A stretch of DNA of 50,601 bases, taken from contig JAQUIG010000016.1 in assembly GCA_028683435.1 (NCBI GenBank), positions 1 to 50,601 of the forward strand, read 5' to 3'. A program made the translations under genes and the position numbers. Every line of letters starts with the position of its first letter. Within the stretch, counting starts at the first letter, position 1. The notes under the pieces were generated by a model. It saw only the letters and a program-made list of their open reading frames with translations. It was not told the origin of the DNA and ran no database searches. Below, one piece after another: positions 1-50,601 of the stretch. The DNA is from Desulfuromonadaceae bacterium. Its GTDB lineage: Bacteria > Desulfobacterota > Desulfuromonadia > Geobacterales > Pseudopelobacteraceae.

Positions 1-21
1 AACATGAAGAGGGGGAACACT

Positions 22-249
22 GTGCAGGTACGTGACGACAACCGCTGTTTCATCTGCGGCAAGGACAACCACATCGGCTTCAAGGCAGAGTTTACGATAG
101 ACCCCGAGCGTCGCCGGGCGGAAACCCGGGTACGGATAAACGAGGTCTTCCAGGGATGGCAGGGGATAACCCACGGCGGCATCAGTATTAATGTGAATTG
201 TTGTGATAAATTAATTAGTATGACCGCTCTCCACAGAGCCTGTGGATAA
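22..249 (+). pseudogene. 5' fragment of a hotdog-fold (PaaI-like) thioesterase gene
   Basis: The first ~55 codons resemble the start of PaaI-type hotdog thioesterases: a CFICGKDN motif, a central acidic/Arg stretch, then GWQGITHGGI, the segment that normally leads into the catalytic helix. After HGGI the frame runs into AT-rich sequence, shows no family resemblance and stops at 249, so the remaining ~80 residues of a normal protein are missing. I chose the GTG at 22 because AAGAGGGGG lies just upstream; an in-frame ATG at 4 is the alternative. The loss could be a genuine truncation at a rearrangement joint or an assembly joint; the sequence alone cannot tell. The truncated product would not be expected to be active. 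Confidence 0.55.
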
Positions 250-558
250 CCTGTTGAAAGAGGTTGTTGACTCCATAAAATGTTACGTATTATTGGGGTC
301 TTTGTCTGTTTGCACAATGAATAACCAGCGCGCGTAACTATCTGATATAACGTGTCAATAGTTATTTTGATGTATGTGAAATAAAGTTTGAAGATGATGC
401 GTGTCAGTGTGTGTGATGAGGTCGTGAGAGTGTGGATAACCTGAAGAAATAGATACTTACAAAATCAGATAACGAAGGTCTTATTCTAATCTGTGAGGTC
501 GTCACAACCCACCTGAATTTCTAAAGTTTCTCTTCAGCGGCAGATGTGGATAGATGAC
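190..558. other. Gene-free AT-rich region with DnaA-box-like repeats (possible oriC or DnaA cluster)
   Basis: No convincing gene lies here. TGTGGATAA, the reverse complement of the consensus DnaA box TTATCCACA, occurs exactly at 241-249 and 431-439, both within the longer repeat TGTGGATAACCTG. A one-mismatch box, TGTGGATAG, is at 545-553. All three have the same orientation and the surrounding DNA is visibly AT-rich. This resembles a replication origin or a DnaA-titration site. No dnaA, dnaN, rpmH or parAB gene is visible in the window, so oriC identity is not established. Confidence 0.4.
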
Positions 559-1176
559 TTAAAAATATGGGTGTTGCTTCTTCGTCACCAGGAGGGGGGC
601 TGGAGTAATAACTTGGCCGACAAAACGCAATACCTCCGGCGTAAAACCGCGGAAATCACCGCGCAGGGCCTCATGATGAAGGAGCAGCTCTTTTTCACCG
701 CCGCTTAAAGGGTTGGAGCGTTTGACGCGGCGGGAGAGACGGCTGAGGGCTGTCGCGATGCCTTCCACCGTGCCGTATGACGGCAGCAGCTCTTCAAAAA
801 TAACCGGCACAAGCCGGTGCATATCCGTCGGCAGAGAACTCATGTTGTTCTCGACAACGGTGCGCGTCCTGATCAGAAAGTCTTCCAGAGGTTCGTCGCA
901 CCAATCATCCCACTCGTTGATCAGATAATAGTCGTAGAAGATATCCACCATCACGCCGCGATAGAGGCCATACTCCTGTGATATGCGTTGCCGGCTCTGG
1001 CGGAAAAGCGGATGACGCTCGGCATACGAATCTATGCGTCGGTGCAGCGCCACCCCCTGACGGACAGTTGGCGAAAAGCGCTCCTGAAGCGGTCCTTTAA
1101 CAAAATCCCCCATGAAATTACCAACCATGAGCTGGTCATCTCCACCGGAAAGCAGCATATGGAACAGGAAGTTCAT
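559..1176 (-). CDS. acpH: Acyl carrier protein phosphodiesterase (AcpH)
   Basis: The 205-residue product matches AcpH/YajB, an HD-like metallohydrolase that removes the 4'-phosphopantetheine arm from holo-ACP in the cytoplasm. Visible family features are the N-terminal MNFLFHMLLSG start, GNFMGDFVKG near residue 20, LHRRIDSYAERHP near residue 45, and the metal-binding DIFYDYYL near residue 80. Length is close to the ~193 residues of the E. coli enzyme, with a short C-terminal extension. Its start overlaps the stop of the upstream NRDE gene by 4 bp (ATGA type), so the two are probably translationally coupled. Family assignment is firm; activity is inferred. Confidence 0.88.
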   Translation of the reverse strand: MNFLFHMLLSGGDDQLMVGNFMGDFVKGPLQERFSPTVRQGVALHRRIDSYAERHPLFRQSRQRISQEYGLYRGVMVDIFYDYYLINEWDDWCDEPLEDFLIRTRTVVENNMSSLPTDMHRLVPVIFEELLPSYGTVEGIATALSRLSRRVKRSNPLSGGEKELLLHHEALRGDFRGFTPEVLRFVGQVITPAPLLVTKKQHPYF

Positions 1177-1949
1177 CTGCGCCCTCCCGGAGAAAGCCGG
1201 AACGTGAACTTTTGGAGCTGTGGCCGCGGAATGTCATGCCCCTGCTCCAGAAAGGTGACCTGGTCATCAATGCCCACCATGATGGCAGTCGTCGAGCGGG
1301 TGCCATAGGTGTCGCCGTCGATGAAGAGGGGAGAGAGGAGTCTTTCCCGCTCAGGGCCGATACCGGTATCAGGGAGCAATTCGTGGGCAAATGGCTGCGG
1401 GTCCGAGAGCAGCGAGAGCAGTTCTTCGCCCGAAGGTTCAGGCTGCTGCAGAAGGCGATTCAATCGCTCCTTTGCGACGACAACCTTTGGCCAGTGGGTG
1501 TCGAGAAGATGGTTTGACAGGGCATGGATGCCTGGCTGCACCGGGCCGGAAGAACCTCCCCGGTTGGTAAAATAGTGCAGTTCGCTGCAGCTGCCATAAA
1601 GAAGGTTGAAGCCGTCATAGTTGTCGCCGTTTTTTACCAGGTATGCCCGCAGATCGTCTGGAGTCATGGCGTTGTCAGAAAGATAGTCGGCCACAAGCGA
1701 GCCACGGGAGGGGGGATTGATGGCATGTTGTCTCGCGTCTCGATAGTTGGTTATCGCCGCCAGTTTACCCCCGGTCGTAACGCCGATCCAGGTACCGCCC
1801 GCCTGCCGATCCATTCCCGCCAGCAGATGGGGGGCAGCGCTCCAGTAGCCGGCCGGATCGGCCTCGCGGCTCCGGTACTCGTCACGGTTGGCCGTCAGTA
1901 TGAGGCGGTATTTTGGATGGCTGTTAATGGCAAAGGCAATCAGGCACAT
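1173..1949 (-). CDS. NRDE family protein (TANGO2-like)
   Basis: A 258-residue protein starting MCLIAFAI, with the NRDE signature in LTANRDEYRSRE around residue 20 and GGTWIGV near residue 52. These are hallmarks of the NRDE/TANGO2 family. Cys2 immediately after the initiator Met is typical and suggests an N-terminal-nucleophile-like fold. The biochemical role in bacteria is not established; the eukaryotic homologue is linked to lipid and haem handling. It is the first gene of a two-gene minus-strand unit with acpH. The ~290 bp upstream, to the divergent DUF456 gene, must hold both promoters; I see no strong -35/-10 pair there. Confidence 0.85.
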   Translation of the reverse strand: MCLIAFAINSHPKYRLILTANRDEYRSREADPAGYWSAAPHLLAGMDRQAGGTWIGVTTGGKLAAITNYRDARQHAINPPSRGSLVADYLSDNAMTPDDLRAYLVKNGDNYDGFNLLYGSCSELHYFTNRGGSSGPVQPGIHALSNHLLDTHWPKVVVAKERLNRLLQQPEPSGEELLSLLSDPQPFAHELLPDTGIGPERERLLSPLFIDGDTYGTRSTTAIMVGIDDQVTFLEQGHDIPRPQLQKFTFRLSPGGRR

Positions 1950-2240
1950 AGAGGTTTCTGTCCAGTCACTGTTTTGTGCTCAAGGTTGATGTACGCATCT
2001 GATCTGCTGCGATGGTAGCATATGAGCTTTGTGCCAACAACTGACAATCAGTGTTTATCCCTTTGCGTGACCTGTTATCCGGGGACATGCGCCCGCAAAA
2101 GTGAAACAGCTCAAGACAATATATGCCTCGTGACTCCCCCCGGTACGCTCTCACTCAAACCCCTTGATTTCTCTGCCTGACTAACGAATACTTGGAAGGT
2201 ATAAGCTGCCATCAGAAGTTGAACAGGACAAGGAAAAATT

Positions 2241-2729
2241 ATGTCTGATCACTCATTGATACTCTGGATCTTTAGCGCAATATGCACCATAACCGGCCTG
2301 TCAGGGCTGCTGCTGCCGGTTGTGCCGGGTGCGCCGATTCTGTTTCTGGGGCTGGTTCTTGGGGCCTGGGCGGAGGATTTCCGCTATGTTGGAATCTGGA
2401 CGCTACTGATGCTAGGAGGAATGGCCGGACTGACGTATGTCGTGGAGTTTGCCGCCTCCATTCTGGGAGTCAGGAAGTTCGGCGGCTCACGCCGGGCCAT
2501 GGTGGGTGCGGTGCTGGGTGGGATCGTGGGGATTTCTCTCGGGATTCCCGGCATCCTGTTTGGACCGTTCGTGGGTGCGGTCATCGGAGAGTTATCGCTG
2601 CAGCGGAGCCTGGACCAGGCAAGCCGGGCCGGTTTTGGTACCGTGGTGGGCCTGGCTATCGGAGTGGCGGGCAAACTTGCCATCGGCATCGCCATGATCG
2701 GTCTTTTTGTGCTGATGCACCTGATCTGA
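2241..2729 (+). CDS. DUF456 family integral membrane protein
   Basis: 162 residues, almost entirely hydrophobic and glycine-rich, with four to five membrane segments. The family pattern is visible: an N-terminal GLLLPVVPGAPILFLGLV hairpin, a middle FGGSRRAMVGAVLGGIVG glycine zipper, and PGILFGPFVGAVIGE before the last helices. These match DUF456. AAGGAAAAATT precedes the ATG. No function is established for the family. It is followed after 53 bp by a DCC-family gene on the same strand, possibly co-transcribed. Confidence 0.85.
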   Translation: MSDHSLILWIFSAICTITGLSGLLLPVVPGAPILFLGLVLGAWAEDFRYVGIWTLLMLGGMAGLTYVVEFAASILGVRKFGGSRRAMVGAVLGGIVGISLGIPGILFGPFVGAVIGELSLQRSLDQASRAGFGTVVGLAIGVAGKLAIGIAMIGLFVLMHLI

Positions 2730-2782
2730 TAGTTTCCAGATATTACACGGATATTCCTGAACGTTACATAGCGAGGTTTACC

Positions 2783-3217
2783 ATGTCAAAACAACCAGAT
2801 TTCCCCATCCAGATATTTTATGACGGCTCGTGCTCTGTCTGTGCCGCGGAGATTGAACGCTATCTGCGCCAGGATCACGGCGGGAGACTTGTCGTTGTTG
2901 ATATACATTCGCCGGACTTCAATCCGGAGCTGTATCACATCAGCCGGAATGCTTTTATGTACGAACTGCATGTCATTGACCGAAGTGGCAGAATATATCG
3001 TGGCGTTGAATCCTTTTGGGCCATCTGGCAGGCATTTCCAGCTTCAACGCTGTTTGGTATCATGGGAGCCATCATACATATGCCGTTGATAAATCCTGTC
3101 GCGCGTCTTCTGTACAAAGGGTTTGCCCGTATTCGTCCTTGTCTGCCCAAAAGACATGTCTGTGACAGTGGCACTTGTGATGTCTCAAATCGTCATCTTC
3201 ATAAACATGAGCGATGA
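2783..3217 (+). CDS. DCC-family (DUF393) thiol-disulfide oxidoreductase-like protein
   Basis: A 144-residue protein with the defining DxxCxxC motif at D14-C17-C20 (YDGSCSVC) after a short beta strand, as in the thioredoxin-fold DCC family. A conserved aromatic/Trp segment, SFWAIWQAFP, follows near residue 82. The C-terminus carries extra Cys and His residues (CLPKRHVCDSGTCD, then HLHKHE), which could bind a metal or form disulfides and is not a general family feature. The start is the ATG with GCGAGG upstream. It is probably a cytoplasmic redox protein; its substrate is unknown. Confidence 0.82.
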   Translation: MSKQPDFPIQIFYDGSCSVCAAEIERYLRQDHGGRLVVVDIHSPDFNPELYHISRNAFMYELHVIDRSGRIYRGVESFWAIWQAFPASTLFGIMGAIIHMPLINPVARLLYKGFARIRPCLPKRHVCDSGTCDVSNRHLHKHER

Positions 3218-3301
3218 AGAGTTGGCTCGCCAAACGCCAAGATTGCTCAGGAACGACTGAATGCGCTGAAGGGTATAAGTGAATGGGGGAGGATATCGAT
3301 C

Positions 3302-3487
3302 ATGAGTGACAAAAAAGAACCGACATGTGCTCTCTGCGGGCAAACAGTCAGCGAGGAAGAACGCCATTTCTGTCTCGCAAATTCCGGGCGTTTCAACGGC
3401 CAGGTATTCTGTTCCGAACACCAGAGACGCTTCAGCGCCTGCCCGGCGATACGCTGGCAACCGGGCGGGCGCAGTTCGTATCGGTAG
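3302..3487 (+). CDS. Small putative zinc-binding protein, 61 residues
   Basis: A short ORF with a strong ribosome-binding site (GGGGGAGG, ~9 bases before the ATG). The product has CALCGQ near residue 9, HFC near residue 23 and FCSEH near residue 36. This spacing suits one treble-clef or zinc-ribbon knuckle followed by a His/Cys pair. The basic C-terminus ends GGRSSYR. I do not recognise a named family. It sits 204 bp upstream of the helicase gene on the same strand. The good start site and Cys pattern favour a real gene; functional assignment is not possible. Confidence 0.55.
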   Translation: MSDKKEPTCALCGQTVSEEERHFCLANSGRFNGQVFCSEHQRRFSACPAIRWQPGGRSSYR

Positions 3488-3691
3488 CGGTGCAACCAAC
3501 CGGCAGGCCGGTGTTGACACATTGACAGAACAACCGGATATGGCGTATATAAAAAGACCTGAAAAGAGTACATTCTTTCTATTCCGAGGCTCTGGTAAAG
3601 GGGTTACACCCCCGATAAATCCAGGGCCTTTCGCTTTGCCCGCCAGGGCAGCCACTACTTCAATACACAACAGGATCGGCTTCGACTGCAT
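3488..3691 (+). other. Intergenic gap before the helicase gene
   Basis: 204 bp without a supported gene. It contains a small GGGG-TTACA-CCCC hairpin near 3599-3611 but no U-tract, and no clear promoter. A short open frame across it has no ribosome-binding site and no recognisable product. Confidence 0.4.
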
Positions 3692-5602
3692 ATGAATGAA
3701 ACCCCCCAATTTGACATAGTCATGCACGAACAGCAGCGCCTCTCCGACGTGCTCACCTCTATCGAGGAAACGGCCCGGCAGAATCGGGCGAAGATCGCCC
3801 ATCATCACGCCTACACGACCGAACTGGAGAAAGAACGCCTTGAGTCGGTCAACTGGCATGAGAAGAACTCGTTGACGGAGAAGCTGATCGAGAACGACAA
3901 GTTTGATCCCGCCAGATATCTCACCTCCTTCCAGATGACCGATACCCCATACTTCGGGGTTGTCGGCATCAATGACAGCGACAGGAAGATCGGCGCCAGG
4001 GAATATCTCATCGGCAAGCAGGGGTTCATATCCCACGACAACCGGGCTCTGGTCGTGGACTGGCGAAAAGCACCGATCTCCCGCTTCTTTTATGACTTCG
4101 ACCCGGGCGATGAATACTTCGAAACCATTCAGGGGAGAGAGCGGGAGGGGGTGATAACCCGGCGTGACACGGTGGAAATTGTTAAGCGCTCCCTCCGGCG
4201 CATGGAATGCGGCGAAGAGCTGTACGAGCTGTCCGGCTACACGTGGGTGAAAAACGCCAAACAGTTTCATACGACCACCGACACCAAGGTGGCGAACCAG
4301 GATCATCGCATGGTGGATATCGTTTCCTTGATATCCCCTGACCAGTTCCACATGATTACCTCGGAAGCGACCGACGGCTGCACCCTGATCACCGGCGGCG
4401 CCGGCAGCGGCAAGACGGTGGTGAGCCTTCACCGGCTCTCCTGCCTGCAGTTCAACGATCCGGAGCGGTTCTCGCCTGACCGCTGCCTGGTCCTCATGTT
4501 CAACAAGGTGCTCCGCAACTACGTCAGGCAGACCTCCTCCGATCTGCTCGGCAGCACGCGGGTGGACACGTTCAGCGCTTGGGCGTTGAGCGCCATCACC
4601 GCCCTGACCGGCAAGGTCATCAAGCCGGTTGTGGGCGATACCCTGACGGCGCAGAAGAAATCGTCGCTGCTCTCCGGCCTGTTGGCACGCTATGTAACGG
4701 AAGTACAGGAGGGAGAACCGCTTCAGGACCTCTGGCGCTTTTACGGCCAGCCGTACGTTCTGGATGCCCTGTGTGCCGATGGTAAAGTGAGGGAGGAGTT
4801 TCTGGCCGACTTGCGCCGGCGGTACTCGGTCAAAAGCCAGGCTGTGTCGTTTGCCGATCTGAGCGTGCTGCTCCGGCTCTGCCAGCTGCGCGAAAAGGAC
4901 GGCCCGGTCCGCGATGCCCTCGGTTGGTACGCCCACATCATTGTCGATGAAGGGCAGGATCTTTCGCTCTTGGAGCTTGAGGCGATTCTCGCGGCAACGG
5001 ACAAGCGGAACAGCATCACGCTCAGCGCCGACAGCAAACAGAAGATCCTGTCGTGGGTCGATGCGGCCGACTTCGATATTTTTCGCGGCAATCTGAAGGA
5101 GGTCGGGGTGAGCAACGAGACCCTGTCTGTTTCCTACCGCTGCCCCAAGGAGATCATGGCGCTCGCGTCACGGATCAGCAACCGGGAGAGTGAGCAGGTC
5201 GGCAGACATTCCGGCGCCCTTGAGTACCACAGGGGAGCGGATGAGGAGGGCGCTCTGGTTCTGTTGCGCCAGCTGGTGGAAAAGCTGGTGGCTGAAGACC
5301 CGGGCAGCCTGACCGCTGTCATCTGCAAGAAAAAATCGGACGAGAAGATGCTCCACACTGCATTAACCGGTATAAACGGGCTCCATCCACAGGGTGAGCT
5401 GACCTTCGAGCCGGGAGCTCTTGTCACGATTGCCCATCAGGTTAAGGGGGTGGAATTCGCCAACGTGATCCTGTACGACCCGAATGCGAAGGACTTCAGA
5501 AAATCCGCCCTGGACCGTAATCTGCTCTATGTCTGCGTTACCCGTGCCTGCAGACGGCTGGACATCGTCTACTGGCGGGAGCTTGCCGCAGGGCTGGAGT
5601 AA
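3692..5602 (+). CDS. HelD/UvrD-like superfamily 1 helicase
   Basis: 636 residues with an SF1 helicase layout. The N-terminal ~200 residues contain an early helical stretch and VVDWRKAPISRFFYDF (~residue 125), a segment typical of HelD-type ATPases that act on RNA polymerase. Walker A is GGAGSGKT (residues ~235-242) and Walker B is VDEGQD (~418-423). C-terminal UvrD-like motifs include SYRCPKE, HQVKGVEF and LLYVCVTRA. It is shorter than Firmicute HelD (~770 residues). Whether it recycles RNA polymerase, repairs DNA or does something else cannot be read from sequence. It is flanked by the small zinc protein and DUF503. Confidence 0.82.
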   Translation: MNETPQFDIVMHEQQRLSDVLTSIEETARQNRAKIAHHHAYTTELEKERLESVNWHEKNSLTEKLIENDKFDPARYLTSFQMTDTPYFGVVGINDSDRKIGAREYLIGKQGFISHDNRALVVDWRKAPISRFFYDFDPGDEYFETIQGREREGVITRRDTVEIVKRSLRRMECGEELYELSGYTWVKNAKQFHTTTDTKVANQDHRMVDIVSLISPDQFHMITSEATDGCTLITGGAGSGKTVVSLHRLSCLQFNDPERFSPDRCLVLMFNKVLRNYVRQTSSDLLGSTRVDTFSAWALSAITALTGKVIKPVVGDTLTAQKKSSLLSGLLARYVTEVQEGEPLQDLWRFYGQPYVLDALCADGKVREEFLADLRRRYSVKSQAVSFADLSVLLRLCQLREKDGPVRDALGWYAHIIVDEGQDLSLLELEAILAATDKRNSITLSADSKQKILSWVDAADFDIFRGNLKEVGVSNETLSVSYRCPKEIMALASRISNRESEQVGRHSGALEYHRGADEEGALVLLRQLVEKLVAEDPGSLTAVICKKKSDEKMLHTALTGINGLHPQGELTFEPGALVTIAHQVKGVEFANVILYDPNAKDFRKSALDRNLLYVCVTRACRRLDIVYWRELAAGLE

Positions 5603-5694
5603 GGCGGGGAGAGGCTCGTGGCTATTTTTCTGTTGAGGTTACTTCCAGTGGCTGTATAACAGAGAAAAATAAAAAATACGGGATGGGATTGCAC

Positions 5695-5976
5695 ATGTTT
5701 ATTTTTTGTCTCGAAATTCATCTCTCACTGCCGTCGCATTCGCTTAAAGAGAAACGCGGCATTGTCAAGAGCATTCTTGGACGGGCCAGAAACCGCTTCA
5801 ACTTGGCGTGTGCCGAGGTTGACCGGCAGGATAATGCTGCGGTGGCGGTCCTTGCGTTTGTTACCGTCAGCCCGGATAAACAGATTCCTCGCCAGGCGCT
5901 GGAGCGGGTGGAAAATTGGATCTACGAGGATTGGCCTGATGTGGAGATAACAGGGTCGGATATCTCCGAAATATGA
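5695..5976 (+). CDS. DUF503 family protein (YlxP-like)
   Basis: A 93-residue protein with the family signature HSLKEKRGIVKSI after the first beta strand, then RFNLACAEVDRQD and a C-terminal helix ending in EDWPDVEI. DUF503/YlxP proteins are small ferredoxin-like-fold proteins, often encoded near infB-rbfA; here that neighbourhood is absent. The ATG at 5695 gives the usual family start; an in-frame ATG at 5683 would add four residues. Function is unknown. Confidence 0.82.
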   Translation: MFIFCLEIHLSLPSHSLKEKRGIVKSILGRARNRFNLACAEVDRQDNAAVAVLAFVTVSPDKQIPRQALERVENWIYEDWPDVEITGSDISEI

Positions 5977-6157
5977 GGTCTGCTTCTTCGCTTCACGACG
6001 ATAAATCTTGAAACTCTTGTATGCTTGGGTGTATAAATACCGCTTGCCTTTATGCTGGTAAGAACATCTCGATGCTTGAATATAACTCATTGTAATCCTT
6101 TTTTAAATAGTAACATTCTCTGTTGGCGCATCATTATCTGAATTTCCTGGAGACTGC

Positions 6158-6928
6158 GTGAAAATTTGTTCGCTGGCGAGCGGCAGCAAGGGCAACTGTC
6201 TCTATCTTGAAACCGGGGAGACACGTGTTCTGATAGATGCCGGCCTGTCGTTGCGTGAGACCCTGCTCCGTATGGAAGAGGTCGGCATCAATCCCTCAGA
6301 CATCCATGCGATACTGGTTACGCATGAGCATATTGACCATATCCGGAGCGCCGGTTCTTTTGCGCGTAAATTCAATGTGCCGGTTTTTGCGAGCCATCTG
6401 GTCCACGCCAATGCCGACAAATATTTCAAGAAGACGCAGGTCTGCCTGTTCGAATCCGGTTCAACCCTCACCTTCAGAGATGTTCAGATCGATCCGGTAC
6501 CGATTACTCATGACTGTTGCGATCCGGTCGGCTTCGTTATTGAATCCCGCGAAGGGCGTTCTGCTTCCGTTACTGATCTGGGGATCGTCACACGCCTCGT
6601 TACCGAAAAACTGCGCGGATGCCGTTTTATAAATCTGGAGTCAAATCACGATATTGATATGCTGATGAACGGCCCCTATCCGTGGGCGCTGAAACAGCGG
6701 ATCAAGTCACGTCACGGGCATATCTCCAATGAGGAGTCGCTGGAACTGCTGCACGAACTTGCGCATGAAGGGCTGGAAGTCCTGGTCATGGCGCATCTGT
6801 CCGAGGTGAACAACCACCCTGAGCATGTGGTGCGGACTACCCGGGCTTTTTTGAGCGACCAGAACATCTGTGCGCCGCACATTGTCATCGGAGATCAGTA
6901 CCGCGCCAGCGCGGTTATGGAAATTTAA
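6158..6928 (+). CDS. MBL-fold metallohydrolase (YycJ/WalJ type)
   Basis: 256 residues beginning MKICSLASGSKGNC, the characteristic start of the YycJ/WalJ branch. The metallo-beta-lactamase motif THEHIDH has H56, H58, D60 and H61. Later metal ligands are likely in ITHDCCDP and in the C-terminal MAHLSEVNNHPEH. The GTG start at 6158 is supported by GGAG ~6 bases upstream. Firmicute WalJ is a 5'-3' exonuclease-like enzyme linked to replication and cell-wall control; in this lineage the role is inferred only. The next gene, purB, follows after 31 bp and may be co-transcribed. Confidence 0.86.
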   Translation: MKICSLASGSKGNCLYLETGETRVLIDAGLSLRETLLRMEEVGINPSDIHAILVTHEHIDHIRSAGSFARKFNVPVFASHLVHANADKYFKKTQVCLFESGSTLTFRDVQIDPVPITHDCCDPVGFVIESREGRSASVTDLGIVTRLVTEKLRGCRFINLESNHDIDMLMNGPYPWALKQRIKSRHGHISNEESLELLHELAHEGLEVLVMAHLSEVNNHPEHVVRTTRAFLSDQNICAPHIVIGDQYRASAVMEI

Positions 6929-6959
6929 AACTACGTAAAAATATACCGAGGAGTTTTTC

Positions 6960-8255
6960 ATGATCGAACGCTATTCCCGCCCCGAAATGGCCCATATATG
7001 GGCCGCTGAAAACCGTTTTCGCATCTGGCTTGAAATCGAAACTCTCGCCTGTGAAGCTCAGGCGGAGCTGGGGGTTATCCCCAAAGAGGTTGTGCCGGTT
7101 ATTCGTGCCAAAGGTGATTTCGACATTGCCCGCATTGACATCATTGAGGCTGAAGTCAAGCACGATGTGATCGCTTTTCTGACCTCCGTGTCCGAACATG
7201 TCGGTCCGGAAGCGCGTTTTATCCACCAGGGGATGACCTCCTCCGATGTCCTTGATACGTGCCTGTCGGTGCAGCTCGTACAGGCTGCTGACGAACTGCT
7301 GACCGATCTGGATATGGTACTGGAATCGCTCAAAGCACGCGCTTTTGAACACAAAGATACGGTCTGCATCGGCCGTTCCCACGGAATTCATGCCGAGCCG
7401 GTGACCTTTGGACTGGTACTGGCCTCTTTTTATGCCGAGATGGGGCGGAATCGGGTCCGCCTGGCAGCAGCTCGCGAAAACATAGCCACCGGCGCAATCT
7501 CGGGAGCGGTCGGCACTTTTGCCAATATAGACCCATACGTTGAAGAGTACGTCTGTGCAAAAATGGGACTGAAGCCGGAACCTGTCTCAACTCAGGTTAT
7601 CCCGCGTGACCGTCACGCGGAGCTTTTCTGCACAATGGCAATTATCGCCTCCTCCATGGAGCGGATTGCCATCGAGATCCGCCATCTGCAACGCACCGAG
7701 GTGCTGGAAGCGGAAGAATTTTTCAGCAAGGGTCAGAAAGGCTCTTCGGCCATGCCGCACAAACGGAATCCGATTCTGTCCGAAAACCTGACCGGGCAGG
7801 CCCGCTATATTCGCTCGCTCTGCATCCCAGCCCTTGAAAACGTGGCGTTGTGGCATGAACGGGATATTTCCCACAGTTCGGTTGAACGCTATATCGCACC
7901 CGATGCCACCGTTGCGCTCGACTTTTCCCTGCGTCGCCTGAGCGGCCTGATCAAGAACCTGGTGGTTTATCCTGAAACCATGTCGAAAAACCTGAACCAG
8001 ATGAAGGGGCTTGTTTTCTCACAGAAAATTCTGCTCGATCTGACCCAGGCAGGCGTCTCACGCGAAGATTCCTACCGTCTGGTGCAGCGCAACGCCATGA
8101 AGGTCTGGGAGCAGGGTGCGGACTTTCAGACGGAACTGCTTGCCGATCAGGAAGTTGCCGGGGCGCTGGGTGAGGCCAAAATCCGCGAGGCATTTGACCT
8201 GAATTACCATCTGAAGCATGTTAATACAATTTTCAAGCGCGTGTTCGGTGAATAG
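6960..8255 (+). CDS. purB: Adenylosuccinate lyase
   Basis: 431 residues, the usual length of the short bacterial PurB. It starts MIERYSRPEM and carries the fumarase/aspartase superfamily signature GSSAMPHKRNP at residues ~261-271. The catalytic loop regions TSSDVLDT (~residue 88) and GRSHGIHAEP (~residue 137) are also present. It cleaves SAICAR to AICAR and adenylosuccinate to AMP plus fumarate in purine synthesis. CGAGGAG precedes the ATG. Its end overlaps the start region of the MscS gene, and purL lies just beyond, so this is the first purine gene of a long plus-strand transcript. Confidence 0.96.
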   Translation: MIERYSRPEMAHIWAAENRFRIWLEIETLACEAQAELGVIPKEVVPVIRAKGDFDIARIDIIEAEVKHDVIAFLTSVSEHVGPEARFIHQGMTSSDVLDTCLSVQLVQAADELLTDLDMVLESLKARAFEHKDTVCIGRSHGIHAEPVTFGLVLASFYAEMGRNRVRLAAARENIATGAISGAVGTFANIDPYVEEYVCAKMGLKPEPVSTQVIPRDRHAELFCTMAIIASSMERIAIEIRHLQRTEVLEAEEFFSKGQKGSSAMPHKRNPILSENLTGQARYIRSLCIPALENVALWHERDISHSSVERYIAPDATVALDFSLRRLSGLIKNLVVYPETMSKNLNQMKGLVFSQKILLDLTQAGVSREDSYRLVQRNAMKVWEQGADFQTELLADQEVAGALGEAKIREAFDLNYHLKHVNTIFKRVFGE

Positions 8256-9345
8256 TTTTTTAGGTTTCATACAAGGGTTGCTCCAGTCCCAGGAAGAAGA
8301 TTTTTTTCTGCTGTTCTGGGCCAAAGAGATTCTGGGGGCGCTGCTGATCCTGGCCCTGTTCTGGCTTTTGTCGCAACTGGTCGTTCTGGTGCTGGACAGA
8401 TGGGTGAGGCGCGTGACATCCTTCTCCTCAACCGATCTCGACGATCGTGTCTTGCAACGGGTTATCCCGTACGTTACACGACTGTTCGTGGTGCTGGGCG
8501 TCTACCTGGCCATCCGCTCGCTGCCGCTGAATGACAAGCTGGTGCTGATCTCTTCTGGCGTTATTTATGTTATCATGGTGGTGATCGTCTCTACTCTGAT
8601 CTACCATCTCCTTGGTGAGCTGACCAAATGGTATGTCGCCGGCCAAGATGAAACCGTCGGGACCGTCATGTCGCGCCAGATGGTGCCGATGGCCGAAAAG
8701 ATTGTTTTCCTTTTTCTGGTAGGTTCGGCTCTGATAGTGATACTTAGACATTTCAATTATGATGTTTTTTCGCTCGTTACCGCCCTTGGCATCGGCTCGC
8801 TGGCTATCGGACTGGCGGCAAAAGATACGCTGGCCAATATGATATCCGGCTTTACCATCATGCTGGATCGCCCGTTTCGCATCGGAGATCGTATTCAGCT
8901 GGTAGACGGCCAGATCGGAGATGTGGCTGATATCGGTCTGCGGAGCACCAAGATCAAGACCTTTGATAACCAGTTGCTGATTATTCCCAATTCAGACCTC
9001 TGTAATACGATGCTGACAAACCTGGCTTTCCCGAACAGCCGGGTCAGGGGGCGCATCAATATCGGTGTGGCGTATGACAGCGATGTCGATCAGGTAAAGC
9101 AGCTGTTGGTGGCAACCGCCGCCGAAGTTGATGATGTCCTGGCTGATCCTCTCCCAGAAGCATATTTTGTAACTTTTGGTGACTCTGCTCTCAATATGGC
9201 GCTTTTTTTCTGGGTTGAAGAGTACAGTGAGTTATTTGCCACCACGGATAAAGTCAACTCGCTTATTATCAAAAGGTTCGGCGAACACTCAATAGAGATT
9301 CCATTTCCAATCAGAACGGTGAAAATGCAAAAAGGAACAGACTGA
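8218..9345 (+). CDS. Small-conductance mechanosensitive channel (MscS family)
   Basis: 375 residues with about five hydrophobic segments (roughly 27-60, 80-103, 105-135, 157-178, 187-216) and a cytoplasmic beta/alpha domain. The pore helix and following MscS signature are visible: GSLAIGLAAKDTLANMISG, then DRPFRIGDRIQ and STKIKTFDNQLLIIPNS. It should gate an inner-membrane channel to release solutes on osmotic downshock. The start is uncertain: ATG 8218 overlaps purB by 38 bp, with GTG 8248 and TTG 8278 as in-frame alternatives, and none has a strong ribosome-binding site. purL begins one base after the stop, so translation is probably coupled. Confidence 0.9.
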   Translation: MLIQFSSACSVNSFLGFIQGLLQSQEEDFFLLFWAKEILGALLILALFWLLSQLVVLVLDRWVRRVTSFSSTDLDDRVLQRVIPYVTRLFVVLGVYLAIRSLPLNDKLVLISSGVIYVIMVVIVSTLIYHLLGELTKWYVAGQDETVGTVMSRQMVPMAEKIVFLFLVGSALIVILRHFNYDVFSLVTALGIGSLAIGLAAKDTLANMISGFTIMLDRPFRIGDRIQLVDGQIGDVADIGLRSTKIKTFDNQLLIIPNSDLCNTMLTNLAFPNSRVRGRINIGVAYDSDVDQVKQLLVATAAEVDDVLADPLPEAYFVTFGDSALNMALFFWVEEYSELFATTDKVNSLIIKRFGEHSIEIPFPIRTVKMQKGTD

Positions 9346-9346
9346 C

Positions 9347-12337
9347 ATGGCCAACAGAATAGAAACAGCATTAAGAGATGGTGTGCGCGATGCCAGAGGC
9401 GAGCGGATCAAGCGGGAGATCGAACATTTCCTGCATCTTGAGGTTGAAGAGGTACGTACCGTTGACGTCTACACGGTTGATGCTGATATTACCAAAGATG
9501 AGCTGGAACTGGCTGCGAGCGGTCCTTTCAGTGACCCGGTGATTCAGATCTGGAGCATCGATCGGCCGCTTGCCGCCGGTTTCGATTTTGCCGTTGAAGT
9601 CGGCTTTCGTCCCGGCGTTACCGACAATGTCGGTCGTACCGCCCGCGAGGCTGTTGCCTACCTCACCGGTCGTCCCTCTGCTGCCGGAGAAGGTGTGTAT
9701 TACTCGGTGCAATACCTTCTCAAAGGGCACCTCTCCTTGGCAGACATTGAAAAAATTACCACTGGCCTCCTCTGCAATACCCTCATTCAGCGTTATAGTA
9801 TTCTTGCAGCTCCTGACTTCACTGAAAAAGGCGGTTTTCCCGCCTCTGTGCCGAAGGTTAGCGGTGAGACAAAAGCCGAGGTGCGGGAAATAGATCTGGA
9901 AGTATCGGATGAAGAACTGATGCGGATCAGCAAGGATGGTGTACTCGCTCTGACCCTCGATGAGATGAAAATTATTCAGTCGCAGTACCGCGATCCGAAA
10001 GTTCTGGCAGGGCGTCAGGCGTTCGGCCTCGGCGCAAAGCCGACCGACGTGGAGTTGGAATGCCTGGCACAGACCTGGTCGGAGCATTGCAAGCATAAGA
10101 TTTTTGCCGGAACCGTGCAGTATGAAGATGAACAGGGCAACACGCAGGAGATCAAATCTCTGTTCAAATCGTTCATCCAACGGACGACGAAGGATGTCCG
10201 CGAACGGATGGGTGAGAAAGATTTCTGTCTCTCCGTATTCAAGGATAACGCCGGCGTCATTAAATTCAACGACAAACACTCCCTCGTTTTCAAGGTTGAA
10301 ACCCACAACTCCCCATCGGCACTGGATCCATACGGCGGAGCGCTGACCGGCATCGTCGGCGTCAACCGTGACCCGTTCGGAACCGGCATCGGAGCAAAAC
10401 TGATCTTCAACACGGATGTCTTCTGTTTCGCCGACCCGTTTTATGCTAAAGCGCTGCCCAGTCGTTTACTGCACCCGCGCCGGATCTATGAAGGAGTTAT
10501 TGAAGGAGTCGAGCATGGCGGCAACAAGAGCGGCATCCCGACCGTCAACGGTTCGCTGGTGTTCGATGACCGTTTTGCCGGCAAGCCGCTGGTTTTCTGC
10601 GGCACCGCCGGTTTTATGCCGGCTGTTGTCAATGGCCTCCCGGGGCATGAAAAGTCGATAAAACCGGGTGACCTCATTGTCATGACCGGCGGACGGATCG
10701 GCAAGGATGGCATACATGGCGCCACGTTCTCATCCGAAGAGCTGAACGAAAACTCGCCGGTAACTGCGGTGCAGATCGGCGATCCGATCACCCAGAAGCG
10801 GATGTTCGACTTTCTGATTCGGGCACGCGACAAGGGACTTTATCGCTTCATCACCGATAACGGCGCCGGTGGTTTGTCGTCCTCCATCGGCGAGATGGCT
10901 GGCGAATGCGGCGGTTGCCGGATGGATCTTGCCAAGGCTCCGCTCAAATATCCCGGTCTCAATCCATGGGAAATACTGATTTCAGAAGCCCAGGAGCGGA
11001 TGTCTTTGGCCGTTCCGCCCGAGCAGATTGACGAATTCCTTGCCATGGCTCTGCGCTTTGGGGTGGAGGCGACCGTTCTCGGTGAGTTTACCGATAACGG
11101 CGTCTTCCACATGCTCTACGGCGAGGAGACGGTCGCCTGGCTGCCGATGGAGTTCATGCATGAAGGGCTCCCCCCGATGCAGCTGCCCGCCAAGTGGACC
11201 CCTCCGCAGCATGAGGAACCGGTTCTGAAAGAAAAAGCGGATTATACCGGGGACCTGCAGCAGCTGCTGGCTGCGCTGAACATCTGTTCCAAGGAGTCGG
11301 TAGTTCGCCGCTATGACCACGAAGTACAGGGAGGTTCTGTCGTCAAGCCTTTCACCGGTGTGGCCAACGACGGCCCATCCGATGCGGCGGTTGTCAGGCC
11401 GTTGCTCGATTCATTTGAAGGGGTGGTCACAGCCCACGGCATCTGCCCCCGCTTCTCGGATATCGATACCTATCATATGACGGCCAACGCCGTTGATGAA
11501 GCGCTGCGCAACTATGTGGCGGTCGGTGGCTCTCTTGATCTTGTTGCCGGTCTCGACAACTTCTGCTGGTGCGATCCGGTCCAATCGGAGAAGACCCCGG
11601 ACGGTGCTTACAAAATGGCCCAGCTGGTACGCTCCAACCAGGCGCTGTACGACGTCTGCATGGATTACAACCTGCCGCTGATCTCCGGCAAGGACTCCAT
11701 GAAGAACGACTTTTACGACGGCACGACCAAAATATCCATCCCGCCGACACTTCTCTTTTCGGTTATCGGCAAGATCGATGATGCGAGAAAAGCGGTCACG
11801 ATGGACGTCAAGCGGCCGGGCGATATCGTATATCTTCTCGGCACAACGGCGGACGAACTGGGTGGCTCCGAATATCTGGCGCTCTTAGGATCTGTCGGCA
11901 ACAAAATTCCGAAGGTTGACACTGCCGAGGCTTATGTGCGCTACCAGGCGTATCACGGAGCGGTCAATCAGGGGACAGTGGCTTCCTGCCATGATCTCTC
12001 CGACGGCGGTTTGGCGGTTGCTGCGGCAGAATCAGCTTTTGCCGGAGGGTTCGGCATGACACTTGACCTCTCCCGCGTGCTCTGGAAAGGTGATATTGCC
12101 GGAAAAAGCGATTTAGTGCTGCTCTTCTCCGAATCAGCATCCCGTCACCTGGTAACTGTTCACCCGGAAAAACGTGCCCAGTTCGAGGCGCTCATGGGTG
12201 GCACCTGCTTTGCGTCTGTCGGAGTTGTGACGGAAGGTCAGCAGTTTTCTGTTACCGGACTGAACGGTGCCACCGTTGTCAAAGCCGATCTGGCAGAGCT
12301 GAAAGAGGCGTGGCAGCAGACGTTGCGGGAGCTGTAG
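9347..12337 (+). CDS. purL: Phosphoribosylformylglycinamidine synthase, synthetase subunit (long-form PurL without glutaminase domain)
   Basis: 996 residues. The N-terminal ~170 residues form a PurS-like domain (VEVGFRPGVTDNVGRTA), followed by two PurM-like halves. ATP/FGAR-site motifs include ETHNSPSALDPYGG (T319, H320, N321) and SGKDSMKNDF in the second half. Known PurL types are ~740 residues (with separate PurS and PurQ) or ~1,250-1,300 residues with a fused C-terminal glutaminase. This one keeps the N-terminal domain but ends before the glutaminase, which is encoded by purQ 1.8 kb downstream. AAGGA precedes the ATG. It converts FGAR, ATP and ammonia from glutamine to FGAM. recQ overlaps its last codons. 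Confidence 0.94.
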   Translation: MANRIETALRDGVRDARGERIKREIEHFLHLEVEEVRTVDVYTVDADITKDELELAASGPFSDPVIQIWSIDRPLAAGFDFAVEVGFRPGVTDNVGRTAREAVAYLTGRPSAAGEGVYYSVQYLLKGHLSLADIEKITTGLLCNTLIQRYSILAAPDFTEKGGFPASVPKVSGETKAEVREIDLEVSDEELMRISKDGVLALTLDEMKIIQSQYRDPKVLAGRQAFGLGAKPTDVELECLAQTWSEHCKHKIFAGTVQYEDEQGNTQEIKSLFKSFIQRTTKDVRERMGEKDFCLSVFKDNAGVIKFNDKHSLVFKVETHNSPSALDPYGGALTGIVGVNRDPFGTGIGAKLIFNTDVFCFADPFYAKALPSRLLHPRRIYEGVIEGVEHGGNKSGIPTVNGSLVFDDRFAGKPLVFCGTAGFMPAVVNGLPGHEKSIKPGDLIVMTGGRIGKDGIHGATFSSEELNENSPVTAVQIGDPITQKRMFDFLIRARDKGLYRFITDNGAGGLSSSIGEMAGECGGCRMDLAKAPLKYPGLNPWEILISEAQERMSLAVPPEQIDEFLAMALRFGVEATVLGEFTDNGVFHMLYGEETVAWLPMEFMHEGLPPMQLPAKWTPPQHEEPVLKEKADYTGDLQQLLAALNICSKESVVRRYDHEVQGGSVVKPFTGVANDGPSDAAVVRPLLDSFEGVVTAHGICPRFSDIDTYHMTANAVDEALRNYVAVGGSLDLVAGLDNFCWCDPVQSEKTPDGAYKMAQLVRSNQALYDVCMDYNLPLISGKDSMKNDFYDGTTKISIPPTLLFSVIGKIDDARKAVTMDVKRPGDIVYLLGTTADELGGSEYLALLGSVGNKIPKVDTAEAYVRYQAYHGAVNQGTVASCHDLSDGGLAVAAAESAFAGGFGMTLDLSRVLWKGDIAGKSDLVLLFSESASRHLVTVHPEKRAQFEALMGGTCFASVGVVTEGQQFSVTGLNGATVVKADLAELKEAWQQTLREL

Positions 12338-14148
12338 CCATTTCCGGAACAATCCATCACACTCTCAAAACAATCTTCGGTTACCACGACTTCCGCGCCC
12401 CCCAGCAGGATGTTATCGAGCGGGTGGTGGCTGGCGAGGATGTTTTTCTCGTTATGCCGACCGGCGGGGGGAAGTCGCTCTGTTTCCAGATACCGGCTCT
12501 TCACCGGGATGGGGTGGCAATTGTCGTTTCGCCGTTGATCGCCCTGATGAAGGACCAGGTTGATGCGCTGATAGCCAACGGCGTTCGGGCTACATGCCTC
12601 AATTCATCCCTCTCCGCCTCTGAGGTTGGACGTGTTTTTCAACAGATGGATACCGCTGCGCTTGATCTGTTGTATGTCGCTCCGGAACGGTTGATGATGC
12701 CGGAATTTCTGGCGCGGCTTAGGCTTTTGAAACTGTCACTGTTTGCCATCGATGAGGCGCACTGCATTTCGCAGTGGGGGCATGACTTCCGCCCTGAATA
12801 TACGCAGCTTGGACGGCTGCGGACGCTTTTTCCGGATGTGCCGATTGTTGCGATGACCGCCACTGCCGATCCGGAAACGCGCAAGGATATCCTCGGCCAG
12901 TTGGGGTTGGCTGATGCGGCGGTCTTTGTTGCCGGGTTTGATCGTCCCAACATCACCTACACGGTTATTCCCAAACAGAAACCGCTGGTGCAGATGGCTG
13001 CATTCTTGAGTGGCAGGCGAGACGAAGCCGGCATTGTCTATGCGCTGAGCCGCAAGCGTGTGGAACAGGTGGCCGAACGGTTGCAGCAGGCCGGTTTTTC
13101 GGCGGCAGCCTACCATGCCGGTCTGCCTGATTATGAGCGCAAGCGGGTGCAGGACGCCTTTCGCAAGGACGATATCCGCATCGTTGTGGCGACAGTGGCT
13201 TTCGGCATGGGGATCGACAAGCCGAATGTGCGTTTCGTGGTGCATTACGATATGCCGAAGAGTGTTGAGAGCTATTATCAGGAGACCGGCAGGGCAGGGC
13301 GTGACGGACTGCCATCCGAGGCGCTGATGCTGTTCGGTATGGGTGATGTCATGACCGCCCGCAAGTTGATTGAGAATAGCGACAATGCCGAGCGGGTCAA
13401 GATTGAAATCCAGAAGCTGAACGCCATGGTTGGCTATGCCGAGGCGTTGACCTGTCGCCGCCGGGCACTGCTGTCCTATTTTGGCGATTTGCGCGAACAT
13501 GATTGTGATAACTGCGATATCTGCACCGACCCTCCCAAACGATTCGATGCTTCCGAACAGGCAAAAAAAGCGCTTTCCTGCGTCTATCGCGTTGGCGAAC
13601 GTTTTGGTATGATGCATGTCATTGAGGTACTGCGTGGCAGTAAAAATCAGCGGGTCCTCGACTTTAGACACAATCAGCTTTCAACCTACGGCATCGGCAG
13701 TGATACGTCGGCTACAGAATGGGAAAATATCATCCGTCAACTGATTCATCTAGGGTTTCTGGCGCAGGACTTCACCCGTTTTGGTGTCCTGAAGCTGACG
13801 CCGGCAGCACGTCCGGTTTTAAAGGGGGAAACTCAGGTAATTCTCGGCAGGCCGCGTGACGCGGTGGAGACGGTGGCGAAGGGTAAGAAGCGCGCCGGTG
13901 GCCGAAAAGATTATGATCAGGCGCTGTTTGATGCGCTGCGGGCAACACGTAAAAACATTGCCGATGAAGCCGGTGTACCACCCTTTGTGGTGTTTTCCGA
14001 CGCAACCCTGGCAGAAATGGCGCGCAGCAGACCGACCCATTCACGCGAAATGTTACAGGTCAGCGGCGTGGGAGAACACAAGCTGCGTCAGTATGGCAAG
14101 GCCTTTATGGATGTAATTTCCTCATATGGTAAGGAGAATGGTAATTAA
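12310..14148 (+). CDS. recQ: ATP-dependent DNA helicase RecQ
   Basis: 612 residues, the usual RecQ length, with all domains. Helicase core: FRAPQQDVI Q-motif, PTGGGKS Walker A (K55), DEAH (148-151) followed by the aromatic-rich CISQWGHDFRPEY loop, and GRAGRDG motif VI. Next is the zinc-binding region (CRRRALLSYFG, then CDNCDIC), a winged-helix RQC region, and a C-terminal HRDC domain near residues 530-605 (MLQVSGVGEHKL). It unwinds recombination intermediates 3'-5'. The GTG start at 12310 overlaps purL by 28 bp and its TAA shares a base with the purQ ATG. recQ is thus embedded in the purine operon. Confidence 0.95.
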   Translation: MAADVAGAVAISGTIHHTLKTIFGYHDFRAPQQDVIERVVAGEDVFLVMPTGGGKSLCFQIPALHRDGVAIVVSPLIALMKDQVDALIANGVRATCLNSSLSASEVGRVFQQMDTAALDLLYVAPERLMMPEFLARLRLLKLSLFAIDEAHCISQWGHDFRPEYTQLGRLRTLFPDVPIVAMTATADPETRKDILGQLGLADAAVFVAGFDRPNITYTVIPKQKPLVQMAAFLSGRRDEAGIVYALSRKRVEQVAERLQQAGFSAAAYHAGLPDYERKRVQDAFRKDDIRIVVATVAFGMGIDKPNVRFVVHYDMPKSVESYYQETGRAGRDGLPSEALMLFGMGDVMTARKLIENSDNAERVKIEIQKLNAMVGYAEALTCRRRALLSYFGDLREHDCDNCDICTDPPKRFDASEQAKKALSCVYRVGERFGMMHVIEVLRGSKNQRVLDFRHNQLSTYGIGSDTSATEWENIIRQLIHLGFLAQDFTRFGVLKLTPAARPVLKGETQVILGRPRDAVETVAKGKKRAGGRKDYDQALFDALRATRKNIADEAGVPPFVVFSDATLAEMARSRPTHSREMLQVSGVGEHKLRQYGKAFMDVISSYGKENGN

Positions 14149-14975
14149 TGAAACCAACACGCGCAATCGTCATAACCGGCAACGGTACCAACTGCGAGAT
14201 GGAAGCGGCCCACGCCTGCCGCCTGGGCGGTTTTGATGAAACCGTTATAGCCCATATCGCCGAGATCCTCTCCGGAGAGATCCGGCTGGACGACTTTCAT
14301 TTTCTCAATCTGACTGGCGGATTTCTCGACGGTGACGACCTGGGGAGCGCCAAGGCCCAGGCCAATCGCCTGAAGAATGCAGCGGTGGCCGGCGGCCAAG
14401 AAAAGCTTGTCGACCAGTTTACCCGCTTTATCGCCGACGGCAAGTTGATCCTTGGTGTCTGCAACGGTTTTCAGTTGATGGTCAAGATGGGGATGTTGCC
14501 CGGTTTCGACGGCGAATATCTGCACCAGACGGTCACACTGACTCACAACGACTGTGGCCGCTTTCAGGATCGCTGGACATACCTGAAGACCGATTCATCA
14601 TCTCCCAGCATCTTTACCCGTGGCATTGACAGGGGGTTGTATCTGCCGGTGCGCCACGGTGAAGGAAAGTTTTTGTGTGATTCCGATGCCATGTTGGCGC
14701 GGATCGAAGGCGAACATCTGGCGGTGTTGCGTTACAGCGATGCCGGGTACAAAGAAGCAACGATGGAGTTTCCCGCCAACCCGAACGGCTCAACGGCCGC
14801 CATTGCGGCCCTGTGCGACCCGACCGGTCGCTTGATGGGGCTTATGCCGCATCCCGAGGCTTTTGTCCATTACACCCAGCACCCTCGCTGGACCAGAGAA
14901 AATCTGCCGGAAGAGGGGGACGGTCTGATCTTCTACAAAAATGCTGCCGAGTATGTTGGAAAGAATCTAATCTGA
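14148..14975 (+). CDS. purQ: Phosphoribosylformylglycinamidine synthase, glutaminase subunit
   Basis: 275 residues of class I glutamine amidotransferase. The nucleophile is C105 in GVCNGFQL, and the His/Glu pair is H235 and E237 in MPHPEAF. The N-terminus, ITGNGTNCEMEAAHA, resembles the glutaminase part of long fused PurL enzymes more than short PurQ (~225 residues). It supplies ammonia to PurL. Start and preceding recQ stop share one base (TAATG), so translation depends on reading through recQ. purF follows after 26 bp. Confidence 0.93.
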   Translation: MKPTRAIVITGNGTNCEMEAAHACRLGGFDETVIAHIAEILSGEIRLDDFHFLNLTGGFLDGDDLGSAKAQANRLKNAAVAGGQEKLVDQFTRFIADGKLILGVCNGFQLMVKMGMLPGFDGEYLHQTVTLTHNDCGRFQDRWTYLKTDSSSPSIFTRGIDRGLYLPVRHGEGKFLCDSDAMLARIEGEHLAVLRYSDAGYKEATMEFPANPNGSTAAIAALCDPTGRLMGLMPHPEAFVHYTQHPRWTRENLPEEGDGLIFYKNAAEYVGKNLI

Positions 14976-15001
14976 TTCACAATCAAAGTGGAGCCTTTAC
15001 T

Positions 15002-16429
15002 ATGAAGTTATCCCGTCCTCAAGAAGAATGCGGTGTTTTTGGTATTTACAATCATTCTGAAGCATCTAATCTGACCTATCTCGGTCTCTACGCCTTGCAG
15101 CATCGCGGCCAGGAAAGCTGCGGCATTGTCTCCTCAGACGGTGAATCGCTGTACGCTCACAAGCGGATGGGACTGGTTGCGGATGTTTTCAGCAATCCGG
15201 ATGTCTTCAAAAAACTGCCGGGCAAATCGGCTATCGGGCATGTTCGCTATTCGACTGCCGGGGCTTCGGTGGAAAAAAACGTGCAGCCGATCATGGTTGA
15301 CTATTCGCGTGGCTCAATCGCGGTCGCCCACAACGGCAACCTGGTCAATGCGCAGCTGCTGAAGTCGGAGCTGGAGGCCTACGGTTCGATTTTCCAGACG
15401 ACGATGGATACGGAAATAATTATTCATCTTATTGCCGCGTACAAGACAAACTCGCTTGTTGACCGTATTTCTGATTCCTTGAAGCGCGTCCAGGGTGCAT
15501 ACTGCCTGCTTTTCCTGACCGAGAGCCGCATGATCGCGGTGCGTGACCCGAACGGCTTCCGGCCTTTGTGCCTCGGTAAACTGGGTAACGCCTGGGTTGT
15601 CGCATCTGAAAGCTGTGCTCTTGATCTGATCGAAGCCGACTTTGTTCGCGAGATCGAACCTGGTGAAATGGTTGTCTGCACCAAAGATGGCGGTATCAAG
15701 TCACTCTTTCCGTTCAAAAAGATCGAACCGACCCCATGCATCTTTGAATTCGTTTATTTTGCTCGTCCCGATTCGTACATATTCGGCAGGAATGTCTACC
15801 TGGCCCGGAAAGAGCTGGGTCGCCAGCTGGCGCGTGAATATCCGGTGGATGCCGATGTTGTCATAGCGGTGCCAGATTCCGGCGTTCCTGCCGCCATGGG
15901 ATACGCGGAGGAGTCCGGCATACCGTTCGAGCTCGGTCTGATCCGCAACCACTATGTCGGCAGGACGTTCATAGAGCCGGCCCAGGCTATTCGTCACTTT
16001 GGTGTTAAAATAAAGCTCAATCCGGTGCGCGAACTTCTCCGCGGGAAGCGGGTCGTCGTGATTGATGACTCGATCGTGCGCGGCACCACGTCGCGCAAGA
16101 TCGTTAAAATGGTACGGCAAGCGGGTGCAAAAGAGGTCCATTTGAGGATTTCATCGCCACCTACCAGCTTCCCGTGCTACTACGGTATCGATACGCCGAA
16201 CCGCAAGGAGCTTATTTCCTCATCGCATACGATCGACGAGATCTGTCGCTATGTTACCGCCGATTCTTTGGGGTATCTGTCCGAAGAAGGTTTGGTCGCC
16301 TCGATCGGCCACGGCGACAACCGCTATTGCAAAGCCTGTTTTGCCGGAAAATATCCGGTTGCATTCCCCAAACCTGTGGATGTTCCGCAGATGGGATTAT
16401 TCGAAGAGGAGCATTCGGAACATGAGTGA
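15002..16429 (+). CDS. purF: Amidophosphoribosyltransferase
   Basis: 475 residues. It makes phosphoribosylamine from PRPP and glutamine, the first committed purine step. The N-terminal nucleophile is preceded by a nine-residue propeptide (MKLSRPQEE, then C10 in CGVFGI), which implies self-processing as in the Bacillus type. Cysteines in TPCIFEF, SFPCYYG and NRYCKACF sit where the Bacillus enzyme binds its [4Fe-4S] cluster. The PRPP motif is VVVIDDSIVRGTTS. The ATG at 15002 gives the family start; earlier in-frame codons overlap purQ. The 3' end overlaps pyrE by 8 bp. Confidence 0.95.
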   Translation: MKLSRPQEECGVFGIYNHSEASNLTYLGLYALQHRGQESCGIVSSDGESLYAHKRMGLVADVFSNPDVFKKLPGKSAIGHVRYSTAGASVEKNVQPIMVDYSRGSIAVAHNGNLVNAQLLKSELEAYGSIFQTTMDTEIIIHLIAAYKTNSLVDRISDSLKRVQGAYCLLFLTESRMIAVRDPNGFRPLCLGKLGNAWVVASESCALDLIEADFVREIEPGEMVVCTKDGGIKSLFPFKKIEPTPCIFEFVYFARPDSYIFGRNVYLARKELGRQLAREYPVDADVVIAVPDSGVPAAMGYAEESGIPFELGLIRNHYVGRTFIEPAQAIRHFGVKIKLNPVRELLRGKRVVVIDDSIVRGTTSRKIVKMVRQAGAKEVHLRISSPPTSFPCYYGIDTPNRKELISSSHTIDEICRYVTADSLGYLSEEGLVASIGHGDNRYCKACFAGKYPVAFPKPVDVPQMGLFEEEHSEHE

Positions 16430-16973
16430 ACGCGAACAACTGAAGAAGATCATACTGGAGCTGTCGTACGAAAAACGCATGGTGACACTGGCTTCCGGTC
16501 GTCAGAGTGATTTTTATTTCGACGGCAAGCAGACCACGCTGCATGCTGAAGGGGGCTTTCTGGTCGGCAAGCTGTTTTATGATGCCATCAAGGATGTTGA
16601 AGGGGTTCAGGCGGTTGGCGGCATTACGCTGGGTGCCGATCCTATCGCCACGGCGACATCAATTGCCGCTCATCTGGCCGGCAGGAACATGCATGCCTTC
16701 ATTATCCGCAAGGAGCCGAAAGGTCACGGCACCGGCCAGTGGCTGGAAGGACGCAAAAACCTTCCTGCCGGAACCAGAGTCATCATCGTTGAAGACGTCG
16801 TTACCACCGGCGGCTCGTCAATGAAGGCGGTGCGCCGGGCAGAAGAAGAGGGTCTGGTGGTACTCGGTATCGTGACGCTGGTTGATCGCGAAGAGGGTGG
16901 CCGCGAAAATATCGAGGCGGAAGGGTACTGGCTGAGATCGCTCTTTACCAAGAGCCAGTTGGTTGGCGAATAG
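16422..16973 (+). CDS. pyrE: Orotate phosphoribosyltransferase
   Basis: 183 residues with the PRPP loop VIIVEDVVTTGGSS (~residue 122) and the N-terminal GRQSDFYFDGKQ. It attaches orotate to PRPP to give OMP in pyrimidine synthesis. The ATG at 16422, with GAGGAG shortly upstream, lies inside the end of purF (8 bp overlap), so expression is coupled to the purine genes: both consume PRPP. It is the last gene before a strong terminator. Confidence 0.93.
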   Translation: MSEREQLKKIILELSYEKRMVTLASGRQSDFYFDGKQTTLHAEGGFLVGKLFYDAIKDVEGVQAVGGITLGADPIATATSIAAHLAGRNMHAFIIRKEPKGHGTGQWLEGRKNLPAGTRVIIVEDVVTTGGSSMKAVRRAEEEGLVVLGIVTLVDREEGGRENIEAEGYWLRSLFTKSQLVGE

Positions 16974-16982
16974 GAAATCATG

Positions 16983-17014
16983 AAAAGTCCCGCTGGGTGC
17001 AGCGGGACTTTTTT
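16983..17014 (+). terminator. Rho-independent terminator after pyrE
   Basis: A perfect 10-bp stem, AAGTCCCGCT (16985-16994) with AGCGGGACTT (17001-17010), a six-base loop and a T run to 17014. It closes the purB-to-pyrE transcript 10 bases after the pyrE stop. Confidence 0.92.
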
Positions 17015-17033
17015 AAACTGGATATAGTACGTT

Positions 17034-17777
17034 ATGACCAAAAAACGCCTTGATACTCTGATTCTGGAACGCGGTCTGGCAATTTCAATCGAGAAGGCCA
17101 GAGCCTTGATCATGGCCGGACAGGTCGTCGTAGGTGACCACACCGTTGACAAGGCCGGTCAGCTGGTAATGCTTGATGCGGACATTCGTCTCAAGGGAGA
17201 ACAACTCCTTTACGTCAGTCGTGGCGGCCTCAAGCTGCGCAAGGCGCTCGATGAGTTTGGCGTCGATGTGACCGGTCTGGTCGCCGTCGATGTCGGGTCC
17301 TCTACCGGCGGCTTCACCGATTGTCTGCTCCAGGCGGGGGCGGCCAAAGTCTTTGCCATTGATGTCGGCTATAGTCAGTTAGCCTGGAAGCTGCAGCAGG
17401 ATCCGCGTGTCATCAGCATGGAGAGGACCAATATCCGTACGGTCACGCCGGATCAGCTCGATGATGAGCCGGTGCTGGCGACTATTGACGCCTCGTTCAT
17501 TCCGCTGGCCAAGGTGCTTCCTGCAACGGTTGCTTTATTGAAGGCGGGTGGTCGGATCATTGCCCTGATCAAGCCGCAGTTTGAGGTCGGTAAGGGTGAA
17601 GTGGGGAAGGGGGGGATCGTCCGCGACCCCGCAGCCCATGAAAAAGTTATTGAGGATGTCCGCCGGACCGCTCTCGAGTTGGGGCTCACGGTCACCGGGC
17701 TGTGTGAATCCCCCATTACCGGGGCTGACGGCAACCGTGAGTTTCTGATACTGTTGCAATTACCGGAAGGAGGCTAA
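17034..17777 (+). CDS. tlyA: TlyA family rRNA 2'-O-methyltransferase / haemolysin-like protein
   Basis: 247 residues. An N-terminal S4 RNA-binding domain (LDTLILERGLA, residues ~5-60) is followed by a Rossmann methyltransferase domain with SAM motif AVDVGSSTGGFTDCLLQ near residue 85. The catalytic K-D-K-E set is plausible in SRGGLKL, IDASF and IKPQFE. TlyA enzymes 2'-O-methylate rRNA; the haemolysin label is historical. No clear ribosome-binding site precedes the ATG, which starts 20 bp after the terminator. The HIT gene starts one base after its stop. Confidence 0.93.
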   Translation: MTKKRLDTLILERGLAISIEKARALIMAGQVVVGDHTVDKAGQLVMLDADIRLKGEQLLYVSRGGLKLRKALDEFGVDVTGLVAVDVGSSTGGFTDCLLQAGAAKVFAIDVGYSQLAWKLQQDPRVISMERTNIRTVTPDQLDDEPVLATIDASFIPLAKVLPATVALLKAGGRIIALIKPQFEVGKGEVGKGGIVRDPAAHEKVIEDVRRTALELGLTVTGLCESPITGADGNREFLILLQLPEGG

Positions 17778-17778
17778 T

Positions 17779-18123
17779 GTGGAAAATTGTATTTTTTGTA
17801 AAATAATCAGTGGCGACATACCGTCAAAAAAAGTGTTCGAGGACGAACAGCTGCTCGTGATCGAAGATGTTAATCCGCAGGCGCCGCTGCATCTGCTGCT
17901 GCTGCCGAAAAAACATTTCGTCAACTGCCTCGATATGACCTCCCAGGAGGATGCACTGGTCGGTTATGCCTTTCGGAAGGGGGGCGAAATAGCCCGTGCC
18001 AAGGGTTATGCCGAGTCCGGCTTCCGGATTGTGCAGAATAACGGGGCGGGGGCGGGACAGTCGGTTTTTCATATTCACTTTCATCTGCTGGCGGGACGTG
18101 AATTCAGCTGGCCTCCGGGGTAG
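17779..18123 (+). CDS. HIT family nucleotide-binding protein (HinT-like)
   Basis: 114 residues, typical HinT size, with CIFCKIISGDIPS at the N-terminus and the histidine triad HIHFHLLAG near residue 98. HinT proteins hydrolyse purine nucleoside phosphoramidates, such as adenylated lysine. The start is GTG at 17779, right after the tlyA TAA, with GGAAGGAGG in the end of tlyA as its ribosome-binding site. An ATG at 17777 is out of frame and is not used. Confidence 0.93.
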   Translation: MENCIFCKIISGDIPSKKVFEDEQLLVIEDVNPQAPLHLLLLPKKHFVNCLDMTSQEDALVGYAFRKGGEIARAKGYAESGFRIVQNNGAGAGQSVFHIHFHLLAGREFSWPPG

Positions 18124-18249
18124 GTCCTGATTCAATATGTATCTGAATGGTCAGTGGAACCTGATGTTTGCATCTAACGTGTAAATGCCCATAGTCTGTA
18201 AAAGCTGGTATACTTGCCAAAAAAGATCATGCCGCTGACGAGGTTACAA

Positions 18250-18696
18250 ATGCAAATTGAATGGTGGTACTGGATAATTGCCGGCTTTTGTCTGATCGGG
18301 CTGGAGTTGGTTATCCCTTCATTTACGATCATCTGGTTCGGCCTGGGGGCGCTGGTCGTCGGCGCGGTCAGCGGATTATGGCCAGGCTTTCCTCTTGCGG
18401 GTCAGGTTGCACTCTGGTCGGCGGCCTCGATCTCTTTTACGATAATGTGGTTTAAATATTTGAAACCCAAGGGTGACCGGACGCATGCCGGGATGTCGAA
18501 AGAGGGGATTGTTGGAGAAAGCGGCATTATTATCCGTGGCACCGATGATAGTTATGGACGAGGGATCGTCAAATTTCGTATTTCTGTCCTCGGAGCCGAT
18601 GAGTGGGGTTGTTTTTCCAGTGAGGTACTGCATGTAGGGGACCGTGTCCGGGTCGTTGACATTGAAGGGCAAATTTTAAAAGTAGAAATTATTTAG
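18250..18696 (+). CDS. NfeD family membrane protein
   Basis: 148 residues: two or three N-terminal membrane helices (WWYWIIAGFCLIGLELVIPS, then a glycine-rich pair) and a C-terminal OB-fold domain (~residues 85-148) with GVVG/GRGI-like turns and VGDRVRVVDIEGQILKV. NfeD proteins partner SPFH/stomatin proteins in membrane microdomains, and an SPFH gene follows after 44 bp. The ATG at 18250 with ACGAGG upstream is preferred; TTG 18214 and ATG 18229 are in frame. Confidence 0.88.
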   Translation: MQIEWWYWIIAGFCLIGLELVIPSFTIIWFGLGALVVGAVSGLWPGFPLAGQVALWSAASISFTIMWFKYLKPKGDRTHAGMSKEGIVGESGIIIRGTDDSYGRGIVKFRISVLGADEWGCFSSEVLHVGDRVRVVDIEGQILKVEII

Positions 18697-18740
18697 CGTC
18701 TATCCGGAAGTTCCGGATGCGAAACAAAGGGAGGGATACC

Positions 18741-19589
18741 ATGCCGGTCATTGTTATTTTTGCAATTCTTTTTGTGCTGGTGGCAGCAACGGTCTTTGCC
18801 GGTGTAAAGACTGTTCCTCAGGGGCAGGAGTGGGTTGTCGAGCGTCTGGGCAAATATCATGTTACGCTCAAACCCGGCCTCAATTTCATCATTCCCTATA
18901 TCGACATCATAGCCTACCGGGTTTCGACCAAGGGTGATGTCCTCTCGATCGGTGCCCAGGAAGTTATCACAAAGGATAATGCCGTCATCATCACCAACGC
19001 GATCGCCTTTATCAAGGTTACCGATCCAACCCGTGCCGTATATGAAATCCAGAACTATGAATATGCCATTCAAAATCTGGTCATGACCTCGTTGCGCGCC
19101 ATCATCGGGCAGATGGATCTCAATAGGGCACTCTCCGAACGGGAGCACATCAAGGCCCGCTTGCAGGAGAACATCTCCAAGGAAGTCGCAGCGTGGGGAA
19201 TTTACGTCCAATCGGTAGAGATCCAGGATATCAAACCGTCCGAATCGATGCAGAAGGCGATGGAGCAGCAGGCCAGCGCCGATCGTTTCAAACAGGCCAC
19301 GATTCTGGAAGCGGAAGGAAAGCGCGAGGCGACCATTCGTGAGGCCGAGGGAAGGCTGGAGGCGGCAAAACGCGAAGCGGAAGCCCAGATTCGTCTGGCA
19401 GAGGCATCTGCCAAGGCTATCGGCGATATCAGCGAAGCGATCAAGGATAATGATCTTCCTGCGGTATTCCTGCTGGGCGACCGCTATATCAATACACTGC
19501 AGAAGATTGCTACATCGCCGAACGCCAAGCTGGTGATACTGCCGTCCGATCTGCCGGCAGCCATTCGCGGATTAATGGGAAAAGGGTAG
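18741..19589 (+). CDS. SPFH/stomatin-like membrane protein (paraslipin, QmcA type)
   Basis: 282 residues. An N-terminal membrane anchor (IVIFAILFVLVAATVF) is followed by the PHB/SPFH domain (VPQGQEWVVERLGKYH, PGLNFIIPYID) and a long charged coiled coil rich in EAEGKREATIREAEG-type repeats (~residues 190-240). It likely oligomerises at the inner membrane and acts with the upstream NfeD protein in membrane organisation or protease control. GGGAGGG six bases before the ATG at 18741 fixes the start. Both genes run toward an inverted repeat at 19640. Confidence 0.92.
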   Translation: MPVIVIFAILFVLVAATVFAGVKTVPQGQEWVVERLGKYHVTLKPGLNFIIPYIDIIAYRVSTKGDVLSIGAQEVITKDNAVIITNAIAFIKVTDPTRAVYEIQNYEYAIQNLVMTSLRAIIGQMDLNRALSEREHIKARLQENISKEVAAWGIYVQSVEIQDIKPSESMQKAMEQQASADRFKQATILEAEGKREATIREAEGRLEAAKREAEAQIRLAEASAKAIGDISEAIKDNDLPAVFLLGDRYINTLQKIATSPNAKLVILPSDLPAAIRGLMGKG

Positions 19590-19639
19590 GGGGAGAGAGC
19601 CGTTTTTGGGCTGGTAAAAAACAAAGTTACACGTTACTC

Positions 19640-19669
19640 AAATGGCCGCAGTGAAATCTGCGGCCATTT
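19640..19669. terminator. Long perfect hairpin between convergent genes
   Basis: A 12-bp perfect stem, AAATGGCCGCAG (19640-19651) with CTGCGGCCATTT (19658-19669), and loop TGAAAT. It lies between the SPFH gene (plus) and the sirtuin gene (minus). The flanking T runs are short on both strands, so it may work in either direction but is not a textbook terminator. Confidence 0.6.
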
Positions 19670-19720
19670 CTCGTCCAGAGTTCAGATCAAAATGTACTGA
19701 TTCCACTCAAGGGAAAAACA

Positions 19721-20536
19721 TTACAATAACCAATCAATGTGTTTCAATCCTTCAACTGCACCACTTGTCAGCGAGATGTGGGGTGAACTAATGCCTGGCT
19801 CGCGAGGATTGATGCGAATAACTGTGGCATGCTTGAAATTTTGTCCGATACGTTCAGATGCCTTGCGGATAGTGGGAATGGCTTTTCCTGCACCCATCTC
19901 GATAACTGCAATATTGCGGCCGGAGTTCTCTTTCAAAAAATGATCAAATGCATGATTCTGAGCGAGAGTCCGCTCTTGCAGCCACGCATAGTCATCAAAC
20001 ATGAGAATATTCGGGCGGCAAACTGTACCGCAGACAATACACCGTGGCAGCGGATCACTTGCTCTCATGGCGGTTTCATCAATCCGGAAGGTCTCTTCAT
20101 TTCGCCAGATTTTGTTGTTGCAGCGCGCCTGACATTGCAACCAGTGAATCGAACCATGAACTTCACAGATTCGCTCTTCGTCATATCCGGCTTTCTGGAA
20201 CTGGCCGTCCACATTGGATGTGACAACAAAGTAATCGGCGTTGTTGCGTTCAACCCACTTTTTGATGATATGGAACCCTTCATGGGGAATGGTGTCCCGA
20301 TACAGATTGGTACGGTGTCCGTAGAAGCCCCAGGCAAAGTGGGGATCGTTGATAAAATGCATTGGGGTAGCGCACTCGGCAAAAGAAAGCCCCAGCCGGT
20401 CATACGCTGGATATGCCTTCCAGAAGCCATGGTCACCGCGAAAATCCGGCAGACCCGAATCAACTCCCATACCCGCTCCGGCTGTAATGATAAAAACTTC
20501 TGCTTCTCTGACTATCGAAGCGGCACGCTCATACAT
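19721..20536 (-). CDS. Sir2 family NAD-dependent deacylase (sirtuin)
   Basis: 271 residues. The NAD-binding motif GAGMGVDSGLPDFRG is near residue 20. TSNVDGQFQKAG near residue 125 replaces the usual TQNIDG. The catalytic His is in CEVHGSIH. Zinc ligands appear as QCQARC (a CxxxC pair rather than CxxC) and RCIVCG, followed by RPNILMFDD. It should remove acyl groups from lysines using NAD; ADP-ribosylation chemistry cannot be excluded. The start has only a weak GGA site. It follows the MNT gene by 16 bp on the same strand, so it is probably in one transcript with the HEPN/MNT pair. Confidence 0.88.
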   Translation of the reverse strand: MYERAASIVREAEVFIITAGAGMGVDSGLPDFRGDHGFWKAYPAYDRLGLSFAECATPMHFINDPHFAWGFYGHRTNLYRDTIPHEGFHIIKKWVERNNADYFVVTSNVDGQFQKAGYDEERICEVHGSIHWLQCQARCNNKIWRNEETFRIDETAMRASDPLPRCIVCGTVCRPNILMFDDYAWLQERTLAQNHAFDHFLKENSGRNIAVIEMGAGKAIPTIRKASERIGQNFKHATVIRINPREPGISSPHISLTSGAVEGLKHIDWLL

Positions 20537-20552
20537 ATCCGTTTTTCATCCT

Positions 20553-20861
20553 TTAGTTGGCTGAATCAGCAAGTTCTAGTGGTATAGCACTTTTTTCAAT
20601 CACCACCCTGAACTCCTCACTCGTCTCCGCCCACTCGACAAGGTCAACCTGAAACGGGAGATCGCTGTCATCAAAGGCATCGCGCAGGATCCTCATGGTT
20701 GTAACCGGAAGCGGTTCATTCCCCATTATGACAAGGTCTATATCTGAATATGGTTTGGCTGTGCCGTTGGCGCGGGAGCCGAAGATTCGTACTTCGCGTC
20801 CGGGGATATGATTGGCAAGTATATCACATACCATATTGCGGTGTTCCGGCTTGAGATCCAT
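20553..20861 (-). CDS. MNT-domain nucleotidyltransferase (antitoxin of a HEPN/MNT pair)
   Basis: 102 residues with the minimal nucleotidyltransferase motif GSX10DXD, here GSRANGTAKPYSDID near residue 28, and a third acidic residue in QVDLVEW. MntA-type proteins neutralise HEPN toxins by AMP transfer to a toxin tyrosine. The start codon overlaps the HEPN stop by one base (TGATG), typical of toxin-antitoxin coupling. The sirtuin gene follows directly. Confidence 0.9.
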   Translation of the reverse strand: MDLKPEHRNMVCDILANHIPGREVRIFGSRANGTAKPYSDIDLVIMGNEPLPVTTMRILRDAFDDSDLPFQVDLVEWAETSEEFRVVIEKSAIPLELADSAN

Positions 20862-21268
20862 CAGTTTTTACGGCTACTTTCTTTCAGGCTGGCGAGCAGC
20901 TCTTCGGCATGTCCGGCAAATGCGGGCAACGCCTCAAATACTTTGGCCGCTTTCACTTCATCGTAGGTGTGTGAAGTAATATTGTGCCGCTCACGATAAT
21001 CAAACCACGCTTCAACATCCTGAACCAACCCTCGTTCCGCACCAATACGGAAAAGATGTCGGTAGCTGAAGCCATCAACCTCGGAAGGATTGGGAAGCTC
21101 CCGTTCCAGTTGGCGTTTGAGCATTTTCCAGCAGAGTTCAAACGTATATTCAAACCGCTGAATGCAGGCATCACGAAGTTCTTCATCACCAGATGCAGCA
21201 GTCGCCCTGGCAAGTGCCCGTTTCAGGCGGTTTATGGCTTTCTCCAAAGGTGAAAAATCAATGGGCAT
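20861..21268 (-). CDS. HEPN-domain protein (HI0074/HepT-like toxin)
   Basis: 135 all-helical residues matching the nucleotidyltransferase-substrate-binding (HI0074) family. The HEPN active motif appears as R94-x5-H100-T-Y102 within RHNITSHTYDE, close to the Rx4-6HxY ribonuclease motif; Y102 is the expected AMPylation target in HepT/MntA systems. It is the first gene of a three-gene minus-strand unit with the MNT and sirtuin genes. The toxin role is inferred from family and pairing. Confidence 0.88.
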   Translation of the reverse strand: MPIDFSPLEKAINRLKRALARATAASGDEELRDACIQRFEYTFELCWKMLKRQLERELPNPSEVDGFSYRHLFRIGAERGLVQDVEAWFDYRERHNITSHTYDEVKAAKVFEALPAFAGHAEELLASLKESSRKN

Positions 21269-21315
21269 ATATTCTCCGATACCGCCTGGATATACAGAAG
21301 TTCAATTTACCATCA

Positions 21316-22416
21316 TCAGAACATAAAGCGCCTCATGCTGATGCTCTGCAGCAGACCGATTCCGACCATGGAGGTGATCATTGATGTGCCGCCGTAGGAA
21401 AAGAACGGCAGCGGTACACCGACCACCGGAAACAGGCCGATCACCATTCCCATGTTGATGACGATATGCCAGAAGAGCATGGCCGTGACGCCTACCGCAA
21501 GCAGTGCGCCGAAACGGTCATTGCAGCGCCTGGCGATGTTGAGGCCCCACAGCACCAGTGAAAGGTAAAGGATAATCAACAGCAGGCAGCCGATAAAACC
21601 CCACTCCTCGGCAAAGACGGAGAAGGCGAAGTCGGTATGCTGTTCGGGGAGAAAACGGAGCTGCGACTGAGTTCCTTTGATAAAACCCTTGCCGGAGAAG
21701 CCCCCTGACCCGACGGCAATTTTACTTTGGATGATGTGGTAGCCGCTCCCGAGTCGTGATCTTTCAGGGTTAAGGAAATCAAGAACCCGGTTTTTTTGGT
21801 ACGGGCGTAACAGGAATGCCCAACCTACCCAGACCATCGGAATCGTGACGCTGATAAATGTCACAATCGCCGACCAGCGCAAACCGACGTACATGATCAT
21901 GGATAGGGCGATCAAAACGATCAGAGTAGCTGTCCCTAAATCCGGCTGTTTCATAATCAACGCTGCAGGAAGAACAAGAAGGCCCAGTGGAACAAGTACT
22001 TCTCTGACTGCAAGTCCGCCGACCGTCTGGAAATTGTTAAAAAAACGGGCGAATGTCACGATTATAACTATTTTCATGAGTTCTGATGGCTGGATATTAA
22101 AAAAACCGAGGTTCAGCCAGCGTGTAGCCCCCATTGAACTCTTGCCGACAGCAAGCACCGCAATCAATAGAAGTATTATTACTCCGTAAAACCAATAGGA
22201 TAGATCTTCAAAAATATGATAATCAACGCTGCAAACAACCAATGAAATGATGAATCCCGCCAGCATCCAGTAAAGCTGCTTGATGTAGTAGGACGTCCCG
22301 ACGATTTTGTAGGCTGCTGTTGCGCTGTAGATATTCATTATACCGAGCAGGCAGACTGTTATGACCAGTCCGGCCAGAATCCAGTCAATGTTGGTTAGAA
22401 GGCGACGATCAATCAT
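21316..22416 (-). CDS. rodA: Rod shape-determining SEDS glycosyltransferase RodA
   Basis: 366 residues with about ten membrane helices. SEDS landmarks are GATRWLNLGFFNIQPSE (~residue 95), the extracellular loop with GSGYHIIQSK and QLRFLPEQHTDF, and the C-terminal PVVGVPLPFFSYGG. It polymerises lipid II glycan strands together with its cognate PBP2. Its start overlaps the mrdA stop by 8 bp, placing it last in the mreC-mreD-mrdA-rodA unit. Confidence 0.96.
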   Translation of the reverse strand: MIDRRLLTNIDWILAGLVITVCLLGIMNIYSATAAYKIVGTSYYIKQLYWMLAGFIISLVVCSVDYHIFEDLSYWFYGVIILLLIAVLAVGKSSMGATRWLNLGFFNIQPSELMKIVIIVTFARFFNNFQTVGGLAVREVLVPLGLLVLPAALIMKQPDLGTATLIVLIALSMIMYVGLRWSAIVTFISVTIPMVWVGWAFLLRPYQKNRVLDFLNPERSRLGSGYHIIQSKIAVGSGGFSGKGFIKGTQSQLRFLPEQHTDFAFSVFAEEWGFIGCLLLIILYLSLVLWGLNIARRCNDRFGALLAVGVTAMLFWHIVINMGMVIGLFPVVGVPLPFFSYGGTSMITSMVGIGLLQSISMRRFMF

Positions 22417-24340
22417 GCGTGGTATCTCCGTCGATGGGGGGCTCTTTTACGACAGCCTCTCCCCCGTTTTCATCAGGATCTTCATTTCCAGCATCTCCTC
22501 GTAACGGTTTGCCTGTCTCCCTTCGGGGTGGTTTTTTACCGTCAAAATATGTCCGCAGTATTTTCCCGGCAATGGAAGCGGCGGCCGAGCCACCATGTTC
22601 ACCATGTTCAACGACGACAGCAATCGCTATTTCAGGCTTTTCGAAAGGTGCAAAAGCGACAAACAGCGCATGGTCACGGTATTGGTATGGGGTGCTCTTT
22701 TTGCTGCTGCTCAGCTTGACAACCTGCGACGTGCCGGTTTTTCCGGCCACTTTAACATCATACAGTCTGGCCAGGGCCCCGGTGCCTCCCGGTTCATTTA
22801 CTACGGCCAGCATCCCCTCCTTGACAAGCCGGAAGGACTCTTTGGAAAAAGAAGCGCTGCCGATGATTTCGGTTCTCGCTTCCTTGAGTGTCTTGCCATC
22901 GGCATCAACGATTCGTTTGACAAGGTGGGGGCGGTATATCGTGCCTTCATTGGCAATAGTTGCCGTCATCGAAGCGAGCTGGATCGGAGTTAAAACGACA
23001 GCTCCCTGTCCGATTGAGACCGAGAGTGTTTCGCCACGATACCACCGTTTGCCGAAGCGCTCCTGCTTCCATGCCGCTGTCGGAATGAGCCCGCTCCGTT
23101 CGTTCAGCAGTTCAACGCCGAGAGGTGTTCCCAGCTTGAAGGAATGAGCGGTGGCGGCAATTTTATCCACTCCCAGCTTTTCACCCAGCTGGTAAAAATA
23201 TACATCGCATGATTCACGTAAAGCTTTGTGCAGATTGGTGGTACCGTGCCCTTTTTTGTTCCAGCAGTTGAATGTAGAGGTTCCCAGTTTGTAGCTGCCG
23301 CTGCAATTAACCGTTGTTGACTCGTCGATCATATTATTTTGCAAGCCAGCAAGAGCGGTAATCATTTTGAAGGTGGAACCGGGTGGGTACTGGCCGCTGA
23401 GCGCCTTGTTCTCAAGTGGGTGACGCTTGTCGTCAAGATACCCCTTCCATATGTCTGCCGGCATTTTACCGCTGAAGAGTGAAGGGTCAAAGCCGGGATT
23501 GCTGACAAAAGCCAGAATTTCACCATTGGTAACATCCATGACAACAGCTGCACCGGCCTGTTCGCCAAAGGATTGTTCGGCCTGCTGCTGGACCTTCGCG
23601 TCAATCGTCAGCAGTACACTGTTGCCGACTGTCGGATAGCTCTCGGAGACGGTCCGCAATATCCTTCCCCGGGCATCTACTTCAAGCTGGCGGCCACCGT
23701 CGACGCCGTGCAACTCTTTTTCCAGAGCACGTTCAATGCCGTTTTTACCGATGTAATCGCCAGGGTTATAATCTTCCAACCCGGCTGAATTCAATTCTTT
23801 TTCGGAGACTTCGCCAATATACCCGAGCAGATGAGAAGCAAGCTGGCCGCTGGTATATTCTCGCACCGGCTTCATCTCGATTTCGATACCGGGCAACCGC
23901 AATCGGTTTTCTTCAACGATCTCGACGTGGTCACGGGATATATTCGAAGCCAGTACGATCGGGTAGTATTTGGCGCGCCCCTTGCTTTTTTCCCATCTTT
24001 CAGCCATATCCGCCCGGTCAAGACCCAACAGATCGGAAAGTAGTGTGAGAAGTGCATCTTTGTCCGTAACTTCCTGCTGGATGACCGCAAGGCTGAACGA
24101 TGGGCGGTTGCTGACCAGCAGCGTACCGCTGCGGTCCAAGATAGCGCCGCGGGAAGCGGCCACAGGCACGAAACGGAGACGGTTGCTTTCCGACTTGGCC
24201 AGGTAATCCTCTGCGCTCAGTATCTGTAAATGCCATAAGCGTATCACCAGGAACAAAAATGCGACCCCGACTACAAACGAAATAACCAGTATCCGTTTTT
24301 TTGACTCCAGCAATTCCCGGACAAAGCGGCGCTCCTTCAT
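22409..24340 (-). CDS. mrdA: Penicillin-binding protein 2 (peptidoglycan transpeptidase)
   Basis: 643 residues. A cytoplasmic N-terminus and one membrane helix (~residues 17-35) are followed by a pedestal/dimerisation domain (RGAILDRSGTLL, ~residue 60) and a C-terminal transpeptidase domain. The active site is S322-x-x-K325 in PPGSTFKMITA, with SCD as the SxN-type motif and KTGTS as the KTG box. The C-terminal tail is charged and low-complexity (KKPPRRETGKPLRGDAGNED). It crosslinks peptidoglycan in the elongasome with RodA. It overlaps mreD by 4 bp and rodA by 8 bp. Confidence 0.96.
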   Translation of the reverse strand: MKERRFVRELLESKKRILVISFVVGVAFLFLVIRLWHLQILSAEDYLAKSESNRLRFVPVAASRGAILDRSGTLLVSNRPSFSLAVIQQEVTDKDALLTLLSDLLGLDRADMAERWEKSKGRAKYYPIVLASNISRDHVEIVEENRLRLPGIEIEMKPVREYTSGQLASHLLGYIGEVSEKELNSAGLEDYNPGDYIGKNGIERALEKELHGVDGGRQLEVDARGRILRTVSESYPTVGNSVLLTIDAKVQQQAEQSFGEQAGAAVVMDVTNGEILAFVSNPGFDPSLFSGKMPADIWKGYLDDKRHPLENKALSGQYPPGSTFKMITALAGLQNNMIDESTTVNCSGSYKLGTSTFNCWNKKGHGTTNLHKALRESCDVYFYQLGEKLGVDKIAATAHSFKLGTPLGVELLNERSGLIPTAAWKQERFGKRWYRGETLSVSIGQGAVVLTPIQLASMTATIANEGTIYRPHLVKRIVDADGKTLKEARTEIIGSASFSKESFRLVKEGMLAVVNEPGGTGALARLYDVKVAGKTGTSQVVKLSSSKKSTPYQYRDHALFVAFAPFEKPEIAIAVVVEHGEHGGSAAASIAGKILRTYFDGKKPPRRETGKPLRGDAGNEDPDENGGEAVVKEPPIDGDTTHD

Positions 24341-24831
24341 GACGCTTCCAATTGGCAGTCAAATACGGGGAATGTTGATACTATTGATGCTACAAATGCA
24401 TTGACCAAAAGGTGCGGAAAGATGTCTGAAAGCATGGAATATGCGATTCCTGGAGAGGTGGTAAACATGATCAACAACAGTAGATTCAGGGTGAATACGG
24501 CAAGTGTAACACCGGCAACTGTCAGGACGAACAAAATAGCGTTGTCGGCATACAAGCGGTCTGAAACACTCCTGATAACCAGAAATGAAATCAGAAAGGT
24601 GGCGGCATTAAGGCCGAGGTACAGGCCACTGAATACATCGCTAATCATACCGAGCAGCGTGGCCATGGTCGCCCCCGCCCCGAATGATCCGCGCAGAGAG
24701 ATATAAACCATGATGATGAGCAACAGATCAGGTTTGAAGGGGGGGCGTATAAATACGGGAAGCAGTGACACCTGGATGACAATCGACGCGATTATGAGAC
24801 AAATAAACAGCAAAGTGGCTTGTCTACTCAT
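24337..24831 (-). CDS. mreD: Rod shape-determining protein MreD
   Basis: 164 residues of integral membrane protein with about five helices. FKPDLLLIIMVYISLR and GMISDVFSGLYLGLNA are the recognisable MreD segments. It is an elongasome scaffold in the inner membrane. The ATG at 24831 lies 8 bp inside the end of mreC and gives the usual MreD start; longer in-frame upstream sequence would be antisense-like and lacks hydrophobicity. Confidence 0.9.
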   Translation of the reverse strand: MSRQATLLFICLIIASIVIQVSLLPVFIRPPFKPDLLLIIMVYISLRGSFGAGATMATLLGMISDVFSGLYLGLNAATFLISFLVIRSVSDRLYADNAILFVLTVAGVTLAVFTLNLLLLIMFTTSPGIAYSMLSDIFPHLLVNAFVASIVSTFPVFDCQLEAS

Positions 24832-25645
24832 AACCACCCCGCAGTACAACCAGAACTTCTTCCAGATGGGTAAGATTGACGGCCGGACGAATCGTGACGC
24901 TTTGGAAGATGCCGTATTCGCCTCGCTTGACCATTGTAACCTCGCCAATCTGAAGCCCTTTCAGAAAGAGTCCGCCGATTCCGGACGTTATAACGGTATC
25001 GCCGACTTTAACATCTTCTTCCCGGGTCGTAAATTCGAGTGTGCAGAGCATCTCTCCTTTGCCTTTAACGACTCCCCGTGCGCGGGACCGCTGAATTGCA
25101 GCAGAGATTCCGCTGGTATGATCAGTCAGCAAAAGGACTCGTGAGGTTGATGTGGAAACCTTGACAGTCTGGCCGACAACGCCATCGGCTGAAATCACCG
25201 CCATTCCTTCACGAATGCCGCTTGAGCTGCCGCGATTAATTACCAAAGTCCTGAACCATGAGGTGCTGTCCTCACCAATAACGGTTGCAGCGACGGTTGG
25301 TGCTTCAACTTTCTTTTTCATATCCAGCAGCCGCTCAAGGCGCTGGTTTGCCAAAAGTGATTCGTTGCATTCCAACACCCGCAGATTGAGAGCACGAATG
25401 TCTTCCCGCAAGCGTAAGTTGTCACGATGGGTATCAACCAGCCGTATATAATTATCCCATGTGTCTTCGACAAAACAGCTTATCCACGAAACCGGCTGGA
25501 GAAGAGGTGACAACACAGTGAGGAGCGAGCGTTCAATGACATTTGCCTCCCGATTGCGGGGAATATTCAGTGAAAAAAACAGCAGGGCAACCAGGATGAC
25601 GATGCCGGTTAAGAGCGGATACATATATTTTTTTAAAAAATCCAT
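24824..25645 (-). CDS. mreC: Rod shape-determining protein MreC
   Basis: 273 residues. There is one N-terminal membrane helix (~residues 10-27), a coiled coil (~65-110) and a periplasmic beta-rich domain with VINRGSSSGIREGMAVI and GDTVITSGIGGLFLKGLQIG. It bridges MreB filaments to periplasmic synthases. The usual partner mreB is not upstream here; rfbA is, separated by 21 bp. Confidence 0.94.
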   Translation of the reverse strand: MDFLKKYMYPLLTGIVILVALLFFSLNIPRNREANVIERSLLTVLSPLLQPVSWISCFVEDTWDNYIRLVDTHRDNLRLREDIRALNLRVLECNESLLANQRLERLLDMKKKVEAPTVAATVIGEDSTSWFRTLVINRGSSSGIREGMAVISADGVVGQTVKVSTSTSRVLLLTDHTSGISAAIQRSRARGVVKGKGEMLCTLEFTTREEDVKVGDTVITSGIGGLFLKGLQIGEVTMVKRGEYGIFQSVTIRPAVNLTHLEEVLVVLRGGYE

Positions 25646-25666
25646 GGAATTGGTCTCGTTCTAATT

Positions 25667-26563
25667 TTATCGGATCCCGCACAATTCGGATTCATTGTAA
25701 ACTCGCTGGAGATATTCCTTGTAGGAAGATGTGGGCGTTGCTTCAATAACTGATTTCATCTGCTGGCAATTGATAAAAGCACGGCGCAGTGCTATTTCTT
25801 CAAGACAAGCAATTTTCAGCCCCTGTCTCGATTCGATTGTTTCAATAAAGTTGCTGGCCTCGAGCAAGCTTTTATGAGTGCCGGTATCAAGCCAGGCGAT
25901 GCCGCGTCCAAGACGCTCGACCATTAATTCGCCGCGTCGCAGATATTCCAGATTTATATCGGTGATCTCGAGTTCGCCACGAGCCGATGGCTTTATAGCT
26001 TTAGCCACTGCGACAATATTCTTGTCGTACAGATAAAGCCCCGGCACTGCATAGTTCGATTTCGGCACCTGCGGTTTTTCCTCAATGCTCAGCACTTTAC
26101 CGTCAGCATCAAAGGCAACAACACCGTAACGTTCCGGGTCTTTGACCTGATAGCCGAAAACACGGGCACCGGTCGTAAATTCGGATACTATCCTGTCCAG
26201 GTTCATTTTCCCGTAGAAAATATTGTCACCCAGAATCAGGCAGACCGGCTGGTTGTCAATAAACTCCTCGCCAACCAGAAATGCCTGGGCAATCCCCTTC
26301 GGTTCCGGTTGTACCTTGTATGAAATTGTTACCCCCCAACGTGAGCCATCCCCCAGAAGCGACTCGAAACGAGGTGTGTCGTGCGGGGTTGAAATCAGCA
26401 GTATATCCTTGATGCCGGCTGTCATCAATGTCGCCAGCGGGTAGTAGATCATCGGCTTGTCATACACCGGCTGCAGCTGCTTGCTGGCGACCAGGGTCAA
26501 AGGAAAGAGCCGGCTGCCGGCACCTCCTGCCAGAATTATTCCTTTTTTTATCCCTTGGGACAT
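25667..26563 (-). CDS. rfbA: Glucose-1-phosphate thymidylyltransferase
   Basis: 298 residues, matching RmlA. The nucleotide-binding signature is [11 protein letters not shown] near residue 12, with [16 protein letters not shown], the LGDNIFYG metal site near residue 115 and YGVVAFD. It makes dTDP-glucose from dTTP and glucose-1-phosphate for rhamnose and other O-antigen sugars. The ATG at 26563 has AGGAG upstream and gives the family start; an upstream in-frame ATG at 26605 adds 14 non-conserved residues. Confidence 0.94.
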
Positions 26564-26621
26564 AACTGGCTCCTCGCATTGATTTTGTATCTTTTTAGGT
26601 AACATGTTATCTGGAGCGGTG

Positions 26622-27182
26622 TCAAATCTGATCTATGCACGTCTGCAGAGATTCAACCGCCGACAGCAGATCGTCGCATACGACGGTTTCAGTTCCAGCC
26701 TGCCGCTCTTCATCGGTACCGTATCCGGTACGGACTAAGATTGTACGGCACCCTGCGGCCGTCCCAGCGACAATGTCGGCCAGTTTGTCGCCGATCATGA
26801 TAGAATGTGCCAGGTCGATGTCATAGCGCGCTGCGGCTTCCTGAAGCATCCCCGGCAGCGGTTTCCGGCAATTGCACGAAACGGCATAGCTGCCGCGGCC
26901 GGCGGGATGATGCGGACAGTATAGCCAGGCATCGATGTGCGCCCCGTAACTTTCCAGCTTTCGGTCAATATGGCGATGCAGGTTTTCGACGTCTTCTTCC
27001 GTGTAATAACCCCGTGCAACGCCGGACTGATTGGTAACCACAACGACCATGAAGCCGGCTTGGTTCAGAACGCGAATTGCTTCCGGTGCTCCTGGAATAA
27101 ATTCAAAATCTGCCGCCTGATACAGATACTCCTTTTCGATATTTATGGTGCCATCCCGGTCCAGAAATACGGCGCGCTTCAT
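26622..27182 (-). CDS. gmhB: D-glycero-beta-D-manno-heptose 1,7-bisphosphate 7-phosphatase
   Basis: 186 residues of HAD phosphatase. Motif I is FLDRDGTIN, motif II is VVTNQSG, and a zinc-binding loop [11 protein letters not shown]...CNCRKP identifies the GmhB/HisB-N branch. Motif IV is MIGDKLADI. It forms heptose-1-phosphate for LPS inner-core synthesis. The ATG at 27182 follows GGAGGG; a further ATG at 27200 is less likely. It is the first gene of the gmhB-rfbA minus-strand pair, divergent from the DAHP synthase gene. Confidence 0.9.
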
Positions 27183-27254
27183 CAACACCCTCCATAACAA
27201 TTGTTTCGTAATATTTAACCTGCTGATTTAGTAAGCAATTCATACAGAGAAGCA

Positions 27255-27284
27255 TTGACAACCTGATAAGGAAACAACTATAAC
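27255..27284 (+). promoter_or_regulatory. Sigma-70-type promoter of the DAHP synthase gene
   Basis: TTGACA at 27255-27260 and TATAAC at 27279-27284, with an 18-bp spacer, 24-33 bp before the start codon. No leader peptide or attenuator is evident. Confidence 0.65.
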
Positions 27285-27317
27285 ACCACTTATTAACATA
27301 TAAGGGAGATGTCTTAC

Positions 27318-28370
27318 GTGATAAAAACCAATAATCTTAAAGTTACCGGCATCACACCAATAATTGCACCGGCAGACCTGCGCCAGGTTTTCCCCTTATC
27401 AGAAAAAGACCGTGCCTTTATAAGCAGAAGCAGAGAACAGATAAAAGAGATTATTCAGCGCAGGGACAAGCGGCTGATGGTGGTAGTCGGTCCCTGCTCG
27501 ATTCACGATACGGAAGCTGCCGTCGAATATGCCGAAAGATTGGCAGAACTTTCACGTAAGGTTAGTGATCAGCTCCTGCTGATTATGAGGGTCTACTTTG
27601 AAAAGCCACGCACCACTGTCGGCTGGAAGGGGTTGATCAACGATCCGGATATGAATGGCACCCACCTCATTTCCAAGGGTCTCGGTATCGCCCGCGGACT
27701 CCTCAGCCGCATGACGACGCTGGAAGTTCCGGTTGCCAACGAAATGCTTGATCCGATCACCCCGGAATATGTAGCTGATCTTATCAGCTGGGGTGCCATT
27801 GGCGCCCGTACGACCGAATCCCAGACCCATCGCGAAATGTCCAGCGGTCTTTCTTTTCCGGTCGGCTTTAAAAACGGTACTGACGGCAACCTGCAGATTG
27901 CCATTGATGCAATAAAGGCTGCACAGCACCAGCACAGCTTCCTTGGTATCAACCGTGAGGGGAGGACTTCCATTGTTCATACCAGCGGCAATCCGGATGT
28001 GCATATCGTCCTGCGGGGCGGATCTAAAAAAATCAACTACCATCCGGAGGACATAGCCTATACTGAGGAGCAACTCAACAAAAACGGTCTGCTGCCGACC
28101 ATAATGGTTGACTGCAGTCATGGAAACTCAAACAAGGATTATAAGAAACAGCCCGAAGTCCTGGAATGTGTTGTCGATCAGGTGCTGGCTGGCAACAGCT
28201 CCATCTCCGGTGTCATGATTGAAAGCAATCTTGAAGCTGGTAGTCAGAAAATCCCGTTTGATATCAGTCAGTTGAAATACGGTGTTTCAATAACCGATGC
28301 CTGTATTGACTGGCATATGACGGAAAAAATTCTGATCAGTGCCCACAACAGGTTGAAAAGCAGGAAATAA
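27318..28370 (+). CDS. aroF: 3-deoxy-7-phosphoheptulonate (DAHP) synthase, class I
   Basis: 350 residues of the AroF/G/H-type enzyme, which condenses PEP and erythrose-4-phosphate in the first shikimate step. Visible motifs are VVGPCSIHD near residue 57, MRVYFEKPRTTVGWKG, GARTTESQTHRE, and the metal-site sequences VDCSHGNSNKD and MIESNL. The GTG at 27318 is nine bases from GGGAG and gives the usual start, MIKTNNL. The ATG at 27309 abuts the same GGGAG too closely. Feedback specificity (Phe, Tyr or Trp) cannot be read from sequence. Confidence 0.92.
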   Translation: MIKTNNLKVTGITPIIAPADLRQVFPLSEKDRAFISRSREQIKEIIQRRDKRLMVVVGPCSIHDTEAAVEYAERLAELSRKVSDQLLLIMRVYFEKPRTTVGWKGLINDPDMNGTHLISKGLGIARGLLSRMTTLEVPVANEMLDPITPEYVADLISWGAIGARTTESQTHREMSSGLSFPVGFKNGTDGNLQIAIDAIKAAQHQHSFLGINREGRTSIVHTSGNPDVHIVLRGGSKKINYHPEDIAYTEEQLNKNGLLPTIMVDCSHGNSNKDYKKQPEVLECVVDQVLAGNSSISGVMIESNLEAGSQKIPFDISQLKYGVSITDACIDWHMTEKILISAHNRLKSRK

Positions 28371-28379
28371 TATCCGGCT

Positions 28380-28398
28380 GGGCGGACGCCGTCCGCCC
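28380..28398. repeat. REP-like palindrome between convergent genes
   Basis: GGGCGGAC (28380-28387) and GTCCGCCC (28391-28398) form an 8-bp stem with a 3-base loop, directly before the sppA stop. It has no T run. It resembles dispersed GTAGGGGCGGAC-type repeats that I associate with this group of bacteria; copy number elsewhere cannot be checked here. Confidence 0.5.
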
Positions 28399-29286
28399 CT
28401 ACTCGGCGCCGTACATCATCTTCATTCCGCCTGCCGCCCGCCCCAGCGGCCCGTTGAACGTCCCCTCGGCCCCTTCAACAAGCAGATCCATATAATGCAT
28501 CTTCTTTTTCGGTGGTAAGAGCAACTCCGGTTCACCAGAAATGCCGGCCAGCCTCCCAGCCTCTTCGACTGCATCCTGCAGGGTCCCCAGGCGGTCAACC
28601 AGCTTGTACCCCATTGCCTGCTCTCCTGACAGTATCCGTCCGTCCGCTATTTTACGCACATCTTCAAGCGGCAGCTTACGCCCTTCAGCAACAGCTTTGA
28701 TAAATTGCTGGTGGGTGTTGTCGATCACAGATTGCAGCATGGCTCGATCTTCGGCAGAAAAGTTCCGAAACGGCGATCCGGAGTCCTTGTATTTACCGGT
28801 TTTCAGTGTATGGGATTTAATCCCGATCTTATCCATCAACGATTCGATGTTGGAAAGCTTGAGGATGACACCGATGCTGGCGGTGATGGTGCCGGGGTTC
28901 GCATAAATCATGGTTGCCGGTGCGGAGATATAATAGCCGCCGGAAGCGGCGAGGCTCCCCATTGAAACTATAATTTTCTTCCTGGCGGCGAACTTTTTAA
29001 CTTCAGCGTAAATTTCCTGCGACGGAGCGACTATGCCGCCGGGAGAGTCGACACGCAGCACGACGGCCTTGACTGAATCCTGTTTCAGGAAATATCTCAA
29101 CTGCCTGATCGTTTCTTTGGAGTCAAGAATCATCCCTTTTACCTCAATCAGGCCGACCCCCTCCTTACTCGTTAAGGCGGTATCCTCGCTGCCGAAAATT
29201 GTCGCAGCAATTTTTACGGAAATTGTAAACAGCACCGCAAGGGAAATCATTACGGCAGCGGCGATTATGGCAATTTTTTTTGACAT
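28399..29286 (-). CDS. sppA: Signal peptide peptidase SppA (short form)
   Basis: 295 residues: one N-terminal membrane anchor (~residues 5-30) and a single ClpP-like serine protease domain, as in the short SppA36 type. Catalytic Ser is S115 in GSLAASGGYYIS and the likely Lys is K167 in TGKYKDSGSP. It degrades cleaved signal peptides at the periplasmic membrane face. It is divergent from the phosphodiesterase gene, with 59 bp between them. Confidence 0.94.
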   Translation of the reverse strand: MSKKIAIIAAAVMISLAVLFTISVKIAATIFGSEDTALTSKEGVGLIEVKGMILDSKETIRQLRYFLKQDSVKAVVLRVDSPGGIVAPSQEIYAEVKKFAARKKIIVSMGSLAASGGYYISAPATMIYANPGTITASIGVILKLSNIESLMDKIGIKSHTLKTGKYKDSGSPFRNFSAEDRAMLQSVIDNTHQQFIKAVAEGRKLPLEDVRKIADGRILSGEQAMGYKLVDRLGTLQDAVEEAGRLAGISGEPELLLPPKKKMHYMDLLVEGAEGTFNGPLGRAAGGMKMMYGAE

Positions 29287-29345
29287 TTACAGACACCTCA
29301 AAACTTTGTCTTTAGAGAAAGGGTCACATCTGCTACATTCTGACT

Positions 29346-29816
29346 ATGAAAGCTCTTGTCATATCAGATACCCACGGTAACGTTAACCGCGCCTTTGCTG
29401 CTTATACCCTTGCCGAACCGGTTGATTTAATCATACATCTGGGAGATGGGTGCGCCGATGCGGATTTACTGCGAGAGGCACTCGAGGTCCCGGTTATTAA
29501 CGTCGCCGGCAACTGTGACCCAGGATCAAATGCTCCGCGTGAACGTCTGTGGGAGTGTGAGGGTAAACGGATTCTGTTGACCCATGGCGATGCGTATCAG
29601 GTCAAGTCCGGTCTGGCAAGGTTACGGCAAAGAGCTGAAGAAATCGGGGCTGATGCTGTTCTATTCGGCCACACTCACCACGTTGTGCTTGAAAGGCTTT
29701 CAGGGCTGCTGCTTATAAATCCCGGCTCACTCACAAACAGCTCCAATCGCCGCAGTTATGCTGTGCTGGACATTACGCCGGAGAGCATAACCTCGCGGCA
29801 TTACGACATAGGTTAG
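29346..29816 (+). CDS. Metallophosphoesterase, YfcE/MJ0936 family
   Basis: 156 residues with all small calcineurin-like motifs: ISDTHGN, HLGDG near residue 36, AGNCD near residue 56, THGD near residue 78 and FGHTHH near residue 103. These bind two metals and hydrolyse phosphodiesters. The physiological substrate of this family is generally unknown. No strong ribosome-binding site is seen. Confidence 0.9.
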   Translation: MKALVISDTHGNVNRAFAAYTLAEPVDLIIHLGDGCADADLLREALEVPVINVAGNCDPGSNAPRERLWECEGKRILLTHGDAYQVKSGLARLRQRAEEIGADAVLFGHTHHVVLERLSGLLLINPGSLTNSSNRRSYAVLDITPESITSRHYDIG

Positions 29817-29838
29817 TTAAATAATTTAGTGTCTACGA

Positions 29839-30648
29839 TCATCGGGGCTGAGAATCACCTTCCCTGTTTAACGCCTCCCACCCCTTGTGTACCGCCTTCT
29901 CCAGTCTGCGCCGCCTCGGCCAGGTAACAACATAATCAATCGGGCCTGAAAGTACATACAGGAGAATTACCGCAAATATCATGATAACCGGTTCGGCGGC
30001 GATCACTATTAACAGCACCACAGCAAGCAGTAAAAAGCCGAATGGTTGCCGTTTTATAAAGGCGGGATCTTTAAATGAATGGTATCTGAAGTTGGAAACC
30101 ATCAGGAATGCCAGCAGATAGAGCAGTCCCAGTATGGCGAGTTTTTTAAAGGAACTTGGCCAGCCGAAATGATAAAAAAGGAGCACCGTTGAGGCGACCA
30201 TGCTTGCCGCCGCCGGAATGGGGAGGCCGACAAAACGTTTACTTTCGACGGTTTCAACCTGTACGTTGAAACGGGCAAGCCGCAGTGCGCCGCAAACAAG
30301 AAACAGGAATGCCGCCACCCAGCCCAGCCTGCCGAACGGTTTCAGTGCCCAGGCATACATTAACAGCGCCGGAGTAACGCCAAAGGCAACCAGATCGGCC
30401 AGGGAATCAAACTCGACACCAAACTTGCTGCAGGTGCCGGTCAAGCGGGCAACCTTGCCATCAAGACCATCACATATCGCAGAGATAAAAATCCATATTG
30501 CCGCCGTACTGTAGTTGCCGTCCAAGGACGACACAATGCTGTAAAAACCGGCAAACAGACTTGCAGCCGTTACCAGATTGGGGAGTATGTAGATACCCCG
30601 TTTCATGCTTTCTTTTTTCACGCCTGTTATTATAACTTCATCACTCAT
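29839..30648 (-). CDS. pssA: CDP-diacylglycerol-serine O-phosphatidyltransferase
   Basis: 269 residues with about eight membrane helices. The CDP-alcohol phosphotransferase motif DGx2ARx8Gx3Dx3D is visible in CDGLDGKVARLTG...FGVEFDSLADL near residues 60-86. It makes phosphatidylserine, which Psd encoded just upstream (14 bp) decarboxylates. AAGGA precedes the ATG at 30648. Confidence 0.95.
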   Translation of the reverse strand: MSDEVIITGVKKESMKRGIYILPNLVTAASLFAGFYSIVSSLDGNYSTAAIWIFISAICDGLDGKVARLTGTCSKFGVEFDSLADLVAFGVTPALLMYAWALKPFGRLGWVAAFLFLVCGALRLARFNVQVETVESKRFVGLPIPAAASMVASTVLLFYHFGWPSSFKKLAILGLLYLLAFLMVSNFRYHSFKDPAFIKRQPFGFLLLAVVLLIVIAAEPVIMIFAVILLYVLSGPIDYVVTWPRRRRLEKAVHKGWEALNREGDSQPR

Positions 30649-30662
30649 GTATGTTTCCTTAT

Positions 30663-31322
30663 TCAGGTGATTCTGGCCAGCACGGTTTCGCCCGCCACCG
30701 TTTTATCACCCAACTTCACCATAGGCTCAACTTCAGGCGGCAGATAAACGTCAAGCCTTGAGCCGAAGCGGATCATACCATATCGTTCACCACGCACCAA
30801 CAGATCTCCGATCCGGGGATAACTGATGATACGACGTGCTATCAGGCCGGCGATCTGAATAACTGCGATCCGGACTCCTCCTGCAATTTCAAGTATGATG
30901 CCGTTCCGCTCGTTCTCGCAGGAAGCACGCCCATCGCGGGCGTCAAAGAATTTCCCCTGATGATGAAACGTGTCAATAACCTTTCCGTTAAAAGGGACAC
31001 GATTGACATGAACATTAAAGACGGACATGAAAATACTGATTTTCAGGGCCGGAACGCCAAGAGGCGTTTCAGGTACCCGCTCGACGACAACGATGGTTCC
31101 GTCAGCAGGAGAGACCACGGTGCTGCTGTCGGCTGGAGCGGTCCTTTCCGGATCGCGAAAGAAATAGAGTACGAACAGCATCAACAGCAGGGAAAGTCCG
31201 GCGGGGACAAACAGGACCGCTGAACTGAGTCTCCAGGCTGCAACAGAGAGCAGAACGGTTAAGCCTACGGAATAAGCGATGAACGGATACCCTTCTCGGG
31301 CAAATGGGGATGAATTATTCAT
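30663..31322 (-). CDS. psd: Phosphatidylserine decarboxylase (short, archaeal-type proenzyme)
   Basis: 219 residues with two N-terminal membrane segments. The self-cleavage site is G187-S188 in MIRFGSRLD, where Ser becomes the pyruvoyl group of the alpha chain. VVSPADGTIV (~residue 66) and VHVNRVPFNGKV (~residue 105) carry the expected Asp/His. It forms phosphatidylethanolamine. It sits between ilvC (terminator between) and pssA. Confidence 0.94.
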   Translation of the reverse strand: MNNSSPFAREGYPFIAYSVGLTVLLSVAAWRLSSAVLFVPAGLSLLLMLFVLYFFRDPERTAPADSSTVVSPADGTIVVVERVPETPLGVPALKISIFMSVFNVHVNRVPFNGKVIDTFHHQGKFFDARDGRASCENERNGIILEIAGGVRIAVIQIAGLIARRIISYPRIGDLLVRGERYGMIRFGSRLDVYLPPEVEPMVKLGDKTVAGETVLARIT

Positions 31323-31374
31323 AAACCTGCCTGGCCCTGTTAAACAGGATAATTTCTAACTTACTAAAATGCGA

Positions 31375-31407
31375 AGACACCCCTCTCCTGACGGAAGAGG
31401 GGTGTCT
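31375..31407 (-). terminator. Terminator after ilvC
   Basis: A perfect 12-bp stem, AGACACCCCTCT (31375-31386) with AGAGGGGTGTCT (31396-31407), and a nine-base loop. On the minus strand it is followed by a T-rich stretch (TCGCATTTTAG). It separates the ilv cluster from psd-pssA. Confidence 0.8.
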
Positions 31408-31424
31408 GAGTTCATAATGTAGAA

Positions 31425-32453
<1,029 letters not shown>

Positions 32454-32500
32454 CTAAAATATCCGGCAAACCGGTCAATCTTAAACGTAAAATGGCTAGG

Positions 32501-32530
32501 ATAATTACTACATTCACCCGCACCTGTCAA
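32501..32530 (-). promoter_or_regulatory. Candidate promoter for ilvC
   Basis: On the minus strand TTGACA (complement of 32525-32530) is followed after 18 bp by AATTAT (complement of 32501-32506). It lies in the 109-bp ilvN-ilvC gap. The -10 is a partial match, so this is tentative. Confidence 0.35.
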
Positions 32531-32544
32531 CGTAATCTGTTTTT

Positions 32545-33036
32545 TTACCCGTTCCATCCCTTGGCGCCGCGACCAATGGCAACCGAACCTGTGCGTACAA
32601 CCTCCTTCAGTCCCAAAGGCCTCAGCAACTCTAGAATTGCATCGATTTTTAGCGGATTACCGGTCGCTTCAATCGTATAGGATTTCGGTGTGACATCGAT
32701 GATTTTAGCACGGAAGATATCTACAATTCTCAATACCTCGGCTCGGGCAGTATCCTCAGCCGAGACTTTTATCAGAGCCAGTTCACGCTCTACGGCGCTG
32801 CCGTCACTGAAATCAAGTACCTTCAGTACATCGATGAGTTTGTTAAGTTGTTTGTTGATCTGTTCAAGTATCTGTTCGTCGCCGCGTGTCACAATCGTCA
32901 TGCGCGAGAGTCCGTCTTCGTTGGTAGGTGCAACCGACAGGGACTCGATATTGAAGCCGCGTCCTGAGAAAAGTGTAGCGACACGGGATAGAACTCCGAA
33001 ATCGTTTTCAACTATAACCGATATTGTATGTTGCAT
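32545..33036 (-). CDS. ilvN: Acetolactate synthase regulatory (small) subunit
   Basis: 163 residues. An N-terminal ACT domain (VIVENDFGVLSRVATLFSG, then NIESLSVAPT) and a C-terminal IlvN domain match the ~160-residue regulatory subunits that give valine feedback and full activity to IlvB. It starts 16 bp after the ilvB stop, supporting joint translation. Confidence 0.95.
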   Translation of the reverse strand: MQHTISVIVENDFGVLSRVATLFSGRGFNIESLSVAPTNEDGLSRMTIVTRGDEQILEQINKQLNKLIDVLKVLDFSDGSAVERELALIKVSAEDTARAEVLRIVDIFRAKIIDVTPKSYTIEATGNPLKIDAILELLRPLGLKEVVRTGSVAIGRGAKGWNG

Positions 33037-33052
33037 AGCTATTCACTCTCCT

Positions 33053-34753
33053 TTAAGCGTTCAATACCATTTCATTAAGTGACGCTCCGGCAGGAACCAT
33101 CGGCAGCACTTTTTCCTCACGGGCAATCTTGAACTCCATGATTACCGGGCCATTCTCCTTGAAACCCTGCTTGATAACCGACTCTACTTCACCCGGTTTT
33201 GACGCCAGAAATCCTTTGGCACCATAGGCATCCGCCAGCTTTATATAGTCGATCGGCAGTTCGTTGCAGGTTGAGGAATAACGCTTGTCAAAAAACAGTT
33301 CCTGCCACTGCCGCACCATCCCGAGAAAATTATTGTTGAGAATGACAATTTTAACCGGCAAACGGTTCTGTACCAGTGTCGCCATCTCCTGGATATTCAT
33401 CTGGATACCACCGTCACCGCAGATCGTAATGACCTGACGATTCGGAAAAGCGGCCTGAGCACCCATAGCCGCCGGCAGGCCGTAGCCCATTGTGCCGAGA
33501 CCGCCAGAGGTAAGAAGCGTCCGGGGTTTATTGAATTTAAAAAACTGGGCCGTCCACATCTGGTGCTGGCCTACATCTGTTGAGATAATGGCGTCTTCAT
33601 TGGACAATTCGCGCAGTTTCTGGATGACAAACTGCGGCTTGATTACCGTGCTGCTCTGTTTGTAGTCAAGGGGATGCTTTTCCTTCCAGGCGGTAATGTC
33701 CGCATGCCATGGAGACAGAGCTGCTGTAAACCCGGCCAGCTTGTCATTGCTGTTGTCGGCCTGGTTGATCATCTTGACCAAAACATCCTTGACGTCACCC
33801 ACGATGGGGAGGTCGACGCGCACGTTTTTCTTGATCGATGTCGGGTCAACATCGATATGAATGATTTTTGCGTGCGGGGCAAATGTCGAAAGTTTACCGG
33901 TGACACGATCGTCAAAACGGGCGCCGATGGCAATAATCAGGTCACTGTTGCTCATCGCCATGTTGGCACAATAGGCGCCGTGCATGCCGAGCATGCCGAG
34001 TGACAACTCGTCGCTCTCCGGAAACGATCCGAGACCCATCAGGGTGGTCGTCACCGGCAGTGACAATTTGCGGGCCAGAAGGGTCAATGGTTCGGCCGCA
34101 TCACCCAGCACCGCACCGCCGCCGACATACATGACCGGGCGGCGCGAGTCGAGAATCATCGCGACCGCTTTGTCCACCTGGCGCGGGTGTCCGGAGAGAT
34201 TTGGTTTGTAACCACGGATATCGACTGTCTCAGGGTAGTGGAATTCACCGTGGGCCATCTGGATGTCTTTGGGAAAATCAACCAGAACCGGCCCTGGCCG
34301 CCCGCTGCGGGCGATGTAAAAAGCCTTTTTCATGGTCAGAGCGATATCCTTGACATTACGAATCAGAAAGCTATGCTTCGTGCAGGGGCGGGTGATGCCG
34401 ATAATATCGACCTCCTGAAAGGCATCGTTGCCGATAAGTGCCGTCGGCACCTGACCGGTGATGATGACCATCGGGATCGAATCCATATACGCCGTTGCGA
34501 TGCCGGTGATTGTATTGGTCGCACCGGGACCTGATGTGGCGATTGCAACTCCCACTTTGCCGGTGGCACGTGCATAGCCGTCGGCCGCATGGGTACCGGC
34601 CTGTTCATGCCGCGGCATGATATGGTGTATTTCTTTAAAATTAAAGAGTTCGTCATACAGGTTGATAACGGTGCCGCCGGGATAGCCGAAAACGGTATCA
34701 ACCCCCTCTTTTTTCAAACACTCAAGCATTATTCGTGCGCCGTTCATTTTCAT
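33053..34753 (-). CDS. ilvB: Acetolactate synthase catalytic (large) subunit
   Basis: 566 residues of thiamine-diphosphate enzyme. The N-terminal glutamate is in MPRHEQAGTHAADGYAR near residue 49; the FAD/middle domain follows; the ThDP-Mg motif is CGDGGIQMN near residue 444 with a downstream NNN. It condenses pyruvate with pyruvate or 2-oxobutyrate. It lies between ilvD (58 bp upstream) and ilvN (16 bp downstream) in one transcript. Confidence 0.96.
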   Translation of the reverse strand: MKMNGARIMLECLKKEGVDTVFGYPGGTVINLYDELFNFKEIHHIMPRHEQAGTHAADGYARATGKVGVAIATSGPGATNTITGIATAYMDSIPMVIITGQVPTALIGNDAFQEVDIIGITRPCTKHSFLIRNVKDIALTMKKAFYIARSGRPGPVLVDFPKDIQMAHGEFHYPETVDIRGYKPNLSGHPRQVDKAVAMILDSRRPVMYVGGGAVLGDAAEPLTLLARKLSLPVTTTLMGLGSFPESDELSLGMLGMHGAYCANMAMSNSDLIIAIGARFDDRVTGKLSTFAPHAKIIHIDVDPTSIKKNVRVDLPIVGDVKDVLVKMINQADNSNDKLAGFTAALSPWHADITAWKEKHPLDYKQSSTVIKPQFVIQKLRELSNEDAIISTDVGQHQMWTAQFFKFNKPRTLLTSGGLGTMGYGLPAAMGAQAAFPNRQVITICGDGGIQMNIQEMATLVQNRLPVKIVILNNNFLGMVRQWQELFFDKRYSSTCNELPIDYIKLADAYGAKGFLASKPGEVESVIKQGFKENGPVIMEFKIAREEKVLPMVPAGASLNEMVLNA

Positions 34754-34811
34754 ACATAACCTCTGTGCACAGAAATCTGCACCTCATTCAAGTTGAGGTG
34801 GAAAGGTAAAT

Positions 34812-36473
34812 TTAATTGGCTGTCAACACCGCTCCGGTATGGGCCGAAGTAACAAGTTTGGCATAGCGTGCCAGCCAGCCTCTTTTAATCTTCGGTTCCG
34901 GCGCCGTCCATCCTGCCCGGCGGGTCGCCAGAGTCGCTTCGTCTACAAGCAGTTCCAGTCGCCGGTTCGGAATATCGAGCAGGATTCTGTCACCATCTTC
35001 AACAAGGGCGATAGGCCCTCCCTCGGCAGCTTCTGGCGAGATATGGCCGATACAGGGGCCACGGGTGCCGCCCGAAAAACGGCCGTCGGTGATCAGCGCC
35101 ACGCTGTCGCCCAGACCCATTCCCATAATGGCAGCCGTTGGAGCCAGCATCTCGCGCATGCCGGGGCCCCCCTTGGGCCCTTCATAGCGGATGACGACGA
35201 CGTCTCCGGACTTGATCTTTCCTTCCATGATGGCAGCCATTGCCTGTTCTTCGGCATCGAAGCAACGGGCGATACCTTCAAAGTTCATCATGGCGGCGGA
35301 AACGCCACTCTGCTTGACGACGGCCCCTTTGGGAGCGATATTTCCGGAAAGTATGGCTATGCCACCTTCCTTCTTTATCGGATTCCCAAGCGGGCGGATT
35401 ACCTCCTCGTCCACATTCTGTATGCTCTCGGCCAGTTGGTGCGTGGTCAGGCCGAACAGTGTGGGCGTATCGTGAATTTTATTTCCAAGTTGTTTGAGAA
35501 CACCACTGACGCCGCCGGCGATGTCTAAATCTTCCATGAAATGCTCACCGGCCGGATTCATTGAGGCCAGTTGCGGTGTGTCTTTACCTAGTTCATCAAA
35601 CAGCTCAAGCGGCAGTTCAACACCGGCTTCGTTGGCAATTGCCAGCAGGTGCAGCACCGTATTAGAGGAACCACCGAGGGCGAGATCGACGCGGATCGCA
35701 TTCTCAAAGGCCTCTCTGGTAAGGATGTCGCGGGGTTTGACGTCATTTTGTACCAGTTCAACTATTTTTTCGCCGGAGGCAAAGGCGATGCGGCGTTTGA
35801 GCGCCGAAACGGCCAGCGCGGTGCCGCAGCGCGGCAGACTCATTCCCATAGTCTCGGTCAGGATGGCCATGGTATTGGCGGTGAAGAGCCCCTGGCACGA
35901 CCCCATGCCGGGGCAGGCGTTGTCTTCACAAACCTGCAGCTCTTTATCGTTGATGACCCCGGCCTTGTAGCGGGCCATCGCCTCAAAGGTGTCGGAGACA
36001 AAGGAATATTTGCGTCCTGACTGGCCGCGGCCGCTCATCATTGGCCCGGCGGTGACGACGATGCAGGGGATATTCAGCCGGGCAGCTGCCATCAGCATGC
36101 CGGGGGTGATCTTGTCGCAATTGGTCAGCAGCACCAGACCGTCCAGGCGATGTGCTTCCGCCACCGACTCGACCATATCGGCAATCAGTTCGCGGGTAGA
36201 GAGGGAGTAATGCATCCCTTTGTGTCCCATCGCTATGCCGTCGCATACACCGGGAATACCGAAGAAAAAGGAATAGCCGCCGCCGGAGTGAACTCCCTTT
36301 TCAATAAAGCGCTCCAGGTCACGCATGCCGACATGCCCCGGGATCAGGTCGGTAAAGCTGGTTGCCACACCGATGAACGGCTTATTCATCTGATTCTGCG
36401 GGACACCGGTTCCTTTCAGCAGGGCGCGGTGCGGTGTCCGCTCAAGTCCTTCTGTTATCATATCACTACGCAT
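34812..36473 (-). CDS. ilvD: Dihydroxy-acid dehydratase
   Basis: 553 residues. Fe-S ligand cysteines are in [10 protein letters not shown] near residue 118 and [11 protein letters not shown] near residue 190. The family C-terminal [11 protein letters not shown] is present. It dehydrates dihydroxy-isovalerate and dihydroxy-methylvalerate. It heads the ilvD-ilvB-ilvN-ilvC minus-strand cluster; GCGAGGAC precedes the ATG. Confidence 0.96.
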
Positions 36474-36543
36474 GGCATTGTCCTCGCTGCAGGCTTGTTT
36501 GATGCCGCTAAACCCTTTATTGATAAGGATTTACGGGTTGTGA

Positions 36544-36572
36544 AGAATAATATAGATAAGGGGATGTGTCAA
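36544..36572 (-). promoter_or_regulatory. Candidate promoter of the ilv cluster
   Basis: On the minus strand TTGACA (complement of 36567-36572) is followed after 17 bp by TATTCT (complement of 36544-36549); a better -10, TATTAT, would be only 14 bp away. The site is ~70 bp before the ilvD ATG. I saw no leader peptide or T-box-like structure. Confidence 0.35.
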
Positions 36573-36593
36573 TCGGAATGGCCATGTCGGCCA

Positions 36594-37088
36594 TTATTCT
36601 TCGGCATTTTGCTTCAAGACAATACCTCTGTTCCTGATAGTCAGTCCCTGCAGAAAGTTCCTTAGGAACTGATCGCCGCACTCTTTGTAATGCTTATGTC
36701 CTTTATTTCTGAACAGGGCGCTCAGCTCTGCCTTTGAAATTTTAACACCCGCCAGTCCCATCACCTCAAGCATATCGTCCTCTTTTAAATCAAGGGCAAT
36801 CCGCAGCTTTTTCAGGATTGAATTGTTGCCCAGTTCTGTATCCGGTTTAGGTGGTTGCCCGTCAGCCGAATCCCGCCTCCCTCTTTTGTGAACGATCAAG
36901 CCATCCAGAAAAAACGACAGCAGTGGATTACTACAGGCGATAAAGTCGTCTTCCTCTTCCTTTTTAAGAAGCTTGATCAGAGTCGGCTGTTCAATGCTGC
37001 AGCCGGACAACTGAAAAATTTCGATCATGGTCGGATTGCTGATATCCAGTGCGTAGCGAAGTCGGCGTAATACGTCGTTGTTGTTCAT
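36594..37088 (-). CDS. DUF1456 family protein (YehS-like)
   Basis: 164 residues made of two similar ~65-residue helical repeats: NNDVLRRLRYALDI and NNSILKKLRIALDL each open a DUF1456 unit, separated by a basic linker (HKRGRRDSADGQPP). The family has no established function. The ATG at 37088 is preceded by a G-rich GGGGGGC and gives the usual start; further upstream in-frame sequence overlaps the neighbouring gene in another frame and is rejected. Confidence 0.85.
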   Translation of the reverse strand: MNNNDVLRRLRYALDISNPTMIEIFQLSGCSIEQPTLIKLLKKEEEDDFIACSNPLLSFFLDGLIVHKRGRRDSADGQPPKPDTELGNNSILKKLRIALDLKEDDMLEVMGLAGVKISKAELSALFRNKGHKHYKECGDQFLRNFLQGLTIRNRGIVLKQNAEE

Positions 37089-37123
37089 CTGTTTCGCCCC
37101 CCAGTAATATGTGTTGCTATGAA

Positions 37124-37717
37124 TTATTTGAATGCCGCTATCTGTGCCTGATACAGTGTGACCGGCACAAAGCGTACGGCGAACTCTGAACTGCATCTGG
37201 AGCACGTCACAAAAAACGGCTTACCGTTTTTCCCCTTTTCAAATGGCAGATCCTGTTTGTGATGGCAGTAGGGACACGTGGCTTCAACAACGGCCTGAAT
37301 AATTCTGATCGGCTTTGTTTCAGCTGAAGATTTTGCTGCGGCAGACCTTTTCGGCGCAGCCAGCGCCGGCTTTGGCGCATACGGCTGATCTTCGGACATC
37401 TCTGCTGCTGAAATGGTGTTTTTTTGCATGGCAGTTCGCTCCCTTTTAGTCGAAGTAGTCACCGGAAGAAATTCGTCTTCAGCATATTCAACTGCGGCCA
37501 CCGGCGGCGGCAGTATCCCTTTCATCGCCTTTTTCCAGAGCAGCGGCATTGATGTCTTTGAGTAGCGCAGCGGTCTGACCCCTTTCATCACCGCCGCCCC
37601 GCCAACAACCAGATAATATTTGTCGCGATACAGCACCAGGGTCTGCTTGTCGATCTCGGCTACCTTGAACCCCGAACATATTTTGTTGTCGAGCCAGAAT
37701 GTTAGTGTCTCTTCCAT
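37124..37717 (-). CDS. Zinc-ribbon protein of unknown function
   Basis: 197 residues: an N-terminal ~70-residue folded region (TFWLDNKICSGFKVAEID), a low-complexity Ala/Lys/Pro linker (~90-130) and a C-terminal zinc ribbon with CPYCHHK near residue 148 and CSRCSSEF near residue 173. The ATG at 37717 follows AGGAG; TTG 37720 is just upstream. The ribbon suggests nucleic-acid or protein binding. It is 35 bp upstream of the DUF1456 gene and probably co-transcribed. Confidence 0.7.
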   Translation of the reverse strand: MEETLTFWLDNKICSGFKVAEIDKQTLVLYRDKYYLVVGGAAVMKGVRPLRYSKTSMPLLWKKAMKGILPPPVAAVEYAEDEFLPVTTSTKRERTAMQKNTISAAEMSEDQPYAPKPALAAPKRSAAAKSSAETKPIRIIQAVVEATCPYCHHKQDLPFEKGKNGKPFFVTCSRCSSEFAVRFVPVTLYQAQIAAFK

Positions 37718-37794
37718 CAACTATTCTCCTTTAATCTTTGCAACTTGACGGTTACAGTTACCAGATACAACCGGCCAATTCAATATATTAGAAG

Positions 37795-38781
37795 CTATCC
37801 GATAATATACCGACTGATCATACTCAAAATTATCGGTATCGTAACAATCCCCCCCAGCGTTCCAACGGCCACCATGGCGGCGGCTTTCTCGGGACAGTTG
37901 TCGAACTTTACATTCAGCAGATAGGCCATGATCGGTCCAGGCATGGCGGCATTCAGGATGATGACAGCTTCGGTTGTCCGGTATCCGAGTGCAACGAGAG
38001 GATCCATACCGGCGGTTGCCGGTGACCAGCCGATTACCCGATACCCGTAGATCAGCAAGAAGGCCATGAGTGGTCCTCCGAACAAGCGTAATGTTGCTCC
38101 GGTCATACCCTCCTTCAACGTAGACAGTTTTGTGTCGCTCATTGAATACCCGAGGTTGATTATCAGCAACGGAATTGCACCGAATGCCAGCACATCGATG
38201 CCCTTGTTGATGATGTTATAGCCGTCGCTGAAAAATCCCGGGGGAGCCGGATTGCCTGTTGCCGCAACGACGCCAAGAATGGCTGCCCAGAGCGCAGGGA
38301 TCTTGGAAAACTGCATCAGATCGGTCTTGCCGCTCACGAGATAGACGCCGTAGGAGTAAAGAACCATTATGTTCATCAGGTGAAACAGGATGGCTTTGGC
38401 CAATCCTTCATTGCCGAACATCAGGAGTGCTATAGGAAGGGAAATATTGCCGGTATTCATAAATATAACCGGCAGCACATAGCCGTTTTCCACAGTGCCG
38501 GACCGCTTTTTAAAGAAGAAGGCTACTGGCGTCATTATGGCAATCAGCATAAAAGCTGCGCCGCCGATGAGGGCGAATTCCTGAAAATCGAAACTTCTTT
38601 TGTGGAGAGATGAAAAGACCAGGCACGGGGTGAAGAAATAATACACCATGTTGGAGATCGTTTTCTGGTTCATCTCCCGGTTACTGTCGATTTTGCCGAG
38701 CATGAAACCAAGAAGTGCGATCGTAAAGGAAGGAAGTGTGGCCCGTATGATAACAAGCGCTTCGTCTGACATGATGTTCAT
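37795..38781 (-). CDS. AEC family (auxin efflux carrier-like) transporter, copy 1
   Basis: 328 residues with about ten membrane helices. AEC features are the N-terminal GFMLGKIDSNREMNQKTIS, FFTPCLVFSSLHKR and the C-terminal TTEAVIILNAAMPGPIMAYLL. Carriers of this family move malate, malonate and other organic anions. It is paralogous to the next upstream gene (13 bp gap): shared SSLHK/SALHK and RTTEAV segments. Last gene of a four-gene unit. Confidence 0.9.
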   Translation of the reverse strand: MNIMSDEALVIIRATLPSFTIALLGFMLGKIDSNREMNQKTISNMVYYFFTPCLVFSSLHKRSFDFQEFALIGGAAFMLIAIMTPVAFFFKKRSGTVENGYVLPVIFMNTGNISLPIALLMFGNEGLAKAILFHLMNIMVLYSYGVYLVSGKTDLMQFSKIPALWAAILGVVAATGNPAPPGFFSDGYNIINKGIDVLAFGAIPLLIINLGYSMSDTKLSTLKEGMTGATLRLFGGPLMAFLLIYGYRVIGWSPATAGMDPLVALGYRTTEAVIILNAAMPGPIMAYLLNVKFDNCPEKAAAMVAVGTLGGIVTIPIILSMISRYIIG

Positions 38782-38794
38782 TCTGTACCAGCCT

Positions 38795-39796
38795 TCAATT
38801 TGTAAAAATAAACATCAGTATCAGCAACAGAATCACCGGAATCGAGATGATTCCGGCGGCGGCGCTGACCAGAAGTGTTCCCGTCTCTGCTTTGTTACCC
38901 TTTACCTCATCCCCCACCAGGCGCATGGCAAGATTTGAGGTCGGCATGGCAGCCCCCAGAACCAGTACCGCTTCGGTAGTCCGCTGATCCAGATACCCCA
39001 GTATGTCATAGCCCCGTTCCATACTTGTCAGGCCGGTTTTCCGGTAGAGGAACACCACCAGAAGCGCCACCAGTGGCCCGGCGACTATCCGTAACAGGCC
39101 ACCTGCTAAACCGTTCTTTGCGTCAGACAGTTTGAGCCGCCCGAGAGGGTAGCCGAAGCTGATAAGCAGGAGTGGAAGCGCCCCCATAGCGGTAAGATCG
39201 ATCCCCTTTTCTCCGAGCCACGCAAACTCCTCGGCCATTTCAGATAGGGAAAAGGGAAAAAGCTGCGCCGCTACTCCGAGAACGACAAGATAGATAAAGG
39301 GGGTCTTGAAAAAACCTTTCAGCTCGGTCTTGCCGTTCACCATCCAGACCCCGACGGTGTGATAGGCAAAAATGATAAAAAGATGAAAATAAACCGCTTT
39401 GGCGAGTCCCTCGTTGCCAAAGAGTAAAAAAGCGAGCGGTGGCAGCAGTGTGCCGCTGCTCATGTAAACCGTCGCCAGAATGTTTCTCGAAGCTCCCTTG
39501 ATGTTTTCACGTAAAAGTGCAGCAGCACAGAGAGTCATGACAGTGATGATGATGAACACGGCAAGGGCGATACGGATGATTTCCGCAGGATCAAAGGTAT
39601 GTTTGTGAAGCGCCGAAAAGGCCAGGCAGGGTAAGAAGATGTAATGGATCAGCTTCTTTAGCGTTTGGTGGTGCCGGGAAGAATCCCAGCGTCCAATGAA
39701 GATTCCGATGACGACAATCATGACGGCGGGAATAAAGCTCCGCAGCATCATGAATATTTCAAGCGGGGTAACCAGCGATATAACGTTTTCCGGCAT
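38795..39796 (-). CDS. AEC family transporter, copy 2
   Basis: 333 residues, about ten membrane helices, paralogous in tandem to copy 1. Shared blocks include IGRWDSSRHHQTLKKLIHYIF, PCLAFSALHKH, FGNEGLAKAVYFHL and QRTTEAVLVLGAAMPTSNLA. It starts 13 bp after the binding-protein gene. The two copies may form a heteromer or have separate substrates; sequence does not decide. Confidence 0.9.
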   Translation of the reverse strand: MPENVISLVTPLEIFMMLRSFIPAVMIVVIGIFIGRWDSSRHHQTLKKLIHYIFLPCLAFSALHKHTFDPAEIIRIALAVFIIITVMTLCAAALLRENIKGASRNILATVYMSSGTLLPPLAFLLFGNEGLAKAVYFHLFIIFAYHTVGVWMVNGKTELKGFFKTPFIYLVVLGVAAQLFPFSLSEMAEEFAWLGEKGIDLTAMGALPLLLISFGYPLGRLKLSDAKNGLAGGLLRIVAGPLVALLVVFLYRKTGLTSMERGYDILGYLDQRTTEAVLVLGAAMPTSNLAMRLVGDEVKGNKAETGTLLVSAAAGIISIPVILLLILMFIFTN

Positions 39797-39809
39797 CAGG
39801 CAACATCCT

Positions 39810-40778
39810 TCAATATATGACGGTGGAGAGAGAAAGTAGCTGAATAGGCAAATTTATGCCAAGTTTGTCGGCAGTTTTAAGGTTTACGCTGATGTTCAGG
39901 CTCTGCACCCGCTTGATCGGAATGTCTGTCGGCCGCTTTCCCAGCAAAACTTCAAGCGCGCTCGTACCTGCCAGTTCTCCGAGTTTGTGGTAATCAGGGC
40001 CGAGCGATATCAATGCGCCATTCTCTTTGACCATTTCAGGAATGATGACCACGGAAGGTATCCGGTGCTGGTTGAGAACCGTCATGATCCGGTTTGCGTT
40101 GGCTTTTATGAAAGAGTCGGAGGGGAACATGACGGCATCGACCCGTGCGCTGACGATCTGTTTTAGCGCCGCCGGTATCGCTTCCATGTCACGTACCGGA
40201 ACGTCGATCATCTTGAATCCGAATTTTTTACGTACGCTTTCAACTTCAGCCTTTTGAAACTTCGGTGCGGGGTCTTTTTCGTAATAAATGAAAGCAAGCT
40301 TGCGGATGTTCATAACCAGAGAGAGAGTCCTGAAAGCACTTTCCATCGCAACGATGTTCGATGCCCCCGTTGCATTGTTACCTGAACTTTCCCAGCTTTT
40401 AACGAGGTTTGCCTCAATGGGGCGCTGCACAACATTGAATATTACCGGCTTGTTTTTGATCTTTTCCACCGCCATCTGGGCCGCCATCGTCCCGAACACA
40501 TAGAAAAGATCGAATTGAGAGTGGTCAAGGCCGGCAATGATCTTTTTCAGCCCGTCCTTACTTTGATTGGCGTCAAAGACCGTTATTTTTACATCGAAAT
40601 CTTTTGAAGCGGCAAGGGTGTCGCGGAAACCTTTTTCAGCAGGAGTTTCCCCCCGGAAAAGAATCATGGCAACGCGCTTGACCTGACGTTCGGCACCACA
40701 TACAGGTGAGGATGAGAATGGAAACGCCAGCAGCAGAATCAGCAGTAGCAATGGCATAACCATGCCTGTTTTAATCAT
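39810..40778 (-). CDS. ABC-type substrate-binding protein (COG2984-like), orphan
   Basis: 322 residues. An N-terminal signal peptide (MPLLLLILLLAFPFSSSPVCG, cleavage near residue 30) is followed by two Rossmann-like lobes: VAMILFRGETPAEKGFRDTL, DLFYVFGTMAAQMA, KPVIFNVVQRP and AVMFPSDSFIKANANRI. This is the TrpX/COG2984 type of periplasmic binding protein. No ABC permease or ATPase is adjacent. Its start overlaps the SpoIIE-phosphatase gene by 8 bp and two AEC carriers follow, so it probably serves sensing or delivery in that unit. Confidence 0.86.
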   Translation of the reverse strand: MIKTGMVMPLLLLILLLAFPFSSSPVCGAERQVKRVAMILFRGETPAEKGFRDTLAASKDFDVKITVFDANQSKDGLKKIIAGLDHSQFDLFYVFGTMAAQMAVEKIKNKPVIFNVVQRPIEANLVKSWESSGNNATGASNIVAMESAFRTLSLVMNIRKLAFIYYEKDPAPKFQKAEVESVRKKFGFKMIDVPVRDMEAIPAALKQIVSARVDAVMFPSDSFIKANANRIMTVLNQHRIPSVVIIPEMVKENGALISLGPDYHKLGELAGTSALEVLLGKRPTDIPIKRVQSLNISVNLKTADKLGINLPIQLLSLSTVIY

Positions 40779-42921
40779 GTGTCACCGCTCCCCGATACTT
40801 CAGCGCAACCATGGTGACGTCGTCCGATTGCGGAGCCCCATCGGCATGCCGACTGACCTCAATACGGATCCCGTGAATCATGTCAGTAAGCTCTTCTTTC
40901 GGTCCGCGCTGCAGGGCGTCCAGGAGTTGCGGTTCTCCATACAGCTCATCGGCCAGATTGGTTGCCTCGGTCACGCCATCGGTATAAAGGAACAGCGTGT
41001 CGCCAGGGCTCATGGTGATCCGCTCGGTTTCATAAACCACATCCTCCATCGGCCCGAGTACAAAGCCCGGTTTCAGGGTAAGGTAGCGTACCCCTGCTGA
41101 GTCGATTACCAGTGGCGGGTTATGTCCGGCATTGGCAAAACGCACCTCTCCGCTTTTGATATCGAGAATGGCACAGAAAACTGTGGCAAACATGCAGCTG
41201 TCATTGTCTGCGGCAAGAATATTGTTTACATATCCAAGTATCTGGTCGGGTTCGCCAAGCCGTTGTCCCTCTGACTTCAACAAGGTTTTTGCCACCATCA
41301 TATAGAGGGCGGCAGGCACACCCTTGCCGGCGACATCGGCAATCAGAAAACAGAGATTGTTGGTGTCGATAAAAAAGAAATCATAAAAGTCACCGCCGAC
41401 CTCTTTCGCCGGGTCCATCGAGGCAAAGATATCGAACTCGGGGCGATCCGGGAACGCGGGAAACAGGCGGGGAAGGAGGCTCGCCTGGATATCGCTGGCA
41501 ACATTGAGCTCGCTCTGGATCCGCTCCTTGGCTGCCGTGGTCTCGGTCAGGTTGCTGATATAATCCTTCAAGTCGGCAGTCATCTTGTTGAACGTATGTG
41601 CCAACTCTTCAATCTCGTCTCCCGAATGGATCTCTATCCGGTGATCAAGGTTGCCGTTGCCGATGCAGCGCGCTCCTTCATCCAGCACCATGATCGGGTC
41701 CGTGACCAGTTTTGCCGTGCGTCTGGCCACCATGTAGACGAGGGCAATGATGATGAAGAACACAGCCGTGAGAATAAAGAGTGAAAAACGGATCTTGCGT
41801 ATGACCTGGGATTTGACCGTGTCCGCCTGTTTCAAAATGGCATTCTCGGTCGGTATGATGGGCGCAAAGACCGCCTCGACCGGCATGATGAACAGCACCG
41901 ACCAGCCGGTACTCTCCACCGGCGCATGGGCGATGAAGCAATCCTTCCCCTTGTAGGCGGCCTTGTGGATCCCAGATTTGCCGATTTTCAGCTCTTCCTC
42001 AAACTTTTTCTGACTGCCGGAGGCCGCATCAAGGTTGAAACGCTCGACCTTCTGGGGGTCGGCCCAGTTCTCGGCGTTGGTTGACATCCCTTCGCGTGCG
42101 ATAATATTGAGGCTGTGATCAACCAGAACGGCGCTGCCCAGGTTGTTGAGCCTGGTGCTGATGATGCGTTCGTTGATCGTCTGGAGCGGTACATTGACCG
42201 CCACCACCGCTACCAGCTTCTTCTGGCGGTAAATCGGACGGGAGTAATTGATGCGCAGATTTTTGGCGATAACTCCGATATATGGTGCGCTCCAGCCCGG
42301 CACTCCTGAGTCTGTCGCCCGTTTGAACCAGTCCCGTTTGCGTACATCATAATCAGGTGCTACCGTTCCCCACGGAAAGCGCCGGAACAGGCCGTCCGGC
42401 GTGGCGAGGTTAAAGTCGTTGATGTTTGAGTTGTTGGCGATAAACGGTTTGAAAAAGGAATCCATGGCTGACGACAGCTCCAGATCATTTTTGATCCGTT
42501 TGAAATCAACCACGGCGGGATACTGGTATACCGAGCTGAGTGAAGGATCGCGCGGTTTTTCAGCAGGCGCATAGGAACGGTTCTTCGGATAGGATGACGG
42601 GTTCTGCCATAGTTTCTCGGCAATGTCGGCCAGGACATTGACCGTCCCTTCAACCTCCTTGAATTCGGCATTGCAAAGATTGGCGCGGTCAGTCGTGATG
42701 CGCAGCAGGCCGTCCTGAGTCAGGGTTTCCAGAGCCGACTTGCTGATCTTCAGCGCATCCTGTCCAAGCCCAGTACTGGATTTGACGGAATAATCCCCCA
42801 GTCGCCTCATGCCATCCAGAGAAATAATCGCAAAAAGTATCAGCGACAGCGATGCCACGCCGAGCAGCGCCTTGAGAATGCGCGCCCGGATGCTTCCCCG
42901 GGTGAAGATGTTTTTCAGCAT
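40771..42921 (-). CDS. Membrane sensor with Cache, HAMP and SpoIIE/PP2C phosphatase domains
   Basis: 716 residues: first membrane helix ~18-35; a long periplasmic dCache-like region ~60-370 (with DYDVRKRDWFKRA and GWSAPYIG typical of Cache); second helix ~380-400; HAMP ~400-455 (GNGNLDHRIEIHSGDEIEEL); then a PP2C-type phosphatase ~470-710 with MDPAKEVGGDFYDFF, IADVAGKGVPAALYM and LYTDGVTEA. Such proteins dephosphorylate anti-sigma-factor antagonists on ligand binding. No such antagonist gene is nearby. It heads a four-gene minus-strand unit with a binding protein and two AEC carriers. Confidence 0.93.
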   Translation of the reverse strand: MLKNIFTRGSIRARILKALLGVASLSLILFAIISLDGMRRLGDYSVKSSTGLGQDALKISKSALETLTQDGLLRITTDRANLCNAEFKEVEGTVNVLADIAEKLWQNPSSYPKNRSYAPAEKPRDPSLSSVYQYPAVVDFKRIKNDLELSSAMDSFFKPFIANNSNINDFNLATPDGLFRRFPWGTVAPDYDVRKRDWFKRATDSGVPGWSAPYIGVIAKNLRINYSRPIYRQKKLVAVVAVNVPLQTINERIISTRLNNLGSAVLVDHSLNIIAREGMSTNAENWADPQKVERFNLDAASGSQKKFEEELKIGKSGIHKAAYKGKDCFIAHAPVESTGWSVLFIMPVEAVFAPIIPTENAILKQADTVKSQVIRKIRFSLFILTAVFFIIIALVYMVARRTAKLVTDPIMVLDEGARCIGNGNLDHRIEIHSGDEIEELAHTFNKMTADLKDYISNLTETTAAKERIQSELNVASDIQASLLPRLFPAFPDRPEFDIFASMDPAKEVGGDFYDFFFIDTNNLCFLIADVAGKGVPAALYMMVAKTLLKSEGQRLGEPDQILGYVNNILAADNDSCMFATVFCAILDIKSGEVRFANAGHNPPLVIDSAGVRYLTLKPGFVLGPMEDVVYETERITMSPGDTLFLYTDGVTEATNLADELYGEPQLLDALQRGPKEELTDMIHGIRIEVSRHADGAPQSDDVTMVALKYRGAVTHD

Positions 42922-42966
42922 AGGCTTTGTTTCCTTAGATAGTCATAATACGGCTGGGTTGATATG

Positions 42967-42993
42967 AATAAACAGACGTAATGCCTGTTTATT
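42967..42993 (-). terminator. Hairpin at the 3' end of the Cys-rich gene 1
   Basis: AATAAACAG (42967-42975) pairs with CTGTTTATT (42985-42993). It spans the stop codon of the secreted-protein gene and lies 46 bp before the SpoIIE gene start. It is A/T-rich and lacks a strong GC core, so termination strength is uncertain. Confidence 0.4.
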
Positions 42994-43423
42994 CTCTCCC
43001 TTCTATTAACGCACCCTTCCAGATAAGGGTTCCCTTATCGTTATAGACTTCGCATGAATAAATTTCACCAGGCAACCCTTTTTGTCCATATATATTAACC
43101 CAACCGTGTGCGGTAACCTTTTTCCCACAATGTCCGTAATGCATTTTCGGTGTAAATTCAATTTTTGGACCGGGAACCGACACCGTTATCAATGTATCAC
43201 CACGACAGCCTTTTTTATCGCCGGGACAGCACGTTTTACCGCCGGGTGAAAGCGCGCCGGAAGACAGGCAGCTGCCGCAATACTCACCGTGGACTTCACT
43301 GATGTATCCCTGGGTCCTATTATAGACACAATAGGCATGGGCCTGCGTGGCTCCAAATGTGAGGGTTGCCAATAAAACTACCATGGCGATGCGCATGGCT
43401 TTAACCCGATTTTTTCCGTTCAT
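42989..43423 (-). CDS. Secreted cysteine-rich protein 1 (unrecognised family)
   Basis: 144 residues. A signal peptide (basic start MNGKNRVKAMR, hydrophobic core, cut near AHA-YC) leads to a mature region with eight cysteines: AYC, EYC, SC, CC, GC, GHC and SCEV. It is clearly paralogous to the next gene upstream: shared blocks ISEVHGEYC, CCPGDK, ITVSVP, MHYGHCG, VTAHGWV and a C-terminal LIW. The Cys pattern suggests four disulfides and export to the periplasm or beyond. AGGAGG precedes the ATG at 43423. I do not recognise the family. Confidence 0.72.
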   Translation of the reverse strand: MNGKNRVKAMRIAMVVLLATLTFGATQAHAYCVYNRTQGYISEVHGEYCGSCLSSGALSPGGKTCCPGDKKGCRGDTLITVSVPGPKIEFTPKMHYGHCGKKVTAHGWVNIYGQKGLPGEIYSCEVYNDKGTLIWKGALIEGRE

Positions 43424-43434
43424 GTCCTGCCTCC

Positions 43435-43536
43435 TTATTTGGTTGAGGTTACGGTGACACCGCCCCGGTTGTCCACGGTAACGATATAGTCTTCCAGCAG
43501 GGTGGTGAGTGCTGCGAGGACGGTTTGCTTGTGCAT
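43435..43536 (-). CDS. 33-residue small ORF between the Cys-rich paralogues
   Basis: A short ORF with a strong ribosome-binding site (AAAAGGAG, six bases before the ATG at 43536). The product starts MHKQTVLAAL, continues through an amphipathic LLEDYIV stretch and ends VTVTSTK. It lies 11 bp before the Cys-rich gene 1 start and 111 bp after gene 2, in the same direction. It has no cysteine and no clear signal peptide. Its good initiation signals and tight spacing favour translation; function is unknown. Confidence 0.55.
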   Translation of the reverse strand: MHKQTVLAALTTLLEDYIVTVDNRGGVTVTSTK

Positions 43537-43647
43537 GGTATGCTCCTTTTGTTGCTAGATAACTGCCTGCTGTCAGCTGTGGCAACGTACTGGTATTTCA
43601 ATATTTGATCTCCACTTGCACGGCGTCGCTGATAGGAGTGGGTTGGC

Positions 43648-44112
43648 TCAATATTTTTTCCCATCCTTTAACTGATCATTCCAAATAAGCCGTCCGTTGT
43701 CGTCATAGACCTCGCATCGAAAAAACTGACCTGTTCCATATATCTTTACCCAACCGTGTGCGGTAACCCGTTCTCCACAATGGCCATAGTGCATCCCCGT
43801 TTGCCATGGTGTATTGGGAACCGATACGGTTATCCATGTTTTGCCTCGGCACCCTTCCTTATCGCCTGGACAACACGCTTTGCCGTTTTTAGCAATATTG
43901 CTACTCAAACAGCGGTTGCAATATTCTCCATGCACCTCGCTTATGGGTAATGACGTGTAATTGTACACACAATATGCGTGAGCCTGTGTGGCTCCTATGG
44001 CAACAATTGACAAAACAACTGAAATAATGATGGATTGTTTAACTGCTGCGGCAATACTGTGTGTATTGATTGATGCTGTCGGTTTATTGCTGGAAACTGG
44101 ATTCTTTTTCAT
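43648..44112 (-). CDS. Secreted cysteine-rich protein 2 (unrecognised family)
   Basis: 154 residues. A longer N-region (MKKNPVSSNKPTASIN) and a hydrophobic core near residues 27-44 end at AHA-YC. The mature region shares the blocks ISEVHGEYC, CCPGDK, ITVSVP, MHYGHCG and VTAHGWV with protein 1 and has the same eight-cysteine layout. AAGGAG precedes the ATG at 44112. A sigma-54-type promoter ends 41 bp upstream of the ATG, with an enhancer-like repeat further out. It likely heads an operon with the small ORF and Cys-rich gene 1. Confidence 0.74.
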   Translation of the reverse strand: MKKNPVSSNKPTASINTHSIAAAVKQSIIISVVLSIVAIGATQAHAYCVYNYTSLPISEVHGEYCNRCLSSNIAKNGKACCPGDKEGCRGKTWITVSVPNTPWQTGMHYGHCGERVTAHGWVKIYGTGQFFRCEVYDDNGRLIWNDQLKDGKKY

Positions 44113-44153
44113 GGGTACTCTCCTTTGCCGTTGTGATGTGTATGCCGTACATA

Positions 44154-44171
44154 TAGCACGGGCTGTGCCAA
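44154..44171 (-). promoter_or_regulatory. Sigma-54 (-24/-12) promoter of Cys-rich gene 2
   Basis: Minus-strand TTGGCACAGCCCGTGCTA has GG at -24 and GC at -12 with exactly 10 bases between, close to TTGGCACG-N4-TTGCW. The inferred start point, ~12 bp further, leaves a ~31-base leader before the ATG at 44112. Confidence 0.72.
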
Positions 44172-44232
44172 AAATAATAGTATGTGATATCAATGTCTTG
44201 CGTTAAGTATTCTGCCAACATTCAACCATCGT

Positions 44233-44249
44233 CGCCAACTTTGGAGGCG
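44233..44249. promoter_or_regulatory. Enhancer-like 17-bp site upstream of Cys-rich gene 2
   Basis: CGCCAACTTTGGAGGCG, an imperfect inverted repeat centred 72.5 bp upstream of the -24 GG. It shares 5'-CGCCAA and GGCG-3' ends with the site at 47274. A half-site TGCCAAC lies 20 bp nearer the promoter (44213-44219), the same spacing as upstream of the 122-residue gene. Confidence 0.6.
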
Positions 44250-44250
44250 G

Positions 44251-44376
44251 TTACTCCATCCCCAACCGCTTAAGTTTCTTGCGCGGCCCTTCGCGGCTTA
44301 TCCCCCAACTGTTCCGCTGCCTGGGTCTTGTTGCCTTCGGCTTTTTTCAGCGTCTGTTCAATCAACTGTTTTTCAC
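44251..44376 (-). pseudogene. Remnant of the C-terminal DNA-binding end of a sigma-54 activator
   Basis: The minus strand reads KQLIEQTLKKAEGNKTQAAEQLG, matching the Fis-like HTH end of the intact activator (45180-46406). It then needs a one-base correction in a run of five G to continue as ISREGPRKKLKRLGME and stop. Nothing of the AAA+ domain precedes it. This is a frameshifted 3' remnant of a second activator copy. Its stop lies one base from the enhancer-like site, as in the intact copy. Confidence 0.8.
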
Positions 44377-44500
44377 GGCGCGCTGTGCCGTATGACCGCA
44401 ACGCAGCACGTTGCAACGAGAAATTTTTTTTGCAGGAGTCTTAAGTAGTCAGTATGTTGGGATTCACGATACTCTTCCTAACCTACTGACTGACTATTTA

Positions 44501-44869
44501 CTATTTCTGGTGCAATTTTTCGAATGCATAATCGCATGTGGTCCAATTGCTGATGTTTGGACGTATGTAAATATATCCGTCTCTCTTGAAGAGTCTCCAG
44601 TAGTCTGGGTCGGAATTGCTTTGATGTTTACACAATAAGGAGTAAAGAGAACCATTTTCTGAACATTCGTAGACAATATATGGCTTTCCATTTTGGGAAA
44701 AGCTCATCGTAATCTTTTTCCAGGTTCCCCAAGTGAAAGGCCAGTGAGACGTCTCAACAACATTTATATCGCAGCTAAACTTGCCATTTGTCCAGTCGGC
44801 AGCGCGTGCTGTTGACGCCGAAAGAGAGATGAGTACAGTCAACCATGCAGCGATAATCAGATTTTTCAT
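44501..44869 (-). CDS. Small secreted protein, 122 residues, unrecognised
   Basis: A classic signal peptide (MKNLIIAAWLTVLISLSAST, cut near ARA-AD) precedes a ~100-residue mature protein with four cysteines and many aromatics (HWPFTWGTWKK, PDYWRLFKRDGYIYIRP). AGGAG lies before the ATG at 44869. It is not a paralogue of the Cys-rich pair by eye. A near-consensus sigma-54 promoter and an enhancer-like site lie upstream, with a ~200-base leader. Family and function unknown. Confidence 0.7.
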   Translation of the reverse strand: MKNLIIAAWLTVLISLSASTARAADWTNGKFSCDINVVETSHWPFTWGTWKKITMSFSQNGKPYIVYECSENGSLYSLLCKHQSNSDPDYWRLFKRDGYIYIRPNISNWTTCDYAFEKLHQK

Positions 44870-44885
44870 GACAGTCTCCTTAATT

Positions 44886-44905
44886 CCTCTAAAGGGTACT
44901 AGAGG
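44886..44905 (-). promoter_or_regulatory. Small hairpin before the ribosome-binding site of the 122-residue gene
   Basis: CCTCTA (44886-44891) and TAGAGG (44900-44905) can pair around an eight-base loop, just upstream of the AGGAG site. It could affect translation; this is tentative. Confidence 0.3.
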
Positions 44906-44916
44906 GACATTGCTTG

Positions 44917-44946
44917 TTATTTTGCTATTGCAGCAATTAACCACAT
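44917..44946 (-). CDS. Possible 9-residue leader ORF
   Basis: ATG at 44946, eight bases after GGGAGG, encodes MWLIAAIAK and a stop, within the leader of the 122-residue secreted gene. It is too short to judge by content; only the ribosome-binding site argues for it. Confidence 0.2.
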   Translation of the reverse strand: MWLIAAIAK

Positions 44947-45000
44947 AGCGACAGCCTCCCTTCAACCCCTATTCCTCATTGGCCAGTTATCTGAACCTTA

Positions 45001-45033
45001 TTATGCTTGCCGAGAGCTTTTTGCTTCCTTCAT
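45001..45033 (-). CDS. Possible 10-residue leader ORF
   Basis: ATG at 45033 with AAGGAG five bases upstream encodes MKEAKSSRQA followed by tandem stops. It is the first start codon with a good ribosome-binding site after the inferred sigma-54 start point. It may be a leader peptide or a decayed gene start. Confidence 0.25.
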   Translation of the reverse strand: MKEAKSSRQA

Positions 45034-45081
45034 ACCATCTCCTTTTTGTTGCACGCGTTTTGCGTGTCCGCTTAAGCTATA

Positions 45082-45099
45082 TATCAACAAACGTGCCAT
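45082..45099 (-). promoter_or_regulatory. Sigma-54-like promoter with changed -12 element
   Basis: Minus-strand ATGGCACGTTTGTTGATA matches TGGCACG-N4-TTG perfectly but has GA instead of GC at -12. Position and an upstream 17-bp repeat match the other two promoters in this region. It may be weak or decayed. Confidence 0.45.
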
Positions 45100-45162
45100 T
45101 TTTAAACATGCTGTTTTTGTTTAAATTGATCGGTTTGGCTGCTGCCAACTGCTGGCTGCAAC

Positions 45163-45179
45163 CGCAAATATAGTTGGCA
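45163..45179. promoter_or_regulatory. Enhancer-like 17-bp site upstream of the 122-residue gene
   Basis: CGCAAATATAGTTGGCA matches the site at 47274 in 13 of 17 positions and is centred 74.5 bp upstream of the -24 GG. It abuts the activator stop codon. TGCCAAC at 45143-45149 lies 20 bp nearer the promoter, as upstream of Cys-rich gene 2. Confidence 0.55.
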
Positions 45180-46406
45180 CTAATCCATCCCAAATCTTTT
45201 CAGCTTCTTACGCAACCCTTCGCGGCTCATCCCCAGCCGCTCTGCTGTCTGGGTCTTGTTGCCTTTGGCCTCCCGCAGTGCCTGTTCAATCAACTGTTTT
45301 TCTGAATCCTTCAGTAGTGACTGAGGAGTAGTGGTGGTCAGTTTTAGAGGTTGTTGCAGTGTTTCAGAGAGGTCGGTGACGTTTATGCTATCACCATAAG
45401 CCAGGGCAACGGCCCGCTCAATCTCGTTTTCCAGTTCCCGTACATTGCCGGGCCAGGGGTGGCGACGCAACTGTTCCACAACCTCCTTGCCAAAACGCAT
45501 TGGCGGCCTGCCGCAATTGCGCCGCCATTTATCCAGAAAGTGACGGGCGATCAGGTCGATGTCATCGCGGCGCTCCCGTAGGGGTGGAATGCGTAACTCA
45601 ACGCCGTTTAAGCGGTAAAACAGGTCTTCGCGGAAAGTTCCCGCGGCGATCTCTTTTTTCAGATCACGGTTGGTGGCGGTAATAATGCGCAGATCAACAG
45701 GAATGGTGGTGCGGCTCCCGACACGTTCAAGGGAACGCTCTTCCAGCACCCGCAGCAGCTTGGCCTGGAACTGAAGAGGTATCTCGCCAATCTCGTCAAG
45801 AAAAAGGGTTCCTCCCTGAGCATGCTCAATCTTGCCGACACGGGCATCGACACCGGTGGCCACCCCTTTTTCGATGCCGAACATCTCGCTTTCGAAGAGG
45901 CTGTCAGGAATGGCTGAGCAGTTGACCGCAACGAAAGGCATGGCGCTGCGCGGGCTGTTGTAGTGGATCGCCTTGGCAAACAGCTCCTTGCCGGTGCCGG
46001 TTTCACCGCTGATAATAACCGAAAGACGGGAGTCGGCAATCCGCTCCGCCTTGGCGATTAGTTCCCTGATCGGAGTAGTTGTGCCGAGAATAGAGGAAAA
46101 AGGAAACGAGCGTCGCAGGTTTTTTTTCAGGGTGATATTCTCACGGGCAAGCTGCTCTCGTGCCGTCCGCAACTCGGCCTCTGTCCGTTTCAGATCCTCG
46201 ATGATCTGTTCCAGATGGAACTCACGGGCTTCTATCTTGACCGCCATCATGCCGAACGCCTCGGCAAAGCGGGCAATAAGCGGAGGGTAGGTGCCGCTTT
46301 TGGTCAGCTCGAAGATATCATTGTGCTGGCCGTAGCATCCCTTGGAAAGATCTTCGGCAACCGTGATCAAACGGTTGAATAGTTGATTGAGCTGAATGTC
46401 TTTCAT
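45180..46406 (-). CDS. Sigma-54-dependent transcriptional activator (AAA+ / Fis-type HTH) with divergent GAFTGA loop
   Basis: 408 residues. The N-terminal ~52 residues (MKDIQLNQLF, then FELTKSGTYPPLIARFAEAF) and a coiled coil to ~105 replace a receiver domain. The AAA+ domain has GETGTGKE Walker A (~136), GGTLFLDEIGEI Walker B (~200), RFREDLFYRL-like FREDLFYRLN and arginine fingers. The loop that contacts sigma-54 reads GVATGV rather than GAFTGA. The C-terminus is a Fis HTH (GNKTQTAERLGMSREGLRKK). ATG 46406 follows GGAG; a GTG at 46427 is less likely. It sits between two small secreted-protein genes with sigma-54-type promoters, so it is the likely regulator. Confidence 0.92.
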   Translation of the reverse strand: MKDIQLNQLFNRLITVAEDLSKGCYGQHNDIFELTKSGTYPPLIARFAEAFGMMAVKIEAREFHLEQIIEDLKRTEAELRTAREQLARENITLKKNLRRSFPFSSILGTTTPIRELIAKAERIADSRLSVIISGETGTGKELFAKAIHYNSPRSAMPFVAVNCSAIPDSLFESEMFGIEKGVATGVDARVGKIEHAQGGTLFLDEIGEIPLQFQAKLLRVLEERSLERVGSRTTIPVDLRIITATNRDLKKEIAAGTFREDLFYRLNGVELRIPPLRERRDDIDLIARHFLDKWRRNCGRPPMRFGKEVVEQLRRHPWPGNVRELENEIERAVALAYGDSINVTDLSETLQQPLKLTTTTPQSLLKDSEKQLIEQALREAKGNKTQTAERLGMSREGLRKKLKRFGMD

Positions 46407-46498
46407 GAGAATGATCTCCGGCAGCACTTGAATGGTGTTTATTTCCCGAGAACCCAGTAGTTCGCATCAGGATAAACTTTCCTGGCAATCCGCCCTGT

Positions 46499-46936
46499 TT
46501 ACTTGCACATTCCTATACTGCCAGATTTACATAATCTGCCATCTGTCCACATCGTCTCGCTCAGGTACGCCCCGTTCAGGTACGCCCCGTTCAGGTTCGC
46601 CCCGCTTAGGTTTGCCCAGTTCAGGTTCGCCCCCCTCAGGTCCGCCCAGCTCAGGTCCGCCTCCCTTAGGTTCGCCCCGCTCAGTTTTGCCTCGCTCAGG
46701 TACGCCCAGCTCAGGTCCGCCCCCCTCAGGTTCGCCCCCCTTAGGTCTGCCCCCCTTAGGTCTGCCGCCCTCAGGTTCGCCCCGTGCAGGTTCGCGCCTA
46801 GAAGGTCACAGTTTACACACGCATTTTTTTTTAACAATCGCTCGACATGTTCCTGATTAGCCGCCGCTGCCCTTCCGGGCAGCAGGGTTGTTCCGGTAAT
46901 GGTGATCAGTGCTGCTGCAATTAGTAGTTGTTTCAT
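46499..46936 (-). CDS. Secreted pentapeptide-repeat protein
   Basis: 145 residues. A signal peptide ([20 protein letters not shown], cut near AAA-AN) is followed by a short linker with a Cys pair ([11 protein letters not shown]) and about 16 consecutive A(D/N)LxX pentapeptides to residue ~130, which should fold as a right-handed quadrilateral beta helix. It ends with a Cys-containing tail ([11 protein letters not shown]). AAGGAG precedes the ATG at 46936. Most pentapeptide proteins lack an export signal; this one should be periplasmic or secreted. Upstream are a sigma-54 promoter and enhancer-like site; the activator gene follows after 92 bp. Confidence 0.85.
46556..46795. repeat. 15-bp coding tandem repeats of the pentapeptide gene
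   Basis: Repeating units near CAGGTTCGCCCCGCT on the plus strand, one per pentapeptide, about 16 units with few changes. The low divergence suggests recent expansion or homogenisation. Confidence 0.8.
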
Positions 46937-47067
46937 GGCAAACTCCTTTTTCAGGTGGTTGATTATGGTGATGTTCAAGAGCAATAAATGTGTCCGGCTG
47001 TACACTGCTGTACTTTTGAGAAAATTGCGGAGACGGTTTATGCCCATTAGCAGGCCTCTATAAAAAA

Positions 47068-47100
47068 GCGTCAGCCGCAATCTGACTGAGTGCTGCTGAC
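47068..47100 (-). terminator. Possible attenuator hairpin in the pentapeptide gene leader
   Basis: On the minus strand GTCAGC (complement of 47095-47100) pairs with GCTGAC (complement of 47070-47075) and is followed by GC then TTTTTT. The loop is long (19 bases). It lies between the sigma-54 promoter and the gene start. Confidence 0.35.
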
Positions 47101-47193
47101 ATCATCAAACGACCAAGCATCATCCCGGTTACCACAATACTTTTTTGTTTTATTTTCTTTCCCCGTCAATTCTTTCTGTATTTATTTACTGTA

Positions 47194-47211
47194 AAGCACC
47201 ATGCGTGCCAA
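47194..47211 (-). promoter_or_regulatory. Sigma-54 (-24/-12) promoter of the pentapeptide gene
   Basis: Minus-strand TTGGCACGCATGGTGCTT has GG-N10-GC and a perfect TTGGCACG -24 block. The inferred start point is ~47184, leaving a ~250-base leader. Confidence 0.72.
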
Positions 47212-47273
47212 CAGTAACTATCTTAAATATCAGCATATTAGATGTTTTGATGCTAATAACTTTTGACCGATGG

Positions 47274-47290
47274 CGCCAATAATGTTGGCG
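47274..47290. promoter_or_regulatory. Enhancer-like 17-bp inverted repeat upstream of the pentapeptide gene
   Basis: CGCCAATAATGTTGGCG, a perfect 6-bp inverted repeat with a 5-bp spacer, centred 73.5 bp upstream of the -24 GG. It is the best palindrome of the three related sites and the likely binding site of the sigma-54 activator. Confidence 0.62.
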
Positions 47291-47305
47291 GCTAAGATAA
47301 GCAGA

Positions 47306-47632
47306 TCAATCCGATTTCAGTGCCACAATCGGATCCAGGAGCGAGGCTTGCCGGGCGGGGTAATAGCCGAAGAAGATACCGACGGCGTTGGAAACCCCGA
47401 CCCCCAGGAGGATGGCGCCTGATGACAGAGCAAACTGCCATTTGGCAAAATGGGAGATGATCACGGACGCGCCGACGCCAAAGAGGATGCCCAAAACCCC
47501 GCCGATGAGCGATAAAATGATGGATTCAATCAGGAACTGCCCCCTGATGTCACCCCGCTTTGCGCCGAGAGCACGGCGGATGCCGATTTCGCGGCGACGC
47601 TCCGAGACTGACACCAGCATGACATTCATCAC
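47306..47632 (-). pseudogene. 3' fragment of a MacB-type permease gene
   Basis: Encodes the last ~107 residues of an FtsX/MacB permease (MNVMLVSVSERRREIGIRRA to DPIVALKSD) and differs from the intact copy (48422-49639) at only two residues (QFA for HFV context). All upstream parts are missing. Its 5' end is joined to a fragment of a sigma-54 activator gene. The ATG at 47632 overlaps the stop of that fragment. Confidence 0.88.
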
Positions 47633-47799
47633 TCCAACACCGTGCCGAACGCCTCGGCAAAGCGGGCGATCAGGGGAGGGTAGGTGCCGCTTTTGGTCAG
47701 TTCAAAGATATCATTGTGCTGGCCGTAGCATCCCTTGGAAAGATCCTCGGCGACCGTGATCAAACGGTCGAATAGTTGATTGAGCTGAATGTCTTGCAT
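47629..47799 (-). pseudogene. 5' fragment of a sigma-54 activator gene
   Basis: Starting at ATG 47799, the first 52 codons match the intact activator at 50 of 52 residues (Q for K at 2, D for N at 11), ending ARFAEAFG. The frame then passes into permease sequence out of phase and stops at 47629. The joint is near 47640 with only a few bases of microhomology. It is best explained by a deletion inside a former activator-exporter gene array. Confidence 0.88.
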
Positions 47800-47818
47800 G
47801 AGAATGATCTCCGGGTTG

Positions 47819-47844
47819 CGTTCCCACTCCGATGCGTGGGAACG
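47819..47844. repeat. REP-like palindrome
   Basis: CGTTCCCAC (47819-47827) and GTGGGAACG (47836-47844) form a 9-bp stem with an eight-base loop. It resembles the dispersed CGTTCCCACGC-type repeats seen in many proteobacteria. It lies just upstream of the activator fragment, near the rearrangement. Confidence 0.55.
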
Positions 47845-47881
47845 TAGACGAGGGAAGCGATAAAAAGAATCAAAGAACCTA

Positions 47882-48328
47882 CTATCTGCCGCGCACGGGC
47901 CACACATAGTAGTTGAACGTCTTATAGTTGATGCTCACGCCGTCACCGCCCATGAGCCCGTACCAGGCGCTGTCTGTGCCGTTGGCGTAGGTAGTAGAGG
48001 ACCAATAGTAAGCCTGGACGTTGGTGAATCCTTGCTGATTCCTCTGCCGGGCTATCAGTTCATATCTGGTGGGAAGACGCCATTGACCGGCAGTGGAACC
48101 ATCCGACAGTCCGCAGGAGCCGGATTTCAGGCTTGCTGCGGCGCTCAAGGCCTCATTCCATTTTTTTTTGCCAAAACAGTTGGCGTTTTGCAGCCAGACC
48201 AGACCGGTGCTGGTGTCGGTGAGTGTACCGTTAGGTGGTATGTTAGCTTTATTTTCACACCACGCTGCACCAGCTATCATCATAAAACAAACCACCACCA
48301 TTCCGATTACCATTGTACTTTTCTTCAT
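47882..48328 (-). CDS. Secreted DUF1566 (Lcl C-terminal domain-like) protein
   Basis: 148 residues. A signal peptide (MKKSTMVIGMVVVCFMMIAG, cut near AWC-EN) precedes one DUF1566 domain: TDTSTGLVWLQNANC, WRLPTRYELIA, YYWSSTTYA and the C-terminal YYVWPVRG. DUF1566 is a lectin-like fold common in secreted Geobacter proteins. AAGGAG precedes the ATG. It begins 93 bp after the MacB-type permease gene on the same strand and may be co-transcribed with the exporter. Confidence 0.85.
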   Translation of the reverse strand: MKKSTMVIGMVVVCFMMIAGAAWCENKANIPPNGTLTDTSTGLVWLQNANCFGKKKWNEALSAAASLKSGSCGLSDGSTAGQWRLPTRYELIARQRNQQGFTNVQAYYWSSTTYANGTDSAWYGLMGGDGVSINYKTFNYYVWPVRGR

Positions 48329-48421
48329 TTCATTTTTCTCCTTGGCTCTTCTAACCGAAACTTTTGGAATTCCGGGAAATACGGTGAAACATTTTACTGC
48401 TTCGATGTTTTTAGAAGCAAA

Positions 48422-49639
48422 TCAATCCGACTTCAACGCAACAATCGGATCCAGCAGTGAGGCTTGACGGGCGGGATAATAACCGAAGAAGATACCTACG
48501 GCATTTGAAACACCGACACCCAGGAGGATAGCGCCCGATGACAGGACAAAGTGCCATTTGGCAAAATGGGAGATGATCACGGACGCGCCGACGCCAAAGA
48601 GGATGCCCAAAACTCCGCCGATGAGCGATAAAATGATGGATTCAATCAGAAATTGTCCCCTGATGTCACCCCGTTTGGCACCCAAGGCGCGTCGAATGCC
48701 GATTTCGCGGCGACGCTCAGAGACTGACACCAGCATGACATTCATAACGCCAACACCGCCGACGATGAGGGAAATGCTGCCGATGGCCCCCAGCAGCAGC
48801 GTGAACATCTGCATCTGTTTTTCCATCTGGGCGATGATCTCTTCCGGACTGGTCACCCTGACTGACGATTTTTTTGTTTTTGACTTGAAATAGGCAAGCA
48901 CCTGATCACGGGCGACCGTGTTGGTTACTCCGGTGCTGACGCGGGCGATGATTTCGGAGATTTCGGCTTCACGGGAGCTGCGTAGTGCGGAGGTAATGTG
49001 GACATAAATCGTTTCGTTGGGCTGAAAGCGGCGCATCCCTCCTTCGAGAACTTCTGCTGTTACCCCCACAACCGTGTAGAGGCTCTGCCCGACACGGAGC
49101 TTTTTGCCGATGACGTCACCGCTCCCCAACGTGCGCATCTCGGTAGCTACCATGCTGCCGATGGTACAGAATTGGTTATGGGCATCAAGGTCGGAGATGA
49201 AACGCCCTTGACTGATCTTCAGTTTATTGATCCCCAGAAATGATTCTGTAACCCCGATCATGCCGGCATTCTGCAGCTTTTTGCCGCCATAGCTCGCCTC
49301 GCCGTTACCGCGTACCGATGGTGCCACTGCGCTGATGCCGGGACATTCGGTCGGAATGGCGAGAACGTCAGCCAGCTTGATCTTGCTTTTAGGCGCAGAT
49401 CTTGTGATGCGTCCCCCTGTGGATGGCTCACCGCCGCCAAATTGGCTTTCAATCGTAAGTACGTCCGTTCCCATCTCTTTAAACTGGCGCAAAGATTCTT
49501 CCTGGACGATCTTGCCGATCGAGACCATGGCGATAACCGAGCCGATGCCGATGACGATACCGATCAACGCCAGGACGGTACGCTGCTTGGATGACAAGAG
49601 GCTGCGCACCGCTTCTTTTATGTTAGCTCCGATGATCAT
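48422..49639 (-). CDS. MacB-type ABC exporter permease (FtsX fold)
   Basis: 405 residues. An N-terminal membrane helix (~25-45), a large periplasmic domain (~50-270) and three C-terminal helices with MNVMLVSVSERRREIGIRRA and GYYPARQASLLDPIVALK fit the mechanotransmission permeases of the MacB/YknZ/LolCE superfamily. ATPase and permease are separate proteins, unlike fused E. coli MacB. ATG 49639 overlaps the ATPase stop (ATGA). With a MacA-like adaptor upstream it forms a tripartite efflux or secretion unit. Its 3' quarter is duplicated at 47306. Confidence 0.93.
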   Translation of the reverse strand: MIIGANIKEAVRSLLSSKQRTVLALIGIVIGIGSVIAMVSIGKIVQEESLRQFKEMGTDVLTIESQFGGGEPSTGGRITRSAPKSKIKLADVLAIPTECPGISAVAPSVRGNGEASYGGKKLQNAGMIGVTESFLGINKLKISQGRFISDLDAHNQFCTIGSMVATEMRTLGSGDVIGKKLRVGQSLYTVVGVTAEVLEGGMRRFQPNETIYVHITSALRSSREAEISEIIARVSTGVTNTVARDQVLAYFKSKTKKSSVRVTSPEEIIAQMEKQMQMFTLLLGAIGSISLIVGGVGVMNVMLVSVSERRREIGIRRALGAKRGDIRGQFLIESIILSLIGGVLGILFGVGASVIISHFAKWHFVLSSGAILLGVGVSNAVGIFFGYYPARQASLLDPIVALKSD

Positions 49640-50301
49640 GGCACGATCACTCCGTTGCGCATGACCGCCACCCGCTGGCATTGGCGGGCGATTCCCGGAT
49701 CATGGGTAATAATGACCACGGTTATCCCTTCTTCGGCGTTGAGTTCCTTGAACAGCTCCATGATCTCTCCACCGACGTTGGTATCCAGGGCGCCGGTCGG
49801 TTCATCCGCCAGAATGAGGGCGGGGTTGCAGACCAGCGCACGGGCGATCGCTACCCGCTGCTGCTGTCCTCCGGAAAGCTCCGATGGCCGGTGGCCGGCG
49901 CGATCTGCCATGCCGACCCGCCGTAACAGCTCCATGCTGTGCTCGCGGGTGAATTTAGCGGCATCATCCCGGTACATGAGCGGCAGTTCGACGTTTTCAA
50001 GAGCGGAAAGTTTGGAGAGGAGAAAATATTGCTGAAAGACGAAGCCAATGTTACGGTTTCTGATGTCGGACAGGGCATCGTCATTGGTGTAAAGCACCTC
50101 CGCGTCGTTAAGCTCGAAACTTCCGGAAGTCGGTCTGTCCAGCAGGCCGATGATGTTCATGAGGGTTGATTTGCCGCAGCCGGACGGCCCCATGATGGAG
50201 ATCAGTTCGCCCTTGTCCACATTGAGTGACACCCCTTTCAGTACGTCCACTTCGGTGGGGCCGATATGATAGGATTTCTTTATTTCGCTGAGTCTGAGCA
50301 T
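49636..50301 (-). CDS. MacB-type ABC exporter ATPase
   Basis: 221 residues, the usual size of LolD/MacB-like ATPases. Walker A GPSGCGKST (38-46), Q-loop in FVFQQYFLL, signature LSGGQQQRVAIARAL, Walker B LILADEPTGALD and the H-loop THD are all present. It powers the adjacent permease. It starts one base after the MacA-like gene ends. Confidence 0.95.
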   Translation of the reverse strand: MLRLSEIKKSYHIGPTEVDVLKGVSLNVDKGELISIMGPSGCGKSTLMNIIGLLDRPTSGSFELNDAEVLYTNDDALSDIRNRNIGFVFQQYFLLSKLSALENVELPLMYRDDAAKFTREHSMELLRRVGMADRAGHRPSELSGGQQQRVAIARALVCNPALILADEPTGALDTNVGGEIMELFKELNAEEGITVVIITHDPGIARQCQRVAVMRNGVIVP

Positions 50302-50302
50302 G

Positions 50303-50601
50303 TTATTGCTTCCCGTCCCTGCTCATATCGCCGCTGCCGGAGAGGCCGACAACTTCGATGACATCGCCCTCTTTAAGCCCTTTAAGGATCTCCACCGCAT
50401 CCTGTGTCGTGTAGCCGGTCGTTACCTCAACCTTTTGGGCGGCGCTACCGGCTTTCTTTCTGCTCACAAAGCGCTTTCCCTGCTCTTCTGTGACGGAGGA
50501 CAGCGGCACCATCAGCGCATTCGGATTTTCGTAGATCATGATTTCAAGCTTTGCGGTCATGCCGGCCATAATCCGTTTTTTCAGCTCCGGCGGTACTGTT
50601 T
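50303..50601 (-). CDS. MacA-like periplasmic adaptor protein (3' part only)
   Basis: The frame is open to the window edge; the visible ~98 residues are the C-terminal end of an RND/MacA-type membrane fusion protein. Recognisable are PPELKKRIMAGMTAKLEI, ALMVPLSSVTEEQGKRFV, and the beta-rich VEVTTGYTTQDAVEILKGLKEGD, as in the last barrel domains of this family. It ends with a short polar tail. The gene start lies beyond 50601. It is first in the macA-like, ATPase, permease series. Confidence 0.88.
   Translation of the reverse strand, partial: TVPPELKKRIMAGMTAKLEIMIYENPNALMVPLSSVTEEQGKRFVSRKKAGSAAQKVEVTTGYTTQDAVEILKGLKEGDVIEVVGLSGSGDMSRDGKQ

Follow-up and report, generated by a model that had tools for sequence, protein, structure and literature searches.

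A putative sigma-54 regulon of small secreted-type proteins linked to a GVATGV enhancer-binding protein and MacAB-TolC genes in a Desulfuromonadaceae bacterium

A 50,601-nucleotide stretch of a Desulfuromonadaceae contig (the window) carries three minus-strand promoter cassettes in which a -24/-12 element is combined with a 17-bp site at a nearly constant distance, and the best overall explanation, which we consider very probable from sequence evidence, is that a one-component activator encoded beside them controls a regulon whose products are Sec-exported and probably released via MacAB-TolC. The -24/-12 elements are located at 44155..44170 (TGGCACAGCCCGTGCT, 10/12 consensus positions, GC at -12), 45083..45098 (TGGCACGTTTGTTGAT, GA at -12) and 47195..47210 (TGGCACGCATGGTGCT, GC at -12); all three had been recognized in the initial annotation, with coordinates one base low, as had the GA of the middle promoter. 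The 17-bp sites predicted for the activator occupy 44233..44249 (palindromic), 45163..45179 (directly past the activator stop codon) and 47274..47290 (an exact CGCCAA-N5-TTGGCG), likewise on the minus strand. The positions 44233, 45163 and 47274, previously given as site centres, are starts, whereas the distances from site centre to the -24 GG (72.5, 74.5 and 73.5 bp) agreed exactly; the corresponding gaps between the edges of 17-mer and -24 element are 62, 64 and 63 bp. A third half-site (TGCCAAC, or GTTGGCA in the other orientation) is found, as reported before, exactly 20 bp from the 17-mer in cassettes 1 (44213..44219, minus strand) and 2 (45143..45149, minus strand) and is lacking in cassette 3. 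With the start codons as assigned here, the leaders are long for promoter 2 (about 200 nt) and promoter 3 (about 250 nt).

About 30 bp upstream of the -24 element there is an IHF-type site, missing from the initial annotation, which is perfect (9/9) in cassettes 1 (44188..44200, plus strand, TATCAATGTCTTG) and 3 (47228..47240, plus strand, TATCAGCATATTA) and weak (6/9) in cassette 2. In a set of 47 cassettes, which includes two spurious matches within MacB coding sequence (L180 +8457 and L193 -695), the site was perfect in 16 and matched at least 8/9 positions in 28, compared with a mean of 2.5 and a maximum of 8 after shuffling and with 5/47 in a forward-strand control; 28 of 31 occurrences lay at 29-31 bp.

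The same cassette recurs among Trichlorobacter/Geobacter relatives. Related loci were sampled as the best 80 of 209 relatives, and a further listing covered 120 of 7454 entries. Across 303,488 bases of related islands, a total that includes the window, palindromes (at least 12/14 positions) and -24/-12 elements (at least 9/12) formed 41 pairs at 61-64 bp versus 31 over 590 other offsets. When the -12 was left out of the search, GC was present at this position in 43 of 78 GG matches at the cassette distance, versus 0-5 of 19-38 GG matches at eight control distances. The right -12 spacing gave 34 matches in 17 of 141 genomes, 27 of them in activator-bearing genomes; a spacing off by one, serving as a control, gave 7 matches in 6 of 141 genomes and none in the related islands. 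Two tandem half-sites followed by a promoter were found in 10 of the 11 genomes that encode an orthologue of the activator versus 7 of the 130 that do not (Fisher p = 3e-10), although some of the genomes counted had also served to define the pattern; its reversed control gave 25 matches in 22 genomes, so single matches mean little. Genome G127 contains the activator and had no strict match, and a cassette was found there (L234) by looser scoring. A distant locus, L054, has the same palindrome together with an SP1-like protein, MacAB and the activator. Alone and with at most two mismatches, the 17-mer matched 307 times in the window's own genome versus 249 times for the reversed control, which is near background, and therefore only its combination with a promoter, which lies above chance, is meaningful. 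The best match to the three-half-site upstream activating sequence (UAS) in that genome was site 1 (one mismatch), followed by site 2 at two mismatches, tied with C56:162028, which has no good promoter behind it; the total of 28 matches versus 33 for the reversed control thus indicates no further regulon members there.

The putative activator (408 aa, 45180..46406, minus strand) consists of a helical N-terminus of unknown family (helices 2-21, 29-37 and 42-100 in a predicted model), a Sigma54_activat AAA+ domain (PF00158, 218 bits) with its lid, and a Fis-type HTH (HTH_8, PF02954, 55 bits). Its best sequence match is ZraR (1ojl, E 7e-78). The AAA+ and HTH_8 domains are common to the NtrC-type enhancer-binding proteins ZraR, NtrC1 and PspF, to whose AAA+ type its listed fold matches belong, and the placement of a UAS near -98 and of an IHF-type site between it and the promoter is likewise as in NtrC-type systems. 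It differs from them in that receiver, GAF and PAS domains were not found with Pfam and in that the GAFTGA loop reads GVATGV, with Ala for the central Phe; in two alignments ZraR and NifA have one residue more in this loop. HAMP (PF00672) had no match in this protein and reached E 0.017, under the cut-off, in one of eight proteins tried. Ala replaces the Phe in 49/49 rows of the clade, and an alignment of 40 members shows most of the loop to be invariant. The Phe is treated as near essential; its loss is reported to abolish or strongly reduce activation in model proteins (PMC3162934, PMC2941729), and a large survey relied on GAFTGA integrity to screen out proteins that do not function with sigma-54 (PMC3162934). 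Nine genomes with the activator and 11 lacking it, 20 in all and the window's own among them, were searched for rpoN, and each had a single PF04552 match.

The activator clade spans Geobacterales, Desulfovibrio-type, Nitrospirae, Myxococcota-labelled and betaproteobacterial genomes. In the tree, from which 1 of 109 rows was left out as a short match and in which DVUA0100 was not included, the window protein falls into one clade (SH-aLRT 100) with SctU-following, often SpoIIE-adjacent proteins of Desulfovibrio-type genomes; the GVATGV label in the locus survey was assigned via the word EMFGIEKG. The only paper found on GVATGV in enhancer-binding proteins in the open-licence literature describes DVUA0100, a sigma-54 activator of Desulfovibrio vulgaris type III secretion, which resembles the window protein in being a one-component activator whose N-terminus is long and of unknown kind, in having GVATGV in place of GAFTGA, and in that its predicted sigma-54 targets include a putative secreted protein (PMC4641369). 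Unlike DVUA0100, the window activator has MacA/MacB/TolC and small Sec-type protein genes as neighbours, and SctU/SctV had no match in the window, in L231 or in loci L047-L053; the UAS and IHF-type geometry is described here, DVUA0100 being compared from its published description.

Most genes downstream of cassettes encode small, mutually unrelated proteins, and 38 of 44 such ORFs had a signal-peptide-like start versus 67 of 276 control ORFs; the remaining six comprise two of the window's own, for which the script took a wrong start, one unclear short ORF and three apparently miscalled ones. All candidate targets in the window are on the minus strand: SP1 (43648..44112, 154 aa), a small Cys-rich secreted-type protein of no Pfam family, followed by its paralogue SP1b (42989..43423, 144 aa); SP2 (44501..44869, 122 aa), a secreted-type protein with a 32% identical counterpart at the corresponding position after the activator in genome G125; and a secreted-type pentapeptide-repeat protein (46499..46936, 145 aa, PF00805), after which comes the activator gene. 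A secreted-type Lcl_C/DUF1566 protein (47882..48328, minus strand, 148 aa) belongs to the commonest target type in relatives, and no cassette was found before its gene in the window. The products of the regulon would be small, sequence-diverse Sec-exported proteins.

Upstream, on the same strand, lie genes for a MacB-type permease (48422..49681, PF12704 and PF02687), a separate MacB-type ATPase (49636..50301, PF00005) and the C-terminal part of a PAS-MacA-type adaptor (50303..50601), whose N-terminal counterpart lies at the end of contig C64 (L231), where STAS, HATPase and TolC genes are located beside PAS-MacA. Over these two contigs the genome thus has MacB core, FtsX permease, ATPase and HlyD-type adaptor domains and a TolC-type channel (PF02321). 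In E. coli MacB, the ATPase and permease form one chain; here they are two genes. By analogy, export across the outer membrane would most likely proceed through the co-encoded MacA/MacB/TolC, a route suggested by its likeness to that of the enterotoxin STII, a small Sec-exported protein with disulfide bonds that leaves the periplasm through the MacB pump of E. coli MacAB-TolC (PMC5985334). The present system differs in the N-terminal PAS domain of its adaptor, in the separate ATPase and permease genes and in its candidate cargo, diverse proteins that share a promoter type. The Aat secretion system for Aap/CexE is likewise a two-step, MacB-related export of small Sec proteins (PMC7943197). No paper joining Geobacter, MacB, sigma-54 and secreted proteins was found in the open-licence literature.

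MacB, activator and SpoIIE-type genes recur together across related loci, and STAS, HATPase_c_2 and SpoIIE phosphatase genes occur within one island; in the window, a dCache-HAMP-SpoIIE phosphatase (40771..42921, minus strand) is encoded downstream of SP1b. These genes resemble RsbV/RsbW/RsbU. Classical partner switches of that type target sigma factors, whereas the candidate target here, judged from genes alone, is an enhancer-binding protein. In the open-licence literature no paper was found that dealt with at least three of partner switching, sigma-54, SpoIIE and enhancer-binding proteins.

One regulon under the adjacent activator, as initially proposed, is the best reading, given a site behind the activator stop codon in 6 of 17 loci and the co-occurrence of 10/11 versus 7/130 genomes. 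A site 0-12 nt past this codon is present in the window, and likewise in 5 of the 10 other Geobacteraceae-type loci inspected and one locus from Nitrospirae. In 11 of the 17 loci no site directly followed the activator gene; these include close relatives (L047, L051, L055, L074) and all four type-III-linked loci tried (L058, L061, L066, L071). These 11 loci, the GVATGV loop, the GA at -12 and weak IHF-type match of cassette 2, the missing third half-site of cassette 3 and the long leaders of promoters 2 and 3 count against this reading.

The 17-mer by itself is close to genome background, as would be expected if the cassettes were chance matches, a notion that is practically excluded by the spacing peak (41 pairs versus 31 over 590 offsets), the enrichment of GC at -12 and the concentration in activator-bearing genomes. 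The earlier claim that a fixed geometry in otherwise different DNA argues against chance thus stands for the geometry, and must be qualified for the DNA, since the flanks are duplicated. A decayed, frame-broken copy of the activator gene 3' end (44252..44374, minus strand; 80% match to 45181-45302) abuts site 1, and site 3 is located 8 bp past a duplicate of the MacB permease gene 3' end (47306..47632, minus strand), next to a duplicated activator gene 5' end (47638..47799, minus strand; 93% over 54 aa). The three cassettes are therefore not independent in origin, and their shared geometry could be a remnant of recent local duplication rather than of selection. The spacers are not clearly related, pair 2-3 being borderline (observed likeness reached by 26/500 shuffles, versus 185/500 for pair 1-2 and 236/500 for pair 1-3). 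However, the detected homology ends at or just beyond the stop codons while sites and distances hold, and these are also kept in other species, where the genes that follow are unrelated; the duplication reading is thus largely refuted and extremely improbable.

It is also quite improbable that the promoters answer to another regulator and that the adjacent activator is a mere neighbour. The link between site and activator is positional and phylogenetic, but the co-occurrence across genomes speaks against this, as does, weakly, the presence of a good palindrome 30-150 bp before 4 of 67 sigma-54-like promoters in 40 other clade loci, compared with 0/30 and 0/13 at other enhancer-binding loci (4/67 versus 0/43, p = 0.15, not significant alone). 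Somewhat less remote, and still unlikely, is that the GVATGV protein binds without contacting sigma-54 and forms mixed hexamers with, or antagonizes, a second, GAFTGA-intact activator. The Phe-to-Ala change is fixed across the clade, 28 further enhancer-binding-type matches occur elsewhere in the genome (intact or near-intact GAFTGA in 18, no reading for 10 in a motif scan), and jointly acting paralogous activators are reported for Pseudomonas HrpR/HrpS and Azotobacter. Yet in the window no second enhancer-binding gene was found except fragments of the 45180-46406 gene, the GVATGV protein retains AAA+, lid and HTH_8, and its loop is mostly invariant, as expected of a working part, which weakens this alternative.

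Under the single-activator reading, the three cassettes would be targets of the protein encoded at 45180-46406, which would bind the palindrome centred near -98, assisted in two of three cassettes by the third half-site, which is nearer by two helical turns; IHF would bend the DNA near -50, and the AAA+ ring would then open the promoter with ordinary sigma-54. The activator gene may also be transcribed from promoter 3, in which case it may amplify itself. The co-encoded STAS, HATPase and dCache-SpoIIE proteins may act as a partner switch that governs activator activity, the most tentative step of this scheme.

It is conceivable, with slightly less than even confidence, that the whole clade activates ordinary sigma-54 without the GAFTGA Phe, by means of a GVATGV loop that is shortened, and that its role is in secretion. 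One branch would then serve type III genes and the other a MacAB-TolC-linked arsenal of small secreted proteins, expressed from dozens of similar cassettes and gated by a partner switch on the activator and not on the sigma factor. As the clade lacks the Phe and comes with dozens of strongly constrained sigma-54/IHF-type promoters and a single rpoN in the genomes searched, the GAFTGA rule becomes testable on native promoters. The locus would offer a candidate case of an enhancer-binding protein under partner-switch control, and the cassette an address tag for finding unstudied small secreted proteins in Geobacteraceae.

Every element that the initial annotation had described for the three small-secreted-protein operons on the minus strand was found at the claimed distances: a 17-bp palindromic site centred 72.5, 74.5 and 73.5 bp upstream of the -24 GG of a -24/-12 promoter, with a third half-site (TGCCAAC) 20 bp from the 17-mer in two cases. 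The numbering was less exact, as the promoter coordinates (44154, 45082 and 47194 for promoters 1 to 3) are one base low and the numbers given for the sites (44233, 45163 and 47274) are starts. The outer flanks of these cassettes are copies. Likeness among the site-to-promoter spacers does not clearly exceed that of shuffled sequence (matched by 185, 236 and 26 of 500 shuffles), so plain copying does not account for the constant distance. The window is the whole of contig C8 of a 3.17-Mb draft genome of 97 contigs, which, judged from the nearest matches of its activator, belongs to a Geobacteraceae relative. Leftwards from the contig end, in minus-strand order, the window carries the 3' end of a MacA-type adaptor gene, a MacB-type ATPase and a MacB-type permease; an Lcl_C protein, then fragments copied from the activator gene and the permease gene; site and promoter 3, a pentapeptide-repeat protein, the activator (45180–46406), site and promoter 2 and the small secreted-type protein SP2 (44501–44869); a decayed activator 3' end, site and promoter 1, SP1 (43648–44112) and SP1b (42989–43423); and a dCache-HAMP-SpoIIE phosphatase, an ABC substrate-binding protein and two carrier-type membrane proteins, the second assigned by similarity. 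The adaptor gene (PAS-MacA) is divided between this contig end (50303–50601) and the end of contig C64 (L231), where its first half is preceded by STAS, HATPase and TolC genes, so that C64 and C8 are very probably adjacent in the genome. For an adaptor of the MacA type, carrying a PAS domain seems out of the ordinary.

The same arrangement recurs in relatives. Activator relatives were collected from named genomes (the best 80 of 209), and in 6 of 17 loci inspected (L048, L049, L050, L052, L053, L057 (Nitrospirae)) a site lay no more than 12 nt past the activator stop codon with a -24/-12 element downstream; the L050 site was below the threshold of the first scan and was scored later as L234. 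No site was found within 12 nt of the activator stop in the remaining 11 loci. A strict composite pattern matched in 43 of the 141 genomes of the order, mostly once each, with clusters in one Trichlorobacter-type genus. When the regions surrounding these clusters were retrieved and scanned (303 kb of islands), 41 palindrome/promoter pairs were found at 61–64 bp versus 31 across 590 other offsets; because the islands had been selected with a pattern permitting 58–68 bp, the selection itself accounts for part of the enrichment within that range, though not for the confinement to four offsets. With GG at the right distance as the sole requirement, GC was present at -12 in 43 of 78 matches, compared with 0–5 of 19–38 at eight shifted distances, and 31 of the 78 had the exact third half-site 20 bp on.

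The cassettes tend to co-occur with the activator. A tandem pattern of two half-sites (the right arm of the palindrome and the third half-site) plus promoter gave 34 matches in 17 of the 141 genomes, and 27 of the 34 fell in 10 of the 11 genomes in which the activator has a relative (E 1e-110 or lower), a count that includes sequences which had shaped the pattern. In the remaining one, G127, looser scoring recovers a cassette (L234); the relative in G126 shows only 51% identity. Outside this set, seven of 130 genomes had one match each; one of them, G130, of the same genus and 79% complete, carries genuine-looking cassettes on two contigs (L190 and L233). The reversed pattern gave 25 matches spread over 22 genomes, and a control with the -12 spacing off by one gave 7 in 6 genomes. 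The sequence parts and their co-occurrence are shown by the sequence analysis.

Within 330 nt of 44 of the 47 cassettes there was an ORF of at least 60 aa with a ribosome-binding-site-like motif, and by a crude rule 38 of these 44 had signal-peptide-like starts, versus 67 of 276 control ORFs. Grouping by sequence at E 1e-4 gives 23 groups, of which three are probably miscalled ORFs. The biggest group (14) consists mainly of Lcl_C proteins; the others include a CVNH lectin, many proteins without a family and two larger ones (261 and 709 aa). At L185 (~1249) the cassette precedes the 709-aa lipoprotein-like protein, not a small one. SP1 and SP1b are paralogous (58–61% identity); searches with SP1b and SP2 returned seven and two matches, respectively, each including the query. 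SP2 starts about 200 nt from promoter 2, and a 10-codon ORF with a good ribosome-binding site (45001–45033, minus strand), located between them where cassette first genes usually start, may be a decayed first gene. In G125, an SP2-like gene (32% identity) lies 42 nt behind a cassette that follows the activator. A 33-aa ORF at 43435–43536 (minus strand), also with a good ribosome-binding site, resembles the beginning and the end of a 120–126-aa secreted-type protein family found behind cassettes in L178, L179 and L181, and looks like the remnant of an internal in-frame deletion.

IHF binding between enhancer and promoter is frequent at σ54 promoters. Matches to the IHF consensus at 8/9 or better were present in 28 of 47 cassette spacers (shuffled mean 2.5, maximum 8) and perfect ones in 16 (mean 0.1, maximum 2), all on the strand opposite to transcription; the other orientation gave 5 and 0 of 47, respectively. 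In 28 of 31 occurrences the site starts 29–31 bp before the TGG. In the window, cassettes 1 and 3 have a perfect match and cassette 2 one of 6/9. Use of the same consensus has been reported for Geobacter sulfurreducens (PMC7962754).

The activator contains Sigma54_activat, AAA lid and HTH_8 domains and has GVATGV in place of GAFTGA. A tree was built from 108 enhancer-binding proteins of the named loci and the own genome, and a branch with support 100 sets apart 49 of them, the activator among these. Of the 49, 46 have GVATGV or GVASGV, L072 has GAATGV, and L079 and L102 have GIATGV. Ala thus replaces Phe in 49 of 49; part of the locus search relied on the word EMFGIEKG, whose overlap with the GAFTGA motif is limited to the first G of the motif. 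All 120 nearest proteins listed from a large collection begin with GVA at this place, one being visible only that far, and when aligned with ZraR and NifA the loop is one residue short. According to Francke et al. (PMC3162934), alteration of the Phe or Thr mostly abolishes activity, and the NorR paper (PMC2941729) cites that in PspF the Phe is replaceable only by Tyr. Every genome of the 20 searched (9 with the activator, 11 without) has a single rpoN, so either the clade works without the Phe or it requires a partner activator. Kazakov et al. (PMC4641369), who noted GVATGV in DVUA0100 of D. vulgaris, predicted that it still activates σ54 promoters of type III secretion genes; most of the Desulfovibrionaceae clade members collected here lie behind SctU, often with SpoIIE next. 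The N-terminal domain of the activator is shared (40% over 93 aa) with an HD-domain protein (L177 2744–3664, adjoining STAS and HATPase genes; L180 near 15006–15284), which makes it a reusable input module. No match to the HD-domain protein was found on the L231 stretch of the own genome.

Elsewhere in the clade, L054 of a distant deltaproteobacterial bin has the order HATPase, TolC, PAS-MacA, MacB ATPase, MacB, activator and two SP1-like proteins, the first preceded by a σ54-like promoter and a full-score palindrome at 93 bp, not 61–64. Across 40 other clade loci, 4 of 67 such promoters had a good palindrome at 30–150 bp (93, 64, 78 and 54 bp), versus 0 of 30 and 0 of 13 at loci of other enhancer-binding proteins, an association that is suggestive but not significant (p = 0.15). 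STAS and/or HATPase together with SpoIIE genes lie near clade activators in L054, L078 and L084, outside the Geobacteraceae too. A T. thiogenes-type island (L178 9511–15924) includes a glycoside hydrolase family 3 enzyme, a solute-binding/permease protein and an enzyme of the mandelate racemase type, which may connect the island with peptidoglycan fragments.

We propose that the activator binds the sites and activates the promoters. As its gene lies 92 bp behind the pentapeptide gene, which follows promoter 3, it may also regulate itself. A partner switch may perhaps control the activator, and the small proteins may be released by MacAB-TolC, by analogy with accounts of STII (PMC5985334) and Aat (PMC7943197). 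What the initial annotation had noticed is right, and understated: most probably a GVATGV-type activator here governs a σ54 regulon of small secreted proteins, and the point of general interest is how such an activator works.
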